Shown one piece after another: positions 1 through 64,000 of a stretch of DNA of 64,000 nt. Source of the stretch: Chloroflexota bacterium. GTDB taxonomy: Bacteria; Chloroflexota; Anaerolineae; Aggregatilineales; Phototrophicaceae. The stretch lies in assembly GCA_016223085.1 (NCBI GenBank), contig JACRPS010000011.1, positions 124,001-188,000 of the forward strand, written 5' to 3'. Numbering within the stretch: the stretch's first letter is position 1; the number at the start of each line of letters is the position of its first letter. The notes beneath the pieces are model-generated. The model worked only from the letters and a program-made list of their open reading frames with translations, was not told the origin of the DNA and made no database searches. The translations under genes were made by a program, and so were the position numbers.

Positions 1-399
1 CGCGATCAGGTGCATGTCGTCGGCAATAAGGATTACACCTACGAAGAACTCACGGCGCTGTTGAGCCAGGTGGAACTGCTGGTCGCTATGCGGACACATG
101 CTATCATCCTGGCATCGTCGGTCTGTACGCCGGTGGTTGGCATCATCTCGTATCCCAAAACGGCGGGCTATCTCAAAACCATCGAGCAGGATCAATGGAT
201 GATCGCCTTCGACGAACTGACCGCTGACCGGCTGGCAGCGCTGACGCTGGAAGCCTATCGCTGGCGCGGGCAGACGCGCGAAGCGCTGCAACCGATCATC
301 CAGCGCGAAAAAGCGAAGGCTAGCCACAGCGCCGCGCTGCTCAGCCCCTATCTCGGTCAGCCACAGCCAGTTGCCGAAGTTCAGGCAGGTTCAGTGTGA
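1..399 (+). CDS. Polysaccharide pyruvyl transferase family protein, C-terminal part (cut by window start)
   Basis: The reading frame is open from base 1, so the 5' end lies outside the window; about 132 codons are visible. The segment LLVAMRTHAIILASSVCTPV followed by VVGIISYPK resembles the C-terminal nucleotide-binding half of CsaB/WcaK-type polysaccharide pyruvyl transferases, where a conserved R-x-H and a 'P-V-V-G-I' strand occur. Members transfer a pyruvyl ketal from PEP to sugars of surface polysaccharides in the cytoplasm. The stop codon overlaps the next start (TGATG), so the two genes are translationally coupled, and the next genes are also polysaccharide related. The family call rests on the C-terminus only. 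Confidence 0.7.
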   Translation, partial: RDQVHVVGNKDYTYEELTALLSQVELLVAMRTHAIILASSVCTPVVGIISYPKTAGYLKTIEQDQWMIAFDELTADRLAALTLEAYRWRGQTREALQPIIQREKAKASHSAALLSPYLGQPQPVAEVQAGSV

Positions 400-1793
400 T
401 GGAATATTTTACGTACCTTGATGACGGTCGCGTTGATGAAACACAGCGCACCTCCCCGCTGTGGGTGATTCCCAAAGACCTGTGTACCCGCTGCGGCGCA
501 TGCCATGTCATCTGCCCACCGAACGTGATTCGGTTTGACGACCACGATTTTCCGCACATTGAGTCTGAAGGCTGCATTGACTGCGGCCTGTGCGTGAAGG
601 TATGCCCTGGCATTGACTTCGACATGAAGGCGCTGCACGAGCAGATGTACGGCGCGGAGTACCAGCCGCAGAAGATGAGCGGCACGTTTCGCAAGGCGTA
701 TCTCGGCCACGCAACACGCCCCGGCGTACGCCAGGAAGGCGCGGCGGGCGGTGTGGTCACGCAACTGCTGATCGCGCTGGTCAAACAGGGGTTGGTAGAC
801 GGCGCGGTGGTAGTCGGGCCGAACCCGGATGACCCGGCGCTGCCCCGCCCCTACATCGCCCGTACCGAAGCAGAAATCCGCGCGGCGGCGCAGTCCAAAT
901 ATACGACGGTCCCCAACACCAAGGTCCTGCGCGATCTGAAAGGTACAAACGAACGGTTCGCCTTTGTCGGCGTGGCCTGTCAGGTACACGGCCTGAGGAA
1001 GCTGGAACAGCTCAATAAACGCCTGCACGACCGCGCCTTCCTGACCATCGGCCTGGCCTGCCGGGGCACGCTGGAAAAAGAGGCGATTCAGGATTTGGTA
1101 GACGTAAACGGTATCCAGATGCAGGATTTAAAGCAGGTATCGCATCGTGGCGGGCCGTTCCCCGGCAAGTTCCAGGCGCACTTCAAAACCGGCGCGGTGC
1201 GGGATCTGCACCACTTCGAGTACAAGGACGGTGCGTACAACATGATGCTGCGCATGTACCTGCCCGACCGCTGCCACCTGTGCCCGGACTACTCCGCCGA
1301 GTTTTCGGACATCACCTGTTCTGATATGTGGCTGCGCGGCAGGGACGGCAAGTACCTGCATCCCAAAGGCAGCACGCTGATTCTGTGCCGTACGGAAAAA
1401 GGCGAGCAGGTCATCGAAGCCCTGCGGCAGGCCGGTGAACTGGCGCTGGAGCCGGTCGAGCCGCGTACGGTGGATAAAGCCTACGCTCACCTGCGCCGCG
1501 AACGCAAGATGATCTCCTACCTGCGGATTTCGCAGCGGCTGCGGCAGGGGCGGCGCGCACCGGATTACGGGGTGGACGCAGCGGCGCAGGTCACCCACAT
1601 GTCGTGGAGTGACCGGCTGTATGAGTTCACCTACCGTATGTCGTTCCTGTTTGCCAATCGCCCACGCGCCCGCCGCATGATGCTGCGCTTTTTCTTCTCG
1701 CCGGTTGGCGTCGCCCTGATCTTCCTCAAGATCAAATCGAAGCAGTGGCGCGGCGCGCTCAAAGCCCGCGTCAAAGCGCGCCAGGGGGCTTAA
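399..1793 (+). CDS. Coenzyme F420 hydrogenase/dehydrogenase beta-subunit (FrhB/FdhB) family Fe-S protein
   Basis: 464 residues. The N-terminus carries two [4Fe-4S] ferredoxin motifs, CTRCGACHVIC (residues 29-39) and CIDCGLCVKVC (59-69). An FrhB-like N-terminal domain (roughly 95-180) and C-terminal domain (roughly 180-400) follow. The C-terminal domain contains the further cysteines CHLC and ITCSDMW, typical of this flavin/Fe-S family. FrhB relatives pass electrons between flavin and F420 or ferredoxin. Versions like this one, next to a pyruvyl transferase in a glycan cluster, probably reduce a sugar or cofactor during polysaccharide synthesis (inference). The ATG at 399 is preferred to the GTG at 396 because it overlaps the upstream stop as TGATG. 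Confidence 0.85.
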   Translation: MEYFTYLDDGRVDETQRTSPLWVIPKDLCTRCGACHVICPPNVIRFDDHDFPHIESEGCIDCGLCVKVCPGIDFDMKALHEQMYGAEYQPQKMSGTFRKAYLGHATRPGVRQEGAAGGVVTQLLIALVKQGLVDGAVVVGPNPDDPALPRPYIARTEAEIRAAAQSKYTTVPNTKVLRDLKGTNERFAFVGVACQVHGLRKLEQLNKRLHDRAFLTIGLACRGTLEKEAIQDLVDVNGIQMQDLKQVSHRGGPFPGKFQAHFKTGAVRDLHHFEYKDGAYNMMLRMYLPDRCHLCPDYSAEFSDITCSDMWLRGRDGKYLHPKGSTLILCRTEKGEQVIEALRQAGELALEPVEPRTVDKAYAHLRRERKMISYLRISQRLRQGRRAPDYGVDAAAQVTHMSWSDRLYEFTYRMSFLFANRPRARRMMLRFFFSPVGVALIFLKIKSKQWRGALKARVKARQGA

Positions 1794-1796
1794 ACG

Positions 1797-2765
1797 GTGA
1801 AACGCTTGCGGTCGCTGGTTTTCCTGGCGATTACCCTGCTGCTGCTGGCGCTGGTGCTGCGTCAGGTTGGCATTAACGAACTGCTGGCAACACTGCGCCA
1901 GGCCGATCCGTTGCTGGTGATCGTCGCGGTGCTGCTGTCGCCGTTGCTCATTCTCATCAGCGTCATCAAATGGCAGCTACTACTGCGGTCACAAGGGGAT
2001 GAGGTTTCGTTCTGGTTCCTGTTCAGGCTGTATTACGTCGGCTACTTCTTCAACAACTTCCTGCCCTCGACCGTTGGCGGGGACGTGGTGCGCGTGTACG
2101 AGCTGGGCAACCGTACCCGCGACCCCGCCGGTGCGCTGGCATCGGTGTTTATGGAACGGCTGACCGGCTTCGTCGTACTGCTGCTGCTTGCGATTCTGGC
2201 GCTACTGGGCAACCTGACGTTGATTCAGGACACGGCATTGACGCTGGCCGTGCTGGCGGTCGTCGTGATGTTCGCGGGGGTGCTGTGGGTGATCTTCGAC
2301 CGGCGACTGCTGGACTGGATGGAGCGCGTGCTTCCATCGTCGCTGCTGAAGAAATATACAGCCAAGTTCCGCAAGTTCCAGACCAGCCTGTACGCCTATA
2401 AGGACCGGCGGCGCGTGCTGGCAGTCGCGTTTGCCTGGTCCGTCCTGTACCATGTGCTTTCAATTTTGAACGTATACGTTTGCGCCAGAGCCTTTTACCC
2501 GGCCACGCCGCTGCTCGGTATTGCCATCATCGCGCCGATTCTGAGCGTGGTGGGAATGCTGCCATTTTCGTTTAACGGCGTCGGCGTGCAGGAATGGGCG
2601 TTTGTGCTGCTGTTCCAGTGGTTGGGGCTGCCGCCGTCGGTGGGGTTGTCCGCCATCTTCCTGATTCGCGCCAAGACGCTGATTATCGTGCTGCTGGGCG
2701 GCCTCTTTTACCCTACGGTACGGCTGAAGGCGAAGAACACCGTAACGTCAAGCGCCGCCGATTAA
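1797..2765 (+). CDS. Flippase-like integral membrane protein (LPG synthase TM / UPF0104 family)
   Basis: 322 residues from a GTG codon 3 nt after the previous stop. It has about eight hydrophobic segments. It carries the family hallmark of this group, YYVGYFFNNFLPSTVGGDVVR (near residues 77-97), and a later SFNGVGVQEWAFVLLF segment. These features define the lysylphosphatidylglycerol synthase transmembrane / YbhN-like family. Members without the C-terminal synthetase domain, like this one, are widely found in glycan clusters and are thought to move lipid-linked intermediates, though the activity is not settled. It sits in one operon with the Fe-S protein upstream. Confidence 0.82.
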   Translation: MKRLRSLVFLAITLLLLALVLRQVGINELLATLRQADPLLVIVAVLLSPLLILISVIKWQLLLRSQGDEVSFWFLFRLYYVGYFFNNFLPSTVGGDVVRVYELGNRTRDPAGALASVFMERLTGFVVLLLLAILALLGNLTLIQDTALTLAVLAVVVMFAGVLWVIFDRRLLDWMERVLPSSLLKKYTAKFRKFQTSLYAYKDRRRVLAVAFAWSVLYHVLSILNVYVCARAFYPATPLLGIAIIAPILSVVGMLPFSFNGVGVQEWAFVLLFQWLGLPPSVGLSAIFLIRAKTLIIVLLGGLFYPTVRLKAKNTVTSSAAD

Positions 2766-2813
2766 CCAGCGCACTGAACCGTTAAAATTAATAGTCGTCT
2801 AACGATTTTACGC

Positions 2814-2841
2814 TTGTAATCTGCTGTTTGCTTCGTATGAT
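2814..2841 (+). promoter_or_regulatory. Predicted sigma70-type promoter for the GT39 gene
   Basis: A -35-like TTGTAA (2814-2819) is followed after 16 nt by TATGAT (2836-2841), about 33 nt before the ATG at 2875. It lies in the only sizeable gap (109 nt) of the first gene block, so it may start a second transcript for the two glycosyltransferases. Confidence 0.45.
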
Positions 2842-2874
2842 AAACAGGTTTCGTCATGCGGAGTTTAAGATTAC

Positions 2875-4620
2875 ATGCCAGAGTCGGGTTACTATCGCGC
2901 TTCCAGCAACGGTGTAGGACAGGCGGAAAAAGAACGTACCCCGCCGGGCAACCTGCCACGCCATGCCGAACCAACCGTTGAAAATCCGCGTCCGGCGCGG
3001 TCGGCTCATGCCGCGCCAACCATGTACACACGCCATGCCGGTTTCACGGCGGCGATTGACAGCATGTTCCTGCATGCCACCCGCGACCGTCAGCTTCATA
3101 TCACCGTCGAACATCTGCTGGCCGTGCTGCTGATCGGCCTGATTTTTGCCGTCCGCGCCACCAATCTTAACTTCAATGCGCTGTATCTGGACGAGGCGAT
3201 TTATACCACCGTTGGCGAGGATGTGCTGGCGGGTAACTTCAGCAAGGGTGCGACCAGTTGGATGTTTGGCTCGTACCTGTATCCGGTGATGGCGACTGCC
3301 GCCGACAAGTTGGCTGGGGTCGCCGGGCTGCGCCTGCTCAGTGCCGTGCTGACGACCGCCGCCGCCCTTGCGGTGTACGCGGTGGCATCCCGTCTGTTTG
3401 ACCGCCGCGCCGGGCTGTGGGCGTTGTTTGTCTTTGGCTTGAGCGCCATCAGCATTAACCTGGGGCAGCACGCCGTGTACGACGCGCTCGGCGTGCCGCT
3501 GCTGGCGGTGGCGGGCTGGTGCATCGTCAACGCCATGCACGACGCCGACCGGCAAAAACGGTATCTGACCTGGGCGGGTGTCAGTTTCAGCCTGAGCGTC
3601 CTCGCCAAATACATTGGCCTGCTGTACCTGCCGGCTCTGATCGCTATCGCGCTGGTTCTGCACATTGTTCAGGGTCGTGGCCTGCGGTCGTTTATCATGG
3701 GTATCCCCTGGCTGTCGTTTGTCATTCCGATTGTCCTCATCCTCGGCATCTATGCCGCCTTTTACCACGAGGACTTGCCGGCAGTTTTCAGCGGGCAGTT
3801 TGCCTCGCAGCGGGCAGACCGGGGCGCGATTGTTGCCGAAATTCTTCAGGAAATCGGCGTCCCGCTGCTGCTGTTTGCGGTCGGGCTGCTGCTGGTGGCG
3901 CGCAAGGGTCTGCGCCGCCTGCAGGGCCGCCCCTGGCTGCGGCTACTGTTCGCGCTCAGTCTGCCCGTTCTGGCTGCCACGCTGCTGGTGTTGCCACTGT
4001 ATCATCTGGCGACCGCCAATGCACGGTCACTCTGGAAACACAACGTCTATGCGCTCATTTTCATCGCACCGCTGGCGGGGTACGCGATTGCGGTGCTGGT
4101 GCGCGCCGTGATCGGGCTGCGGGGACGGCTGGCGTTGCCGGTCCGGCTTGTCAGCGCAGTCGTCACGGCCATCGCCGTGTTTGCCTTTGCCAGCGATACG
4201 TTTTATCAGAACCGCGTGTTTCACTATAGCTGGCCGGATAGCACCGGCGTCATTGAGTTTATGCGGGCACAGGGAATCACGCCGGAAAGCCGGGTACTGT
4301 CGTCCAGCTACGCCATCTACGAGTATTACTTCGACTTCGGCACCGCAGACCGCGACGTGTGGAACAACGTCTGGTACACCGAATACGGCAGCCTGACCGG
4401 CGAAGCAGCGGTCCGGCAGGCAATTGAGGAATGCAGCTACGATATGATTGTGCTGGAAAACTACTACGCGCCGGAATGGAGTGGCGAACTCGAAACCCTG
4501 CTGCGGCGGGCCGGGTATGCCATTGCCTACAGCCAGGCCGACCACCTGCTGACCGGCGCGGATATTGTGACCAACGTCCACATCCGGCCTGCCAATATGC
4601 CGTGTCAGGGAGGTCAATAA
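2875..4620 (+). CDS. Glycosyltransferase family 39 (PMT/ArnT-like) membrane protein
   Basis: 581 residues. A 70-residue hydrophilic N-terminal stretch precedes about eleven transmembrane segments. The first luminal loop holds FNALYLDEAIYTTVGEDVL, matching the D-E catalytic motif of GT-C enzymes that use polyprenyl-phosphate sugars. The C-terminal soluble part (about 470-580) contains a nucleotide-sugar-like SYDMIVLENYYAPEW stretch whose role I do not know. The enzyme likely transfers a sugar from a lipid carrier on the outer face of the membrane. The N-terminal extension is low in similarity to the family, so the true start could be an internal methionine near residue 50, although the ATG at 2875 follows the predicted promoter well. 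Confidence 0.8.
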   Translation: MPESGYYRASSNGVGQAEKERTPPGNLPRHAEPTVENPRPARSAHAAPTMYTRHAGFTAAIDSMFLHATRDRQLHITVEHLLAVLLIGLIFAVRATNLNFNALYLDEAIYTTVGEDVLAGNFSKGATSWMFGSYLYPVMATAADKLAGVAGLRLLSAVLTTAAALAVYAVASRLFDRRAGLWALFVFGLSAISINLGQHAVYDALGVPLLAVAGWCIVNAMHDADRQKRYLTWAGVSFSLSVLAKYIGLLYLPALIAIALVLHIVQGRGLRSFIMGIPWLSFVIPIVLILGIYAAFYHEDLPAVFSGQFASQRADRGAIVAEILQEIGVPLLLFAVGLLLVARKGLRRLQGRPWLRLLFALSLPVLAATLLVLPLYHLATANARSLWKHNVYALIFIAPLAGYAIAVLVRAVIGLRGRLALPVRLVSAVVTAIAVFAFASDTFYQNRVFHYSWPDSTGVIEFMRAQGITPESRVLSSSYAIYEYYFDFGTADRDVWNNVWYTEYGSLTGEAAVRQAIEECSYDMIVLENYYAPEWSGELETLLRRAGYAIAYSQADHLLTGADIVTNVHIRPANMPCQGGQ

Positions 4621-4623
4621 ATC

Positions 4624-6306
4624 GTGCGCCGCCTTGTCCGGCTGTTATCCATCGTTCTGATCGCGTCGGCGCTGCTCGTCGCCGACATGGTGCTGCTGAC
4701 CTACTTTAACACGCTGGTCTGGCCGCATTTCTGGCCAACATCGGCCATCGTCATTCTGACGATTGGCTTTGCCATCCTCATCTGGTTCCCTGAACTGGGT
4801 TACAGCGTGTGGATGCTGCGTATCATCGGCCTGCTGCTGATTTTCATCGGCCAATCGTACTGGCTGCACAGCTATCACATCACGCTGGAACAACCATCTG
4901 CCCTGGCCTTCATCCATCTGGTGGGTGTGTCTGGCATGTTTGTGGTGCTGGTCATCAACTACGTTAACCAGTTTAAACCACGCAGCCATACTGAACCGCC
5001 GCCGCTGCCCCATCCCCTGCCGGCGGTGGCCGTCGTCGTGCCGACTTATGGTGAACCCGTAAACGTGCTGGAACGTACCGTCGCCTCGTTGAAGAAGCTG
5101 CACTACCCTCGCCATTTGCTGGCTATCATTGTTTCTGACGACGGACGACGCGCCGACGTGCGCCGGATGGCGGAGCGTCACGACGTTTATTATCATCCCG
5201 GCCCACAGAAAGACGCGAAGGCGGGCAACCTGAACGCCGCGCTCCGCTATATCGAGCAGGTTTTCCCACAGGCAGAATTGATTCTGACGCAGGACGCGGA
5301 CGAGGTCATTCATCCGACGTTTCTGGAAAAGACGGTGGGTTACTTTAGTGACCCGACCATCGCCTTTGTCCAGACCCCGAAAGAAGCGGTTGCCCCGCCT
5401 AGCGACCCGTTTGGCACGCGCGACCGCATGTTTTTCGACGTGTTCCAGGTGGGACGCAACGGCTATAACGCCGCCTTCGCCTGCGGCAGCGGCGTGCTGT
5501 GGCGACTTGACGCGATTCGTTCGATTGGCGGCTTTGTCACCTGGAACGTGGTCGAAGACCTGACCACTTCGTACTGGCTGCACAGCCGGGGGTGGCGCTC
5601 GGAATATCATAACGAAAAGCTGTCCATCGGCCTCGCGCCGGATGACATCCCCGGCCTGCTCAAACAGCGCGGCACCTGGGCGGTGGATACCTGGCGGCTG
5701 TTCCTGTTTGATAACCCCCTGTTCAAACCCGGTCTGACGCTGGCGCAGCGGTCACAGTATTTTGAACTCGGCCTCTTTTACGTGATGTCGTCGTTTTTTA
5801 TGCCGCTGCTGATGCTCGTACCGGTCATCTCGCTGCTCACGGGCGAGTTTATCCCGATCAACGGTTCGGCCCTGTTCCCCTGGATTACCATCAACGTGCT
5901 GTATTACGTAGTGCTGTCACGTGGGCAAAGTCTGTTTATGCTGCGAATGTGGCAGTACTGGATCGGCCACTGGCCGACCTACTTCAAAGCCTTCTGGGTG
6001 GCGCTTGGTTCGCGCCGCCGGAAACCCAAATACGTCGTCACCCGCAAAACGCGCGACAACGGCTTTTACCCCCATCTGCTGTGGATGCAGTTCAGCTACA
6101 TCCTCATTGGGCTAATCGCGGCGATTCATGGCTTATTCGGGCAGACGAGCAGCGACCTGGGCAGCCGGTTGACCAACGCCGCTATCGTGCTGTTTTTTAT
6201 CTTCATGCTGTCGGCCATCTGCCGCGCTGCTTTTTATGGGGTGGAGTTCAGGGGATTGACCCGCGCCGCGCAGCCCTCGCCTGGCAGCGGCGAACGCCCG
6301 GTATAG
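4624..6306 (+). CDS. Membrane-bound family 2 glycosyltransferase, BcsA-like
   Basis: 560 residues from GTG, 3 nt after the GT39 stop. Four N-terminal membrane helices precede a GT-A domain (about 130-370) with VSDDGR, the metal-binding DADEV, and VVEDLTTSYWL. At least four more helices follow. This layout is that of processive beta-glycan synthases such as cellulose synthase BcsA. The acceptor-site motif reads QRGTW (near 348) instead of Q-x-x-R-W. No PilZ domain is present. Its neighbours suggest it builds the main chain of an exopolysaccharide. The product cannot be told from sequence. Confidence 0.85.
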   Translation: MRRLVRLLSIVLIASALLVADMVLLTYFNTLVWPHFWPTSAIVILTIGFAILIWFPELGYSVWMLRIIGLLLIFIGQSYWLHSYHITLEQPSALAFIHLVGVSGMFVVLVINYVNQFKPRSHTEPPPLPHPLPAVAVVVPTYGEPVNVLERTVASLKKLHYPRHLLAIIVSDDGRRADVRRMAERHDVYYHPGPQKDAKAGNLNAALRYIEQVFPQAELILTQDADEVIHPTFLEKTVGYFSDPTIAFVQTPKEAVAPPSDPFGTRDRMFFDVFQVGRNGYNAAFACGSGVLWRLDAIRSIGGFVTWNVVEDLTTSYWLHSRGWRSEYHNEKLSIGLAPDDIPGLLKQRGTWAVDTWRLFLFDNPLFKPGLTLAQRSQYFELGLFYVMSSFFMPLLMLVPVISLLTGEFIPINGSALFPWITINVLYYVVLSRGQSLFMLRMWQYWIGHWPTYFKAFWVALGSRRRKPKYVVTRKTRDNGFYPHLLWMQFSYILIGLIAAIHGLFGQTSSDLGSRLTNAAIVLFFIFMLSAICRAAFYGVEFRGLTRAAQPSPGSGERPV

Positions 6307-6376
6307 GCGCATTACGCTGATCTAACACAAGCAGCCTAAAATTCGATTGCGCTAATTTTACAGTACGGGCAAACGT

Positions 6377-8635
6377 GTGAGCGTCCAAAATCTATCGGGG
6401 CAAATCCTCGGCCAATACGAACTGCGCGAACTCCTGGGCATCGGCGGCATGAGCGCCGTTTATCACGGCTACCAGCCGGAACTGGAACGGCACGTCGCCA
6501 TCAAGGTGCTGTCGCCGCTGATCGCCCTGGAGCCGGGCTATGCTGAACGATTCATCCTCGAAGCCAAAACCATTGCCTCGCTCGAACATCCCAATATCGT
6601 GCCAGTCTATGATTACGGCACGCAGGACGGCATCAGCTATGTGGCCATGCGGCTACTCAACGGCGGCACGCTGGCGCAGCGGCTTGACCAGCGCCTGCTC
6701 GACGGTAAACCGCTGCCGTCGCTGGGCGAAATCGCCGCGTTGCTGCGGCAGCTTGCCAGCGCGCTCGATTACGCCCACGGCCGGGGTGTGATTCACCGCG
6801 ATCTTAAGACCGGCAACGTGATGTTCGACCGGCAGGGGCACGCTTATCTGGTGGATTTTGGCATCGCCAAGTTGATGCACAGCAGTTCGGCGCTGACCAA
6901 AGAGGGTCTCATCATGGGCACGGCGGCCTACATGGCGCCGGAGCAATGGCGCAGCGAACCGCTGACCCCCGCGCTGGACCAGTACGCGCTTGGCGTATTG
7001 ATGTATCTGCTTGTGACCGGGCGGCTGCCCTATGACGCGCCCACCTCACACGAATTGATGTACCAGCATCTGCACGAAATGCCTGTGCCGGCACATACGC
7101 TGCGCGAGGGTGTACCTCCCGCCGTGAGCCTCGTGCTCGACCGCGCCTTAGCCAAAAGCTCATCGGAACGGTATCCAAACGTGCTGGCCTTTGCCGATGC
7201 CTTCCGCGAAGCCGTGCGCGGTTCAGAAGGCGAGTCCACCGGATTTTTTACATTTGATCTGGCTCCCGGCACGATACCATCCATGCCGGTTGTTCCAGAC
7301 AGCGCGCCCGCCGACCCGACTCCCCCACCTGCCGAGTCCGCGCCTACGCCGGCACAGCAGCCGGGCATAGCCGTACCACCCCCGCCGCGAGAGCCGCCGC
7401 AGCCGGTCGCCATGCCGTCGTTTACCAATACAGCGTCAACAGCCTACCCAGCCCGCCCCCGGCGCAAGGCCAACCCGATGCTGCCGCTGGTCGTTGGCGT
7501 TGGCTTCGGCCTGCTGGCGCTGGTAGTATTCGCGGCGCTGACGCTGTTTATCCTGTCCGCCCTCACCGGCGACCAGCCGTCGCGTCGGACAGCGGAACAG
7601 CCGACCGCGGCCCTTTCTTTCACGCCGCTGGACGTACCAACCGATGCGCTCTCGCCGACCTCCATCCTGACACCAGGCAACGTGATCGGCGCTGTTATCA
7701 CCCCCATGCCGGTCGGCCAATCGGCGATCACGCCCGCCAATGCCGGTCAGGTGGCCGCGCTGGCGGAACTTCAGCAGGAACCCCTGCCGGTACGGAGCGT
7801 GGCCTTCAGCCCGGATAATACGCTGATGGCTTCGGCCAACGGCGACAACACGGTGCGGTTGTGGAACGTCCAGACGCGGCAGCAGCAGGCCGTCCTGTAC
7901 GGGCATAATGGCATCGTGTATGCGGTGGACTTCTCGCCCGACGGTCGGCTGCTGGCGTCCGGCGGCGACGATGGCACAATTCGCCTGTGGGATCCAGCCA
8001 GCGGGCAGGCCGTGAACATCCTCGAAGGGCGCAGCAGCAGCGCGATTCGCAGCCTTGATTTCACCCCGGACGGGCGCTGGCTGGCGTCCGGTGGCGAAGA
8101 CCACACCATTGCGCTGTGGGACGCGGCCAGCGGCACGTCACAAAATGTGCTGAATTTCCCTGGCGAACGGGTGCTTTCGGTCGCTTTCAGCCCCGATGGC
8201 CGCTTGATCGCCTCGGCTGGTGGGCTGGATGGGCGCATTATCCTCTGGAACGCGGCCACTGGCGCGCAGGAACGGGCGCTGCAAGGCCACACGGCAGAGG
8301 TACGCGCGGTGGTGTTTAGCCCTGATGGTACAAAGCTGGCGTCAGCCAGCGCCGATAACAGCGTCCGCGTGTGGGACGTGCAAACCGGCAGCGCCCTGCT
8401 GACACTGACCGAACATGGCCGCGATGTGTTCAGCGTGGCTTACAGCCCGGACGGCAGCGTGCTGGCTTCCGGCGGGCGCGACAACACAGCCCGGCTGTGG
8501 GACGCCAGCAGCGGCGGGTCGCTGGCGGTGTTGCAGCGGCACGTCGGCTGGGTGTTCAGCGTGGCCTTTAACCACGATGGCTCGCTGCTGGCAACCGGTG
8601 GTGGCGATGGCGCGGTCTGGTTGTGGGGACTGTAG
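6377..8635 (+). CDS. Membrane Ser/Thr protein kinase with C-terminal seven-bladed WD40 propeller
   Basis: 752 residues from GTG. The kinase domain (about 13-275) shows the glycine loop GIGGMSAVY, the lysine in HVAIKVL, HRDLKTGNV (usual HRDLKPGN, with T for P), DFGIAK and MAPEQW. A P-rich linker (about 300-360) leads to one transmembrane helix (about 368-393). Seven WD40 repeats (about 465-752) each carry a variant of VAFSPDG...LASG..D.T.RLWD, which suffices for a closed propeller. By analogy with PknB/PknD-type receptors the kinase is cytoplasmic and the propeller external. The ligand is unknown. The last codon is followed directly by a palindrome. Confidence 0.92.
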   Translation: MSVQNLSGQILGQYELRELLGIGGMSAVYHGYQPELERHVAIKVLSPLIALEPGYAERFILEAKTIASLEHPNIVPVYDYGTQDGISYVAMRLLNGGTLAQRLDQRLLDGKPLPSLGEIAALLRQLASALDYAHGRGVIHRDLKTGNVMFDRQGHAYLVDFGIAKLMHSSSALTKEGLIMGTAAYMAPEQWRSEPLTPALDQYALGVLMYLLVTGRLPYDAPTSHELMYQHLHEMPVPAHTLREGVPPAVSLVLDRALAKSSSERYPNVLAFADAFREAVRGSEGESTGFFTFDLAPGTIPSMPVVPDSAPADPTPPPAESAPTPAQQPGIAVPPPPREPPQPVAMPSFTNTASTAYPARPRRKANPMLPLVVGVGFGLLALVVFAALTLFILSALTGDQPSRRTAEQPTAALSFTPLDVPTDALSPTSILTPGNVIGAVITPMPVGQSAITPANAGQVAALAELQQEPLPVRSVAFSPDNTLMASANGDNTVRLWNVQTRQQQAVLYGHNGIVYAVDFSPDGRLLASGGDDGTIRLWDPASGQAVNILEGRSSSAIRSLDFTPDGRWLASGGEDHTIALWDAASGTSQNVLNFPGERVLSVAFSPDGRLIASAGGLDGRIILWNAATGAQERALQGHTAEVRAVVFSPDGTKLASASADNSVRVWDVQTGSALLTLTEHGRDVFSVAYSPDGSVLASGGRDNTARLWDASSGGSLAVLQRHVGWVFSVAFNHDGSLLATGGGDGAVWLWGL

Positions 8636-8661
8636 TAGGGACACGATAATCGTGTCCCTAC
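8635..8661. repeat. Palindrome 1 (GGGACACGAT type)
   Basis: Arms GTAGGGACACGAT and ATCGTGTCCCTAC, 13 bp each around one base. It begins at the last base of the kinase stop codon. Confidence 0.9.
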
Positions 8662-8687
8662 ACGGATTGTGTACCCCGTCACCCCAT

Positions 8688-10577
8688 CTACGACACCCGC
8701 TCTTGCTGCTGCGACATCTCGTGGTGGTGGTTAGCGTGCAGTTCCTCGAACTGGCGGCGGTAAAGCTGCGCGTATACCCCGTTGCGCGCCAATAACTGCT
8801 CGTGCGTGCCATCTTCGACCACCCGCCCACGCTGCATCACCAGGATGCGGTCGGCGTCCCGCACCGTACTCAGCCGATGGGCGATAATCAGGCTGGTGCG
8901 GTTTTTAAGCACCTGCGCCAGCCCTTCCTGAATCAGCGCCTCGGTTTCGGTGTCAATGCTGCTGGTCGCTTCGTCCAGCACCAGGATGCTGCCGGGACTG
9001 TGAATCAGGGCGCGCGCCAGCGCCAGCAGCTGCTTCTGCCCCTGCGACAGATTCGACGCACCGGGCAGCAGTTCGTAATCGTAACCGCCTGGCAGTCGTT
9101 CGATAAAGGCCGCCGCCCGCGCCGTGCGCGCCGCCGCGATCATTCGTTCGTTGGTCACGCTGTCATCAAACAGGCGCAGATTATCGGCAATCGTGCCGTT
9201 GAAGCAGTACGGATTCTGCGGCACGACCGTCACATAACGGCGTAAATCCGCCAGACTCAAATCCTGCACGTCCACGCCGTCAATCAGCACCCGCCCGGCA
9301 TCAACATCGTAAAAGCGTGCTAGTAGCCCGGCCAGCGACGTTTTACCCGCGCCGGTCGCGCCCACAATCGCCACCCGCTGCCCGGCGGGAATCTGAATGT
9401 TCACGTCCCGCAGCACGGGTGTATCCGGCTCGTAACTGAAACGCACGTGATCGAGCGTGATCGCACCCCGGAACTGCTGGATGGTCTGCGGCTGCGCCGG
9501 GTCAACGATGCGCGGCTCAACTTTCAGCATTTTGGCGATGCGTTCGCCCGCCGCCAGCGCCTGCTGAATCTGCGCGAACTGCTCCGTAAGCTGCAAGATT
9601 GGCTCAAAGCTGCGCTGTGTGTACTGGATAAACGCGATCAGCATCCCCAGCGTTGCCCACCCGGCCAGCACGCCATGCCCGCCGCCGTAGAGCACAATCG
9701 CCAGCCCGGCGGAGGTGAGCAGTTGCAGCACCGACGAATAGACCGTATACACGTCACGCAGGTGGGAGTGGATGTTTTTGTATTCCTGGTTGATTGCATC
9801 GAACTCGTTCCGGCTGAGGGGCTGACGGCCAAAAAGCTGGACGATCAACATACCGTTAAACTGCTCGTTGATGAACGCCAGGTATTCCGCCACCAGCTTG
9901 TGAAACGCGCTCGACAGCGCCCGGATTTTGCGGCGAAAGTAGATGGTCAGGCCGGTCATCACCGGTATCAGGCACAGGCCCAGCAGCGCCAGCCGCCAGT
10001 TGATCGCAAACATCACGGTGATGATGCCGACCAGCGTCACCAGATTGCTGGCGACGACGACGATGCTGGTCGAAACCAGTTCGGTCAGCGCATCCACGTC
10101 ATTGGACAGGCGCGATACCAGTTGGCCGACCGGCGTGGTGTTGAAGAAACGCATATCCTGCCTGAGGATGTGCTCAAACAACGTCTGCCGCAGCCCGACC
10201 AACGCATTCTGGCCGACCGTTTGCAGCAGATAGGTGTGCCCGAAGCGCAGCGCGAACAGCAGCAGAATCGAGCCGAAGTAGACGAGGCCGTAAGGGATGA
10301 GGCCGTTCAGGTCGCCGCTGCTGATCGGCCCATCCACCGCCCGCTGAATCAGATACGGTGGCAGCAGCGACAGCACCGTGACGGCGACCAGCATCCCAAA
10401 CACCAGCAGCAGGCCGCGCCAGTACGGTTTGACAAACCGCCCCAGCATCACAATCAGGTAACGGTCGCTGAATTTGTCCTGGCGCAGATCGGCTTCGCTT
10501 TGCAGCGTGTCTGGCAGGGACACGGCATGCCGTGCCCCTGCCGTGTCGTTTTGAGGTTGCGCCTTATCCTTCGACAT
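8688..10577 (-). CDS. ABC exporter half-transporter (permease-ATPase), catalytically complete partner
   Basis: 629 residues. A type IV ABC exporter membrane domain (about 50-345) precedes an ATPase domain. The ATPase has Walker A GATGAGKTS, signature LSQGQKQ, and Walker B ILVLDEATSS with the catalytic glutamate. Its start overlaps the end of the next half-transporter by 14 nt, so the two are co-transcribed and almost certainly form a heterodimer. The N-terminal 20-30 residues hold an odd segment, AGARHAVSLP, encoded entirely by a palindromic repeat (10513-10542). A GTG inside that segment is an alternative start. Substrate is unknown; drugs or lipids are usual for the family. Confidence 0.93.
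   Translation of the reverse strand: MSKDKAQPQNDTAGARHAVSLPDTLQSEADLRQDKFSDRYLIVMLGRFVKPYWRGLLLVFGMLVAVTVLSLLPPYLIQRAVDGPISSGDLNGLIPYGLVYFGSILLLFALRFGHTYLLQTVGQNALVGLRQTLFEHILRQDMRFFNTTPVGQLVSRLSNDVDALTELVSTSIVVVASNLVTLVGIITVMFAINWRLALLGLCLIPVMTGLTIYFRRKIRALSSAFHKLVAEYLAFINEQFNGMLIVQLFGRQPLSRNEFDAINQEYKNIHSHLRDVYTVYSSVLQLLTSAGLAIVLYGGGHGVLAGWATLGMLIAFIQYTQRSFEPILQLTEQFAQIQQALAAGERIAKMLKVEPRIVDPAQPQTIQQFRGAITLDHVRFSYEPDTPVLRDVNIQIPAGQRVAIVGATGAGKTSLAGLLARFYDVDAGRVLIDGVDVQDLSLADLRRYVTVVPQNPYCFNGTIADNLRLFDDSVTNERMIAAARTARAAAFIERLPGGYDYELLPGASNLSQGQKQLLALARALIHSPGSILVLDEATSSIDTETEALIQEGLAQVLKNRTSLIIAHRLSTVRDADRILVMQRGRVVEDGTHEQLLARNGVYAQLYRRQFEELHANHHHEMSQQQERVS
10513..10542. repeat. Palindrome 2 (GGCATGCC type) inside the ABC gene N-terminus
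   Basis: Near-perfect palindrome with arms GGCAGGGACACGGCA and TGCCGTGCCCCTGCC (one mismatch). It lies 21 nt after the stop of the upstream ABC gene and within codons about 13-22 of the downstream one. Confidence 0.85.
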
Positions 10578-12333
10578 CAGCAGTTTCCCTGTCTTCGCTC
10601 AATTCGCGTTCGACCATCCGGGCGTACAGACCATCGCGCGCGATCAGTTCGTCGTGCGTTCCCTGTTCGACAATCTGCCCCTCGGACATGACCACGATAA
10701 AATCGGCGTCCTTCACGGTGGCAATCCGGTGGGCGATAATCAGGCTGGTGCGGGAACGCAGCACAGTACGCAGATCGCCCAGAATATCGGCAGCGGTCTG
10801 CGTATCCACGCTCGACAGCGCGTCGTCCAGCACCAGAATCGCGGGATCGCGCACCAGCGCCCGCGCGATAGCGACCCGCTGCTTTTGCCCGCCGGAGAGC
10901 ATCACGCCCTTTTCGCCCACCAGCGTATCCAGCCCGCGCGGAAGCTGGGGCAGATCGTTGCTCAGTCGGGAGATATGTATCGCCTGCTTGAAATCATCGT
11001 CGCTGATGCCGTCCATGCCCATCCGTACATTCTGGTGCAGCGGCTGGCTGAACAAAAACGTGGACTGCGGCACGTAGGCTATCGCCCGGCGCAGGTCTTC
11101 CAGCGCCAGGTCGCGCACGTCCACACCGTCCACTAGCACCCGGCCCTCGGTCGGGTCGTGTACCCGCGCCAGCAGGTTCACCAGTAACGTTTTGCCGCAC
11201 CCGGTTGGCCCAACCAGCGCCACCACCGAACCGGCGGGAATGTGCAGCGATACATTGCGCAGCAGCCAGGTATCGTCCACGTACACGCCCACGTTCTCAA
11301 ACGTGATCTCGCCACGCGGTGTGGGCAGCGGTTTAGCATCGTCGTCGGTGCGGATGTGCGCCTGTTGCAGCAGCGGCGTCAGCCGGAACAGCGCGCCCCG
11401 CGTCTGCTGGTATCGCTGGTAAATTGTTCCCAGTTGCAGCAGCACGTTGCCGATCAGCGCCAGATAGACCAGGAACTGCACGAAGTTACCCAGCGTCAGC
11501 GCGCCGTTGAGCGCCAGCACCCCACCGAACAGCACCACGACGGCGGCGGTCAGCTCGCTAATCATGTTCGGCAGCATCCCAACCGGCTCGTTGCGCCGCC
11601 GGAAGTACAGCCAGCGGCGGCGGTATTCCACATTTTCGTCGTGGTATTTTTTTGCCACGCCGGCTTCCTTGCCAAATGTTTTGATCGTCTGGATGCCGCT
11701 AATGCTGTCCTGCACCAGCGCCGCCAGCACCCCGGCCTGATCCTGCACCTTCTCAAACACCGGCGCCAGCGCCCGACCGGCGCGCAGTTGGAAGAAGGTC
11801 GAAATGCTGAGGACCACAAACACGACGATGGTCAGGGGCAGGTTAATCGTGCCCAGCAGGATAAACGTCACAATAACGGTAAAAATGGCGCTGCCAAAGC
11901 GGGTGAAGGCAATCGCCAGCAGACGCCAGATCATCTCGGTATCGGCGTGCATCCGGGAGATCAGGTCGCCAGTGGGGTAATGCTGGTAGAAGCTCTGGTC
12001 GAGCGTCAGCAGGTTATCAAACAGCGTGCGCCGGATGTCGTAGTTGACCGAATAGGCCACCACCCCGCTGTAATACCGCTGGCCGAAAAACGCGGCGACC
12101 GTCACGACCGACAGCGCGATCAACGCCAGCGCGTCCGCGCCAATCTGCTCAATCGGCACCTGGCGACGGATGTGGTCAACGATGATACCCATCAGGTACG
12201 GTGTAGCCGCTGACGTAATGCCGGCAACCGTACCGGCCAGGAGCGATCCCACCGCCGCACCCCGATGCGCCAGGATGAATCCCAGCAGCCAGCGCGTATT
12301 CGCCTGGGGATGCTCCGAACTGACTGACGACAC
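10564..12333 (-). CDS. ABC exporter half-transporter with degenerate ATP site
   Basis: 589 residues. The membrane domain is at about 15-320 and the ATPase domain has Walker A GPTGCGKTL and signature LSGGQKQR. Its Walker B reads ILVLDDALSS, so the catalytic glutamate is replaced by aspartate. This is the known pattern of heterodimeric exporters such as TM287/288 or BmrCD, where one site is degenerate and the partner supplies the active site. It is first in a two-gene operon with the 8688-10577 gene. Confidence 0.93.
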   Translation of the reverse strand: MSSVSSEHPQANTRWLLGFILAHRGAAVGSLLAGTVAGITSAATPYLMGIIVDHIRRQVPIEQIGADALALIALSVVTVAAFFGQRYYSGVVAYSVNYDIRRTLFDNLLTLDQSFYQHYPTGDLISRMHADTEMIWRLLAIAFTRFGSAIFTVIVTFILLGTINLPLTIVVFVVLSISTFFQLRAGRALAPVFEKVQDQAGVLAALVQDSISGIQTIKTFGKEAGVAKKYHDENVEYRRRWLYFRRRNEPVGMLPNMISELTAAVVVLFGGVLALNGALTLGNFVQFLVYLALIGNVLLQLGTIYQRYQQTRGALFRLTPLLQQAHIRTDDDAKPLPTPRGEITFENVGVYVDDTWLLRNVSLHIPAGSVVALVGPTGCGKTLLVNLLARVHDPTEGRVLVDGVDVRDLALEDLRRAIAYVPQSTFLFSQPLHQNVRMGMDGISDDDFKQAIHISRLSNDLPQLPRGLDTLVGEKGVMLSGGQKQRVAIARALVRDPAILVLDDALSSVDTQTAADILGDLRTVLRSRTSLIIAHRIATVKDADFIVVMSEGQIVEQGTHDELIARDGLYARMVERELSEDRETADVEG

Positions 12334-12433
12334 AACAACGCCCTCCGTAATACGACCGGACTTTGTATCGTATCAGCCAGAAGAAAGACGGTAAAGTACC
12401 AATTGGAGGTAATTGGTATTGAGGAATTAACCT

Positions 12434-12461
12434 GTAGGGGCGCAAGGTCCTGCGCCCCTAT
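12434..12461. repeat. Palindrome 3 (GGGCGCA type)
   Basis: Arms TAGGGGCGCA and TGCGCCCCTA (10 bp) around AGGTCC. It begins 2 nt after the stop of the deaminase gene. Confidence 0.8.
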
Positions 12462-12463
12462 AC

Positions 12464-14443
12464 CTACGGTGTCGCTTCCATCTCCAGATATTCCTCGCGG
12501 ATGATGTCCGAGGGGGCAATGCCAAGTATCTTCAGCATCTCCTGGATGCGGTCGGCCTTGATTTCCGAATCGGACTTCGACCAGGTGCGGCTCTTGAGTT
12601 CGATGAAGGTCTGTGGCAGGCGCGGCGTCAGCACCGTGTCCACGTTGACGTAGAACAGCACACCCTGGAACAGGATGTGCCAGCGGCGGCGGTCCTTGTG
12701 CAGTTCACGCTCGCTCACCGGCTGGAAATACTCGCGGTAGAAACGCAGCGGTCGGTCCGCATCGGAGATAAAACGCGAGTGCGACAGCAGAATAGCGGAG
12801 TTAAATTCGCGCTCCTTGGTGGGCAGCGTGTACGTCAGGCGGGTGCGAACCGACTCCACTTCGTCCTGATCGTCAATTTTGTCGTCTTCACGGTAGCGCA
12901 CGCGGCCTTTAGCGGGGTCGTCAAACAGGAAATACGTATCATACTGACGGTAGCGTTTGAAATCAATCACCTGCACGTCCGGGTGTCTGATGAGCTTTTC
13001 CACTGCTGCCTCATTTGGCAGCACCGCCTTCACCTGCACTTCAAAACTTTCGCTTTGCTGCAACCCGCCGATTGCCAGCAGCTTACTGAGGATGTCTTCT
13101 TCGCGCGCCGCCAGAAAACGGTCAATCTTACGCGCATACTCCTCCGCCGCTTGCAGCAGTTCCGCTTCATTGATCGTCAGCAGTTGGCGGTCGCGCATCA
13201 ACCAGCGCCCGTTGCAGATCACATGGCGCACGTCGGTGCTCTTGCCGGCGTACACAATCCGCGAATACACGGCGTTGGGGTCGCGGCTGAACTGCGGCAC
13301 ATTATGCACCGGATTGGCATCTACCGTGATGATGTCAGCCAGCTTGCCCGCTTCCAGGCTGCCGGTCACGTCACCCAGGAACAGCGCCGCCGCCCCCTGC
13401 CGCGTCGCCATCAGCAGCGCCTCGCGCGCCGGGAGCGCGGTCGGGTCATTGGCGGCAGTCTTGGCAAGAATCGCCGCCAGCCGCACTTCCTCGAACATGT
13501 CCAGATCGTTGTTGCTGGCCGTACCGTCCGTGCCGATACCGACGATCAAATCGTGCTCCAGCATTTGCGTCACAGGCGCGATGCCCGATGCCAGCTTCAG
13601 GTTACTCGTCGGGCAATGCGCAACGGTCGTATGGTGGTCACGCAGGATACGCATTTCGCCGTGATTGATATGAACGCAGTGGGCGGCTAACACCTTTGCA
13701 TCCAGCAGGCCAACCGACTGCACGTAGGGCACAACCGGCGCGCCGTACCACTCGATGTTGTTATCCACTTCCAGCCTGGCTTCCGAGATGTGAATCAGGA
13801 TGGGCACGTCATAGGCTTTCGCCAGGTCGGCACACTCGCGCAGAATTTCCGGCGTGGTGGTGTAGACGGCGTGGGGCGCAATCGCGGGGGTGATGAGGGG
13901 GTGGCCGCGCCACTTCTCGATGAACTGCGCTGCGTAATCCAGGCTGAACTCATAGGTTTCCGCGTCCGGCGATGGGAACTTGAGGATGGACTGCCCCAGC
14001 ACGCCGCGCAGACCGGCGGCAGCCGTCGCTGCCGCTACGTCTGATTCGTAATAATACATATCGGCAAAGCTGGTCACGCCGCTGCGGATCATCTCCGCGC
14101 AGGCCAGCCCGGTCCCGATACGGCAGAATTCCGGGTTCACAAATTCGCGCTCGGTCGGCATCATGTAACCCATCAGCCACACATCCAGCCGCCGGTCATC
14201 GGCCAGCCCGCGCAGCAGCGTCATCGGTACATGCGTATGCGCATTGACCAATCCAGGCATGATGTACTGCCCGGCGCACTCCACCACGTTGTCGGACTCG
14301 TACTGCGCCGCGATGTCGGCGCTCGCGCCGACCGCAATGATTTTGTTTTCCCGAACGGCCACTGCCCCGTCACGGATAATGTCAAACTGTGGGTTCATCG
14401 TAACGACAGTGCCGCCGGTGAGGATGGTGTCTACCCGTTCCAC
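12464..14443 (-). CDS. MTA/SAH-type adenosine deaminase fused to a C-terminal CYTH domain
   Basis: 659 residues from the GTG at 14443, which has GGGGAGG five bases upstream; an ATG at 14461 is the alternative. Residues 1 to about 450 form a complete amidohydrolase of the MtaD/ATZ type: NAHTHVPMTLLRG (metal histidines), APHAVYTT, LAAHCVH and GIGTDGTASNNDLDMF. This family deaminates S-adenosylhomocysteine, 5'-methylthioadenosine or adenosine in the cytoplasm. From about 464 to the end, a second domain resembles CYTH (class IV adenylate cyclase / triphosphatase): EVQVK in place of ExExK, YDTYFLFDD, RVRYRED, NVDTVL and FIELKSRTW. The usual family length is about 430, so the tail is a real addition. 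The joint function is unknown. Confidence 0.85.
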   Translation of the reverse strand: MERVDTILTGGTVVTMNPQFDIIRDGAVAVRENKIIAVGASADIAAQYESDNVVECAGQYIMPGLVNAHTHVPMTLLRGLADDRRLDVWLMGYMMPTEREFVNPEFCRIGTGLACAEMIRSGVTSFADMYYYESDVAAATAAAGLRGVLGQSILKFPSPDAETYEFSLDYAAQFIEKWRGHPLITPAIAPHAVYTTTPEILRECADLAKAYDVPILIHISEARLEVDNNIEWYGAPVVPYVQSVGLLDAKVLAAHCVHINHGEMRILRDHHTTVAHCPTSNLKLASGIAPVTQMLEHDLIVGIGTDGTASNNDLDMFEEVRLAAILAKTAANDPTALPAREALLMATRQGAAALFLGDVTGSLEAGKLADIITVDANPVHNVPQFSRDPNAVYSRIVYAGKSTDVRHVICNGRWLMRDRQLLTINEAELLQAAEEYARKIDRFLAAREEDILSKLLAIGGLQQSESFEVQVKAVLPNEAAVEKLIRHPDVQVIDFKRYRQYDTYFLFDDPAKGRVRYREDDKIDDQDEVESVRTRLTYTLPTKEREFNSAILLSHSRFISDADRPLRFYREYFQPVSERELHKDRRRWHILFQGVLFYVNVDTVLTPRLPQTFIELKSRTWSKSDSEIKADRIQEMLKILGIAPSDIIREEYLEMEATP

Positions 14444-14592
14444 ATCCGCCTCCCCTAACATCCCGGTCGAAATTTGCGGGATTATATCGCTGTTAGGCGC
14501 TTTGCACAGTACCCCTTTCATCAAGATGGACAGGTATGGATGGTTACACAAACGCCTGTCAAACCAACCGCGCGGCGGTCAGCCGGACATCG

Positions 14593-14601
14593 TGGTATAC
14601 T
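14593..14601 (+). promoter_or_regulatory. Possible extended -10 promoter for the membrane/EEP gene
   Basis: TGGTATACT is a TGn plus TATACT extended -10 element about 90 nt before the ATG at 14693. No good -35 is visible. The rest of the 249-nt divergent gap (14444-14692) shows nothing I recognise. Confidence 0.3.
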
Positions 14602-14692
14602 CCGCAGTGTCATTCTCCTGACCATGTTCGGCTGACACGTGTCGCCGTGTGAAGATTCGATTTACAGCGTCCCTGCCACACAGGAGCCGATA

Positions 14693-16768
14693 ATGCGTAA
14701 TCGCCTGCGCTTATCCTATGCCCATCTTGCCGAAGCCGTCCTGATCGGCGTTTTTTTCGTCCAGGCGCTCCGTTACCTCATCGGCATGGTGTACAGCCGG
14801 GTCGGTGGTTTGTCGGTCATCAGCGCACTCGACCCGGCGGCCATCCCCGCCGGCACTCCCGGCGCGGTTAGTCTGGCGGTCGTCAGCAGTGAAATATCCT
14901 TCCTGGTTTACATGCTGGCGCTGCCGCTGCTGGGACTGGTCTTTGGGCGCTTCCGCTGGCTGTTGATCGTGGCAGCGGCGCTGACGGCGGCAGGCCGGGC
15001 GCTGATGCTGGCCGACACGACGTTTACGCCCACGATGGGCGCAGCGCTGGCCGTTGGCGGCGGGCTGCTATACACGGTGCTGCTCATCCGCCACCGCGCC
15101 TCGCTGCTGCCGTATATGTTTGTGCTGGCGCTTGGCATTGACCAGCTATTCCGCGCCGCCGGCAACACGCTTGACCCATCCTGGTCGCCCCGCTATCTGC
15201 AAGTGCAGATCATTCTGTCGCTGGTCGCGGTTGCCCTCAGCATCCTGGGCTTTATCGGCGGGCTGCAGCGACGTGGCGAGGATGAAACGCCCGTATCGCC
15301 AGACTGCGGCCTGATGCCGTTCTGGGGCGGCGTCGGCTTTGGCGGGCTGCTGTTTCTCGAACTGTCGCTGCTGAGTCTGCCAAACGCCGTCGCCCGGCGC
15401 GCCGACACTGACTATACGATATTCGCGCCGTTTGTGGCGCTGGCTACCGTGCTGCCCCTGCTGCCCTGGGTGCGGCGGCAGGCGCGCAGCTTCATCACCG
15501 TGTTCGACGGCGGCGTGCGCGGCTGGCTGTGGCTGCTGCTGCTGGCACTGCTGGTCATGATCGGCACGCGCTTCCAGGGCGTGATTGCCGGCGCGGCGCT
15601 GTTGGTGGCAGCGTTCCTGGCGAGTATGCTGTGGTGGTGGCTGGCGCGTCCCCAGGCGGAAAAAGAGCGCAACCTCAGCGGCCTGTGGCTGACGCTGGGG
15701 ATGCTGCTGTTCCTGCTGCTGGTGGCGGGTGACAACTTCACCTACGAGTACGCCTACGTCCGCAACCTTGCGCCTGATTTCGCTTTCCTCAATTCGGTCA
15801 TTCCGCCATTTTTGCGCGGCTTTCGTGGCATGGGCTTGGGTTTGCTGCTGCTGGGAGTATTCCTGGCGGCGCTGCCAATGGTGCAGACGACGCGGCGCAT
15901 CCCCTGGACAGGCGGCACAACGTTTCAATCACTGGCCGGGCTGGTAGCCGTCGTGGGCGTCACCGGCGGCGTGGCGTATCTGGTGCGTCCGCCGATCATC
16001 CAGGCCACGCGCAACGTGGACAGCCTGCGGGTAGGCACGTACAACATTCACGGCGGCTTCAACGAATTTTATCATTATGACCTGGAAGCCCTCGCCCGCA
16101 CGATTCAGCAAAGCGGCGCGAACACCGTGCTGCTCCAGCAGGTCGAAGTCGGGCGGCTGACCAGCTTCGGTGTTGACCAGGCGTTATGGCTGGCGCGGCG
16201 GCTGGGCATGGACACGCGCTTCTATCCGACCAACGAGGGCTTGCAGGGGCTGGCGGTGCTGTCCAACGTCGAAATAGTCTACGACGATGGCGCGCCATTA
16301 ACCAGCATTGGCAGCCAGCAGACCGGCTTGCAGCGCGTCCAGATTCGACCCGACGCCGGCGTAATTACGCTTTACAATACCTGGCTGGCATTTTTGCTGG
16401 AAACGGGCGATGGACGCAGCATTGAAGAACAGGAGCAGGACCAGCAGCGCCAGTTGAACGAGGTGTTTACCATCATCAGCGCGCACCATCCGGACGGCAA
16501 CCTGGGGCGCATGATAATCGGCGGGACGTTTAACAACGTGCCGGACTCGCCGCTGATCGCCGAGATGCGGCGCGCCGGCTTCCGTGACCCGTTTGAAGGG
16601 CAGCCGAAAGAAACAACGGCGACGTTGTGGCGCACCGGGCTGCCCCGCGTGCAGATTGATTACCTCTGGCTGCGGTCGCTCGGGGCGCTGGGCGCGGTTG
16701 TGATGGACAGCGCCGCGTCCGATCACCGCATGGCGGTGGTTGAGGTGCAGATCACACGGGGGGGATAG
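14693..16768 (+). CDS. Multi-span membrane protein with degenerate endonuclease/exonuclease/phosphatase (EEP) domain
   Basis: 691 residues; the ATG at 14693 has CAGGAG upstream and is preferred to an earlier in-frame ATG. About thirteen hydrophobic helices occupy residues 10 to 430. From about 444, a domain follows the EEP pattern: VGTYNIHGG, VLLQQVEVGR, LAVLSN, YNTWLAF, GGTFNNVPDSP, IDYLWLRS, SDHRMAVVEV. Active EEP enzymes have LQE, NTH and GDFN at three of these places. Here they read LQQ, NTW and GTFN, so three catalytic positions are lost while the fold markers and SDH stay. It is probably an external pseudoenzyme domain. Function unknown. Confidence 0.8.
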   Translation: MRNRLRLSYAHLAEAVLIGVFFVQALRYLIGMVYSRVGGLSVISALDPAAIPAGTPGAVSLAVVSSEISFLVYMLALPLLGLVFGRFRWLLIVAAALTAAGRALMLADTTFTPTMGAALAVGGGLLYTVLLIRHRASLLPYMFVLALGIDQLFRAAGNTLDPSWSPRYLQVQIILSLVAVALSILGFIGGLQRRGEDETPVSPDCGLMPFWGGVGFGGLLFLELSLLSLPNAVARRADTDYTIFAPFVALATVLPLLPWVRRQARSFITVFDGGVRGWLWLLLLALLVMIGTRFQGVIAGAALLVAAFLASMLWWWLARPQAEKERNLSGLWLTLGMLLFLLLVAGDNFTYEYAYVRNLAPDFAFLNSVIPPFLRGFRGMGLGLLLLGVFLAALPMVQTTRRIPWTGGTTFQSLAGLVAVVGVTGGVAYLVRPPIIQATRNVDSLRVGTYNIHGGFNEFYHYDLEALARTIQQSGANTVLLQQVEVGRLTSFGVDQALWLARRLGMDTRFYPTNEGLQGLAVLSNVEIVYDDGAPLTSIGSQQTGLQRVQIRPDAGVITLYNTWLAFLLETGDGRSIEEQEQDQQRQLNEVFTIISAHHPDGNLGRMIIGGTFNNVPDSPLIAEMRRAGFRDPFEGQPKETTATLWRTGLPRVQIDYLWLRSLGALGAVVMDSAASDHRMAVVEVQITRGG

Positions 16769-16772
16769 CACC

Positions 16773-17126
16773 ATGCCAGTGCTCTATCATTTTCTAAATA
16801 TGCTGCTGTTCAGTTGTTCAGCAGCCGTTGTTGTGACACTTATCTTTGTTGTGCTAACGCGCAAGAAAAAGTTTGAAACACTTACGCCGATTTTGGGCGT
16901 GCTGCAACTTACGTTCGTCATCGCACTTATTCTGTTTTATTTTCTTGCGCCACGTTTACAGATAAGCATTGCCTTACCTTATATTCAGCAGGCATTGAAT
17001 GAACAATGTGAGACAGAAGGCATTGTGGCTGATGAAGATGGGTTTGAGGCTGATAGTGGCTTTCGATGGAAATCAGAAGAAATAGAATGTTATTTCAACT
17101 ATAAAGTGTGGAGATGCTACTGCTAA
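16773..17126 (+). CDS. Small two-helix membrane protein, unknown, AT-rich
   Basis: 117 residues, ATG 4 nt after the preceding stop. Two hydrophobic helices (about 8-30 and 42-62) precede a hydrophilic tail that is acidic and ends with several cysteines (CYFNYKVWRCYC). I do not recognise it. Codon use is clearly more AT-rich than every neighbour, suggesting recent acquisition or weak expression. A run of G just before the start (ACGGGGGGGATAG) could serve for ribosome binding. Confidence 0.55.
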   Translation: MPVLYHFLNMLLFSCSAAVVVTLIFVVLTRKKKFETLTPILGVLQLTFVIALILFYFLAPRLQISIALPYIQQALNEQCETEGIVADEDGFEADSGFRWKSEEIECYFNYKVWRCYC

Positions 17127-17132
17127 ACGTTC

Positions 17133-17342
17133 TTATGCGTCCCGATCTTCCCGGAGCAGTTCCAACGACGACTTGGAACCGGGCGGTGGTGTCCATCGGT
17201 GTCTGCGAATCGACTCATTAATCTCCTTTACAGTGCGCGTAGTTTTTGGCAATGAAAGAGATTGCAGGCGTTGGTCAATCTCCTGATTAATTAACACCTT
17301 GAGTTCATCCAGCGTCATATCACCAACACGTTCGACGGCCAT
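17133..17342 (-). CDS. Small antitoxin-like protein
   Basis: 69 residues with AAGGAG ten bases before the ATG. It begins MAVERVGDMTLDELKVLINQ and later has SIRRHRWTPPPGSKSSLELL. In my recollection this two-part pattern (DELK...L at the front, RxxRWTPPPG near the end) is common in small proteins of cyanobacteria and Chloroflexota that accompany toxins. No toxin gene lies next to it here. Its neighbour at 16773 converges on it and shares its AT-rich composition. The antitoxin role is an inference. Confidence 0.55.
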   Translation of the reverse strand: MAVERVGDMTLDELKVLINQEIDQRLQSLSLPKTTRTVKEINESIRRHRWTPPPGSKSSLELLREDRDA

Positions 17343-17384
17343 CTGTGCTTACTCCTTCTCTCAATCCCTATTCTACACCCATCT

Positions 17385-18086
17385 TTAGGCCGTCAGTTCC
17401 CCGCGCTCAACCAGGCGCATGGCATCGCGGGCGGCGGCCTGCGCCGCGATCTGCTTGCTGCGCCCCACTCCGCGACCGACCACTTTGTCGCCGATCAACA
17501 CTTCAACCACAAACTCCTTTTCGTGGTCGGGGCCGGTGGCGGACACGGTTCGATAGGCCGGCGTTTTATTCAGGGTGGCCTGGCTCCACTCCTGCAAGCG
17601 GCTGCGGGCATCCTTGTCAATCGCTTCTTCCAGCACCTGATCTATCAACGATTCCAGGCGCGGTAGAATAAACGCCCGCACCGCGTCCAGCCCCTGGTCA
17701 AGATACAGCGCGCCTGTCACCGCCTCAAACGCGCCGCACAGGTTGTTGATACGTTCGCGCCCGCCGCTGACTTCTTCACCCTTGCCCATGCGCAGGCTTT
17801 CCCCCAGCCGCATCTGCCGCGCCAACTGCGCCAGCGATTCGGTGCGTACCAGTGCCGCGCGCAGCCGCGTAAGCTGGCCTTCCGGCATATTGGGGAAACG
17901 CTGGAACAGGATTTCACCCACCAGGAAATCCAGCACGGCATCACCCAGAAATTCCAGCCGTTCGTTATCGCCTTCAGCCTCGCCGTGCTCGTTGATGTAA
18001 GAGCGATGCGTCAGCGCCTGCTGGAGCAGGTTGGGATTCCCAAATTCGACCCCCATCTGCTCCTGAAATTCATCCATGTATGTCAT
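17385..18086 (-). CDS. rnc: Ribonuclease III
   Basis: 233 residues, the normal length. The catalytic signature NERLEFLGDAVLDFLVGE (about 41-58) is intact with its acidic residues, and a second acidic helix holds FEAVTGALYLDQG. A double-stranded RNA-binding domain spans about 160-230 with EFVVEVLIG and KQIAAQAAARDAM. The enzyme cuts double-stranded RNA in rRNA maturation and mRNA decay. It lies downstream of fabF on the same strand with a 72-nt gap. Confidence 0.96.
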   Translation of the reverse strand: MTYMDEFQEQMGVEFGNPNLLQQALTHRSYINEHGEAEGDNERLEFLGDAVLDFLVGEILFQRFPNMPEGQLTRLRAALVRTESLAQLARQMRLGESLRMGKGEEVSGGRERINNLCGAFEAVTGALYLDQGLDAVRAFILPRLESLIDQVLEEAIDKDARSRLQEWSQATLNKTPAYRTVSATGPDHEKEFVVEVLIGDKVVGRGVGRSKQIAAQAAARDAMRLVERGELTA

Positions 18087-18158
18087 GCGTATTTACCAGC
18101 AAATAGCCTTTGACAACGGACAATTGGCCGACACAACCAAAAGCCAACTGCCAACAGC

Positions 18159-19400
18159 CTAATTAAACGCCTTGAAGATCAGAGAAACGTTGTGACCGCC
18201 AAAGCCGAACGAATTGCTCATTGCCGTTTTGATCATCATCTCGCGCGCGGTGTTGGGCACGTAATTCAGATCGCACTCCGGGTCGGGTTCCGTCAGGTTG
18301 ATCGTCGGCGGCGCGATCTGGTCGCGGATTGCCAGCACGGCGAACCCGGCTTCCATCGCGGCAGTTGCGCCCATCCCGTGCCCGGTCATGCTTTTGGTTG
18401 AACTCATTGGCACGTTGTAAGCGTGTTCGCCCAGCACCATCTTCACCGCTTTGGTTTCCATCACGTCATTAAGCGCGGTCGCCGTCCCGTGTGCGTTGAT
18501 ATAATGGATGCCGGTCGCGTCCATCCGCGCGTCGTCCATCGCCATGCGGATAGCCCGCGCCGCGCCTCTGGCCTCCGGGTCGGGCGCGGTGATGTGGAAC
18601 GCATCTGACGTGGCGCCATAACCGACCATCTCCGCCAGAATATGAGCGCCGCGCGCCTTCGCAAATTCCAGTTCTTCCAGCGCCAGCACCGCCGCGCCCT
18701 CGCTGAACACCAGACCGAGGCGGTTTTTGTCAAACGGACGTGAGGCGTGTTCCGGGTCGTCGTTCAGGCGCGAACATGCCCCCACCCGGTCGAAGGCAGC
18801 GATGCCCAACGGGAAAATCGGCGCTTCCCCCCCACCGGCCAGCGCCTGGTCAATCCGCCCCAGCCGGATCAAATCAAAGGCATGGCCGATGCATTCTGCG
18901 CCGGTGGCGCAGGCCGAGATCGGCGTGGCGGTTGGGCCGGTCGCACCGATTTCCAGGCTGACCAGATTGCTGCCCGCGTTCACGACCAGCATCGGAATCC
19001 CAAACGGGGTGATGCGGCGCGGGTCGTTGGTTTCGTAATAATCCCGCGCCTGGTCATAATAGCTTTCGACGCCGCCGACCGCCGAACCGATCACCACGCC
19101 CGTCCGGTCACGGTTCTCGTCCGTGACTTCCATCCCAGAGTCTTTCACCGCTTCTGCCGCCGCTGCCAGCACAAAATGCTGGTAACGGTCGCGGCGGCGC
19201 ACTTCCTTCGCCGGCATGTACTGCGCCGGGTCGAAGTTCTTAACCTCGGCGGCAATTTTGACCAGATGATTCGAAGCGTCAAAGCGGGTGATCGGCCCGA
19301 TGCCGCTTTTGCCGGCTTTGATCGCCTCCCAGGTTTCGTCAACGGTGTGCCCCAGCGGGGACATAAAGCCCATGCCGGTTACCACCACTCGTCGTGTCAT
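18159..19400 (-). CDS. fabF: Beta-ketoacyl-ACP synthase II
   Basis: 413 residues, AGGAG seven bases before the ATG. The thiolase-fold active site is complete: cysteine in ISACATGAECI (about 165), histidine in INAHGTATALND (about 305), lysine in STKSMTGHG and the second histidine in GHGMGA (about 340). It elongates fatty acyl chains with malonyl-ACP. It is separate from other fab genes here. The gap to rnc contains no clear terminator, so the pair may be co-transcribed; fabF-rnc linkage is common in bacteria. Confidence 0.95.
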   Translation of the reverse strand: MTRRVVVTGMGFMSPLGHTVDETWEAIKAGKSGIGPITRFDASNHLVKIAAEVKNFDPAQYMPAKEVRRRDRYQHFVLAAAAEAVKDSGMEVTDENRDRTGVVIGSAVGGVESYYDQARDYYETNDPRRITPFGIPMLVVNAGSNLVSLEIGATGPTATPISACATGAECIGHAFDLIRLGRIDQALAGGGEAPIFPLGIAAFDRVGACSRLNDDPEHASRPFDKNRLGLVFSEGAAVLALEELEFAKARGAHILAEMVGYGATSDAFHITAPDPEARGAARAIRMAMDDARMDATGIHYINAHGTATALNDVMETKAVKMVLGEHAYNVPMSSTKSMTGHGMGATAAMEAGFAVLAIRDQIAPPTINLTEPDPECDLNYVPNTAREMMIKTAMSNSFGFGGHNVSLIFKAFN

Positions 19401-19449
19401 GCTGAACTCCTGCGCGTTAAAAAAGCCATTTTAGAAGGAGGTTCGGACG

Positions 19450-19476
19450 GTAGGGGCAGATAGATCGTGTCCCTAC
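19450..19476. repeat. Palindrome 4 (GGGACACGAT type, decayed)
   Basis: GTAGGGGCAGAT ... ATCGTGTCCCTAC, with mismatches in the left arm. It lies 42 nt after the stop of the molybdopterin synthase gene. Confidence 0.7.
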
Positions 19477-19518
19477 AACGTGGTTTTAGCACAGCCGACC
19501 GCCAATTGCCAGTCTGCG

Positions 19519-20241
19519 TTACGACCGGGATTGCCGGTCGTCCGGCGTCGGCAGGTAGTGGCCTTCAACCCAGGCCGCGCTGCCTGGGCGTACCTCTTTT
19601 TTCCACACCGGCACGATCTCTTTCAGCCGGTCAATGCCGTAGCGCGCCGCCTCAAAACAGCCCTGATCACGGTGGCCGGACGAACAGGCGATCAAAATTG
19701 TCGGCTGCCCCACTTCCAGCCGGCCCACCCGCTGAACGATGGCGATACCCTGCACCAGCGGCCAGCGTTCCCGGATTTCCGCCGCCACCTGCCGCATTTT
19801 TGCCAGCGCCATCGGCTCGTACGCTTCGTATTCCAGATGTTCCGTTTCCAGCAGTTCGCCGGTCCGGCTGGTTTCGCCGCGCACCATACCGCTGAAGACA
19901 CACACTGCCCCGGTCGCCGGGATGGTGATCGCCTGAATCAATTCGTCGGCGCTGTACGGTTCGCTCGCCAGCCGGAAAATTTCAGGATATTCGCTGCCGC
20001 CGCCGCTGACCGGTGGGAAAAAGGCGACCGTATCCCCGTCGTGAACCGCTTCCTCCGCAAAGGCATAGTCCTCGTTCACCGCCGCGATGGCCGCTTCAAC
20101 GTGCGCTTCCATCGTCGGGTACAGCGCCGCCAGCGCCCGTTTGACATCGGCGACTGTCGCGCTGTCCGGCACGGTCACGGCCAGCCGGTTTTGCCCGGCC
20201 AGGTCTTTTAAGGTTGCAAACAGCAAAACGTTAACCCGCAT
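19519..20241 (-). CDS. moaX: Fused molybdopterin synthase MoaD-MoaE (MoaX-like)
   Basis: 240 residues. Residues 1-81 are a ubiquitin-like MoaD domain ending in PPVSGG at 80-81, then GSEYPE. From about 88 to the end is a MoaE domain with VCVFSGMVRGETS, LEYEAYEPMA, RVGRLEVGQ and VWKKEV, which holds the catalytic lysines. Together they convert precursor Z to molybdopterin, with the sulfur carried on the MoaD C-terminal glycine. In Mycobacterium MoaX, the fused chain must be cut after the GG; the GG is kept here, so the same processing is likely. The ATG overlaps the moaC stop as TGATG. Confidence 0.93.
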   Translation of the reverse strand: MRVNVLLFATLKDLAGQNRLAVTVPDSATVADVKRALAALYPTMEAHVEAAIAAVNEDYAFAEEAVHDGDTVAFFPPVSGGGSEYPEIFRLASEPYSADELIQAITIPATGAVCVFSGMVRGETSRTGELLETEHLEYEAYEPMALAKMRQVAAEIRERWPLVQGIAIVQRVGRLEVGQPTILIACSSGHRDQGCFEAARYGIDRLKEIVPVWKKEVRPGSAAWVEGHYLPTPDDRQSRS

Positions 20242-20723
20242 CACTCCTCCGCCCGGTAATCGCTATGCACCCCACCGCGTTTTTCCAACAGCCGTATATC
20301 GCTTAGACGCATCCCCCGGTCAACCGCTTTCGCCATGTCGTACACGGTTAACGCCGCGACGGTGACGGCGGTCAGCGCCTCCATCTCCACACCGGTTTTG
20401 CCAACCGTGCGCGCCGTCGCTGTGATGTGCACTGCGCTGGTGTTATCATCCAGCATCAGATCAACATCAATCTGTGTCAGCGGCAACGGGTGGCACAGCG
20501 GAATCAGATCGGCGGTTTTTTTCGCCGCCATGATGCCCGCCAGCCGCGCCACCAGCAGCACATCGCCCTTTTTGAGCGCGCCTTCACGGATGAGCCGCAG
20601 CGTTTCCGGCTGCATGTAAACCGAGCCGCCCGCAACCGCCACGCGCTCGGTATCCGGCTTCGCGCCCACATCCACCATGCGCGCCGCGCCGTGTTCGTCC
20701 AGGTGTGTTAAACGATTTTCCAC
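20241..20723 (-). CDS. moaC: Cyclic pyranopterin monophosphate synthase
   Basis: 160 residues from GTG. Family motifs include [18 protein letters not shown] near the start, [19 protein letters not shown] in the middle, and [19 protein letters not shown] near the end, all part of the active site. It rearranges GTP-derived 3',8-cH2GTP to cyclic pyranopterin in molybdenum cofactor synthesis. It overlaps the fused moaD-moaE gene, so the two steps are coupled. moaA is not in the window. moeA lies at 36765. Confidence 0.96.
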
Positions 20724-20825
20724 CAGCTAAATCCCCGCCTAAACTCGCTTCCGTCAGGTCACGACAGCGCCGTGCTCCAACCATTATAACCGATGCCAAA
20801 GCGAACCGATGCGAAACAGGCAGGC

Positions 20826-20854
20826 TTGTTTTACACCCTTCGCACATGTATACT
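20826..20854 (+). promoter_or_regulatory. Predicted promoter for ftsY
   Basis: TTGTTT (20826-20831), 17 nt, TATACT (20849-20854), about 36 nt before the ftsY ATG. It lies in the 167-nt divergent gap between moaC and ftsY. Confidence 0.45.
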
Positions 20855-20890
20855 GCAATCTATTCCACCCGCGCTGATATGGGAGATACA

Positions 20891-21793
20891 ATGGGCATTT
20901 TCCGCAGTGGTTTAGCCAAAACCCGGCAGTCCTTTTTTGGACGGATTTCGCAGCTACTGGGCAGCACCGACATCACTGACGAAACCTGGGATGACATCGA
21001 AGCAATTCTGATTCAGGCCGACGTGGGCGTTGCTACTACGGAAAAGGTAATGGAAGAACTGCGGGCGCGCGTCCGGCGGGAAGGTATCACCCAGGCCGAG
21101 CAACTGAACGCGGCGCTGAAAGAAACGCTGCGCGGCCTGCTGACCACCCCACCGCCGATGAACATCAGCGGACGCCCGCTTTCGATCATCCTGATCGTCG
21201 GCGTCAACGGCAGCGGCAAAACCACCTCCATTGCCAAGCTCGCCAACCGGCTCAACCGCGCCGGTCGTAAAGTGATGCTGGCCGCCGGCGACACCTTCCG
21301 CGCCGCCGCGATTGAGCAGCTTCAGGTGTGGGGGCAGCGTGTCGGCGTGCCGGTTATCGCCGGCAAGCCCGGCTCTGACCCTGCCGCCGTCGTTCACGAT
21401 GCGACCGCCGCCGCCCACGCGCGCGGCCATGATATTCTGATTGTGGATACAGCGGGACGGCTGCACACCAATTACAACCTGATGGAAGAACTTGCCAAAA
21501 TCCGCTCGGTATCCGGCAAAGTCGTGCCGGATGCCCCGCACGAAACACTGCTGGTGCTGGACGGCACGACCGGCCAGAACGCGCTCCAGCAGGCGCAGAA
21601 GTTCCGCGAGCTGGTAGACGTAACCGGCGTCATCGTCACCAAGCTGGACGGCACGGCGAAGGGCGGCATGGTCTTTTCGGTGTTTAACGATCTCAAGCTG
21701 CCGGTGCATTACGTTGGCCTGGGCGAAGGCATCAACGATCTGGTGCTGTTCAGCCCGGAGAATTTTGTCAACAGCCTGTTTGATGAGAATTAA
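20891..21793 (+). CDS. ftsY: Signal recognition particle receptor FtsY
   Basis: 300 residues from the ATG at 20891, which has GGGAGA upstream; an upstream in-frame extension has no family similarity. The NG domain is complete: helical N part with DITDETWDDIEAILIQADVG, G1 GVNGSGKTTSIAKLA, DTFRAAAIEQL, DTAGRLHTN, and TKLDGTAKGG. It lacks the long acidic A domain of E. coli FtsY, as is usual outside proteobacteria. It docks ribosome-SRP complexes at the membrane. prfB follows after 66 nt, with a palindrome between. Confidence 0.96.
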   Translation: MGIFRSGLAKTRQSFFGRISQLLGSTDITDETWDDIEAILIQADVGVATTEKVMEELRARVRREGITQAEQLNAALKETLRGLLTTPPPMNISGRPLSIILIVGVNGSGKTTSIAKLANRLNRAGRKVMLAAGDTFRAAAIEQLQVWGQRVGVPVIAGKPGSDPAAVVHDATAAAHARGHDILIVDTAGRLHTNYNLMEELAKIRSVSGKVVPDAPHETLLVLDGTTGQNALQQAQKFRELVDVTGVIVTKLDGTAKGGMVFSVFNDLKLPVHYVGLGEGINDLVLFSPENFVNSLFDEN

Positions 21794-21796
21794 ACC

Positions 21797-21825
21797 GTAG
21801 GGGCGGGTCTGGGACCCGCCCCTAC
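21797..21825. repeat. Palindrome 5 (GGGGCGGGT type)
   Basis: Arms GTAGGGGCGGGTC and GACCCGCCCCTAC (13 bp, perfect) around TGG. It begins 3 nt after the ftsY stop. Confidence 0.92.
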
Positions 21826-21859
21826 CTTGCCACGACAAGGAGGAAACCGTAAAAATTCG

Positions 21860-22954
21860 ATGGAAAGTTTAATCAGCCTGTTGAACAGCATGAAACACCG
21901 GGTAGATGGGCTGATGGCGCAGCTAGATATAAAGGGCAAAGCTGCCCGCATCCAGCAGCTTGAGGAAACCTCCGGCGCGCCCGACTTCTGGAATGACCCC
22001 GACGCCGCCCAAAAAACGATGCAGGAAATCGCCCGCCTCAAGGAAGAGGTTGACCGTTGGCAGAGCCTTGCCACGCGGGTAAACGACGCGCTGGAACTGG
22101 CGCAGTTGGACGACCGCAGCCTGCTGGATGACCTGACAGCCGAGGTGAACGCGCTGTCGGAAACGGTCGAACGCATGGGGCTGCAAACGCTGCTCTCCGG
22201 CCCGTATGACCGCGAGAACGCGATTCTCGCCGTCCACGCTGGAGCGGGCGGCACGGATTCGCAGGATTGGGCGCAGATGCTGGAACGGATGTACCTGCGC
22301 TGGGCGGAAGACAACGGCTACAAGGTGGAAATTATCGAACGCAGCGAAGGCGAAGAAGCCGGTATTAAAAGCGTGACGATGAGCGTGAAGGGCGAATACG
22401 CCTACGGCTACCTGCAAAGCGAACAGGGTGTGCACCGGCTGGTGCGTCTCAGCCCGTTTGACGCCGCGCACCGCCGCCATACATCGTTTGCCAAAGTGGA
22501 ACTGTGGCCGGATATTCAGGGCCAGATTGATATTGAAATTAACGAAAACGATTTAAAAATTGACACCTACCGCGCCGGCGGCGCAGGTGGCCAGCACGTC
22601 CAGAAGAACGATACGGCGGTGCGGATCACACATATCCCTACCGGCATCGTCGTCCAGTGCCAGAACCAGCGCAGCCAGATGCAGAACCGCGAACGCGCCC
22701 TGCAAATCCTGAAGGCGCGGCTGTTTGAAATCGAGCGCCGCAAGCAGGAAGCGCAGTTGGCGGCGCTGAAGGGCGAAAACGTCAGCGCCGAGTGGGGCAG
22801 CCAGATTCGTTCCTACGTGTTGCACCCCTACCAGATGGTAAAAGACCACCGCACCGACTACGAAACCGGCAACACCACCGCTGTGCTCGATGGCCGCCTC
22901 AATGAATTTATGGACGCCTATCTGCGCGCCAAGGTGGTGCCGCAGGCCGGGTAA
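21860..22954 (+). CDS. prfB: Peptide chain release factor 2
   Basis: 364 residues. It has the RF2 codon-recognition motif in VRLSPFDAAHRR and the catalytic GGQ in AGGAGGQHVQKND. The front half has the coiled domain with SGAPDFWNDP. It releases peptides at UGA and UAA. Many prfB genes need a +1 frameshift at an in-frame UGA near codon 25; here that region reads straight through (GCG CAG CTA GAT ATA), so this self-regulation is absent. The ATG at 21860 follows GGAGG by 16 nt, a long spacing. A TTG at 21827 is an alternative start but would place the GGAGG inside the gene. Confidence 0.95.
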   Translation: MESLISLLNSMKHRVDGLMAQLDIKGKAARIQQLEETSGAPDFWNDPDAAQKTMQEIARLKEEVDRWQSLATRVNDALELAQLDDRSLLDDLTAEVNALSETVERMGLQTLLSGPYDRENAILAVHAGAGGTDSQDWAQMLERMYLRWAEDNGYKVEIIERSEGEEAGIKSVTMSVKGEYAYGYLQSEQGVHRLVRLSPFDAAHRRHTSFAKVELWPDIQGQIDIEINENDLKIDTYRAGGAGGQHVQKNDTAVRITHIPTGIVVQCQNQRSQMQNRERALQILKARLFEIERRKQEAQLAALKGENVSAEWGSQIRSYVLHPYQMVKDHRTDYETGNTTAVLDGRLNEFMDAYLRAKVVPQAG

Positions 22955-23010
22955 CAACATCTCGTTTCTGGCACTTGTGTAGCCATTTCGATGACGATCA
23001 TAAGCAATTT

Positions 23011-23038
23011 TTGACACGGCGCACGCCGGTGTTATAAT
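23011..23038 (+). promoter_or_regulatory. Consensus sigma70 promoter for candidate ncRNA
   Basis: TTGACA (23011-23016), 16 nt, TATAAT (23033-23038): both boxes match the consensus fully. Transcription would start near 23045, with no open reading frame of note before the terminator at 23180-23207. Confidence 0.8.
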
Positions 23039-23044
23039 CCCTGC

Positions 23045-23208
23045 CTGTCACGCTCAACGGAACATCATTTTTATGTCATTGGTTAAGTTCGCTGTGTGTT
23101 GTTGTGCCTTCCGCGCTCATTCTGGACGTGGCAGGTACGGGCACGCATAGCGACAGACCGATTCTCGGTTGTGTAAGAAAGCCCCGGCTGCACGTCGGGG
23201 CTTTTTTA
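23045..23208 (+). ncRNA. Candidate structured small RNA (about 165 nt), class unknown
   Basis: The stretch lies between a consensus promoter and a rho-independent terminator and codes for nothing evident. By eye it folds compactly. CTGTC(AC)GCT at 23045-23054 pairs with AGCGACAG at 23149-23156, enclosing at least two inner helices. One is GAAC/GTTC at 23060-23063 with 23087-23090. The other is GTGCC/GGCAC at 23104-23108 with 23140-23144, carrying CCGCG/CGTGG on top. A 5-bp hairpin, ACCGA-TTC-TCGGT, follows at 23157-23169, then the terminator. It has no 4.5S GGAA tetraloop pattern and no tmRNA or RNase P signature. It could be 6S-like, or an attenuator leader of the carbonic anhydrase gene that starts 35 nt after the terminator. 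Confidence 0.55.
23180..23207 (+). terminator. Rho-independent terminator
   Basis: AGCCCCG (23180-23186) pairs with CGGGGCT (23196-23202) across a 9-nt loop and is followed by six T. It ends the candidate ncRNA and lies upstream of the carbonic anhydrase start. Confidence 0.85.
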
Positions 23209-23242
23209 TTGCCTGTTTAATGGACGATTGGAGTGAAGCCAA

Positions 23243-23824
23243 ATGAGTACCATTCTAAACGAAGTTCTGTCTGCCAATGAAGCCTACGCCGCCTCGTTCG
23301 GCGATAAGGCCGAGCTGCCTCTACCGCCGGGAAGGCGCTTTGCCATCCTGACATGTATGGATGCTCGTCTCGACCCGGCCAAATATGCTGGTCTGAGCGA
23401 AGGCGATGCCCATGTCATCCGCAATGCTGGCGGTCGCGCCAGCGACGATGCCATCCGGTCGCTGGTGATCTCACACAAGCTGCTCGGCACGCGGGAATGG
23501 TTTGTCATCCACCATTCCGACTGCGGCATGGAGTATTTTACGGACGAGATCATGCGCGATCTGCTCTCGAAGAGTCTGGAAACGGCAGTTGTTGACGAAC
23601 ACGGCTGGCACGACGTGGGCAATGGCCCCGGTTCCCCCGAAGGGCGTTATATTGACTGGCTGACCATACACGATCAGCGGCAGAGTGTGGTGGACGATGT
23701 GCTGCGCATCCGCAACCATCCGCTGGTTCCTCGGTCAATCCCGATCTACGGCTATATTTACGATGTCAAAAGCGGTCGGCTGATCGAAATCCCGGAAGCG
23801 ACAGCAGCCGGGAAAGCCGTTTGA
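23243..23824 (+). CDS. Beta-class carbonic anhydrase
   Basis: 193 residues, GGAG nine bases before the ATG. Zinc ligands appear as cysteine in [10 protein letters not shown] (about 38), and histidine plus cysteine in HHSDCGM (about 91-94). The D-R pair of CMDAR is also present. It interconverts CO2 and bicarbonate in the cytoplasm and belongs to the small beta-CA group of about 190 residues. No operon partner is evident. A terminator lies 36 nt upstream, so expression may depend on read-through of the upstream structured RNA or on an unseen promoter. Confidence 0.92.
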
Positions 23825-23839
23825 CAAAACAAACCAGGT

Positions 23840-23863
23840 GGGGTGGGCACGCGTGCCCACCCC
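23840..23863. repeat. Palindrome 6 (GGTGGGCAC type)
   Basis: Arms GGGGTGGGCAC and GTGCCCACCCC (11 bp, perfect) around GC, 15 nt after the carbonic anhydrase stop. It lacks the GTAGGG ends of the other elements. Confidence 0.85.
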
Positions 23864-23973
23864 GTTACAAACCGGAACGGCCCCGATTTAACACCAAACG
23901 AATAACTTGATTTGACTGTCAGTGCCGGTTAAGATTAGTTAGGTCAGGTTTGCGTTTTTGCCAAACTTGCTGC

Positions 23974-24002
23974 TTGACACCATGTAGTGTTCTCCATATA
24001 AT
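23974..24002 (+). promoter_or_regulatory. Consensus sigma70 promoter for rpoC
   Basis: TTGACA (23974-23979), 17 nt, TATAAT (23997-24002), both perfect. The start site near 24009 leaves a 177-nt untranslated leader before the TTG start at 24186. The rest of the 361-nt gap 23825-24185 holds only palindrome 6 and this leader. Confidence 0.82.
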
Positions 24003-24008
24003 TTTTCC

Positions 24009-24185
24009 TACAAATGGTCACGAATTGGTTCACCCGGTAAGAATGGCAGCGGTGGAAAGGTTTTCCATTCGCCGTTTTATCGTTGGTGGCGGATGCTTTA
24101 CTCCACGTTCAGCCGTTGTGTCAACATCTTGTCTGTACGGACACCCACAGGTTCAATAGCTCGTTAGCGCAGAGGAGGACACGCC
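24009..24185 (+). promoter_or_regulatory. Long 5' leader of rpoC
   Basis: A 177-nt untranslated region between the predicted start site and the TTG codon. It ends with a strong ribosome site AGGAGG (24173-24178) seven bases before TTG, and contains a small GGAAAGGTTTTCC hairpin near 24055. Long leaders on beta' genes can host autoregulation. I recognise no known riboswitch or protein-binding mimic. Confidence 0.4.
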
Positions 24186-27100
24186 TTGGAAGCGAAGGAT
24201 TTCAGCGCACTGCGCATCAGTCTGGCGTCGCCGGAACAAATTCGTTCCTGGTCATACGGGGAAGTGACCAAGCCGGAAACCATCAACTACCGCCGCCTGC
24301 GCCCGGAGAAGGATGGTCTGTTCTGCGAAGCCATCTTTGGTCCTACCCGTGACTGGCAGTGCTACTGCGGTAAATATAAAAACGTCCGTTATCGCGGCAT
24401 CGTCTGCGATAAGTGCGGCGTTGAAGTCACCCGTGCCTCCGTGCGCCGCGAACGTATGGGGCATATCGAACTGGCCGCGCCCGTTGCCCACGTCTGGTAT
24501 ACCCGGCGCGTGCCCAGCTACCTGGGGCTGCTGCTCGACGTGAGCCGCCGCAATCTCGACCGAGTGCTGTACTTCGCCCAGTACGTCGTCACGCACGTGG
24601 ATGAAGAAGCCCGCAACAAGGCGCTGGCCCGTATCGAGCGCGAAGTCGCCCAGAAAGAAACGATGATCGGCGGCGACATTGAAGACCAGCATGCCGTCAT
24701 CCGCAGCGAACGGGATACCGCCCTGGGTGAACTGGAAAGCCGCGCCCAGGCGATCAACAGCCATTATGACAGCGAACTCAGCCGCCTGAGCGACGAAGTG
24801 ATGCAGGAAGCGCAGTCGGTGCAGAACCGCGTTGAATCCCTGCTGGGACAGGTCGCCCCGGCGGACATCAACTTCAGCAAGACCAATACGGTGATTGTTG
24901 CCAAAGGCGAAGTTGTCGAAAGCGACAGTATTTCCCGCATCCAGTCGGTTGTCAATAATTATCTGAGCGATCTCCAGTCCGAAATTGAAGACCTGCGCCA
25001 GAACGACCTGAAAAATCTCGACCAGGAAGCGGACTCGATCTCCAGCGAAGCCGCCACCACGATGGAAGGCCAGCGGTCAGAACTGGACACGCGCCTCCAG
25101 CAGATTCGCCAGGCCGCCGAGAAAGCCCGCTCCGAATTGCAGGATTTGCACGTCCTCCAGTTCCTGTCGGAAACGCGCTACCGCGAACTCAAGAGCCGCT
25201 ACGGACAGGTGTTCCAGGCGGATATGGGCGCGGAAGCGTTTTATAAAATTCTGCAAAACATGGAGCTGGAACGGCTGGCGAAAGAACTGTGGCACGAAGT
25301 CCGCACCACCCGTTCCAAGCAGCGCAAGAAAAAAGCGACCAAGCGCCTGCGTGTGGTTGAAAGTCTGCGCAAGAGCAACAACCGGCCAGAATGGATGATT
25401 CTGACGGTGCTGCCGGTCATCCCGCCTGACCTGCGCCCAATGGTGCAGTTGGACGGCGGTCGGTTCGCCACCAGCGACCTGAACGACCTGTACCGCCGCG
25501 TCATCAACCGGAATAACCGTCTTAAGCACCTGCTGGAACTGGGCGCGCCGGATGTGATCGTGCGCAACGAGAAGCGAATGCTGCAGGAAGCGGTGGACAG
25601 CCTGATTGACAACAGCCAGCGCGGCAAGGCGCTCAGCCGCCGGGGCCGCCGCGAACTGAAGTCGTTGAGCGATATGCTCAAGGGCAAGAAGGGACGCTTC
25701 CGCCGTAACCTGCTTGGCAAGCGTGTGGACTACTCCGGTCGTTCGGTGATTGTGATCGGGCCAAAGCTGAAGCTGCACCAGTGTGGTCTGCCGAAGACGA
25801 TGGCGCTGGAACTGTACCGCCCGTTTGTTATCAGCCGGCTCGTGCGCCACAACTACGCCAGCAACGTGAAGGGTGCCAAGCGCATCATCGAGCGTGAAAA
25901 GCCGGAAGTGTGGGAAGTTCTGGAAGAAGTCATCAAGGAACGCCCGGTCCTGCTAAACCGCGCCCCTACCCTGCACCGCCTGGGTATTCAGGCGTTCGAG
26001 CCGCAGTTGGTGGAAGGCAAGGCAATTCAGATTCACCCACTGGTGTGCGCGGCCTTTAACGCTGACTTCGACGGCGACCAGATGGCCGTTCACGTGCCGC
26101 TGAGCGACAAGGCCGTGCAGGAAGCGCGCGAACTGATGCTGAGCACCCGCAACCTGCTTAAGCCCGCCGACGGCCAGCCAATTGTCGGCCCGTCGAAGGA
26201 CATGGTGCTGGGCAACTACTACCTGACCATGGACCCGACGGTCGAGATCATCTCGCGCCAGGACCGCGCCGACGACTTCCGCACCATGAGCGTGCTGAAC
26301 GAAGGCCGCTTTCGCGTGGGTATCGCGTACCGCACGCCCGGTTACTACTACGTGCAGAACCACGAGGTTCCCGGCGTTGTCCTGTTTGAGGATGTGACCG
26401 AAACCGACGCCAACGGCCGCGTGAAGGTTGTGGAAAAGGCGATTGACCGTACCATCCGCGCCGTCGTCGAAGGCGAAGTGGACTGCATGATCGCCAACGC
26501 TTACGAGATGAAGAAACTCATGAAGAAGCGTAAGCTGGACGACGTGCTGGAAATCGCCAACCTGCACGAACGCCGCCACGTGGTGGATATGGACGAGGTG
26601 GAATACCTGTACAACCTGGGCATGGTCGGCCTGCACACGCCAATTCTGCTGGGCAATGTGTACGACACGCGCAGCCCGCAGGCCGAACCGGAGATCACTA
26701 CTGTCGGGCGGGCAATCTTCAACCGCATCCTGCCGGATGAAATGCGCTTCGTGCAGGACACGATGGGCAAGAAGCCGCTGCAGGACCTGGTTGCCAAGTG
26801 CTACCAGAAGCTGGGCGCGGACCGCACCACCGACGTGGTGGACGCGATCAAGAACCTCGGCTTCCACTATGCCACCATCTCCGGCACGACGATTGCCGTC
26901 GCCGACCTCACCATCCCGGAGGAACGCAAGGACATCCTGGCAGAGGCCGAAGGTGTGGTCGAACGCGCCGAACGTGACTTCCGGCGCGGTCTGCTGACCG
27001 AGGAAGAACGCTACCAGATCACGATTGACGAATGGAACCGCGCCAAGGACCTGCTGCAGGACAAAATCAGGGGCGCGCTCGACCCGTTCGGGCCGATTGC

Positions 27101-28763
27101 TATCATGGCGATCTCTGGCTCAACCAAGGGCGGTTTCGGCCCGATCACCCAGTTGGCCGGTATGCGCGGCCTGATGGCCGACCCGTCCGGACGCATCATT
27201 GACCTGCCGATTCGCAGCCACTTCCGCGAAGGGCTGACGGCGCTGGAATACTTCATCTCCACGCACGGCGCGCGTAAAGGTCTGGCGGATACGGCGCTGC
27301 GTACTGCCGACGCGGGTTACCTCACCCGCCGTCTGGTGGATGTGGCGCAGGACGTGATCGTAAACCGTACCGACTGCGGTACGGAAGGTGGGATGTGGAT
27401 TCGCCGCGCCGACGACGTGGCCGGCCAGACGCTCTACGAACGGGTGATTGGCCGCTGCGCTGCCAGCGATACCTATGACCCGGAAACGGGTCACTTGATC
27501 GTGGCGCGCAACGAGATGATTGACGAAGATGTGGCTGATGCGCTGCAAAACAGCAAGATCGAAGCCGTTCACGTCCGCAGCCCGATGACCTGCGCCCTGA
27601 TTCACGGCATCTGCGCCCTGTGCTACGGACGCGACCTGGGACGCGGCGAAATGGTCGAAATCGGCGCGGCGGTCGGTATCATCGCGGCGCAGTCCATCGG
27701 CGAACCCGGCACGCAGCTCACGCTGCGGACGTTCCACACTGGTGGTACGGCGCAGGCCAGCGGTGACATCACCACCGGTCTGCCGCGCGTGGAAGAACTG
27801 TTTGAAGCCCGCAAGAAGCCAAAGGGCGAAGCGGTCGTGACGGACATCGCCGGCGTGGTACGGCTGACCAAACGCGAGGGCGTGCGTATCGCCACCGTGA
27901 TTGACAGCGAAGCCTTCAGCGAGAAGCATGAAATCCCGGTTGGCTGGGACCTTGACGTGGAAGACGAGCAGGAAGTTAAGGAAGGCGATACCGTTGCCCA
28001 CGAAGTCGGCGGCGACGGCAAGATTGTCGCCAAGATGCACGGCCTCGTCCACCTGGAAGGCCACACCCTGTACATCCGCTACGAACGGCGGCAGGAAGTG
28101 GAATACGAAATCCCGTCCAGCGCCCGGCTGCTGCCGGACGTGTTCGACGGCGCGGAAGTGTATGCCGGCCAGCAGTTGACCGAAGGCTCGAAGAACCCGC
28201 ACCGCATCCTGCGCATTCTGGGCGCGGAAGCCACGCAGCTTTACCTGTTGTCGGAAGTGCAGAAGGTGTACCGCAACCAGGGTGTGAACATCGCCGACAA
28301 GCATTTTGAGATCATGATTCGCAAGATGCTGTCGAAGGTGCAGATCACCCGCAGCGGCGACAGCCCGCTGCTGCCGGGCGAGTTGATTGATCGGCTGCAA
28401 CTGCTGGACATCAACGAAAAACTGATTGCCCAGGGCAGGGAGCCAGCCTCCGGCGCGCCGGTGCTGCTTGGTATCACCAAGTGCGCCCTCAGCACGGACA
28501 GCTTCCTGTCGGCGGCCAGCTTCCAGCACACCATCAAGGTGCTGGCCGGCGCGGCCATCGAAGGCAAGATGGACAGCCTGTACGGCCTGAAGGAAAACGT
28601 CATCATCGGCAAGCTGATTCCAGCGGGCACGGGCTTCCACACCTATCAGGACCGCGAAATGGTCGCGCCGAATGTGACGCTGGAGGCGCAGGGCGCTTAT
28701 GACGTGGCGACCGAAGGCTTCGACGACAGCGACGGCCTGGAAGAAATGGGCGTAGATCAATAA
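24186..28763 (+). CDS. rpoC: DNA-directed RNA polymerase beta' subunit
   Basis: 1525 residues from TTG, justified by AGGAGG seven bases upstream and the conserved [20 protein letters not shown] start. It has the N-terminal zinc site (C59, C61, C74, C77), the catalytic [12 protein letters not shown] near 625, [20 protein letters not shown] (bridge helix/trigger loop region), and the second zinc cysteines near 1063 and 1136-1146. Residues about 150-320 are an inserted, strongly coiled-coil segment between the zinc finger and the clamp, absent from E. coli. rpoB is not adjacent: the upstream gene is carbonic anhydrase, and rpoC has its own promoter. Confidence 0.97.
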
Positions 28764-28773
28764 CTCAAAAATG

Positions 28774-28801
28774 CAGGGGCACGATCTATCGTGTCCCTAC
28801 A
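28774..28801. repeat. Palindrome 7 (GGGACACGAT type)
   Basis: GCAGGGGCACGAT ... ATCGTGTCCCTAC with one internal mismatch, 10 nt after the rpoC stop. It is first of three elements in 121 nt. Confidence 0.85.
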
Positions 28802-28818
28802 ACCGCGTGAACAATACG

Positions 28819-28848
28819 TAGGGGCGGGTTTTGAAACCCGCCCCTACA
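28819..28848. repeat. Palindrome 8 (GGGGCGGGT type)
   Basis: Arms GTAGGGGCGGGTTT and AAACCCGCCCCTAC, 14 bp perfect, around TG. It sits between palindromes 7 and 9 in the rpoC-glycosidase convergent gap. Confidence 0.92.
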
Positions 28849-28866
28849 TGTTTACGCTATCTTCTG

Positions 28867-28894
28867 TAAGGGCGAACCGGCGGTTCGCCCCTCC
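28867..28894. repeat. Palindrome 9 (GGGCGAACC type)
   Basis: Arms GGGCGAACC and GGTTCGCCC around GGC, with partly preserved GTA ends. It lies 18 nt after the stop of the minus-strand glycosidase gene. Confidence 0.85.
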
Positions 28895-28912
28895 GTTTGT
28901 CATTTGGCCTTA

Positions 28913-30394
28913 CTACCCACTTCTGCCGCCGGGACACACCGCATAGGATTCAAGCTGTGGAATATCCGTGTGGATGGCGTCGTACAGCATCCAGTAGGCA
29001 GCGCGTTCCCGGGGTGCGCCGCGCGGGATGATGAGGCTGTAGGCAGCACGCTCGTCGCGGTTTTCGACCAGCCCGGCCAGCGTGGCAAAATTCAGATTCC
29101 ACAGAATCATCGGCCCCATGTAATCCCGTTCCTGCGCCATCTCGAAGGCGCGGATGATGTAATTCCCCTGTTCGCACTCATCGGTGTACGTCATCCAGGG
29201 TTCCGGCGCTTCGCCTGCCAGCGCTGTCCACGACGCCCAGCCAAACTCGGTCGCCCACAACTGGGCGCTACTGTGGCCGCTCTCCACCATGATCTCGCGG
29301 TAATCCTCGATATTGTCGAGGAAGAAGAAATGCGGGTCATCATCCCACCCCGGCTCCGGGTCCGGCTGGCAGCAGCGCGCATCCGGCGGGTTGCCCCAGC
29401 CATAAGGATGGATACCTACCGCCACATCGCGGTAGTTCGCCAGACCGGCGGCGTACATCTGCCGCAGGTAAGCGCGGTCATCCACCGAGCCAGGATTATC
29501 GCCGGTCGGCGCGAGTCCGGCGGTTATCACGGTCATGGTTGGTGAATAGCGTCGGATGGCCTGATACGCGGGCGCAAACAGACGCATGTATTCACCGCCG
29601 TTGATTGGTTTGCCCTGCCACTCGCGCTGCAAATTGGGTTCGTTCCAGACTTCAACTGCCGCGATGGACGGCCCCATTTCGTTCAGGATGATGCCGATAA
29701 ACGTTGCCAGCATGGCCGGGTCGTCCGGCGGGCCGTCTTCGGTCTGGTTGGAACGTGCCCAGTTCGGCGCTTTGGCGACACTGATGAGAACGTTCAACCC
29801 CTGGTTGCGAGCCGTTTCCAGATAGATTTCCAGCCGGCGGAAGTCTTCCGTGATGTCCTGCGGGCCGTTTGGCTGGTAAATCTCCCACGCTACCTGCACC
29901 TTCACCCACTTCACGCCCAGCCGCGCGATGTCCGCCAGCGCCTGATTCCAGTCATTCTGATCGAGCGTCGGGTCAAGCTGAATCCCCATCCGGCTGGGGT
30001 CGAGCGTTGGAAGCGGGGTCGGCGTTGGACCGCTTGGCGTTGGGCTGGGGCCGGTGGTGGCGGTAGCTGTTGGCGTCGGGGTGCTGGTCGCGCGCGGCGT
30101 TGAAGTTGGTGGCAGGGTATAACCTGGCTCAATCACCGAACCCACCGGCGTCACCGTTGGCCCGGTCGGTGTTGCAGTCGGCGTCAGTGTCGCCGTCGGT
30201 GATGCCGTTGCCGTGCCGGTATCCGCTGTGGCTTCCGCCGTCACCGCCAGCGTCGGAACGGCAGCGAGCGCCGGTTCGGTCTGCGGCGTGGGGGTGATGT
30301 AGATGTAAATCGGCTCCTGCGGTTTGCAGGCCGCCAGCAGTACCAGCAGCGTTACGATACAGAGCAGTGATCGCGTGTGTCTGTTTGTTTTCAT
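28913..30394 (-). CDS. Lipoprotein glycoside hydrolase-like (GH5/GH39-type TIM barrel)
   Basis: 493 residues. The lipoprotein signal has lipobox LLAAC at about 19-23. A P/T-rich linker (about 35-140) tethers the catalytic part. The barrel shows VEVWNEPNLQREW with the acid/base glutamate in WNEP (near 255), GIHPYGWGNPPD, and a candidate nucleophile glutamate in LWATEFGWAS (near 390). This order is that of clan GH-A enzymes (GH5, GH39 and relatives). It acts outside the membrane on an unknown glycan. The linker's repeated Thr/Pro codons make the DNA look repetitive, but the frame is open. Confidence 0.82.
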   Translation of the reverse strand: MKTNRHTRSLLCIVTLLVLLAACKPQEPIYIYITPTPQTEPALAAVPTLAVTAEATADTGTATASPTATLTPTATPTGPTVTPVGSVIEPGYTLPPTSTPRATSTPTPTATATTGPSPTPSGPTPTPLPTLDPSRMGIQLDPTLDQNDWNQALADIARLGVKWVKVQVAWEIYQPNGPQDITEDFRRLEIYLETARNQGLNVLISVAKAPNWARSNQTEDGPPDDPAMLATFIGIILNEMGPSIAAVEVWNEPNLQREWQGKPINGGEYMRLFAPAYQAIRRYSPTMTVITAGLAPTGDNPGSVDDRAYLRQMYAAGLANYRDVAVGIHPYGWGNPPDARCCQPDPEPGWDDDPHFFFLDNIEDYREIMVESGHSSAQLWATEFGWASWTALAGEAPEPWMTYTDECEQGNYIIRAFEMAQERDYMGPMILWNLNFATLAGLVENRDERAAYSLIIPRGAPRERAAYWMLYDAIHTDIPQLESYAVCPGGRSG

Positions 30395-30526
30395 AGGGGC
30401 GAGATACTACCACAGCCCACCGGAACAGACCAGACACAGGCATGGAAAAGGCGGGCAACCGTAGGGCAAGGCACCCACCGGTTTGTACGGATATGCTGTT
30501 CCGCCTCCGTGCCCGGATTCCCCCGA

Positions 30527-30555
30527 TTTACCTGCCAGCGCAGTTGTGGTATAAT
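30527..30555 (+). promoter_or_regulatory. Predicted promoter for gyrA
   Basis: TTTACC (30527-30532), 17 nt, TATAAT (30550-30555). About 93 nt before the preferred ATG at 30655. It lies in the divergent gap with the glycosidase gene. Confidence 0.6.
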
Positions 30556-30654
30556 AGAACACACGTTCAAATTTGACAGCATACTCACCTACCCCTAGAA
30601 TGAGCAGCGTAAGGTATGGCTAATCACAAAAATGGTGCTTCCAAGGAACTTCCC

Positions 30655-33123
30655 ATGAGCAATAGCTCGGTCCGCCAGGTGAACATCGGGCAGGAAATGC
30701 GTGATGCTTATCTGGATTACGCGATGAGCGTGATTGTCTCCCGTGCCCTGCCCGACGCCCGCGACGGCCTCAAGCCCGTCCACCGGCGTATTCTGTATGC
30801 CATGTATGATATGGGGATTCGCTCTGACACGCCTTACAAAAAGAGCGCCCGTATCGTCGGTGAAGTCCTCGGTAAATACCATCCGCATGGCGATGCCGCC
30901 GTGTACGAGGCAATGGTGCGGCTGGCGCAGGACTTCTCCATGCGCTACACGCTGGTGGACGGCCAGGGCAACTTCGGCAGTATTGACGGTGACGGCCCGG
31001 CAGCCATGCGTTATACCGAAGCGCGCATGGCCGAAATCGGCGATGAACTGCTGGCGGATATTAACAAAAACACGGTTGATTTTGTTGAAAACTTCGACGG
31101 CAGCCTGACCGAACCGGTGCTGCTGCCGTGCAGCATCCCGAACCTGCTGGTGAACGGCTCGTCCGGCATCGCCGTTGGTATGTCCACCAACATCCCGCCG
31201 CACAACCTGGGCGAAGTCTGCGACGCGCTGGTGTATATGCTCAACAACTGGGACAAGCTGGACGATGTGGGCGTGGAAGACCTGATGCGCTTTATCAAAG
31301 GGCCGGACTTCCCTACCGGCGGTCTGGTGTACCGCCACATTGACGGGCAGGAAAACGGCGAGGACACGCTGGTTTCGGCCTATGCGACCGGGCGCGGCAA
31401 GATCACGGTGCGGGCGAAAGTCCACATCGAAGACATGGGGCGCGGCAAGCAGCGCATTATCGTCAGCGAACTGCCCTACCAGACCAACAAAGCCTCGCTG
31501 GTCGAACGCGTGGCCGATCTGGTGCGCGATGGCAAACTGGAAGGTATCGCCGACCTGCGTGATGAGTCTGACCGGCAGGGGTTGCGGCTGGTGATCGAAC
31601 TCCAGCGCGGCGCGGAAGCCAAGCCGATCCTCAACCGTCTATTCCAACTGACACAGCTACAGGAAACGTTCAGCATCATCATGCTGGCGCTGGTGGACAA
31701 CGAGCCGCGCCTGCTGACACTCAAACAGGCGCTGAAGGTTTATCTCGATCACCGGCTGGTGGTTATCAGGCGCCGCAGCGAATTTGATCTGGCGCGCGCC
31801 AAAGAACGCGCGCACATCCTCGAAGGTTATCTCAAGGCGCTGGACGCGCTCGACCAGGTAATCGCCACCATTCGCAAATCGCAGACGGTAGAAACAGCGC
31901 GCACCAATCTGCAAAAGCTGCTCAAGATTGACGAAATCCAGGCGCAGGCCATCCTCGACATGCAGCTTCGCCGGCTGGCGGCGCTGGAACGCAAGAAGAT
32001 CGAGGACGAATACAAGGAAAAGGTCAAGCTCATCAAGTATCTGGAAGGGCTGCTCAAGAGTCCGCAGAAGATGCGTGAGGTGATTGCGGAAGAACTGGGC
32101 GTGATTAAGTCGGCCTATGGCGACCGCCGCCGCACCATCATTGTTGAAGGTACAGCTACGACCGTGCTGACCAGCGAATCGCTGGTGCCCGCCGACGATA
32201 CCTGGGTGACGCTGACGGTGGAAGGCAAACTGGGGCGCAGCGCGGAAAACGTGCCGCCGAAAGTGACTGCCGACGTGGCCGACCCGCCGCGCTTCATCAT
32301 CGGCAGCAACACCAGCCATGCCCTGTACCTGTTCACGGCGGATGGCCGCTGCGCCACGATTCCGGTGCATCAACTGCCGCAGATTCACGACGACACCGAG
32401 GGCGCGCCGTTTGGCAGTCTGACTCCGTTGAAAGACCAGCCGGAAATCACTGCCGTTCTCAGCCTGCCCAACGATCTGCAAACTGGCTTCCTGATGCTGG
32501 TCACGGACTCTGGCGAGGTCAAACGGCTGCGGATGGAGGACGTGCCTGGTATCAGTTCCAACGCCTTTACCGTGATGGACGTGGAGCAGGAAGACCGGCT
32601 CGGCTGGGTGCTGCCGACCACCGGCCAGGACGACATCATTCTGGTCACGGCGCAGGCCCAGGCGATCCGCTTCAGCGAGGAGGACGTTCGCCCGACCGGC
32701 CTGCCCGCTGGCGGGATGCGTGGCATCAAACTGGCCGGGCAGCGTGACCGCGTGGTCGGGGCGATGGTCGCCAGAGAGGGCCGGCTGGTATGGTCCATCA
32801 CCGACGACGGCGTTGCCAAATCGTCGCCTGTCTCCGATTACCCGGTGCAGGGGCGCGCCGGTCAGGGTGTCATTGCCATGCGCCTGCCGAAGCAGAGTAC
32901 AGAACTGGCTGCCGCCACCATTGGCCGCCCGGACGACAACATCGTAGTGCTGACCAACCGCAATAAGGCGCTGTATATGCGGCTGGGACGCGCGCCGCAG
33001 GTGGCGCGGGGCAAACCCGGCGGAGATATTATCCTGTCGCTGCGGTCCAAGGAACGGGTGGTGGCAGTGGTGAATTACCAGCCGCGCCTGCTGGAAGCCC
33101 AGCCGCAGAACGGCACAAAATGA
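30655..33123 (+). CDS. gyrA: DNA gyrase (type II topoisomerase) subunit A
   Basis: 822 residues. The ATG at 30655 is preferred because AAGGA lies seven bases upstream and the family starts near [18 protein letters not shown]; an ATG at 30616 would add 13 residues. The catalytic tyrosine is in [10 protein letters not shown] (about 120). The quinolone region reads [13 protein letters not shown], with alanine and glutamate where E. coli has Ser83 and Asp87. The C-terminal propeller has a weak GyrA-box, QGRAGQG instead of QRRGGKG. Gyrase is more likely than topoisomerase IV, but the weak box leaves some doubt. No gyrB is nearby. Confidence 0.9.
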
Positions 33124-33127
33124 CCTG

Positions 33128-33155
33128 GTAGGGACACGATAAATCGTGTCCCTGC
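33128..33155. repeat. Palindrome 10 (GGGACACGAT type)
   Basis: GTAGGGACACGAT ... ATCGTGTCCCTGC around AA, 4 nt after the gyrA stop. Confidence 0.9.
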
Positions 33156-33165
33156 ATAAAATGGT

Positions 33166-34350
33166 CTACAGGACTCGTTCGGCTTCTGCCTGAATTTCTG
33201 CCAGCAGTTCCTGGAGGTTACGGGCGGGTGACACACCAAGCGAGTTCTCCAGTTCAGCTTCCAGCCGGCGGTAGGTGGCAATGGCGTCATCGCGCATCCC
33301 AAGCTGCCGGTACAGCAGCATGATGCTGCGCGCCAGGTCTTCCCGCTGCGGGTTGGTCGCGGAGGCGCGGACATACAGCCCCAGGGACTCTTCCAGCCTG
33401 CCGGACTGTTCCATCAGCTTGCCCAGGCCGATCAGGGCTTCGCCGTAATTCTGGGTGATTTCCTGACGGCGCTTCTCCGCCCAGTCCATGTCAATTGAAC
33501 TCAGAAATTCACCCCGGTACAGCGTTGTGGCATACGTTAGCAAACGGGTGGCTTCCTCAGGTTCGGCAACCGCGCTGTCCTGCACCATCTCGTTAAACAG
33601 TGCCGAGTCGTACAGCAGGTCAATGTTGGGCGCGATGCGGTAGAAGCCTGACCAGTACACCGTCAGGTCAACACCCAGCACTTCGCTGATCTTGCGTTTG
33701 GTGACGTGGAACACGTTGGTAGCCTCCCGCGTGGGCAGGTTCGGCCAGAAGGTTTCAAAAATCTGGCTGCGTGTGGTCATACCCCGGTCCACCAGATAGA
33801 AAAACAGCGCGCGCGGCAGCGTGCCATCCCAGTTATCCACGTTGCGACCGTTGAGCATGACGCGGCCACTGCCCAGCGCCCGCACCTCCAGCAGATACGT
33901 ATTGTCTTCCTGGTTGGCATAATCCGGTAGCATCAGCGCCTTGTCTACCGGCACAAAGACCGTCTGCGCGCGAATCTCCGGCCTGCGATAGATAAACTCC
34001 GGCATTCTTCGGGTGACCACCACGATACGCCCGGTACTGCGATTCAGCAGATCAGTTACGAATGCTTCGAGAGCCTCCGGCAGGGCGCGGTCGGCCTCGT
34101 CCAGCGCGATCACGGCAGCCCGCTTCAGGTCGCCCTGCTGCTGTTCCAGCGCGCTGTCCAACTGCTGGCGAAGCTGCTCCGCCGTCAGTTGGTCGCCCTC
34201 GCACCGGACGTAAACCGAACTGCTGTCCTGGAGAACCAGATGTAGTAGACGGTGCTGGTAGGTGTAATTGGGATGCGCAATGACCAGCCGGGCGGTCGAA
34301 CTGATATTTTCCATCTGACGGGTAGCAAGTTCTTGTAACAGATCAATCAT
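33166..34350 (-). CDS. BTAD-type transcriptional regulator with vestigial ATPase domain
   Basis: 394 residues. The C-terminal 150 residues are tetratricopeptide-like helices of the bacterial transcriptional activation domain (YGEALIGLGKLMEQSGRLEE, MLLYRQLGMRDDAIATYRRL). Before it (about 165-245) is a winged-helix of OmpR/SARP type (RSQIFETFWPNLP, NVFHVTKRKISEVLG). The first 150 residues look like the rest of a STAND ATPase: AAVIALDEADRALPEA resembles Walker B and IVVVTRRMPEF a sensor 1, but no Walker A is present. Relatives act as activators of secondary metabolism or stress genes. It has its own promoter. Confidence 0.78.
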   Translation of the reverse strand: MIDLLQELATRQMENISSTARLVIAHPNYTYQHRLLHLVLQDSSSVYVRCEGDQLTAEQLRQQLDSALEQQQGDLKRAAVIALDEADRALPEALEAFVTDLLNRSTGRIVVVTRRMPEFIYRRPEIRAQTVFVPVDKALMLPDYANQEDNTYLLEVRALGSGRVMLNGRNVDNWDGTLPRALFFYLVDRGMTTRSQIFETFWPNLPTREATNVFHVTKRKISEVLGVDLTVYWSGFYRIAPNIDLLYDSALFNEMVQDSAVAEPEEATRLLTYATTLYRGEFLSSIDMDWAEKRRQEITQNYGEALIGLGKLMEQSGRLEESLGLYVRASATNPQREDLARSIMLLYRQLGMRDDAIATYRRLEAELENSLGVSPARNLQELLAEIQAEAERVL

Positions 34351-34415
34351 GTTTTTATCCTGTTTAGCAGCCTAAACGACCCCGGACGTGGCGCACAAGT
34401 TGTTATAAAACGAGT

Positions 34416-34444
34416 ATTATAATCTCATCATTAGTATCTTGCAA
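34416..34444 (-). promoter_or_regulatory. Predicted promoter for the BTAD regulator (minus strand)
   Basis: Read on the minus strand: TTGCAA (34444-34439), 17 nt, TATAAT (34421-34416), about 65 nt before the start codon at 34350. Confidence 0.6.
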
Positions 34445-34470
34445 ATGAAAGGCGACATATAACGGAGCGC

Positions 34471-36648
34471 TTAGGGATAACTTTTGGCGGAAGATAGGAC
34501 TAAGAACCCATGCATCAGCCGGCTTGGCAGTGCCAGAGCTTTATGGATGGCGGTGGTCAGGCCATGTTCCGCCGTGACCTGCACTTTGGTCATACTTACT
34601 TTTTCGTCGGCGATGACGGTGCTGATGTCCCGCATTAAGCCTTCACGATCATAGGCGATGATCTCCAGGGGCACACTGTAATGCTGCTCGACCGCCAGCG
34701 ATCCCCAGTTGACCTGTATCAGCCGCTCCGGTTCCAGGGTGGACTGAATGTTGCTACAGTCCTGCCGGTGAACCTTCACTCCCTGCCCGCGCGTGACAAA
34801 ACCGATAATGGGGTCGCCGTAGACCGGATTACAGCAGCTTGCCAGTTTGACCAGCATCCCGCCCATACCCATCACGTCTACGCCATCTGCTGGCGTTTTA
34901 GGAAGCTGCGACGGCGTTTCAACCAGCCGGTCGGCCTGCGCTTCCCGCGCCTGCTGCTGGCGGCGCTCGTTTTCCAGAATCCGGCCAGAAATCTGCGCGC
35001 CGGTTACATCACCAGAGCCAACCGCCGCCAGGAAATCTTCGGTCTTTTCATAACCAAACAGCGCCGATACCGTTTCAAACGCCATCTGGTCGAGTCCCAG
35101 CCGCTTCAGCTCACGTTCCAGCACGTCACGGCCATTGATGATATGTTTTTCGCGGTCGAGTTTGCGGAAGTACTGGCGGATTTTTTCACGGGCGCGGGCG
35201 GTTTTGACATAACCCAGGTCAGGGTTCAGCCAGTCCAGGCTGGGGCCGCCGCGCTTCGAGGTGAGGATTTCCACCTGGTCGCCGGTGTGCAGGTTATACG
35301 TCAGGTTGACCAGCCGCCCCTGCACCTTCGCGCCCCGGCAGCGGTGGCCGATGTCAGTGTGGATATGGTAGGCAAAATCAATCGGCGTTGCGCCGTGGGG
35401 CAAGTCCACAATGTCGCCCTTGGGCGTGAACACGTACACGCGGTCCTGAAAGACCTCGTTTTTCATCGTGTCCACAAACGTTTCGGCGTCCGCGTCCTTG
35501 TCCACTTCCGGGCCGAATTCCATCAGGCGGCGCAGGTAGCTCAGGCGCTTTTCAAACGACTCGTCGCGCAGGCCGCTTTTACCCTCTTTATAGCGCCAGT
35601 GAGCGGCGATGCCGTACTCCGCGTCCTCGTGCATCTCCCAGGTGCGGATTTGCACTTCGAGCGTTTTGCCCTGGTTGTCCAGCACGGCGGTGTGCAGGCT
35701 GCGGTAGAAGTTATCTTTCGGGGAAGCGATGTAGTCGTCAAATTCGCCGGGGATAGGCCGCCACAGGTTATGCACCACCCCCAGCACCTGGTAACATTGT
35801 ATCTGCGTGTCCACAATCACCCGCAGGGCACGAATATCATAGATTTGCGACAGCGGGCGCTGTTTGCGCTCCATCTTGCGGTAAATGCCGTAGATGTGCT
35901 TCGGGCGGCCACTGATGAGCACCTTCTCGATGCCATAGGCTTTGAGCGCCTCGCGCAGCGTTTGCGCCACCTCGGCGATATAGGCTTCGCGGTCAGGGCG
36001 GCGTTCGTCCAGGCTCTTGGCAATCGCCTTGTAGGTTTCCGGCTGTAAGTAGCGGAAACTGAGGTCTTCCAGTTCCCACTTGATCTGCCAGATGCCCAGC
36101 CGGTTCGCCAGCGGCGCGAAGATGTCCAGCGTTTCCTGGGCTTTCTGGCGCTGCTTCTCCGGCGTCATATAGCCCAGCGTCCGCATGTTATGCAGCCGGT
36201 CGGCCAGCTTGACCAGCACTACTCGCACATCGTCGCCCATCGCCAGCAGCATTTTGCGGAAATATTCCAGTTCCTTGTCAGCAGTGCGGCTGCGTTTGTC
36301 CTTCTCGACCTTGATCGGCAGATTCTTCAATTTGCTCACGCCGTCCACAATTCGGGCGACGTTGGGGCCAAATTCGAGCCGCAGTTCTTCGATGGTGATG
36401 GAGGTGTCTTCGACGACATCATGCAGTAGCGCGGCGGCGACGGCTTCGGCGTCCAGCTTCATCTCCGCCAGAATATTCGCCACCGCCAGACAATGTGTGA
36501 AGTATGGCTCGCCCGACTGCCGGTACTGCCCCGCGTGGGCTGCCTCTGCCCGCCGGTAGGCGCGCTCAATCAGGAGCTGATCGTGGGGCGTCAGATCGGG
36601 CAGCAGCTCCAACAGCGATTGCAGATTCAGCGCAGCGACGGCCTGCAT
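34471..36648 (-). CDS. rel: Bifunctional (p)ppGpp synthetase/hydrolase
   Basis: 725 residues from the ATG at 36648, chosen because GAGG lies seven bases upstream. The HD hydrolase domain (about 25-180) keeps ALLHDVVEDT. The synthetase domain (about 225-355) has YDIRALRVIV, ASPKDNFYRSLHT and EVQIRTWEMH. A TGS domain (about 385-445) has VFTPKGDIVDLPHGATPIDF. A zinc-finger-like SCCNP region and an ACT domain close the protein. It makes and breaks the alarmone during starvation. Downstream of VTAEHGLTT the ACT domain loses family likeness (see findings). Confidence 0.94.
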   Translation of the reverse strand: MQAVAALNLQSLLELLPDLTPHDQLLIERAYRRAEAAHAGQYRQSGEPYFTHCLAVANILAEMKLDAEAVAAALLHDVVEDTSITIEELRLEFGPNVARIVDGVSKLKNLPIKVEKDKRSRTADKELEYFRKMLLAMGDDVRVVLVKLADRLHNMRTLGYMTPEKQRQKAQETLDIFAPLANRLGIWQIKWELEDLSFRYLQPETYKAIAKSLDERRPDREAYIAEVAQTLREALKAYGIEKVLISGRPKHIYGIYRKMERKQRPLSQIYDIRALRVIVDTQIQCYQVLGVVHNLWRPIPGEFDDYIASPKDNFYRSLHTAVLDNQGKTLEVQIRTWEMHEDAEYGIAAHWRYKEGKSGLRDESFEKRLSYLRRLMEFGPEVDKDADAETFVDTMKNEVFQDRVYVFTPKGDIVDLPHGATPIDFAYHIHTDIGHRCRGAKVQGRLVNLTYNLHTGDQVEILTSKRGGPSLDWLNPDLGYVKTARAREKIRQYFRKLDREKHIINGRDVLERELKRLGLDQMAFETVSALFGYEKTEDFLAAVGSGDVTGAQISGRILENERRQQQAREAQADRLVETPSQLPKTPADGVDVMGMGGMLVKLASCCNPVYGDPIIGFVTRGQGVKVHRQDCSNIQSTLEPERLIQVNWGSLAVEQHYSVPLEIIAYDREGLMRDISTVIADEKVSMTKVQVTAEHGLTTAIHKALALPSRLMHGFLVLSSAKSYP

Positions 36649-36721
36649 ACGGCACCTCGGCATTCTCACACGCAACTATTATAAATCAGACCGGTCAGGT
36701 GTAACAGGCTGTTGACACACT

Positions 36722-36730
36722 TGCTATAAT
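36722..36730 (+). promoter_or_regulatory. Predicted extended -10 promoter for moeA
   Basis: TGCTATAAT is a TGn extended -10 element 34 nt before the moeA ATG. The TTGACA seven bases before it is too close to act as its -35. Confidence 0.5.
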
Positions 36731-36764
36731 AGACGGCTGATACCAGTAGCGGACGATACATACG

Positions 36765-38015
36765 ATGCCCAGTTTATTGAGCGTTGACGAGGCCCTGGAG
36801 CGTATCTTAAGCAGCCTGTCCCCTCTCCCTGCTGAGCGCGCCCCCCTGCTGCAATGTCTGGGGCGGGCACTGGCAGAGGATATTCGGGCGGAAACCAACT
36901 ACCCTCCTTTCCCCAATTCGAGCATGGATGGCTACGCCGTCCGCGCCGAGGATGTCGCCACTGCCAGCGCCGGGACACCGGTGCACCTGCGCCTGAGTAT
37001 GGACATCCCTGCCGGTGCTGCGCCGACCACCCCGCTGCGTTCGCACGAAGCTGCCCGCATCATGACCGGGGCGCCGCTACCACAGGGCGCCGACGCGGTG
37101 GTGCCGGTTGAGGCCACCGACGGCCAGTGGATACCTGGCAGTGAGGACAGCCTGCCGCCAGTGGTGACGATCTTCAAAAGCGTGCAGCCAGGGGATTACG
37201 TCCGGCAGTCCGGGGAAGACATCCGCGCCGGTCAGGTCGTGCTTACGGCAGGAACGACGGTGCGCGCGCCGGAGATCGGCGTGCTGGCGATGCTGGGCTG
37301 TGTTCATGCGCCGGTCACGCGGCAGCCGCGTGTTGCCATCCTGTCCACCGGCGACGAACTTGCCGACGTATACGAACCGCTGACGCCGGGCAAAATCCGC
37401 GACAGCAACAGCTATTCTCTGGCGGCGCTGGTTGCCACTTACGGCGGCATCCCGTTGCGGCTGCCAATCGCCCGCGACACGCTCGACGACGTGCGCCGCC
37501 GCTTCCGTGACGCCCTGGAACAGCGCCCCGATCTGATTCTGAGTTCTGCCGGGGTGTCGGTCGGCGCGTTTGATATTGTCCGAACGGTATTGAACGAGAT
37601 GGGCCGGGTGGAATTCTGGCGCATCAACCTGCGCCCCGGCAAGCCACTGGCCTTCGGGGAGCTTCAGGGCGTGCCGTTTTTTGGCCTGCCCGGCAATCCC
37701 GTTTCCGCGATGGTCACGTTTGACATCTTCGTCCGGCCTGTCCTGTCCAAACTCGGCAACCGCGCCGACCAGACACCAACCGTGACCGTCCACACAGCGG
37801 AAGACATCCGTTCCGACGGGCGGCGCAGCTATCTGCGCGTCCGGCTGGCGGACGAAAACGGGCAACTGGTCGCCCGGCTGACCGGCTCACAGAGTTCCGG
37901 CGTACTCACTTCGATGGTAATGGCGGACGGCCTGCTGATCGTGCCGGAGGACGTAACCTTCGTCCCTGCCGGCACGCCGCTGCCCGTGCGCCTGCTGCGT
38001 TACAATGTTCAATGA
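36765..38015 (+). CDS. moeA: Molybdopterin molybdenumtransferase MoeA
   Basis: 416 residues, the normal length. Characteristic segments include FPNSSMDGYAVRAEDVA, ARIMTGAPLPQGADAVVPVE, ILSTGDELADVYEPL with RDSNSYSLAAL, SSAGVSVGAFDIV, and FFGLPGNPVSAMVTF. It inserts molybdate into adenylated molybdopterin at the end of cofactor synthesis. It is transcribed away from rel and is followed 10 nt later by a VKOR gene, an unusual partner. moaC and moaX lie 16 kb away, so cofactor genes are scattered. Confidence 0.96.
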   Translation: MPSLLSVDEALERILSSLSPLPAERAPLLQCLGRALAEDIRAETNYPPFPNSSMDGYAVRAEDVATASAGTPVHLRLSMDIPAGAAPTTPLRSHEAARIMTGAPLPQGADAVVPVEATDGQWIPGSEDSLPPVVTIFKSVQPGDYVRQSGEDIRAGQVVLTAGTTVRAPEIGVLAMLGCVHAPVTRQPRVAILSTGDELADVYEPLTPGKIRDSNSYSLAALVATYGGIPLRLPIARDTLDDVRRRFRDALEQRPDLILSSAGVSVGAFDIVRTVLNEMGRVEFWRINLRPGKPLAFGELQGVPFFGLPGNPVSAMVTFDIFVRPVLSKLGNRADQTPTVTVHTAEDIRSDGRRSYLRVRLADENGQLVARLTGSQSSGVLTSMVMADGLLIVPEDVTFVPAGTPLPVRLLRYNVQ

Positions 38016-38025
38016 GGTGACAATT

Positions 38026-38508
38026 ATGACGTCCGTTCCCAAGACACAGGCCACCACCCAATCCGCCGCCGAACCGCGCGACTGGCTGCATACACTCTCA
38101 CTCCTGCTGGTGGTGGTCGGCATTGTGATTTCCGGCTACCTGAGCTATACCAAACTGACCAACGTTTCCGTCATCTGCGCCGAAGGCGAATCGTTTAACT
38201 GTGATGCCGTCACCAGCAGCGTCTACGGCAAGGTCGCCGGCATCCCGGTAGCCTACCTGGGGCTAGCCGCCTACCTGTTCATCGGGGCGCTGCTGCTGCT
38301 GGAACGCCGCGTCACCTTCGTTCAGGAATACGGCATCATGCTGCTGTTCGGCGTGACGCTGTTTGGCTTTATCTACTCAATGTTCCTGGTGTACGTGCAG
38401 GCCGCGATTTTGAAGTCGTTCTGCGTGTGGTGTCTGGGGCACGAGGTGGTGATGACGCTGCTGTTTGTACTGTCCAGCCTACGCCTGTACCGCAGTTTGA
38501 AGGTCTAG
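38026..38508 (+). CDS. Vitamin K epoxide reductase (VKOR) family membrane protein
   Basis: 160 residues, GAGGTG eight bases before the ATG. Four transmembrane helices. The loop cysteine pair is VICAEGESFNCDAV (about 45-54) and the quinone-site CxxC is FCVWC (about 132-135), both complete. Bacterial VKOR reoxidises DsbA-like thioredoxins using quinones during disulfide formation outside the membrane. No fused or adjacent thioredoxin is seen. Co-transcribed with moeA. Confidence 0.92.
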   Translation: MTSVPKTQATTQSAAEPRDWLHTLSLLLVVVGIVISGYLSYTKLTNVSVICAEGESFNCDAVTSSVYGKVAGIPVAYLGLAAYLFIGALLLLERRVTFVQEYGIMLLFGVTLFGFIYSMFLVYVQAAILKSFCVWCLGHEVVMTLLFVLSSLRLYRSLKV

Positions 38509-38519
38509 TCCGTAAACAG

Positions 38520-38547
38520 GTAGGGACACGGCATGCCGTGTCCCTAC
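38520..38547. repeat. Palindrome 11 (GGCATGCC type)
   Basis: Perfect 28-nt palindrome, arms GTAGGGACACGGCA and its complement with no loop. Identical base for base to palindrome 18. It is 11 nt after the VKOR stop. Confidence 0.95.
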
Positions 38548-38579
38548 AAACATTTATCCTACCGGTTTAGAGTCGTCGG

Positions 38580-39305
38580 CTATTTGCCGGAATGATGCCG
38601 CAGCGTGCGGGCGAAGATTTCTTCGCGTTCCTCGTAGCGGCGCTGTTTGTCGCGCTTGCGGTCCTTGCGGTCGCGGCGGCGCGGCAGTTCACCTTCCATC
38701 GCCTGCCGCAGCGCCAGTTCCATCGCCGTCGGCACGTCGCTGTCATCATCGTCGTCGGCAGCCGCCATCTGGGCAGCCGTGGGCGCTTCGGCGGCTTTCA
38801 GGCTCATGTCAATCTGGCGCTTCTTGCGGTTGACCTTAATCACGCGGCCTTCCACCACGTCACCCACCTTCACCACGTCCGACGGAGAATTCACAAAGCC
38901 GCTGGACAGTTCGGACACATGCACCATCGCGTCACGCTCCGCGCCCACGTCCAGGAACGCGCCGTAGCTTTCCAGCCGTGTCACCGTGCCGCGCAGGGTC
39001 ATGCCTTCGCGGATGTCCTCCCAGGTGACCGCCGGCGGTTTCACCAGCGACAGCGCCACGCGCCCGGCGTCCTTGTCCACCTTCAGCACGTAAGCGGTGA
39101 TTTCGTCGCCCGGCTTCACCACGTCTTCGACGTTGCGAACGTTGGGTTTGCCCAGTTGGGAGATGTGTAGCAAGGCATCCTGTCCAATGCCAATGTCTAC
39201 AAAAGCGCCGTATAACTCCAGGCGCTTCACGGTGCCTTTGACCTCCTGCCGAGGCACCAGATCGCCCAAAGACTTGGGCGCGTTTGTACCCATCTGTTCA
39301 CTCAT
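38580..39305 (-). CDS. RNA-binding protein with two S1 domains
   Basis: 241 residues. Two S1 (OB-fold) domains at about 17-87 and 96-168 each show the family pattern (VKRLELYGAFVDIG...DALLHISQL and VTRLESYGAFLDVGA...MVHVSEL). A short acidic stretch, ADDDDDSD, and a strongly basic tail, RRRDRKDRKRDKQRR, follow. Proteins like this bind single-stranded RNA, often on the ribosome or in RNA decay; it is a shortened relative of ribosomal protein S1. The tail may bind rRNA (inference). Confidence 0.85.
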   Translation of the reverse strand: MSEQMGTNAPKSLGDLVPRQEVKGTVKRLELYGAFVDIGIGQDALLHISQLGKPNVRNVEDVVKPGDEITAYVLKVDKDAGRVALSLVKPPAVTWEDIREGMTLRGTVTRLESYGAFLDVGAERDAMVHVSELSSGFVNSPSDVVKVGDVVEGRVIKVNRKKRQIDMSLKAAEAPTAAQMAAADDDDDSDVPTAMELALRQAMEGELPRRRDRKDRKRDKQRRYEEREEIFARTLRHHSGK

Positions 39306-39378
39306 ATCCTTGCCTTGCTCCTTTTAAGCTCTGCTATTGCTCTCAACTGCCGACACGTCAGCAGCATGGTTGACTCGA

Positions 39379-40068
39379 TTATCCGTTCGGTGTTGGCGTT
39401 AGCGTGACTTCTGGCGTGACTTCAAATTCTGCCTCCGGCGCGTCCGCACGATAGGTTTCAAACGGCGCGTAACCCTCCCAGGCATGGAGTTTGCTGGTTT
39501 TGATCGTTAAATCCATGTCCTTTGCAGTAGCATACAGCGCGCCGATGACTTCGCTCTCCGGCTTCAGTTCCGCCTGCGCCCCCGCCACAAACGACACGAC
39601 GATGAAGTTTTGCTCCGGGTAGAACAGGTAAACGACCGCCTGATCGTCCGTCACGGTTGTGCCCAGCGCGTACTTCGGCTCGCCATGCGCTTCCAGCACC
39701 TGCTCAACGGTCATGTCCGGCGCGAAACTGAGCGAGATGAAGCTGACGGTCTGGCCGTCCTCGCTCACCATCTGGCAGCACGGGTCACCATCAGTCTTGC
39801 TCCACTGCGCGCCAATCGCCGTGCCTTCCTGCGCGTTCTGCACCTGCGGGTCGCTCAGACGCGCGTCGTCCTCGACAATCGTCAGCGCCTCGCTCCAACT
39901 GGTTTCGCCCGGCGTGATGCCGTTCCAGCACGGGGCTTCGCAAGGTTCGTTAGTGATTAAGCTGGTATCGTTCAGGAGTTTGTCGTTGCGTAGGACAGGG
40001 GGCGGAGCGCACGCGGCAACAAAAAGAACCAGGAGAATCAAACCTGGGACGAGCAAACGAAAATTCAT
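39379..40068 (-). CDS. Lipoprotein with PCxxPCW motif, unknown
   Basis: 229 residues from the ATG at 40068, giving a clean lipoprotein signal with lipobox VAAC at about 20. The start region of the mature protein has EPCEAPCWNGITPGE, a pattern I associate with abundant Chloroflexota lipoproteins. The rest is hydrophilic with no recognised domain and ends in VTLTPTPNG. It is probably anchored on the outer face of the membrane. Function unknown. Confidence 0.7.
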   Translation of the reverse strand: MNFRLLVPGLILLVLFVAACAPPPVLRNDKLLNDTSLITNEPCEAPCWNGITPGETSWSEALTIVEDDARLSDPQVQNAQEGTAIGAQWSKTDGDPCCQMVSEDGQTVSFISLSFAPDMTVEQVLEAHGEPKYALGTTVTDDQAVVYLFYPEQNFIVVSFVAGAQAELKPESEVIGALYATAKDMDLTIKTSKLHAWEGYAPFETYRADAPEAEFEVTPEVTLTPTPNG

Positions 40069-40109
40069 CGGGTGGTCGCTTTCAATTGATTTTGCGGCTG
40101 CCAATCTAC

Positions 40110-40136
40110 AGGGGCAAACCGTTACGGCTTGCCCCT
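40110..40136. repeat. Palindrome 12 (GGGGCAAACCG type)
   Basis: Arms AGGGGCAAACCG and CGGCTTGCCCCT with one mismatch around TTA, 20 nt after the stop of the 40157 gene. Confidence 0.75.
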
Positions 40137-40156
40137 TATTCTAACGCTTTTTCGGC

Positions 40157-42328
40157 CTAATTCAACCGTAGGGTTAACCGATAGTCGCCGGCGGTCACAC
40201 CATAGCGTGCGCCAAAATGCGTGGCTATGATAATGTATCGCCCGTCTTCTGGCAAGGTAAACTCGTTGATGAGCGAGTTGGTGGTATCGCGGTTGGCATC
40301 GTCGTTTTCGGCGATCTGCACATTGTTCGGGTCAATCAGGAACAGCACCGGGTCCAGCGTACCGTTCAGCCCTTCCAGGCTGATCGTCACCACGTCGCCG
40401 GTCTCGCCATCAAACAGATACACGTCAAACTTCTTATTCAGGCGGATGCTGCCTGTGACGGTTTCGCCGCTGGTCAGCACGCGAGCCGTTTCCAGCAGCG
40501 GCGCGTAATCCTGCGCCAGCGAACTCGAATCCAGGCGCAGGCTGGTGCCGATGATGCCGCCCTCACCCGCCGTGATCGTGCCGTCGGTGTTGATGAAGAA
40601 GCTGGTCAGGTAGCGTTCAGTCGGCTGAAGTGCCTGGGTGACGGAATGCACCAACTGTTCGTTGGCGACCACGTTCAGCACAAACTGCACGGTCGCGGTC
40701 GGATCGTTGCACTGGTTCTGATACCACACCTCAACCTCATATGCGCCGGGCGCAGGCAGGCGTCCCTGCGGCCAGTAGATGTACGATACCGGGCTGCCGT
40801 CCGAAGCGCGGCAGTTCACATTGCCGTCGGCAGCCAGTTGACCGCCGGTGGCGGCCACTCGCGGATTATCGTCAAAGATGGCGTTGCCCTGCGGGTCGCG
40901 CACCAGCAGTTGCAGGTCGGCAGCGGTTGCCCATTGCAGGCTGACTTCAACCGAACCGGCGGGTAGATCGGGGAAGTTCGGTGCAACCCCCTGTGTGACC
41001 GCGCCGGACAGGGTGATCGAGTACTCGCCTTCCGTGCCACCGATGTCCTGCCCGTAGCGCGTGGCGATCACTGTGTACTGCCCGTTGAGGATGAGCGACA
41101 GGTTCGCCACCAGCGAATCCGTCACGCCCTCGGCAGCGTCGTCGTTAAAAGCCACCAGATTGCCGTTCGGGTCGAGGATTAACACCTGCGGGTCGAGGTT
41201 GCCGGAACTGGCATTCATGGCGATGGAGATGATATCGCCGGCCTGCCCGGCAAAGGTGTAGCCCTGGTACGGCTGCGCGCTGGTGATCGCGCCGGTCACG
41301 GCAGTGCCAAAGGTCAGCGGCTGGCGCGGCACCTGGAGCGCGGCGGGCTGGACCACCGGCGGGTCTACCTTCACGCCGCTGCTGCCAGCATTAACTGTGC
41401 CGTCAGCGTTCACGCGGAAGCTGGCAATAAACACCTGGTTCGGGCGCAGCGTGCCCTCAAACGCCGGTACTGCCACCCCGTCTACCGTCGCATTCAGCGT
41501 AAACGATACGGGGTCGGTCGTCGGGCAGTTATCCAGCGGCTGGTAATACACCAGCAGTTCATAGCTGCCGGTCGGAACCACACCTGCGGGCCACGTCGCC
41601 GTTTCCGTCGGCGTGTCGGCGGTGACGTTGGCGCACACACTGTTAACGTTAACGCCAAACTGACCACCACTCTCAACCGTCGGCGTGTTAAAGAACAGGC
41701 TGCCGCCCACCGGGTCGCGCACTTCCAGATCGAGATTAGCGGTCGCGTTCCACGTCAGCGACACCTGCAACCCGGTTGCTGTCAGCAGTTCACCCGGCGG
41801 CGTAAACCCAACCGCAGCGGCAGTCGCTTCTGGCGTGGCTTCTGGCGCTGTGGTGGCTTCTGCTGTCGCTTCTGCTGTTACGTCCGGCGTCGCCGCAGCA
41901 GTTGCCTCTGCCGTTACGCCGGCTGCCGGTGGCACGACCGCCAGCGACAGTTCAAACGAAGCCGCGCCGCTGACCGCGCCGGTGCGCAGTACAGTTATGT
42001 AATAGGTGTCGTCCTTCGGCAGAATCACATCCGACAGCGTTACCGTATCGCCGGCTGCTGCGCCCTGGCTGATCGCATTGCCGTTGGAATCGGTCAGCAC
42101 CAGCGCCAGTCCGTCCGCGCCGGTGGCCGTCAGCTTCACCGATTGCCCGGCAGTCCCGACGAAGGTGTAAACCTGCGTCAGATTATTGGCGTCCAGCGTT
42201 CCTTCCGTCACCACGCCCGGCGTCAGGTTGCGGGCTGTCTGCGCCAGCACCAGCGAGGCCGACAGCGCCACGATCACAAGCAGCGGTAGCAATACCCGCA
42301 GACCATTCTTATGCAGTTGAGAGAACAT
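40157..42328 (-). CDS. Secreted protein with duplicated PPC and DUF2135-like modules
   Basis: 723 residues with a Sec signal (LLPLLVIVALSASLVLAQ, cut near 30). Three pre-peptidase C-terminal (PPC) beta-sandwich units lie near 35-130, 335-440 and 620-723, each with GDVVTIS-like and DPVLFLID-like strands. Between them, two units near 170-320 and 445-600 repeat the scheme SLTWNATANLDLEVRDPVGG / SLQWATAADLQLLVRDPQGN, then WPxGxxPxGxYE(L/V), an array close to YfaP/DUF2135. An Ala-Thr-Glu linker at about 140-165 is low complexity. No catalytic domain is seen. Probably a surface adhesin or carbohydrate-binding protein (inference). Confidence 0.75.
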   Translation of the reverse strand: MFSQLHKNGLRVLLPLLVIVALSASLVLAQTARNLTPGVVTEGTLDANNLTQVYTFVGTAGQSVKLTATGADGLALVLTDSNGNAISQGAAAGDTVTLSDVILPKDDTYYITVLRTGAVSGAASFELSLAVVPPAAGVTAEATAAATPDVTAEATAEATTAPEATPEATAAAVGFTPPGELLTATGLQVSLTWNATANLDLEVRDPVGGSLFFNTPTVESGGQFGVNVNSVCANVTADTPTETATWPAGVVPTGSYELLVYYQPLDNCPTTDPVSFTLNATVDGVAVPAFEGTLRPNQVFIASFRVNADGTVNAGSSGVKVDPPVVQPAALQVPRQPLTFGTAVTGAITSAQPYQGYTFAGQAGDIISIAMNASSGNLDPQVLILDPNGNLVAFNDDAAEGVTDSLVANLSLILNGQYTVIATRYGQDIGGTEGEYSITLSGAVTQGVAPNFPDLPAGSVEVSLQWATAADLQLLVRDPQGNAIFDDNPRVAATGGQLAADGNVNCRASDGSPVSYIYWPQGRLPAPGAYEVEVWYQNQCNDPTATVQFVLNVVANEQLVHSVTQALQPTERYLTSFFINTDGTITAGEGGIIGTSLRLDSSSLAQDYAPLLETARVLTSGETVTGSIRLNKKFDVYLFDGETGDVVTISLEGLNGTLDPVLFLIDPNNVQIAENDDANRDTTNSLINEFTLPEDGRYIIIATHFGARYGVTAGDYRLTLRLN

Positions 42329-42429
42329 GTTAATGGTCGCTCCTGGTTAAGGTTACGAAAACCGTTGAGGGCAAAGTGTAGCCCATTCGCCGCCTGACCG
42401 CCATACGCTTGTGCGACGGTTCACCGACG

Positions 42430-43677
42430 TTAGGGGTTGGCCGGTTGCGGCGTGGCAGGCTGAACCGGCGAGAGTTCAACAAAGCTGGTGGTGCCCTCAA
42501 CCACGTCAATGATCTTCGACACACGCTGGCCGTCCACGTTGGCGATCACCTCGTAGCGGCCAACCGGCACGTCCGCTACCACGAAGTTTTCCTGCCACAG
42601 CGGGTCAGCATTAACATCGGTCGGCGTGTCATCGTAGATGTAGGTTGTGGTGGAATCGGTGACGAGGCCGGTGCGCCAGTCGCGCACGGTCACCAGTTCG
42701 TCGTCCAGCAGGTTGCCGCGTGCGTCCACCACCCGCCCGGCGATTACGCCCGTGCCGACGTAGGGCACCATCCACAGCAGCGGATTATAGGTATCGCCGT
42801 ATCGCTGGCCGCCCAGGCGCACTTCAAAATGGACGTGCGGCCCACTGACACGCCCGGTATTGCCCACCAGGCCAATCGGGTCGCCCGCGTTGACAACCTG
42901 CCCCGGCGTCACCAGCACCGCCGACAGGTGCGCGTACAGGGTGTTTAACGGCTGGCCGCGATAGCCAAAATCGTGCTCGATAAACACCGCGTTGCCATAG
43001 CTGAAGGTGTTCTGGAAGCCGCCCCCCGCCCATACTACTGTGCCGGAACCGGCGGCGCGCACCGTCTGCCCGACCGGATTGGGCATGTCAATCCCGTTAT
43101 GAATCCGGTAAGGATTATCCTTAAGTGGCCCGCGTGAGCCGTAGGGATAGGAGAACAGCGCGAAGTTGGTGGCGTTGGAATCCACCGGACGGATAAACCA
43201 GTAATGGTCGCGCCCCAGCGGGTCGCGCGAAATCGGCGGAATCAGCGGCGGCGGCTGCCACACCGACGGCGGTCGCGTAACCGACTGCGCCGTGATCGCC
43301 AGTTCTTCCGTGCCTGCCGGCGAGGGCGTCGGGCCGGGGCGCGTCGGCGTTACGATGGCGTTGATCGTTGGTCGCAGATCGGCGCTCACATCGGCGGGCG
43401 GAATCGGAATTAGATTGGTGTCGCCCGCCGGGGGCAGTGTTGGCGGCACAAACGGTGTGCCAATGGGCGGAATCGTCGGTAGTGGCGTGCTGTTGCTGCC
43501 AAATCCGGCCCGCAAAATTGCCTGCCAGCCGCCTGCGTCCGCCGTCGGCTGCTGCTCGGTCGGGATAATCGTGCGCAGCGCCGGCACCGGCTGTGCGTTG
43601 CGCCAGACCACGAAGCCAAAGCCGCCCATCGCCACCAGTACCAGCAGTATTGCCGGTAAACCACCCTGTCTGCGCAT
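42430..43677 (-). CDS. M23 family metallopeptidase (LytM-type), membrane anchored
   Basis: 415 residues, GGAG four bases before TAGG and the ATG. An N-terminal anchor helix (about 8-25) and a P-rich linker (about 60-150) precede the M23 domain (about 185-310). It has zinc-binding HNGIDMPNP, a middle YAHLSAVLVTPGQ, and PHVHFEVRL with the HxH pair. A C-terminal 95-residue beta domain with GRVVDARGN resembles a carboxypeptidase regulatory-like Ig fold. The enzyme likely cleaves peptidoglycan crosslinks outside the membrane. The stop is 102 nt before the secreted PPC protein gene. Confidence 0.9.
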   Translation of the reverse strand: MRRQGGLPAILLVLVAMGGFGFVVWRNAQPVPALRTIIPTEQQPTADAGGWQAILRAGFGSNSTPLPTIPPIGTPFVPPTLPPAGDTNLIPIPPADVSADLRPTINAIVTPTRPGPTPSPAGTEELAITAQSVTRPPSVWQPPPLIPPISRDPLGRDHYWFIRPVDSNATNFALFSYPYGSRGPLKDNPYRIHNGIDMPNPVGQTVRAAGSGTVVWAGGGFQNTFSYGNAVFIEHDFGYRGQPLNTLYAHLSAVLVTPGQVVNAGDPIGLVGNTGRVSGPHVHFEVRLGGQRYGDTYNPLLWMVPYVGTGVIAGRVVDARGNLLDDELVTVRDWRTGLVTDSTTTYIYDDTPTDVNADPLWQENFVVADVPVGRYEVIANVDGQRVSKIIDVVEGTTSFVELSPVQPATPQPANP

Positions 43678-43706
43678 CCTACTCCAACCTATCCTGATTT
43701 AATAAC

Positions 43707-43769
43707 CTCACCCCCACTCGCTGCGTTCGTTTGCCCTCTCCATTTGATGGAAAGGGGTCAGGGGGTGAG
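43707..43769. repeat. Imperfect inverted repeat, CTCACCCCC type
   Basis: Outer arms CTCACCCCC (43707-43715) and GGGGGTGAG (43761-43769) are perfect. Inside, CCAT/ATGG (43739-43742, 43747-43750) pair too. It fills the gap between the propeller protein and the M23 gene. Similar CCTCACCCCC...GGGGGTGAGG repeats are widespread in bacterial genomes. Confidence 0.7.
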
Positions 43770-43776
43770 ATTGTGC

Positions 43777-45960
43777 TTACGATTCGTCTGTTGTCTCGGC
43801 CTGCGGCGCGGTGGTCGTCGGTGTGGGCGCAAAGCCGCCCAACTGCCCATCGGTGTACAGTTCGCGCATCGCGGGATACCAGGTCAGGCCGTCGGTCTTA
43901 CGGAACAGCCAGTAGTTGATGCTGTTCACGTTGGCGCGCCAGTCGGTGCCCGCCGGTACGCGCTGCCAGCCGTAATCCGCCGCAAGCTGCGTGAAGTCTA
44001 TGTAATAGCCGGTGGGAACTTCCGGCTTCAGCCGCCCGCCCTGATCGTACGCCTCAACGTCGCCCAGGTTGCGGCTGGCGAGGTCCCAGGGTATCTGGCG
44101 CAACGGTTCGCCCAACTGCCCGGACTGCGCTTCGTCGGTCACACGCACGTACACCCGCCAGTAGGTATTGATGTCCAGGTCTTCCCGCACGATTTCCATA
44201 CGCGCCGGGAAGCCAACCACCAGATTCCGGTTCACGCCGAACTGCCGCCCGGTCATGTACCAGTTGCGCCGTTCCTCGCCCGGCTGCGGCAGGCGGTCGA
44301 GCGCCCAGAAGGCGTCTTCCAGTTCACCCAGGAAATCCCATCCGGCGGCCTCCAGGGCGCGTTCACGCAGCGCATTAAACGAATCGTTAACACGCTCGTT
44401 AAGATAGGCGCTGGGCGCGGTCACACCCAGCAGCGTATCCAGCTTGTAGAGACCATCCGCGTCCGGCGGGTTCTGCTGCTCAACAAACAATGGCTGCGCC
44501 ACACCCACCGGCAAACCGCCGGAATTTACCAGCGCGGCGGGCAGTGGTGCGCTCGTCCAGGTGGGGCGCGACGAACCAAGTGGCACTTGCAGCACCAGTG
44601 TCGAAATGCCGGACTCGGTGAACGGCGAGACAATCAACTGCGTGCTGTCAAACGAATCCACCGCAAATACCAGACTCGCCCCGTTGGGCGCCCACGCGGG
44701 CGTACGCCCGCGTTCCAGCACCTGCGCTTCGGTCTGCGGCTCATCGGCGGGTTTAACAAAAACTTTGTACGCGCCTTCGTCGAGGGCGCTGAAGGCCAGC
44801 AGCTTGCCGTCGGGACTCCATACCGGGCGGTCTTCCTGCCGGGTGGGTGAAGCCGTCAGGTTCACGGCGGCTTCGTCGTCCGGGTTATCCAGCGAGAACA
44901 CGTACATGTCGGCGTTACCATCCCGCAACGAGATATAGGCGATGCGCCGCCCATCCGGTGACCACGCCGGCGAGAAATCCGGCGCGGGGTTCGACGTTAC
45001 CCGCAGCGCCGGCTGTGAGCCATCAATTGGCACAACGTAGATGTCGAGATTGTTGCCCTGGTAGCTTTCGTAGGCCAGCCACAGGCCGTCAGGACTCCAG
45101 CTAGGCGCGCCCTGGAACGAGAGTTCATAGGTCAGGCGCGTAGTGGTGCCGGTCGCCGGTTCGTACAGGTAAATTTCCCAGTTGCCGTCCTGATTCGAGG
45201 CGTACGCCAGCCGCCGCCCATCCGGCGACCAGGCCGGGTCGCGTTCGTCCTGCGGGCTGTTGGTCAGGCGCAGTGGAGCGCGGCTGCCAACGTTGACCAC
45301 CCAAATGTCACTCTGCCCGCGTTCCCGCACGGTGTAAGCCAGACTCCCACGTACTTCCAGCACGGCAGGCAGCGGTGTCGCCGTCGGCACGGCGGTCGCG
45401 GGCAAATTCGGCGCGGTGGGTACGGGCGTGCCGGGCGTGGTATCCTCAAAGTTTAACAAAGCTACCCCGGACGGCGGCGTGACCGGCGCACGATTGCCGG
45501 GATTGGTCGCCCACCAGACCACAAACAGCAGGACTGCCAGCAGCACCACCATCATGCCGCTGAGGACGCGGTTCTGCGCCCGTAGCGGGTCTTCCGTCAG
45601 CGTGGCTTCCAGTTCGGCGCGGGCGGCCCGGCGCGCCATCGTACCGGATACGGACGACCCGGCGGACTGCGCCGTGCGCCGCCCCAGCCCCAGCATCGCC
45701 AGCGCGCCACCGCCAATCGTCCCAAACAGGAAACGAAAGACCGGCCAGAATATTCCAGCCACCCGGCGCAGCAGCGCAAACACCAGGCGGCCAACACCTA
45801 GCACAAGCATAAACAGGCCGCCAAACACGGTGAAGACAGCCCGACGCGTCGAACGGGTGGCAATCGTCACGCCATCAAGCGTGACATTCACCAGCGCCAC
45901 ACTGCTTTTTAACACAACAACGCCGACTTTATCCGTCAGGCGATAAGCACGTACCAGCAT
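43777..45960 (-). CDS. Membrane protein with PD40/TolB-like beta-propeller
   Basis: 727 residues from the ATG at 45960. Hydrophobic helices near 40-75 and 150-175 anchor it. From about 215 to 480, at least five PD40 repeats carry the xWSPDGRxIAY signature (AWSPDGRRLAYAS, SWSPDGLWLAYES, AWSPDGRRIAYIS, VWSPDGKLLAFSA), as in TolB. The final 250 residues, with NWYMTGRQFGVNR and NINYWLFRKTDG-like stretches, form a domain I do not recognise. It probably displays a propeller on the outer face. Upstream of the M23 peptidase on the same strand, so likely co-expressed. Confidence 0.78.
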   Translation of the reverse strand: MLVRAYRLTDKVGVVVLKSSVALVNVTLDGVTIATRSTRRAVFTVFGGLFMLVLGVGRLVFALLRRVAGIFWPVFRFLFGTIGGGALAMLGLGRRTAQSAGSSVSGTMARRAARAELEATLTEDPLRAQNRVLSGMMVVLLAVLLFVVWWATNPGNRAPVTPPSGVALLNFEDTTPGTPVPTAPNLPATAVPTATPLPAVLEVRGSLAYTVRERGQSDIWVVNVGSRAPLRLTNSPQDERDPAWSPDGRRLAYASNQDGNWEIYLYEPATGTTTRLTYELSFQGAPSWSPDGLWLAYESYQGNNLDIYVVPIDGSQPALRVTSNPAPDFSPAWSPDGRRIAYISLRDGNADMYVFSLDNPDDEAAVNLTASPTRQEDRPVWSPDGKLLAFSALDEGAYKVFVKPADEPQTEAQVLERGRTPAWAPNGASLVFAVDSFDSTQLIVSPFTESGISTLVLQVPLGSSRPTWTSAPLPAALVNSGGLPVGVAQPLFVEQQNPPDADGLYKLDTLLGVTAPSAYLNERVNDSFNALRERALEAAGWDFLGELEDAFWALDRLPQPGEERRNWYMTGRQFGVNRNLVVGFPARMEIVREDLDINTYWRVYVRVTDEAQSGQLGEPLRQIPWDLASRNLGDVEAYDQGGRLKPEVPTGYYIDFTQLAADYGWQRVPAGTDWRANVNSINYWLFRKTDGLTWYPAMRELYTDGQLGGFAPTPTTTAPQAETTDES

Positions 45961-46114
45961 TCTCAAACATCTCGTTGGTCAAAAACACACCCGTTCATTG
46001 TACTGGCAAACGGCAAGTCCGGCAATTTGCCCCGTCGCTGCCAACCCATAAATTGTCGTGAGGCCAGGCAGTGACCTGTCCCGCCCCGAATAAAAAAGCT
46101 CGCCACCAGCTAAA

Positions 46115-46143
46115 TTGACCGGCTATAAATAATGGTGTAACTT
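46115..46143 (+). promoter_or_regulatory. Weak promoter candidate for the LysM-YkuD gene
   Basis: TTGACC (46115-46120), 17 nt, TAACTT (46138-46143), about 34 nt before the ATG at 46177. The remainder of the 216-nt divergent gap shows nothing recognisable. Confidence 0.3.
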
Positions 46144-46176
46144 TATAGACATCGCTCGTAGTTCAGGAGTCGCTGC

Positions 46177-47280
46177 ATGTCGCCCAGGAAAATCATCACC
46201 CTCCTTTTTGCACTCATCAGCTTGTGCTTCATCGTTGCCCCGGCAGCCGCGCAGCAGACGGTTCATACCGTCCAGCCGGGCGAAAACCTGTTCCGCATCG
46301 GCCTGCGCTACGGCGTCGGCATGGATGCCATCGCCCAGGCAAACGGCATTACCGACCCGCGCCGCATCTTCGCTGGTCAGCAGTTGATTATCCCGAACTA
46401 CGACCCGGCGCCGGCAGTCGTCGAAAACCCGATGGTTGCCATCGAGCCGAGCTACCACATCGTCCAGCGCGGCGAAAGCCTCAACATGATCGCCCAGCGG
46501 TACGGCCTGACCGTGCAGCAGTTGTTGCAGAGCAATAACATCAGCAATCCTAACGTGATTTATCCCGGCCAGCAGTTGATGGTCTGGAACGCGCCGGTGG
46601 AAACCGTTCCGGCTGACCCCGCTGCCCAGTCCGCGCCAGTTGAGGCCGTGCCGCCAGACACCGCACCGGTTGAAAACAGCCCGCCGGTCACGCAGCAGAC
46701 CTACGTGGTGCAGCCCGGCGAACATCTGTCGCAGATTGCGCGGCGCTTTGGCATTTCGTGGACAGTGATCGCCCAGGCGAACAACATCGCCAACGCCAAC
46801 ACGATCTATTCCGGACAGACACTGATTATCCCGACTGGCAACACGCCCACCGACGCCAGTGCCCCCGCCGACCCCGGCCTGAACTTCTCCGTGACCGATC
46901 ATATCCCCGCCCCGCCAACGATTTATACCGGCAAGCAGGTGGTGGTGGACTTGAGCGATTCGCGGGTTTACGCCTATCAGGACGGGATGCTGCTGCGTGA
47001 TGTGCTGGTTTCGACCGGTCTACCGGCCACTCCGACCGTCACCGGCGATTTTAAAGTTTACGTAAAATACGGCGCGCAAACGATGAGCGGCCCCGGCTAT
47101 TACCTGCCCGATGTACCGTATGTGATGTATTTCTATCAGGGATACGCGCTGCACGGTACGTACTGGCACAGCAACTGGGGCAACCCGATGAGTCACGGCT
47201 GCGTCAACATGCCTACGCCAGAAGCCGAGTGGTTCTACAGTTTTGTGGATGTGGGCACGCCGGTTCGCGTCCAGTACTAA
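46177..47280 (+). CDS. L,D-transpeptidase with three LysM domains
   Basis: 367 residues, AGGAG eight bases before the ATG, with a Sec signal (ITLLFALISLCFIVAPAAA). Three LysM repeats lie at about 28-72, 89-131 and 172-217, each with a VQPGENLFRIGLRYG-like start and a (Q/T)L(I/M)-type end. The YkuD domain (about 245-367) has the active-site ALHGTYWHSNWG and SHGCVNMPTPEAEWFY, with the nucleophilic cysteine near 343. It crosslinks peptidoglycan outside the membrane, with LysM holding glycan. A separate monocistronic unit. Confidence 0.95.
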   Translation: MSPRKIITLLFALISLCFIVAPAAAQQTVHTVQPGENLFRIGLRYGVGMDAIAQANGITDPRRIFAGQQLIIPNYDPAPAVVENPMVAIEPSYHIVQRGESLNMIAQRYGLTVQQLLQSNNISNPNVIYPGQQLMVWNAPVETVPADPAAQSAPVEAVPPDTAPVENSPPVTQQTYVVQPGEHLSQIARRFGISWTVIAQANNIANANTIYSGQTLIIPTGNTPTDASAPADPGLNFSVTDHIPAPPTIYTGKQVVVDLSDSRVYAYQDGMLLRDVLVSTGLPATPTVTGDFKVYVKYGAQTMSGPGYYLPDVPYVMYFYQGYALHGTYWHSNWGNPMSHGCVNMPTPEAEWFYSFVDVGTPVRVQY

Positions 47281-47308
47281 TAGATGACCAAAAACAGATT
47301 CATGCAAT

Positions 47309-47337
47309 GTATGGGCGAACTGGCAGTTCGCCCATAC
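47309..47337. repeat. Palindrome 13 (GGGCGAACT type)
   Basis: Arms GTATGGGCGAACT and AGTTCGCCCATAC (13 bp, perfect) around GGC, 28 nt after the transpeptidase stop. Confidence 0.92.
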
Positions 47338-47394
47338 GAAAAATCATATCTATCGCTTTTCATTTAACTATGAGAACACAACCCAGAGACAAGC

Positions 47395-47428
47395 GGCACA
47401 GAGATAAACCCTTACTATTCTCTGTGCC
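47395..47428. repeat. Second-family inverted repeat (GGCACAGAGA)
   Basis: GGCACAGAGA (47395-47404) pairs perfectly with TCTCTGTGCC (47419-47428) across 14 nt. Looser similarity extends outward (CAGAGAC ... CTCTGTGTCT, to about 47450). Related CACAGAGA/CTCTGTG repeats occur in other bacterial genomes. With palindrome 13 it makes up most of the 283-nt gap before the GT39 gene. Confidence 0.75.
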
Positions 47429-47563
47429 CTCTGTGTCTTTGTGCCTCTGCATTACGCTTTTTTCATCAAACACTACCCTGTCGGCCTTTGCCACAATTGA
47501 CTATCATTGGCCAGTCTTGAAGTCCGGCTTGTTGCATTTGGCTTGCCTTGCTCCGGAGGTAAT

Positions 47564-49417
47564 TTGGCCTGGCTGTACCAGCGTAAGACAACCGTCACCG
47601 CGCTTGGCATTACCGTAGCCGTTTCGCTCGTGCTGAATCTGCGATCTCCAAGCGACGGTGAGTTTCTCGCCCGCTATGCGCTCTCTACCGTTTCCGTGCA
47701 GAGCCTTTACCTGGCACTGCTTGCCGCCCTGCTGCCGCTAATGATCTTTGAACCCGCTATCCGCCGTCTGGTCCGCCGACCTCCCTGCCAGTGGCTGATT
47801 GCGGGTGGGGCCAGCCTGATCGCCTTTTTCATTTTTCAGCTTCTGATCCCCGTTCAGGAAAAGCGGTTGTTTGATATGCCCTTCAGCCTGTGGCTGATTC
47901 TGGTTCATATCGTGGCCCTGTGCGTACTGGTGGTTATACTGGTCACGGATGAGCCGGAGTCTGCTCCAGACCGCCGTTTGACCAGAATTGCCTTTGTCAT
48001 CTTCGTCACGCTCGGCCTGATAACCGCCACCCTGTCTATCGCCAGCGTAGGTGAATTTATGCGGATGGACACACCAGACGAACCCTGGACGGCGAGTATT
48101 GCTACCACGTTTGCCGAGGAGGGGCGGCTTACCTCAACCTACCTGGCCTCGGTCTACGGCGACCCCGATATTGTTTTTCCGCGTGGGTATTATCTCCTGA
48201 TGGGACTGTGGAGTCGTATCGCGGGCAGTAGCGATCTCGCCACGCTGCGGCTGTTTCCACTGGCAGTGGGCGTGCTGGTAATTGCTGTTGTGCTGATCGC
48301 GTTAAGACACCAACCAGCGATCACCTCGCTTGGAAAAATGGCGGTCGTTCTCAGCCTTCTCGGCAGCCCCACGTTTTTGCGTACAACCCACAACTTACGC
48401 ATGGACATTATGCTGGCGCTGTACGCCGCCTGCGTCCTGTGGGGAGTGCTGCGATTTTTCGACGCGCAGGAACGCAAACACTGGGCCGTAATGTTAGGGG
48501 CGTCGCTGTTGATCGGTACGCAGGGAATACCGCCGGTAGCCCTGTCTATGGGTATGGCTGTTGGTGTTATCCTGCTGGTATGGTCGGCGCAGGACTTCAA
48601 ATCGAGATGGGTGGTGGTTGCCCTGTATGCCGGCAGCAGCGCCCTGGCATTACTGGTGTATTGTTTCACGCAACTACTGCCCGATCTTCCAACCAATCTG
48701 AACCTGTACCTGCAATTTACGACACATTACACCGGCGCTACCGGCCTCGGCAGTATTAAACTTCCGTTTGTGGCGCTCGGCAACATGGTCCGTTTCTCGC
48801 TGGCTTTATCGCCCGTCGCGCTGGGCTTTAGTCTGCTGGCGCTGCTGGTGCTGCTCTGGCGTGGCTTAGCCGGGGAACGCGCCATCATTCAGGTCATGGT
48901 GTTAACACTGGCGATTGTGTCGCTGTTTTTTAATGTCGCGTTTGCGTATTTTGTGGTATTTGCGCCGCTGGCGGCATATGCGGTTGGCCGCCTCCTCCGC
49001 TGGCGCATAACGGTGATGCTCAGCGCATTTGTCCTCTTTCCAGCGCTGCTGTCTCCACCCATTCATGATTTGTGGCGCTCGATTCACGACCGGCCTAACA
49101 GCCGGATGGTGGCAAACGATCAGGCGCTGATCAGCCTCATCCTGGAAGATACCGCACTGGTCGCCGATGATCGTCTGTGGTTCACGCTACACCAGCATCG
49201 AACGTTCATCGGCTGGAATGGGCTGTCCAGCATCCGCCGTGAGGAACAGCGAACCATGCGCGAGGCACTCCTGTCACGGGGCGTGGAGTTGGTGATCTGT
49301 TCAACCGAATATCAATCCCGCTGTGACGCAATCATCGAGACGGGTATGTTTATGTTATCTCAGGAACTGCCAACAGCGCAGGAAACGTACTACATCTACA
49401 CGCGGCAATCGTCGTAA
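47564..49417 (+). CDS. Glycosyltransferase family 39-like membrane protein
   Basis: 617 residues from TTG at 47564, chosen because GGAGG lies four bases before it; an upstream in-frame start at 47507 has no ribosome site. About a dozen transmembrane segments. The first long outer loop has MDTPDEPWTASIATTFAEEG, fitting the DE-type catalytic loop of GT-C enzymes, and VFPRGYYLLMGLWSR. The C-terminal soluble part ends with a KR-poor region of unknown fold. It likely uses lipid-linked sugars at the outer face. It is not close in sequence to the GT39 gene at 2875. Confidence 0.7.
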   Translation: MAWLYQRKTTVTALGITVAVSLVLNLRSPSDGEFLARYALSTVSVQSLYLALLAALLPLMIFEPAIRRLVRRPPCQWLIAGGASLIAFFIFQLLIPVQEKRLFDMPFSLWLILVHIVALCVLVVILVTDEPESAPDRRLTRIAFVIFVTLGLITATLSIASVGEFMRMDTPDEPWTASIATTFAEEGRLTSTYLASVYGDPDIVFPRGYYLLMGLWSRIAGSSDLATLRLFPLAVGVLVIAVVLIALRHQPAITSLGKMAVVLSLLGSPTFLRTTHNLRMDIMLALYAACVLWGVLRFFDAQERKHWAVMLGASLLIGTQGIPPVALSMGMAVGVILLVWSAQDFKSRWVVVALYAGSSALALLVYCFTQLLPDLPTNLNLYLQFTTHYTGATGLGSIKLPFVALGNMVRFSLALSPVALGFSLLALLVLLWRGLAGERAIIQVMVLTLAIVSLFFNVAFAYFVVFAPLAAYAVGRLLRWRITVMLSAFVLFPALLSPPIHDLWRSIHDRPNSRMVANDQALISLILEDTALVADDRLWFTLHQHRTFIGWNGLSSIRREEQRTMREALLSRGVELVICSTEYQSRCDAIIETGMFMLSQELPTAQETYYIYTRQSS

Positions 49418-49421
49418 GCGG

Positions 49422-49982
49422 CTATAATCCCAGCGCTGGCGCGTTCGTTTTCATCGCGTCCAGCACAATCTGGATGTGTTCGTCCAGCGGCACACCCAAC
49501 TGTTCCGCCGCGTGCTCGATCTCCTGCCGGTTGACAGGCGCGGCGAACAGGCGATCTTTCCATTTCTTTTTTACGCTTTTTAATTCCACGTCCGATATAC
49601 TTTTCGATGGTCGTACCAGTGCGACGGCGATCAGAAAGCCGGTCAGTTCGTCCACCGCGACCAGCGTTTTTTCCATGTCGGTTTCCGGCTTCACACCGGT
49701 GATTTCCTCGGCGTGGGCCAGAATCCCCTTGATGATTTCCTCCGGCACGCCGCGCTCCCGCAGGATGCGCGACCCCACTACCGGGTGGCCCTCAACTGCC
49801 ACGTCGGGGTAACGCTCGTAATCAAAATCATGCAGCAGGCCGGTAATACCCCACACCTCCGGATCGCCGCCAAAACGCAGCGCATAAGCCCGCATGGCCG
49901 CTTCGACGGCCAGCATGTGCCGCCGTAGCGATTCGCTCTGGGTAAACTCGGTGACAATCGCCCAGGCCTGTTCTCGGTTCAT
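49422..49982 (-). CDS. HD domain phosphohydrolase
   Basis: 186 residues. Metal-binding HD motif in ITGLLHDFDYERYP (near 50), with RRHMLAVEAAMRAYALRFG before and AHAEEITG after, as in small HDIG proteins that act on nucleotides or second messengers. Its ATG overlaps the stop of the kinase gene by 4 nt (ATGA), so the two proteins are made together. The substrate is unknown, and signalling is plausible by context. Confidence 0.88.
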   Translation of the reverse strand: MNREQAWAIVTEFTQSESLRRHMLAVEAAMRAYALRFGGDPEVWGITGLLHDFDYERYPDVAVEGHPVVGSRILRERGVPEEIIKGILAHAEEITGVKPETDMEKTLVAVDELTGFLIAVALVRPSKSISDVELKSVKKKWKDRLFAAPVNRQEIEHAAEQLGVPLDEHIQIVLDAMKTNAPALGL

Positions 49983-51772
49983 CCGCCGCCCTCGTAAACG
50001 GTTACGCTGATTTCCATTGGCTCGCCAATCCGTCGTTGATTATTCGGCGTCCGCAGTTCCCAGATGCCGCTATATTCTGCGCCGCGCGCCGGGGTTTTGC
50101 CGACAAAATCCAGTACCACCGTTTCTCCGACCGATACCGGTTTCTCAATGCGAATGAACGAGCCTGCACGGAAATTTTCGCCCCGGACAAAAAACAGGGA
50201 CGTGTTGGGTTCCCAGGCGCAGGTGCCGGTATTCCGCAACGTGATTTTCCGCGCATAGTCCCGGTTCGCCGGAAACAACCCATTGTCTTCCGGGTTCTGT
50301 TCAACAATCTCATAGTTGAAGATACACGCGGTCGCGGTCGCGGTCTGGATCGCCGCCACCACCGCCGCCGTCGCGCTGGTGTTGGGCGTGGGCGTGTACG
50401 TTAGAGTCGGGGTGGGAGTCGCGGTTGGGGTTCGCGTCAGCGTGGCCGATGGCGTGCTGGTTGGCGTCCGGGTCGGTAGGGATGTCGGTGTATCGGTTGG
50501 CCGAGAGGTGCGTGATGGCATAACCGTCGGCGCTGCCGTGTCGCTGGGACGGTTGGTCGGCTGCCGGGTTGGTGACGGCGCCGGGGTAGTCGGTGTATCG
50601 CTGGGCGTTTGTGTCGGCGGAGGAACGACTACAACGCCCGCGCTTTCCGTCGCTTCTGCCGACGGGAGCGCCACCACGTTCTGCGCGGTTGGCGTCCGCG
50701 TTGCGCCGGGCCATACACCGGAAAACAGGCCGCCGGCAGCCCCGGCAAACGCCAGCGCCACCAGCACAACGGCTGCCGCGCCGGCCCACCCCAGCCAGGA
50801 GCGCCGCTTCCGTAACGGCGGGTTCACCACCGGCGTGAGATTCTGGGTGGGGGTATCGTCCAGCAGCGTCACCTTCACCGTGTCCTGGTCGCCGGTTTGC
50901 AACAGACCGCCCGTCCCGCCGTTGGCCGTATACACCGGCTCGCCCCGCTGCGCCCGTTCCAGGTCCTCGATCAGTTCGGTAGCGGACTGGTAGCGGTTCT
51001 GGACTTCCTTGGCAATCGCCTTGCTGATGATGCGGTCTACCGCCTCCGGCACCTGCGGGTTAAACGTCCGCGCCGATGGAGTCGGAGTTTGCAGGTGTTT
51101 GAGGACAATCGCCAGCGGCGTTTCGGCATCATACGGCAGTCTGCCGGTCACCAACTGGAACAGGATGATGCCAAGCGAGTACAGGTCGGAGCGTTCGTCG
51201 CCCGCCTCGCCCAACCCCTGCTCTGGCGCCATGTAGGCCGGTGTGCCTACCATGCCGCCACTGGCGGTGAACTGCGCGCCGGTAACGATCTTGGCAATCC
51301 CGAAGTCGGTTAGCACCACGCGCTCATCATGGTCGAGCATGAGGTTGGCTGGTTTGACATCACGGTGAATCATGTCGCGGCTGTGCGCGTAGGCCAGCGC
51401 CCCCGCTGCCTCCCGGATAATGCGCAGCGATTCGTCCAGCGGCAGCAGGCCGCCGCGCTCCGCCATCGCCTGCAGGCGCTCCTTGAGCGTGGGGCCTTCA
51501 ACCAGCTCCATCACCATATAGTAACTTTCGCTCGGCTCATCGTAGTCGAAATCGTACACCTGGACGATGTTGGGGTGTTTCAGCCGGGCGACGTTGCGCG
51601 CTTCCCGTTCAAACCGCGTTTTAAATTCGGGGTCGTCTGCCAGAAAGGCGTGCAGCACCTTGATCGCCACGTACCGATCCAGGCTGGCATGGTAGGCGCG
51701 ATAGACTTCCGCCATGCCACCACGCCCCAGGCGTTCGACAATATCGTATTTACCGATTTTTCGGGTTACCAC
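49979..51772 (-). CDS. Membrane Ser/Thr protein kinase with NBR1-like Ig domain
   Basis: 597 residues from GTG. The kinase domain (about 8-270) has GRGGMAEVY, YVAIKVL, HRDVKPANLML, TDFGIAK and MAPEQG, all intact. One membrane helix sits near 327-355, followed by a long P/T-rich linker (to about 470). The last 115 residues resemble an NBR1-like Ig domain with ITLRNTGTCAWEPNTSLFF. The kinase faces the cytoplasm with the Ig part outside (inference). It differs from the 6377 kinase by its sensor. Downstream HD gene overlaps by 4 nt. Confidence 0.93.
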   Translation of the reverse strand: MVTRKIGKYDIVERLGRGGMAEVYRAYHASLDRYVAIKVLHAFLADDPEFKTRFEREARNVARLKHPNIVQVYDFDYDEPSESYYMVMELVEGPTLKERLQAMAERGGLLPLDESLRIIREAAGALAYAHSRDMIHRDVKPANLMLDHDERVVLTDFGIAKIVTGAQFTASGGMVGTPAYMAPEQGLGEAGDERSDLYSLGIILFQLVTGRLPYDAETPLAIVLKHLQTPTPSARTFNPQVPEAVDRIISKAIAKEVQNRYQSATELIEDLERAQRGEPVYTANGGTGGLLQTGDQDTVKVTLLDDTPTQNLTPVVNPPLRKRRSWLGWAGAAAVVLVALAFAGAAGGLFSGVWPGATRTPTAQNVVALPSAEATESAGVVVVPPPTQTPSDTPTTPAPSPTRQPTNRPSDTAAPTVMPSRTSRPTDTPTSLPTRTPTSTPSATLTRTPTATPTPTLTYTPTPNTSATAAVVAAIQTATATACIFNYEIVEQNPEDNGLFPANRDYARKITLRNTGTCAWEPNTSLFFVRGENFRAGSFIRIEKPVSVGETVVLDFVGKTPARGAEYSGIWELRTPNNQRRIGEPMEISVTVYEGGG

Positions 51773-51810
51773 AGATCGCTTAAAGCCTTTTGCTTGAGAG
51801 ATTGGGGTTA

Positions 51811-51839
51811 AGTATACTTAATCCTAACCACATCCTCAA
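51811..51839 (-). promoter_or_regulatory. Predicted promoter for the kinase-HD operon (minus strand)
   Basis: On the minus strand: TTGAGG (51839-51834), 17 nt, TATACT (51816-51811), about 32 nt before the GTG at 51772. Confidence 0.5.
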
Positions 51840-51863
51840 CCATTCCTAACTGAAGACGCGGTT

Positions 51864-53282
51864 CTAGCTGCCGCCGCTGACGCCCTGCCGGATACCGCCC
51901 TCGGTCATCGCGCGCGCATCCAGCGCCGCCGCCGCTTCTTCTTCCGACATATAACCTAATTCAACCACAATATCGCGGATACTGCGATTTTCTGCCAGCG
52001 ACTTCTTGGCAACTTCTGCGCCCTTCAGATAGCCAATGATCGGGTTGAGCGCCGTCACCAGAATCGGGTTCTTCGCCAGCCAGCCTTCGGCGCGGTCGCG
52101 GTTCGCCACCAGACCGACCACCAGCCGGTCGGTGAAGGTGTTCACCGAGCCGATCATCACCTGCATCGCTTCAAACAGGTTGTGAGCGATGATCGGCATC
52201 ATCACGTTTAACTCAAGCTGCCCGGCCTGCGCGGCCAGCAGCACGGTCGTATCGTTACCGATGATATGGAACATCGCCATATCCAGCATTTCTGCCAGCA
52301 CCGGATTCACCTTGCCCGGCATGATCGAAGACCCTGGCTGAACCGGCGGGCACGTCAGTTCCGCCAGGCCGGTGGTTGGCCCGCTGGACAGCAGGCGGAT
52401 GTCATTGGCAATCCGAATCAGGTCCTGTGCCACCGTGCGAAGCGCGCCGGAGAAAAATACTGCGTCCTGCATGGACTGCATGGACTCAAACAGGTCGTCG
52501 GATTCGTACAGTTTCAGGCCGCTGAGTTCGCTCAGTTTGGCGACCATACGCCGGTGATATTCGGGGTGCGCATTCAACCCGGTGCCGACTGCCGTCCCGC
52601 CGATACCCAGGCGGCGCAACCCTTCGGCGGCATATTCAATCTTCTCTATGCCACGTTCCACGGCTTTCGCCCATGCGCCAACTTCCTGCCCCAGCCGCAC
52701 CGGCACCGCGTCCTGCAAATGGGTACGTCCGCTCTTGACAATATCGTCCCACTCAGCCGCCTTGGCCCGCAGCGCCTGCTCCAGCGACCGCAGCCTGTTC
52801 AGCAGTTCATCCACGCGCCACAGCGCGCCAAGCCGAATCGCCGTCGGAATCGTATCGTTGGTGCTCTGCGCCATGTTGACATGATCGTTCGGGCTGACCG
52901 GTTTCTTGGGGTCGTCCAGCTTAAAACCGAGGATTTCATTGGCGCGGTTGGCGATCACTTCATTGGTGTTCATGTTGTGGCTGGTGCCCGCGCCCGCCTG
53001 GAACGGGTCCACCACAAACTGGTCGTTCCACTTGCCCGCCAGCACCTCGTCCCCCGCCTGCATGATGGCGCGCGCCATCGTTTCTTCCATCAGCCCCAGA
53101 TCAAGATGCACTTCCGCCGCCGCCCGCTTGATGAGCGCCATGGACCAGATAAACGCCGGCCAGGGTTTTAAGCCGCTGACCGGGAAGTTTTCCACCGCGC
53201 GCTGTGTCTGCGCGCCATAATAGGCATTGGCCGGCACATTCACCGGGCCAAGCGAATCCTTTTCAACCCGAAATTCCGCCAT
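51864..53282 (-). CDS. Fumarase / aspartase family lyase
   Basis: 472 residues from the ATG at 53282. The family signature GSSIMPGKVNP is present, as are GTSHNMNTNEVIANRA, MAQSTNDTIPTAIR and GRTHLQDAVPVRLGQE. It adds or removes water on fumarate or ammonia on aspartate. Evidence is mixed: IGNDTTVLLAAQAGQLELNVM and the GTS of GTSHNMN are more like aspartase, while the histidine in THLQD and LVTALNPIIGY fit fumarase C. I leave the substrate open. No other TCA gene is adjacent. Confidence 0.88.
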   Translation of the reverse strand: MAEFRVEKDSLGPVNVPANAYYGAQTQRAVENFPVSGLKPWPAFIWSMALIKRAAAEVHLDLGLMEETMARAIMQAGDEVLAGKWNDQFVVDPFQAGAGTSHNMNTNEVIANRANEILGFKLDDPKKPVSPNDHVNMAQSTNDTIPTAIRLGALWRVDELLNRLRSLEQALRAKAAEWDDIVKSGRTHLQDAVPVRLGQEVGAWAKAVERGIEKIEYAAEGLRRLGIGGTAVGTGLNAHPEYHRRMVAKLSELSGLKLYESDDLFESMQSMQDAVFFSGALRTVAQDLIRIANDIRLLSSGPTTGLAELTCPPVQPGSSIMPGKVNPVLAEMLDMAMFHIIGNDTTVLLAAQAGQLELNVMMPIIAHNLFEAMQVMIGSVNTFTDRLVVGLVANRDRAEGWLAKNPILVTALNPIIGYLKGAEVAKKSLAENRSIRDIVVELGYMSEEEAAAALDARAMTEGGIRQGVSGGS

Positions 53283-53312
53283 GACCGTTTGCACTCCTGC
53301 TGTAGTCAACCA

Positions 53313-53342
53313 AAAAGGCGGTACTCATTGTACCGCCTTTTG
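53313..53342 (-). terminator. Rho-independent terminator after the SOD gene (minus strand)
   Basis: AAAGGCGGTAC and GTACCGCCTTT form an 11-bp stem around a short loop, with a T run on the minus strand. It lies between the SOD stop (53412) and the lyase start (53282), so it ends the SOD transcript. Confidence 0.8.
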
Positions 53343-53366
53343 TTGGCTGTGGCGATGAAATTGTTG

Positions 53367-53396
53367 TGTACGGACACGACATATCGTGTCCGTACA
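53367..53396. repeat. Palindrome 14 (GGACACGA type)
   Basis: Arms TGTACGGACACGA and TCGTGTCCGTACA (13 bp, perfect) around CATA, 15 nt after the SOD stop. The outer arm TGTACGG differs from the usual GTAGGG. Confidence 0.9.
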
Positions 53397-53411
53397 GGAT
53401 TTACGATGGGA

Positions 53412-54023
53412 TTACTTCGCCGCAGCGTAGCGCCGGGCAACTTCCGGCCAGTTGACCACGTTCCACCAGGCCGCGATGTAATCGGCACGGCGGTTCTGGT
53501 AGTTCAAATAGTAGGCATGCTCCCACACGTCCAGGCCGAGAATCGGCGTTTTGCCTTCCATCAGCGGCGTGTCCTGGTTCGGCGTCGAGGTGATGCTCAG
53601 GCCGCCGCCCCTGTCCGCGACCAGCCACGCCCAGCCAGAGCCGAAACGCCCCATCGCCGCCGCCGCGAATTGCTCCTTAAATGCCGCGAAACTGCCAAAG
53701 GCGCGGTTGATCGCGTCCGCCAGTTCGCCAGTTGGTTCGCCGCCCGCGTTCGGAGCCATGATCTGCCAGAACATCGTGTGGTTGGCATGACCGCCGCCGT
53801 TGTTGCGAACGGCAGTGCGGATGTTTTCCGGCAGCGAATTCAGATTGGCGAGGATGTCTTCGATGCTGCGGTTCTGCCAGTCAGCCTGGCCTTCCAGCGC
53901 CTTGTTTAAGTTGGTGACATAGGCATTGTGGTGTTTGCCATGATGAATCTCCATCGTGCGGGCGTCAATGTGGGGTTCAAGCGCGTTCGACGGATATGGC
54001 AGAGGGGGAAGTTCAAAAGCCAT
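53412..54023 (-). CDS. sod: Superoxide dismutase, Fe/Mn family
   Basis: 203 residues, AAGGAG a few bases before the ATG. Metal ligands: histidine in MEIHHGKHH (about 26), histidine in [11 protein letters not shown] (about 81), and aspartate and histidine in [18 protein letters not shown] (about 165-169). [11 protein letters not shown] fits the manganese type more than iron. It converts superoxide to peroxide and oxygen. A monocistronic unit with its own terminator. Confidence 0.96.
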
Positions 54024-54201
54024 TATACCGCTTCTCCTTGAGTACGATACCAGTAGAACAGGCTATATCGTAGCATAATCACAACAGTCTGTCGAAGAAA
54101 ACTGGACAAAAGGACAGGCGTTTTAACCGATTTCTGATATAGCCAATCCCTATGGATTTTGACCACCGCCGCGTTCAATGTTACCATTCGTAACAATGGT
54201 T

Positions 54202-54230
54202 GTAGGGACATGGCGGCGCCATGTCCCTAC
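54202..54230. repeat. Palindrome 15 (GGGACATGGCG type)
   Basis: Arms GTAGGGACATGGCG and CGCCATGTCCCTAC (14 bp, perfect) around one G. It is the only element not next to a stop codon: it lies 21 nt before a start, in the divergent gap 54024-54251. The rest of that gap shows nothing I recognise. Confidence 0.92.
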
Positions 54231-54251
54231 CTAATTCTATGAAGGTGTCCC

Positions 54252-55184
54252 ATGTCCGACGCGCCGGCCATCCCCCAGTCCCGCCCGGAAACGCCGCTGC
54301 AAGCCTACCTGGTGGTGCTGCTCGGCGTGGCCGCCATTTCGCTGGGGTCAATTCTCATCCGGCTGGCGCAACAGGACGGCGTGCCGTCGCTGGTCATCGC
54401 TGCCGCCCGACTGGCGATTGCCGCGCTCATCCTGACGCCAATCACGCTGCGCCGGCACACTGCTGAAATCCGCCGCATCAGCCGGGGCGATCTGATGTTC
54501 GCGGGCGTGTCCGGCGCGTTCCTGGCGGTACACTTCGCCACCTGGGTCGCGTCGCTGGAATACACCAGCGTCCTCATCAGCGTGGTGCTGGTAAACACAC
54601 ATCCGCTGTGGGTCGCTCTGCTGGAAGTGTTTTTCCTGAAGGCACGCCTGGCCCGCGCGGTCATCCTGGGACTGATAATCGGCCTCGCCGGCAGCGTAGT
54701 GGTTGCCCTGCCCTCCGGCGGCGAATTTTCGGTCGGCACCAATCCGCTTCTCGGCAGCACGCTGGCATTGATCGGCGCGATTACCGTTGCCGTCTATTTC
54801 ACCATTGGCCGCAAGCTGCGTGGCGGCCTGTCGCTGCTGACCTACATCTGGCTGGTGTACAGCTGCGCCGCGCTGGTGCTACTGCTGGCCGTCGTCGTGA
54901 CCGGCGCGCCCGTACTGGATTACGCGCCGCAGGCTTATCTGTGGCTGGTCAGCATGGCGCTCATCCCGCAGTTGGTCGGGCACAGTTCGTTTAACTACGT
55001 GCTGAAATTCCTCCCGGCCACCTACGTCAGCATCGCCACCCAGCTTGAACCGGCGACCAGCGCGGCTATCGCCTATTTCCTGTTTACCGAAGTGCCGTCC
55101 ACGCTTCAGATCATTGGCAGCGTCGTCATCCTGACGGGCATCATTCTGGCAACCCTGGGGCAAAGCCGTTCCGCCAGTTCGTGA
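54252..55184 (+). CDS. DMT superfamily transporter (two EamA domains)
   Basis: 310 residues, AAGGTG five bases before the ATG. Ten hydrophobic helices form two EamA repeats (about 20-145 and 160-305), with the family-typical LPATYVSIATQLEPATSAAI late in the second repeat. Members export metabolites or amino acids across the membrane. The substrate is unknown. Followed after 52 nt by an aldo/keto reductase on the same strand, so the two may be one operon. Confidence 0.88.
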   Translation: MSDAPAIPQSRPETPLQAYLVVLLGVAAISLGSILIRLAQQDGVPSLVIAAARLAIAALILTPITLRRHTAEIRRISRGDLMFAGVSGAFLAVHFATWVASLEYTSVLISVVLVNTHPLWVALLEVFFLKARLARAVILGLIIGLAGSVVVALPSGGEFSVGTNPLLGSTLALIGAITVAVYFTIGRKLRGGLSLLTYIWLVYSCAALVLLLAVVVTGAPVLDYAPQAYLWLVSMALIPQLVGHSSFNYVLKFLPATYVSIATQLEPATSAAIAYFLFTEVPSTLQIIGSVVILTGIILATLGQSRSASS

Positions 55185-55236
55185 CCGACACCGCTTTTGG
55201 ATACACTCGGAACACTACTTTTTGCGGAGGAATCTT

Positions 55237-56139
55237 GTGGAATACAGACCTTTGTTTAAGGACGGTCCAAACGTCCCGGTGCTGGGTTTTGGCGCGTGGC
55301 CGATTGGCGGCGGCATGGGACCGGTAGACCGGCAGGCGGCCATCAACACAGTGCGCGCCGCGATTGACAGCGGCATCAGCCTGATTGACACGGCACAGTA
55401 TTATCTCAGCAGCGAGGCCATTATTGGCGAGGCGCTCCGCGACGGCTACCGCGACCGCTGCTTTCTGGCGACCAAAGTCAGTGGCGACTTTTCCCGCGTG
55501 GGGATTGAGAAGGCGTTGGACAACAGCCTGCGCGCCCTGGACGTGGACTACGTGGATTTGTATCAGGTTCACTGGTGGGAGTCGCGCTATCCGATTGACG
55601 AAACGATGGAGGCGATGGCGAAACTCCAGCGCGCGGGCAAAACCCGCTACATCGGCGTCTCCAATTTTGATGCGAGCCAGATGCAGCAGGCGTTGCAGAT
55701 CGCGCCGTTCCAGACCAACCAGATCGTTTACAACCTGTTTGACCGCCAGATTGAAGCCGAGGACATCCCGTTTTGTGAGCAGCACGGCATTGGCATTCTG
55801 GCGCACAGTGTACTGGCGAAAGGGCTTCTGACCGGCAAATACACGCCGGATTACCGCTTCCCACCGGACGACGAACGATCAACGTTCCCACGCTTCCAGG
55901 GCGAACCGTTCGCACGTTACCTTGCGGTGGCGGAGCAGCTTCGAGCTGTTGCCGCCGACCTGGGACTGACGCTGGTGCAGCTCTCGCTGGCATGGGTGCT
56001 GCGGCTGCCGGCTGTCGTCTGCGCGCTGGTTGGCGCCAAAACGCCACAGCAGGTCGAAGACTACCTGGGCGCTGCTGGTGTGATGCTGGACGACGATGTG
56101 CTGGCGCGGATAGATACGATTCTCAAATCCGCGCCGTAA
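55237..56139 (+). CDS. Aldo/keto reductase
   Basis: 300 residues from GTG at 55237, which has GGAGG ahead; the earlier in-frame ATG at 55222 has no ribosome site. Catalytic tetrad: aspartate and tyrosine in SLIDTAQYYLSSE (about 46-51), lysine in FLATKVSG (about 78), histidine in YQVHWWES (about 112). NADPH-binding segment near VCALVGAKTPQQV. It reduces carbonyl compounds with NAD(P)H in the cytoplasm. It ends 15 nt from the converging solute-binding gene. Confidence 0.92.
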   Translation: MEYRPLFKDGPNVPVLGFGAWPIGGGMGPVDRQAAINTVRAAIDSGISLIDTAQYYLSSEAIIGEALRDGYRDRCFLATKVSGDFSRVGIEKALDNSLRALDVDYVDLYQVHWWESRYPIDETMEAMAKLQRAGKTRYIGVSNFDASQMQQALQIAPFQTNQIVYNLFDRQIEAEDIPFCEQHGIGILAHSVLAKGLLTGKYTPDYRFPPDDERSTFPRFQGEPFARYLAVAEQLRAVAADLGLTLVQLSLAWVLRLPAVVCALVGAKTPQQVEDYLGAAGVMLDDDVLARIDTILKSAP

Positions 56140-56154
56140 GCACGAGTTCTCGCT

Positions 56155-57954
56155 CTACCCGCCTAACACCTCGTCCAGATTAAAGCCAAACGCTGCCGCC
56201 GGCCCCGGCCAGATTTCCATCGGCGGCAAGTCGTCCGGCAGCATGACGGGTGTCATGAGATTGCGCCACACGCCATCGCGCACCAGTTCCTGCAGCGTGT
56301 AATCCACCAGCAGACGAAAGTCAAGATCGTTGCGCGGCACGGCCACCGCCGCGTAAATACGGCTGTACCAGGGGTCGGGCGCGTCGCCGCGTGTGGTGAT
56401 GCGCAGCGCGCCAGGGTTAGTCTCGACGTGCGGCAGCAGCTTCAGAATGTCGCCATAGATTACATCCACGTTATCGTCAACCAGAATCGTCAGGGCGGCG
56501 TCCTGCTCGCGCAGAATCGTAAAAATGTTCACGCCGGTGTTGACTTCATCGGCCAGCGCGTTTACACGGTCAGCCGCGCCGGGTTCGGTGGCAAAGATGC
56601 CGACGGTGCGCCCGCGCAGGTTATTGAAGGTCTCATAGGGGGAGTTCTCCTCGACCAGCAGCCGGTCGCCGTGCAGAAAATATGCGCCGCTGAAGTCCAC
56701 CCGTTCGGCCAGTGACCAGTCCGGCGCCAGGCCAACGGCCATGTCCGCCTGCCCACCCGCGATCAGATCAGCCGCGTTTTCGACGCTGTTCGGGATAAAC
56801 TGCACCGTCGAACCCCAGCGCGCCGCCAATGCCTCCGCCAGCGCGCGGTTAAGCGCATCCAGCCGTTTGGCGCTTTCCGGCGCGTCCGGCGGCAGATCAG
56901 CCACGCCCGCTACCCGCACCACGCGTCCGGTCTGGATACGTGGCACCACGTACTGCGCCGGATAGGGAACATCCGTGCCGTACTGAGCCGGTTTTGGCGC
57001 TTCATCGCCCAGATTCGCCCAGACCACAAGAGTATCTGCCGGGTAATTCGCGCCGTTGAAGTTCTTCTGGTGGATTTCGTTCAGCCTGCCCGTCCGGGCC
57101 AGGTATTGCAGCGTGCGGTTCACCAGATTGCGGAAGTGAACATCCTGGCGCGGCAGCACGACCGCATACGGCTCCTGCGCTACCGGTTCGCTCAGGAATT
57201 TCACCAGACTGGGGTCGGCAATCACCCGCGTGAGCTGCACGCTGTTTTCAACCACGCCGTCCACTTCGCTGGTCAGCAGTCCGGCAACCGCCCGGTCGAG
57301 CGTCAAATACTGCTGCACGCTGATGGCAACGCCGGTGCGCTGCTGCCAGACCAGCGCCGCCTGTTCGCCGGGATAACCGATTACCACGCCGATGCGCCGG
57401 TTTGCCATGTCGGCCAGCGAGGCCGCGCCGTCGTCGGCACGCACAGCCATCACCTGCTGCGTGGGATAATACGTCTGGCTGAATTCTACCTGCGCGTCCA
57501 GTTCGCGGCGGTGCACCTGCGCCGCCAGCAGCATATCCACCGTGCCGTTCCGCAGCAGTTCCAGCGCCGTCTGCCGTGTGACCTGCACCGGCTCCAGTTC
57601 CACACTCCAGGCTTCCGCCAGCGCACGCGCCAGGTCGGCGTCAAAACCGGCCACCTCGCCCCGAATGTTCAGTTCGCCAAACGGCGGAAAGTTGTACAGC
57701 AACCCCACCCGCACCTGATTATCCCGCTGAATCCGCGCCACCGCCGACTCCGACAGCAGCGCGTCGCTAACCGCCGCCGAATCCACCGTTGGCAGCAGCG
57801 TGGGCGGCACCAGTGTCGGCACCTGGGCTAACCGCGCATCCGCCGACAGCGACACCGCCGCCCCTGTCAGCAGCGCGGTGAACGCCACCAAAACAAATAC
57901 TATCCGTAAGGGCGTACGGCGGTGCGCCCCTACCCGTTTATTCAGTGATTTCAT
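56155..57954 (-). CDS. Secreted protein with two tandem solute-binding (SBP_bac_3) domains
   Basis: 599 residues. A membrane/signal segment (about 20-40) precedes two copies of the type 3 solute-binding fold at about 70-310 and 335-595. The first copy has VRVGLLYNFPPFGELN and GFDADLARALAEA; the second has NLRGRTVGIFATEPGAAD. Such domains bind amino acids or small ligands. No ABC permease is nearby, so it could be a sensor or a lone receptor. Its ATG is one base after the nadD stop. Codons about 8-17 (VGAHRRTPLR) are encoded by a palindrome. Confidence 0.85.
   Translation of the reverse strand: MKSLNKRVGAHRRTPLRIVFVLVAFTALLTGAAVSLSADARLAQVPTLVPPTLLPTVDSAAVSDALLSESAVARIQRDNQVRVGLLYNFPPFGELNIRGEVAGFDADLARALAEAWSVELEPVQVTRQTALELLRNGTVDMLLAAQVHRRELDAQVEFSQTYYPTQQVMAVRADDGAASLADMANRRIGVVIGYPGEQAALVWQQRTGVAISVQQYLTLDRAVAGLLTSEVDGVVENSVQLTRVIADPSLVKFLSEPVAQEPYAVVLPRQDVHFRNLVNRTLQYLARTGRLNEIHQKNFNGANYPADTLVVWANLGDEAPKPAQYGTDVPYPAQYVVPRIQTGRVVRVAGVADLPPDAPESAKRLDALNRALAEALAARWGSTVQFIPNSVENAADLIAGGQADMAVGLAPDWSLAERVDFSGAYFLHGDRLLVEENSPYETFNNLRGRTVGIFATEPGAADRVNALADEVNTGVNIFTILREQDAALTILVDDNVDVIYGDILKLLPHVETNPGALRITTRGDAPDPWYSRIYAAVAVPRNDLDFRLLVDYTLQELVRDGVWRNLMTPVMLPDDLPPMEIWPGPAAAFGFNLDEVLGG
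57906..57933. repeat. Palindrome 16 (GGGCG...CGCCC type) inside a coding start
   Basis: Arms GTAAGGGCG and CGCCCCTAC (one mismatch), with partly paired TACGGCGGTG centre. It lies 22 nt after the nadD stop and inside codons about 8-17 of the solute-binding gene. Confidence 0.75.
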
Positions 57955-57955
57955 G

Positions 57956-58558
57956 CTACTTCTGTCCGTATACGTTATGAGTCAGGATGTAGTTCAGCAC
58001 GGCGTCCGGCACGAGATAACGCACACTCAGCCCCTTCCGCAGGCGGTTGACGATCTCGGTTGACGAAATGCCGATCAGCGGCGCGTCAATCATCACCACC
58101 CGCTCCGCCAGCCCTGGCAGCACGTCCTCGTGCATGTACGGCCTCGCGCCGTCGCTGGGGCGATGCATCACCGCCAGCTTGCACAGGCGTATTAGGTCCG
58201 CCGGGCGATGCCAGCGCGGCAGGTCGCGCAGCGAATCGCCGCCCATCACAAAATACAATTCCGAACCGGGGTACTGCTGCTGGATGATCTGTACCATGTC
58301 CAGCGAATAATGCGGGCCGGGACGGTCAACATCCACCCGCGACAGCGTAAAGCGGCTGTTGCTGCCAACGGCCAGCTTGAGCATCGCCAGCCGGTGTTCA
58401 ACCGGCGTGTTGTGTTCGTGCTTTTTATGGGGAGGATTGCCCGCCGGAACAAACAGCAGGCAGCTTAAGTTCAACGCATCAACAGCGTATTCCGCCAGGA
58501 TGAGATGTCCCAGGTGCGGCGGATCGAAAGTGCCGCCGAGGATGCCAACTCGGTCCAT
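57956..58558 (-). CDS. nadD: Nicotinate-nucleotide adenylyltransferase
   Basis: 200 residues from the ATG at 58558, which overlaps the obg stop (TGATG). Nucleotidyltransferase signature VGILGGTFDPPHLGHLILAE and the C-terminal SSTEIVNRLRKGLSVRYLVP are both present. It adenylates nicotinate mononucleotide to make deamido-NAD. obg-nadD linkage is common in bacteria. Confidence 0.95.
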   Translation of the reverse strand: MDRVGILGGTFDPPHLGHLILAEYAVDALNLSCLLFVPAGNPPHKKHEHNTPVEHRLAMLKLAVGSNSRFTLSRVDVDRPGPHYSLDMVQIIQQQYPGSELYFVMGGDSLRDLPRWHRPADLIRLCKLAVMHRPSDGARPYMHEDVLPGLAERVVMIDAPLIGISSTEIVNRLRKGLSVRYLVPDAVLNYILTHNVYGQK

Positions 58559-59820
58559 CAGTCTGACCATTCAAGTTCGTACTCGCCAATATAGACCGTA
58601 TCACCGGGGCGAACCCCCGCCTGCTCCAGCGCGGCAGAAATGCCCAGCGTTTCCAGAATTTGCTGGAAGCGCATGACAGCTTCTTCGTTATCCCAGTAGG
58701 TCATGTTGGCTGCCCGTTCGATGCGCCGGCCACTGACGCGGAACGCGCCGCTGTCCTCGCGGGTGATCGTAAACGGCACTTCTTCGACAGGCAGTTCGTA
58801 CACCGGCATCTGCTCGACCGGCACGCGCTCCTCCTCCGGCAGCGATTCAACCAGTTGGAACATACGCTGCACCAGTTCGCGCACGTTCTCCTGCGTCGCG
58901 GCGGAGATCGCCATCGGCTCAATCCCGCGCGCCTTCAGCGCCGCTTCCACCTGCGGCCAGCGTTCGCGCGCGTCGGGAATATCCATTTTGTTATAAACCA
59001 CGATCTGCGGCTTCTGTCCCAGCTTTTCGTCATACAGCGCCAGTTCGCTGTTGATCTGGCTGTAGTCCGCCAGTACATTGTCGCTGGCACCATTCAGCAG
59101 GTGAATCAGGGCGCGAGTCCGCTGCACGTGCCGCAGAAAGGCGTGTCCCAGCCCAACCCCGGCGTGCGCGCCTTCGATCAGACCGGGAATATCGGCCACA
59201 ACCAGATCGCGGTCGTCGTAAGTGACCACACCAAGGTTTGGCTCAAGCGTGGTAAACGGGTAATCGGCGATCTTCGGTTTGGCATTGCTGATGACCGACA
59301 GCAGCGTGGATTTGCCTGCGTTCGGCACACCGACGATGCCCACGTCGGCGATCAACCGCAGTTCGAGGATCAGCCAGCGTTCCTGGCCGGGTTCGCCTTT
59401 TTCCGAATACTGCGGCGCCTGATTGGCCGAGGTGGCAAAGCGGGCGTTGCCGCGCCCACCGCGCCCGCCAACGGCGACCACCACGCGGTCATCCGGCTTC
59501 ACCAGGTCGGCGATCACCGCGCCGGTGTCCGCATCTTTCACGACTGTGCCGGGCGGCACTTCGATTTCCAGCGGGCTGGCGCTGGCGCCGGTCTGGTTTT
59601 TAGTGCCGCCACGCGCGCCGTGCCCCGCCTTAAAATGGGTGCGGTGCTGGAAGGCTGTCAGCGTGTTCATGCGGGGATTCACCCTCAGGACCACGTCACC
59701 GCCCCGGCCACCGTCGCCACCTGCCGGGCCACCGCGCGGCACGAACTTCTCGCGGTGCCAGGCAACCGCGCCATCCCCGCCGTTCCCGCTTTGCACGTAG
59801 ATTTTCACTTCGTCTAACAT
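58558..59820 (-). CDS. obg: GTPase Obg/CgtA
   Basis: 420 residues. The glycine-rich Obg fold (about 1-155) has VQSGNGGDGAVAWHREKF and PAGGDGGRGGDVVL. The G domain has GVPNAGKST, DIPGLIEGAH and NKMDIP. A C-terminal OCT domain (about 345-420) is present. It acts in large-subunit ribosome assembly and stress control. Co-transcribed with nadD and probably the solute-binding gene. Confidence 0.96.
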   Translation of the reverse strand: MLDEVKIYVQSGNGGDGAVAWHREKFVPRGGPAGGDGGRGGDVVLRVNPRMNTLTAFQHRTHFKAGHGARGGTKNQTGASASPLEIEVPPGTVVKDADTGAVIADLVKPDDRVVVAVGGRGGRGNARFATSANQAPQYSEKGEPGQERWLILELRLIADVGIVGVPNAGKSTLLSVISNAKPKIADYPFTTLEPNLGVVTYDDRDLVVADIPGLIEGAHAGVGLGHAFLRHVQRTRALIHLLNGASDNVLADYSQINSELALYDEKLGQKPQIVVYNKMDIPDARERWPQVEAALKARGIEPMAISAATQENVRELVQRMFQLVESLPEEERVPVEQMPVYELPVEEVPFTITREDSGAFRVSGRRIERAANMTYWDNEEAVMRFQQILETLGISAALEQAGVRPGDTVYIGEYELEWSD

Positions 59821-59835
59821 TACGGCATATCCTTT

Positions 59836-59863
59836 GTAGGGACAAACCGGCGGTTCGCCCTAC
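59836..59863. repeat. Palindrome 17 (GGGACAAACC / GGTTCGCCC hybrid)
   Basis: Arms GTAGGGACAAACC and GGTTCGCCCTAC around GGC, mismatched near the outside. It overlaps and supplies the TAG stop of the SDR gene (59860-59862 on the minus strand). Confidence 0.8.
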
Positions 59864-60861
59864 GGGCATCGCAACTCATCCCAATCGTCCGGCTGCCCGG
59901 CGCGATACCAGGCAATCGTGCGCCGCGCGCCCTCGCGGAACTCGGTCGGCACAAACCCAAGTTCGCGCCGCGCCTTTTCCGACGAAACCCGCCAGTTATT
60001 ATACACATAGGAGCGCAAGTTGAGAGGCCAGAACGGTTCGCTGCGTGTGAAAACCGCAATTGCTTCCAGTATCCGCGCCGTGTTGATGCCCAGCCAGCCC
60101 GGAATCGGCAGGCGCGGCCAGCGGAGGCCCGCTTCCTGGCAGATGATGTCAAACGCCTCTTTGTGGGCAATCCAGTCGCCGCAGATATTATAAACCTCGC
60201 CCACGCGCCCACGTTCCAGCGCCTTCATCACCCCTTGCGCCACGTCCTTGATGTAGGCCGGGAAGATGATATAACGCCCGCCGTCTACCTGCATGATGAT
60301 GCCGCGCATCGGGTCGGTAAAAAACAGCCGGTTGAAGGCATAGTGGCCGAGCGGCCCGTAATACGCGCCCGGACGCAGCACGATCACTGGCAGGCCGCGT
60401 TCCCGCTGGTAACGCATGGCGATCTGCTCCGCCTGCCATTTGCTGCGCTGGTAAGCATCGGCGGGCTGCGGTGGGTATGTTTCGTCAATCACGTTGGTGG
60501 GGTCAGGGTGGCCGATCACAGCGATAGTCGAGATGTGGATGAAGCGTTCGACACCGGCCTGCGCTGCCGCTTCCAGCACGTTTTCCGTGCCGCGGGTATT
60601 GGCCGCCTGGAAAACCTGCTCATCGCCCCAGAAGCGGAACATCCCCCCGGCGTGAATCACGTACCGGCAGCCCTGCGTTGCCTGCCGCAGCCGGTTGGCG
60701 TCGAGCAGATCACCCTGCACAATATCCAGTTGGGGATAACGTTTTAACCAGGGATGCCGGGCGGGATGGCGGGTCAGTACCCGCACCAACTGTCCTGACC
60801 GGCACAGTTCGGGAAGCAGGTGGCGTCCGAGGAAACCCGTACCGCCGGTGACGAAGATCAC
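59860..60861 (-). CDS. NAD-dependent epimerase/dehydratase-type (extended SDR) protein
   Basis: 333 residues from GTG at 60861, chosen because GAGGCGG lies upstream and the earlier 13 codons fall in palindrome 18. Nucleotide motif VTGGTGFLGRHLL, then GDLLDANRL, IHISTIAV, and the catalytic tyrosine and lysine in YQRSKWQAEQ. It likely oxidises or epimerises a nucleotide sugar or lipid. The stop codon lies inside palindrome 17. Confidence 0.88.
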   Translation of the reverse strand: MIFVTGGTGFLGRHLLPELCRSGQLVRVLTRHPARHPWLKRYPQLDIVQGDLLDANRLRQATQGCRYVIHAGGMFRFWGDEQVFQAANTRGTENVLEAAAQAGVERFIHISTIAVIGHPDPTNVIDETYPPQPADAYQRSKWQAEQIAMRYQRERGLPVIVLRPGAYYGPLGHYAFNRLFFTDPMRGIIMQVDGGRYIIFPAYIKDVAQGVMKALERGRVGEVYNICGDWIAHKEAFDIICQEAGLRWPRLPIPGWLGINTARILEAIAVFTRSEPFWPLNLRSYVYNNWRVSSEKARRELGFVPTEFREGARRTIAWYRAGQPDDWDELRCP

Positions 60862-60890
60862 GCTGTTGACCGCCTCTAAGATCGGAAACT

Positions 60891-60918
60891 GTAGGGACAC
60901 GGCATGCCGTGTCCCTAC
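60891..60918. repeat. Palindrome 18 (GGCATGCC type)
   Basis: Perfect 28-nt palindrome, identical to palindrome 11 over all bases. 12 nt after the stop of the 60931 gene. Confidence 0.95.
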
Positions 60919-60930
60919 GTGTCTATTCGC

Positions 60931-61560
60931 CTAATTATCGCGTCCGCTGACGGCTGGCAGGTCGAGCGACAGCCGCACCAGGCGCGGCGACCGCGCCCCC
61001 ACCCACCCCGCCGGCAATTCCTGAATAAACGCCTCGATTTTCCAGCGTTTGTCGCGGCTGTCGTAGGCCATCTGGTACACCACTGCGCCCTCACCCAAAT
61101 CCTGGGTATGCAGGCGCACGTCACGGCGGCGGTCATAGGTTGCCATCCGCCGCTGCGTTTGCGCGTCAATCACCAGACAACGGCGGCCATCTTCGGAAAA
61201 ATGCCGCACCTGCACTTCGTGGTCGGCGCGCATCACCCCAACAAAGCGCGGGCTGCGCCCGGTATAATACTGCTGGAACAGTGTCTGATACCGCCGCAGA
61301 TATGCGCCATTCAGGTATCGGGCCGCCTGCGCCAACTGGCGCGCCGGGTCTTCCAGCACGCTGGTTTGCAGCCAGTCCAGCGCCGCCAGATAATCGGCGC
61401 GGACCTGTTCCACCACGTCATCCGGGGCCATCCACTCGGCTTTGTGTGCTACTCCGGCGTGAATCCGCCTGAGTTTCCCCAGCCAGGGGATATGTTCGGA
61501 ATTGCTCAAGGCCATCACCACAATCACCATCAGCAAAACAAAAACGAGCGCCCATACCAT
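60931..61560 (-). CDS. Single-span membrane protein, unknown
   Basis: 209 residues. One N-terminal hydrophobic helix (about 3-19) and a soluble domain (about 45-209) with YYTGRSPRFVGVMRADHEVQ and RWKIEAFIQELP. The soluble part has a faint likeness to the ARC6 IMS-like fold, but I am not sure. It could sit at the membrane as an accessory protein. The stop is 12 nt from palindrome 18. Function unknown. Confidence 0.55.
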   Translation of the reverse strand: MVWALVFVLLMVIVVMALSNSEHIPWLGKLRRIHAGVAHKAEWMAPDDVVEQVRADYLAALDWLQTSVLEDPARQLAQAARYLNGAYLRRYQTLFQQYYTGRSPRFVGVMRADHEVQVRHFSEDGRRCLVIDAQTQRRMATYDRRRDVRLHTQDLGEGAVVYQMAYDSRDKRWKIEAFIQELPAGWVGARSPRLVRLSLDLPAVSGRDN

Positions 61561-61636
61561 CGCGCCGCTACCCTGAACCGTATGCCCGTTGTCACAACTC
61601 TACCAACAGGGGAGGTAAAACGCAACCGCGAACCGC

Positions 61637-62650
61637 CTAGCGCGTGTGCTGCTTTAGCGCCATCCAGATGTTCTGCCGCAGCCGCGCCATGCTGACCGGC
61701 CTGGTCAGATAGACATCCACTTTCGCTACCGACAGCGCAAATGACTGCTGGTTGGTCCCGGCCTGATCGGAAATGACGATAATCGGCAGATCGCGCAGGC
61801 TGGTGATCTCTTTCACTTTGCCCAGCATTTCCCAACCGTGCATATCGGGAAGCTGCAAATCCATGATGAGCAAATCCGGATGGGTGTCTTCCAGCAGTTC
61901 CAGCCCCTGCCCGGCATAACCGGACAGCAGCACGTTGATCCCCATCTCCTGGCACAGCTCATAAATAGCGGCCAGTTCGTCCTCGCGGCTACCCACCAGT
62001 ACCACACACTTGCCCGTCGTCACGCTTGTATCGGTCTGGCTGGCGATGATCGTCGCCAGATCGTCCGGTTCGATGCCGTGTTCCTCGGAGGATGGCTGGC
62101 CTTCATGCCGTGAGGTTTCGACGAATGCCACGACGGTGCTGCCAAACGCCTCCGGCGCTTTGCTGACCAGTTTGCGCTGCACGCTCTCCACCTCGGACAG
62201 GTGGCGGAAGGTTTCGCCGTTTTTGCCCAGGATGGCGACCAGATCGCCGCGTTCCTCGGCAGATAAATCATGGTCCAGACCCAGCCGGGCCAGCAGCGTC
62301 CGCACCCCGCCCAGGTATGCTACCGGTAGCGTCGTGTTCAGGTAATACGAGCGCTCCCGGTCGCGCATCCGCTGCATGGTCTTCAGTTCAACGTCGTAAC
62401 GCTTTCCTTCCGGCAGGGCATACAACCAGACGTAGCTGCGGTTAAAGTGTTCAACCCGGCCTGCCGCCTTCAACTGGTTCAGTTCATAATCGGTGATGTG
62501 ATGTCCGAAGCGTTCACGCGAGTAGGGGCGGTAGCGCCCGGTCAGCAAATCCTGCACCCGCGACTCGTCCCACTGCACAACGAACGCTCCGTCAGCCATG
62601 ATAAAAACGTACTGGCGCGGCACCGGTGAACTGCTATAGACCTTGCTCAT
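61637..62650 (-). CDS. Protein with C-terminal pseudo-receiver domain
   Basis: 337 residues. Residues about 1-200 contain no domain I can name, though VEHFNRSYVWLYALPEGKRY looks like part of a folded unit. From about 214, a response-regulator receiver fold has the aspartate (LLIMDLQLPDMHG, about 264) and the switch region VISDQAG. The acidic pair that holds magnesium is missing (VLVGSREDE instead of VVDDE) and the conserved lysine is arginine (LTRPV). A receiver at the C-terminus is unusual. It ends 76 nt before the small membrane protein gene. Confidence 0.7.
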   Translation of the reverse strand: MSKVYSSSPVPRQYVFIMADGAFVVQWDESRVQDLLTGRYRPYSRERFGHHITDYELNQLKAAGRVEHFNRSYVWLYALPEGKRYDVELKTMQRMRDRERSYYLNTTLPVAYLGGVRTLLARLGLDHDLSAEERGDLVAILGKNGETFRHLSEVESVQRKLVSKAPEAFGSTVVAFVETSRHEGQPSSEEHGIEPDDLATIIASQTDTSVTTGKCVVLVGSREDELAAIYELCQEMGINVLLSGYAGQGLELLEDTHPDLLIMDLQLPDMHGWEMLGKVKEITSLRDLPIIVISDQAGTNQQSFALSVAKVDVYLTRPVSMARLRQNIWMALKQHTR

Positions 62651-62714
62651 GGAACCCTCCAGCGCCTGCCCCTACCTGGAGCCGGGGCGCTGCTGGTACG
62701 GACAACCCCGACAT

Positions 62715-64000
62715 TTACAGCTTCACAAAATACGACGCTGCTGCCCGGTCAATCATCTCCTTGCTGAGCGCGGGCGGCTGGTTCAAGTAGCTGGCAATGT
62801 CAATCATCTGGTTGATCAGATCGCGCGGGTGAACCGCCCGCAGCGGACGGTCGTGGTTGATGTACCATTCCTTCAGCAGGTAAGCCAGGGCGCTTTCATC
62901 ATATTTAATGCGCTTCGCCTCGCACACGCGCTTGAAAATCTCCCGGAACTGTTCGTAGGTCGGGTCGGTAATTTCGATCTTGTGGCGAATCCGGCGCAGG
63001 AACGCTTCGTCCACCAGATCGCGCGGGTCAAGGTTGGTGGAAAAGACGATCAGCACGAAGAAGGGGATTTCGATCTTGCGCCCGGTATGGAGCGTCAGGA
63101 AGTCCACACCCTTTTCCAGCGGCACAATCCAGCGGTTGAGCAGGTCACGCGGGCGCACCTGCTGGCGGCCAAAGTCGTCAATCAGGAACATGCCACCATT
63201 GGCCTTCATCTGGAACGGCGCTTCGTAGAACTTGTTGATGTCGTCGTATACCAGGTCCAACCCGGCCAGCGTCAGTTCGCCGCCGACCATAATCATCGGG
63301 CGGCGGATGCGAATCCAGCGTGGATCGGTGATTAAGCCGGTGCCGTGTTTCACCTTGCTGTCCTTGTCCGAAAGCTGGTGATTGACGTTATCAAACACAC
63401 GCACCACCTGGCCGTCAATGTCCACCGCGTAGGGAATCCAGATGTCATCCCCCAGAATCATCCGCCCAATCGTTTCGGCAATGGTGGTTTTACCGTTGCC
63501 GGGTGGGCCATACAGGAAGATGGAGCGCCCGGAATTGACCGCCGGGCCAATCCGCCCCAGCATTTCCTCGGAAACAACCAGATGATTCAGCACTTCGATC
63601 AAATCATCTTCATGGACGACCAGCCGGTCGCGGTTCTGCGCGCGCATGGCCGCCAGATACTGATTGAGCGTGACCGGCGCCGGGCCGGCATACTGGGTGC
63701 GCTCCATCGCCTCGCGCGCTTTTTCCGAGCCTTTGCTGGAAATCACATACTGGTAAGATGATTCGCCAAAGCCGCCGGAGCCGCGCACTTCCACATATTT
63801 TTCGCGCTTTAAAAACTCCATAATGTTTTCAAGCACGCCCACGTACGGCAGCTTCACGATTTCGCTGATCTCATGACCGGCCATCACGCCGCCCAGGTAC
63901 AGCACCTTCAGCACCAGATCAGCCACGTTCAGCAAATTCAGGCCGGTGTCTTCCAGCGTGTTCAGCGCCGGTGGTGCCCAGGCAAAAACCTCCGGCGTAT
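62715..64000 (-). CDS. AAA+ ATPase with N-terminal winged-helix-like region (cut by window end)
   Basis: The frame stays open to base 64000, so the start lies beyond the window. Visible parts: a winged-helix-like start (LVLKVLYLGG, IVKLPYVGVLENIMEFLKRE), a linker, then the AAA+ core with Walker A LYGPPGNGKTTIAE, Walker B-like GGMFLIDDFGRQQ, sensor 1 in IVFSTNLDPRDL and an arginine-rich AFLRRIRHKIEI. The C-terminal lid region reaches about 406 visible residues. Its neighbours suggest signalling or regulation, but the role is unknown. Oriented with the pseudo-receiver gene 64 nt downstream. Confidence 0.85.
   Translation of the reverse strand, partial: TPEVFAWAPPALNTLEDTGLNLLNVADLVLKVLYLGGVMAGHEISEIVKLPYVGVLENIMEFLKREKYVEVRGSGGFGESSYQYVISSKGSEKAREAMERTQYAGPAPVTLNQYLAAMRAQNRDRLVVHEDDLIEVLNHLVVSEEMLGRIGPAVNSGRSIFLYGPPGNGKTTIAETIGRMILGDDIWIPYAVDIDGQVVRVFDNVNHQLSDKDSKVKHGTGLITDPRWIRIRRPMIMVGGELTLAGLDLVYDDINKFYEAPFQMKANGGMFLIDDFGRQQVRPRDLLNRWIVPLEKGVDFLTLHTGRKIEIPFFVLIVFSTNLDPRDLVDEAFLRRIRHKIEITDPTYEQFREIFKRVCEAKRIKYDESALAYLLKEWYINHDRPLRAVHPRDLINQMIDIASYLNQPPALSKEMIDRAAASYFVKL

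Follow-up and report, generated by a model that had tools for sequence, protein, structure and literature searches.

Positions 23011-23208 of the stretch of DNA analysed here (64 kb in full, below "the window") very probably form, as far as can be judged from sequence, the 5′ leader of a carbonic-anhydrase-like (CA) gene, acting as a cysteine-responsive leader-peptide transcription attenuator; on the best reading, this leader would belong to a Cys regulon in Anaerolineae. The support for this consists of a promoter, a short ORF, a run of Cys codons, a hairpin, a terminator, the lack of a second promoter-like site, and recurrence before cysteine genes; from these we infer translation of the ORF, ribosome stalling, antitermination, and the direction of control. 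The leader peptide, overlooked by an earlier sequence-only reading of this DNA, is likely the key to function. The elements are as follows.

23011-23038, + strand: promoter of the leader, TTGACA-N16-TATAAT, exact consensus
23073-23150, + strand: predicted leader-peptide ORF of 25 codons, MSLVKFAVCCCAFRAHSGRGRYGHA*, from the ORF listing and a Cys-cluster/terminator detector
23097-23105, + strand: uninterrupted run of three TGT (Cys) codons, codons 9-11 of 25, the proposed sensing site
23091-23151, + strand: predicted long hairpin (1:2) with the Cys codons in its 5′ arm and the ORF end in its 3′ arm, from MFE folds
23130-23143, + strand: candidate antiterminator strand, partner 23180-23192, duplex −14.8 kcal/mol
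23173-23209, + strand: intrinsic terminator hairpin with U-tract at 23202-23207, from MFE folds and the detector
23243-23824, + strand: beta-carbonic-anhydrase-like (CA) gene, 193 aa, by Pfam PF00484 (Pro_CA)

The promoter, which had been described as perfect, is indeed exact: nowhere else in the window does an exact consensus match have a 16-nt spacer, and a consensus scan of 22900-23300 found no other promoter-like site. Allowing spacers of 15-19 nt adds one further exact match in the window, TTGACA-N17-TATAAT at 23974-24002; this second perfect promoter lies ~180 nt 5′ of an rpoC-like ORF (window 23974-24186), a distance that would imply a long 5′ leader there. Transcription of the leader studied here probably starts near 23045. 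The RNA from 23040 to 23210 has an MFE of −72.9 kcal/mol (z −5.58), equalled by none of 200 dinucleotide shuffles, in keeping with the structured RNA that had been proposed. The helix said to close it, CTGTC (23045-23049) with GACAG (23152-23156), is present in the MFE fold of this piece, as is a small hairpin at 23157-23169, but is absent from that of a longer piece extending into the CA gene.

The terminator is present as was claimed, with a G+C-rich hairpin followed by TTTTTT ending at 23207; it is missing from the output of a consensus scanner run over 22900-23300, probably owing to a stem that extends into the U-tract. The CA gene starts 35 nt past the terminator end, and since the scan of 22900-23300 shows no other promoter-like site between the two, the element is better taken as a 5′ leader than as a free small RNA.

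The 165 nt thought to be without a plausible gene contain the 25-codon ORF, lying between promoter and terminator, with its Cys-Cys-Cys run at codons 9-11. The window has 43 long ORFs (called mechanically), in which 135 of 19,857 codons are Cys; at that frequency such a run would arise in 25 codons with a chance of ~7e-6. A strict detector (ORF of 10-45 codons, three or more Cys in a stretch of 8 residues, stop codon followed 10-130 nt later by a terminator) matched this unit and nothing else on either strand of the window, and found none in 30 shuffled windows. Over the 20 Cys-coded leaders described below, the Cys codons are 68 TGT to 13 TGC, vs. 34 to 101 in the window's long ORFs (Fisher p 1e-17), which served as reference for all 20 though the leaders span several genomes; the window's own genome has three leaders, with 12 to 2 (p 1.3e-5).

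A mechanism can be proposed. The RNA would begin at ~23045, and ribosomes would translate the 25-codon peptide. With ample Cys-tRNA, a ribosome would pass the three Cys codons and reach the stop codon, where it would cover the 3′ arm of the long hairpin; the terminator would form, and transcription would end before the CA gene. With Cys-tRNA scarce, the ribosome would stall at TGT TGT TGT, opening the long hairpin and freeing its 3′ arm; the freed strand would hinder the terminator, and the CA gene would be transcribed. The net effect would be a CA gene switched on when cysteine is short.

The long hairpin, in the predicted fold, holds the control codons where a stalled ribosome would open it. 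Pairing of the Cys region with the downstream leader exceeds that of shuffles at this locus (p 0.002); over 19 leaders (the 20 less the near-duplicate from G100, here and in the other 19-leader tests) the combined Fisher p is 3.6e-8, the relatives not being independent. Taken singly, 9 of the 20 leaders reach p<=0.05, while G012 has p 0.90. By analogy, a Cys-codon hairpin with its 3′ arm over the ORF end would fit trp-type logic.

At this locus the candidate antiterminator (23130-23143 with 23180-23192) does not pair better than shuffles, whether by duplex energy (p 0.56) or by partition function (p 0.78); over the 19 leaders the values are 0.016 and 0.074, respectively. By partition function, antiterminator pairing is higher with a stalled ribosome than with one at the stop codon in 13 of the 19. 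In equilibrium folds with a stalled ribosome, the terminator still wins in eight of the nine leaders that precede CA genes, and is lost only in G012. From these models it seems rather doubtful that this particular candidate operates.

One rival possibility is a Cys-sensing leader whose main effect is on CA translation, with the end hairpin being incidental or a partial stop. The chance-level antiterminator at this locus speaks for it, as does mycobacterial precedent, the Cys-rich uORFs there being said, in the parts of that literature available to us, to act by translation attenuation. It is nevertheless improbable: a canonical U-tract terminator is present both here and at the other eight CA leaders, and in the fold predicted for 23045-23300 the ribosome-binding site of CA forms local pairs, with an equilibrium probability of pairing with the leader of <=0.05 at every base of 23226-23245.

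The unit recurs before CA genes of relatives. CA matches occur in five of the 17 genomes of the genus, as four close orthologues (76-100% identity) and, in G008, distant homologues only (35%). All four close orthologues (L008-L011) have promoter, leader, and terminator followed by CA; their upstream neighbour gene differs, and rpoC lies downstream in G000 and G015. A suspected tie to prfB was rejected: in prfB neighbourhoods of the 17 genomes the leader does not accompany that gene, which in G015 is found one gene further upstream. Directly before the distant CA homologues of G008 (L012 and L014) is a common block, CTTGACTTTGACGT.ACG.AAAACTGTAGAGTGACGACATCGCTTTGA, which we take to resemble long-spacer MerR-type promoters.

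Across the order, 15 CA places were found in 13 of 154 genomes, nine of them with a Cys-rich leader ORF and a U-tract terminator (in G000, G012, G014, G015, G051, G098, G099, G100, and G030). Five pass the strict detector (G000, G012, G014, G015, G030), and the other four were recognised by eye; at the remaining six places, including the second CA copy of the window's genome (L013), no leader was seen. In G030 two CA genes lie in tandem and the leader precedes the second of them, with ~250 nt between terminator and gene; at this site (L045/L054, G030:C86) the Cys leader (QCCLCQC) and its terminator stand between the two CA genes. The nine leaders diverge beyond alignment in sequence and structure while the Cys-rich ORF persists; their peptides are mostly dissimilar to each other outside the Cys residues, and no conserved RNA sequence core is apparent by eye. 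In a DNA-similarity search with the leader RNA, 5 of 98 family genomes match; besides the window's own, only the match in G015 (partial, 72%) sits at a CA gene, and the remaining matches are 32-34 nt long, three of the four on the terminator end.

Further afield, CA relatives were examined on 80 named genome contigs, many from methanotrophic gammaproteobacteria; a detector match before CA occurred only in L099, apparently the G012 contig already counted (two, L107 and L123, have <60 nt of upstream sequence); some others have weaker Cys-containing ORFs without a terminator. In the class, CA was found in 13 of 396 genomes. No leader ORF was seen by eye at L135-L137, L140, L142, or L143. The loci L138, L139, and L141 (one genus, family f11) have pre-CA ORFs ending PCSCR*, TCLCR*, and LCLCS* (pattern CxC[RS]*), with no U-tract terminator evident by eye; these are possibly Cys leaders of another mechanism.

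This recurrence bears on the alternative of a free-standing structured small RNA with its own promoter and terminator, in which the ORF is accidental. The locus does look like a complete transcription unit, strongly folded and with a perfect promoter. However, its terminator ends 35 nt before a co-oriented gene without a promoter-like site of its own, the unit recurs with CA, and it is the Cys-rich ORF that outlasts the divergence of sequence and structure; these points, with the occurrence of this kind of ORF before cysK and cysH (below), make an accidental ORF very improbable and a new free-standing RNA class, one of three options in the sequence-only reading, unlikely. Nor does an Rfam covariance scan turn up a routine identity, with none of 4227 families reaching its gathering score in the window. 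The second option was a 6S-like RNA. 6S RNA is of similar length and also has a long hairpin, but the leader here contains an ORF, is tied to one gene, and has no 6S match even at E<=10, where 22955-23245 gives 13 weak matches, none of them credible. The third, a leader attenuator, is the one that the leader ORF, the terminator, and their recurrence favour.

Cysteine genes carry comparable leaders. Three families were searched in eight leader-bearing genomes (G000, G012, G014, G015, G051, G030, G098, and G099; G100 was left out). A Cys-cluster ORF precedes a terminator at 11 of 21 cysK-family places, five of the terminators being found by scan and the others by eye; among the peptides, those of G000 and G015 contain ..TCCCPCC.. 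and those belonging to a second group of cysK have ..CCCLKRG[AR]*, and at L153 and L165 ~240 nt separate terminator and gene. The ten leaderless places are longer (487-509 aa) or weaker-scoring homologues. For PAPS-reductase, the architecture is present at one of three places, in G014, where two leader-terminator units in tandem (L144, G014:C308, reverse strand, ~1090-1390) are followed by cysH and cysC, with ATP-sulfurylase further on; directly before ATP-sulfurylase itself, a leader was recognised at none of six places. A CCCxCC pattern with one mismatch was also tried as a genome-wide leader finder, matching 262 places in the window's own genome vs. 73 for a reversed control; it proved of no use because the excess is dominated by codon content (the cysK leader of that genome is among the 22 exact matches listed).

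When sampling was widened to 58 cysK loci from the class and phylum (57 with >=400 nt upstream), three showed a leader with its terminator on inspection by eye (L212, L216, L235), L212 also by the detector, and four a Cys-rich ORF but no recognised terminator (L205, L214, L233, L240); the trait is therefore confined, in these samples, to part of the class. Applied to 203 loci (884 kb), the strict detector gave four matches away from CA, cysK, and cysH: L004 has two that share a terminator, and L058 and L120 have one each. The L004 unit (G045:C78, reverse strand, 1389-1530) is a Cys-cluster ORF with terminator that has a response regulator further down and no recognised sulfur gene next to it.

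Two other readings can be weighed against these results. The metal-binding capacity of Cys clusters and the zinc usually present in CA enzymes might suggest that the ORF encodes a functional Cys-rich (e.g., zinc-binding) mini-protein; this is hardly credible for CA leader peptides with so little in common besides Cys, given similar Cys clusters before cysK and cysH, and searches of Pfam (with the MSLVKFAVCCCAFRAHSGRGRYGHA peptide) and NCBIfam (with the nine leader peptides) returned no family. A metabolite riboswitch of a new class, which the strong structure and terminator before an enzyme gene might suggest, has equally little to recommend it, the common element of the nine CA leaders being the Cys-rich ORF and not an RNA core visible by eye.

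The gene downstream had been called a carbonic anhydrase gene, and its protein does score 42.2 bits against PF00484 (cut-off 25.7). Among PDB structures, the best relatives carry the label carbonic anhydrase (5ztp, E 2.7e-44; Rv1284 is among them), followed by COS hydrolase (3vqj, 1.5e-29) and CS2 hydrolase (3ten, 5.1e-26). The genes under related leaders, cysK and cysH, belong to the cysteine pathway; the link of the CA gene is indirect, through G012, where the operon continues into a rhodanese and then a SufE protein. Cys control and this rhodanese-SufE operon suggest that the enzyme does sulfur work, e.g., releasing sulfide for CysK. The fullest version of the attenuator reading is more tentative, and may well fail in some part: a trp-type Cys transcription-attenuation regulon in Anaerolineae, with tandem attenuators before a sulfate-assimilation cluster and a CA-family member that is a sulfur-acquisition enzyme (such as a COS/CS2 hydrolase feeding sulfide to CysK) and not a bicarbonate enzyme.

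For work on uncultured Anaerolineae, cysteine limitation becomes a concrete signal to seek, and the 20 Cys-coded leaders with terminators are now available as test objects; the linking of a CA-family gene to sulfur metabolism likewise supplies candidate substrates for assay. The locus is also an example of a leader ORF hidden in what looks like a structured small RNA.

Attenuation by leader peptides is classical for several amino acids. Like the leader here, attenuators of the trp/his/ilv type have a promoter, a short ORF enriched in codons of a single amino acid, a hairpin over those codons, and an intrinsic terminator soon after the ORF, followed by the gene (biosynthetic in that type). Unlike in that type, the amino acid here is cysteine, the host a member of the Chloroflexota, and the gene a carbonic anhydrase homologue, while the antiterminator is only a candidate.

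Leader-peptide systems were earlier known only from Proteobacteria and Actinobacteria, with Firmicutes added later, according to the available portion of Naville and Gautheret (2010; PMC2965389); ilvB1 of M. tuberculosis is described as a leader-peptide transcription attenuator in the part of PMC13236596 accessible to us. Searches of the open-licence literature gave no leader-peptide attenuator with an intrinsic terminator for cysteine biosynthesis. In the excerpts available from it, there was no Cys transcription attenuator, in Chloroflexi or elsewhere, and no related report on cysK leader peptides with cysteine codons or on leader-peptide/cysteine attenuation of carbonic anhydrase; on cysteine-responsive attenuating uORFs, these excerpts comprised M. 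tuberculosis work and a review of leaderless translation, and the cysteine-directed attenuation they describe is translation control by mycobacterial uORFs.

Those polycysteine uORFs, short Cys-rich ORFs upstream of sulfur genes (Shell et al., 2015, in the text available), are the closest in kind: as here, a Cys-rich short ORF lies 5′ of sulfur genes and is a proposed or shown cysteine sensor (Shell et al., 2015; Canestrari et al., 2020, through citing papers). One of the latter, PMC13236596 (2026), cites Canestrari et al. on M. smegmatis, for control of its cysteine genes by translation attenuation, again in the portion available. The mycobacterial type would have the ribosome-binding site covered by the leader, whereas in the predicted fold here it is clear of it; and unlike in the mycobacterial uORFs, as far as the accessible text describes them, an intrinsic terminator here separates the ORF from the gene.
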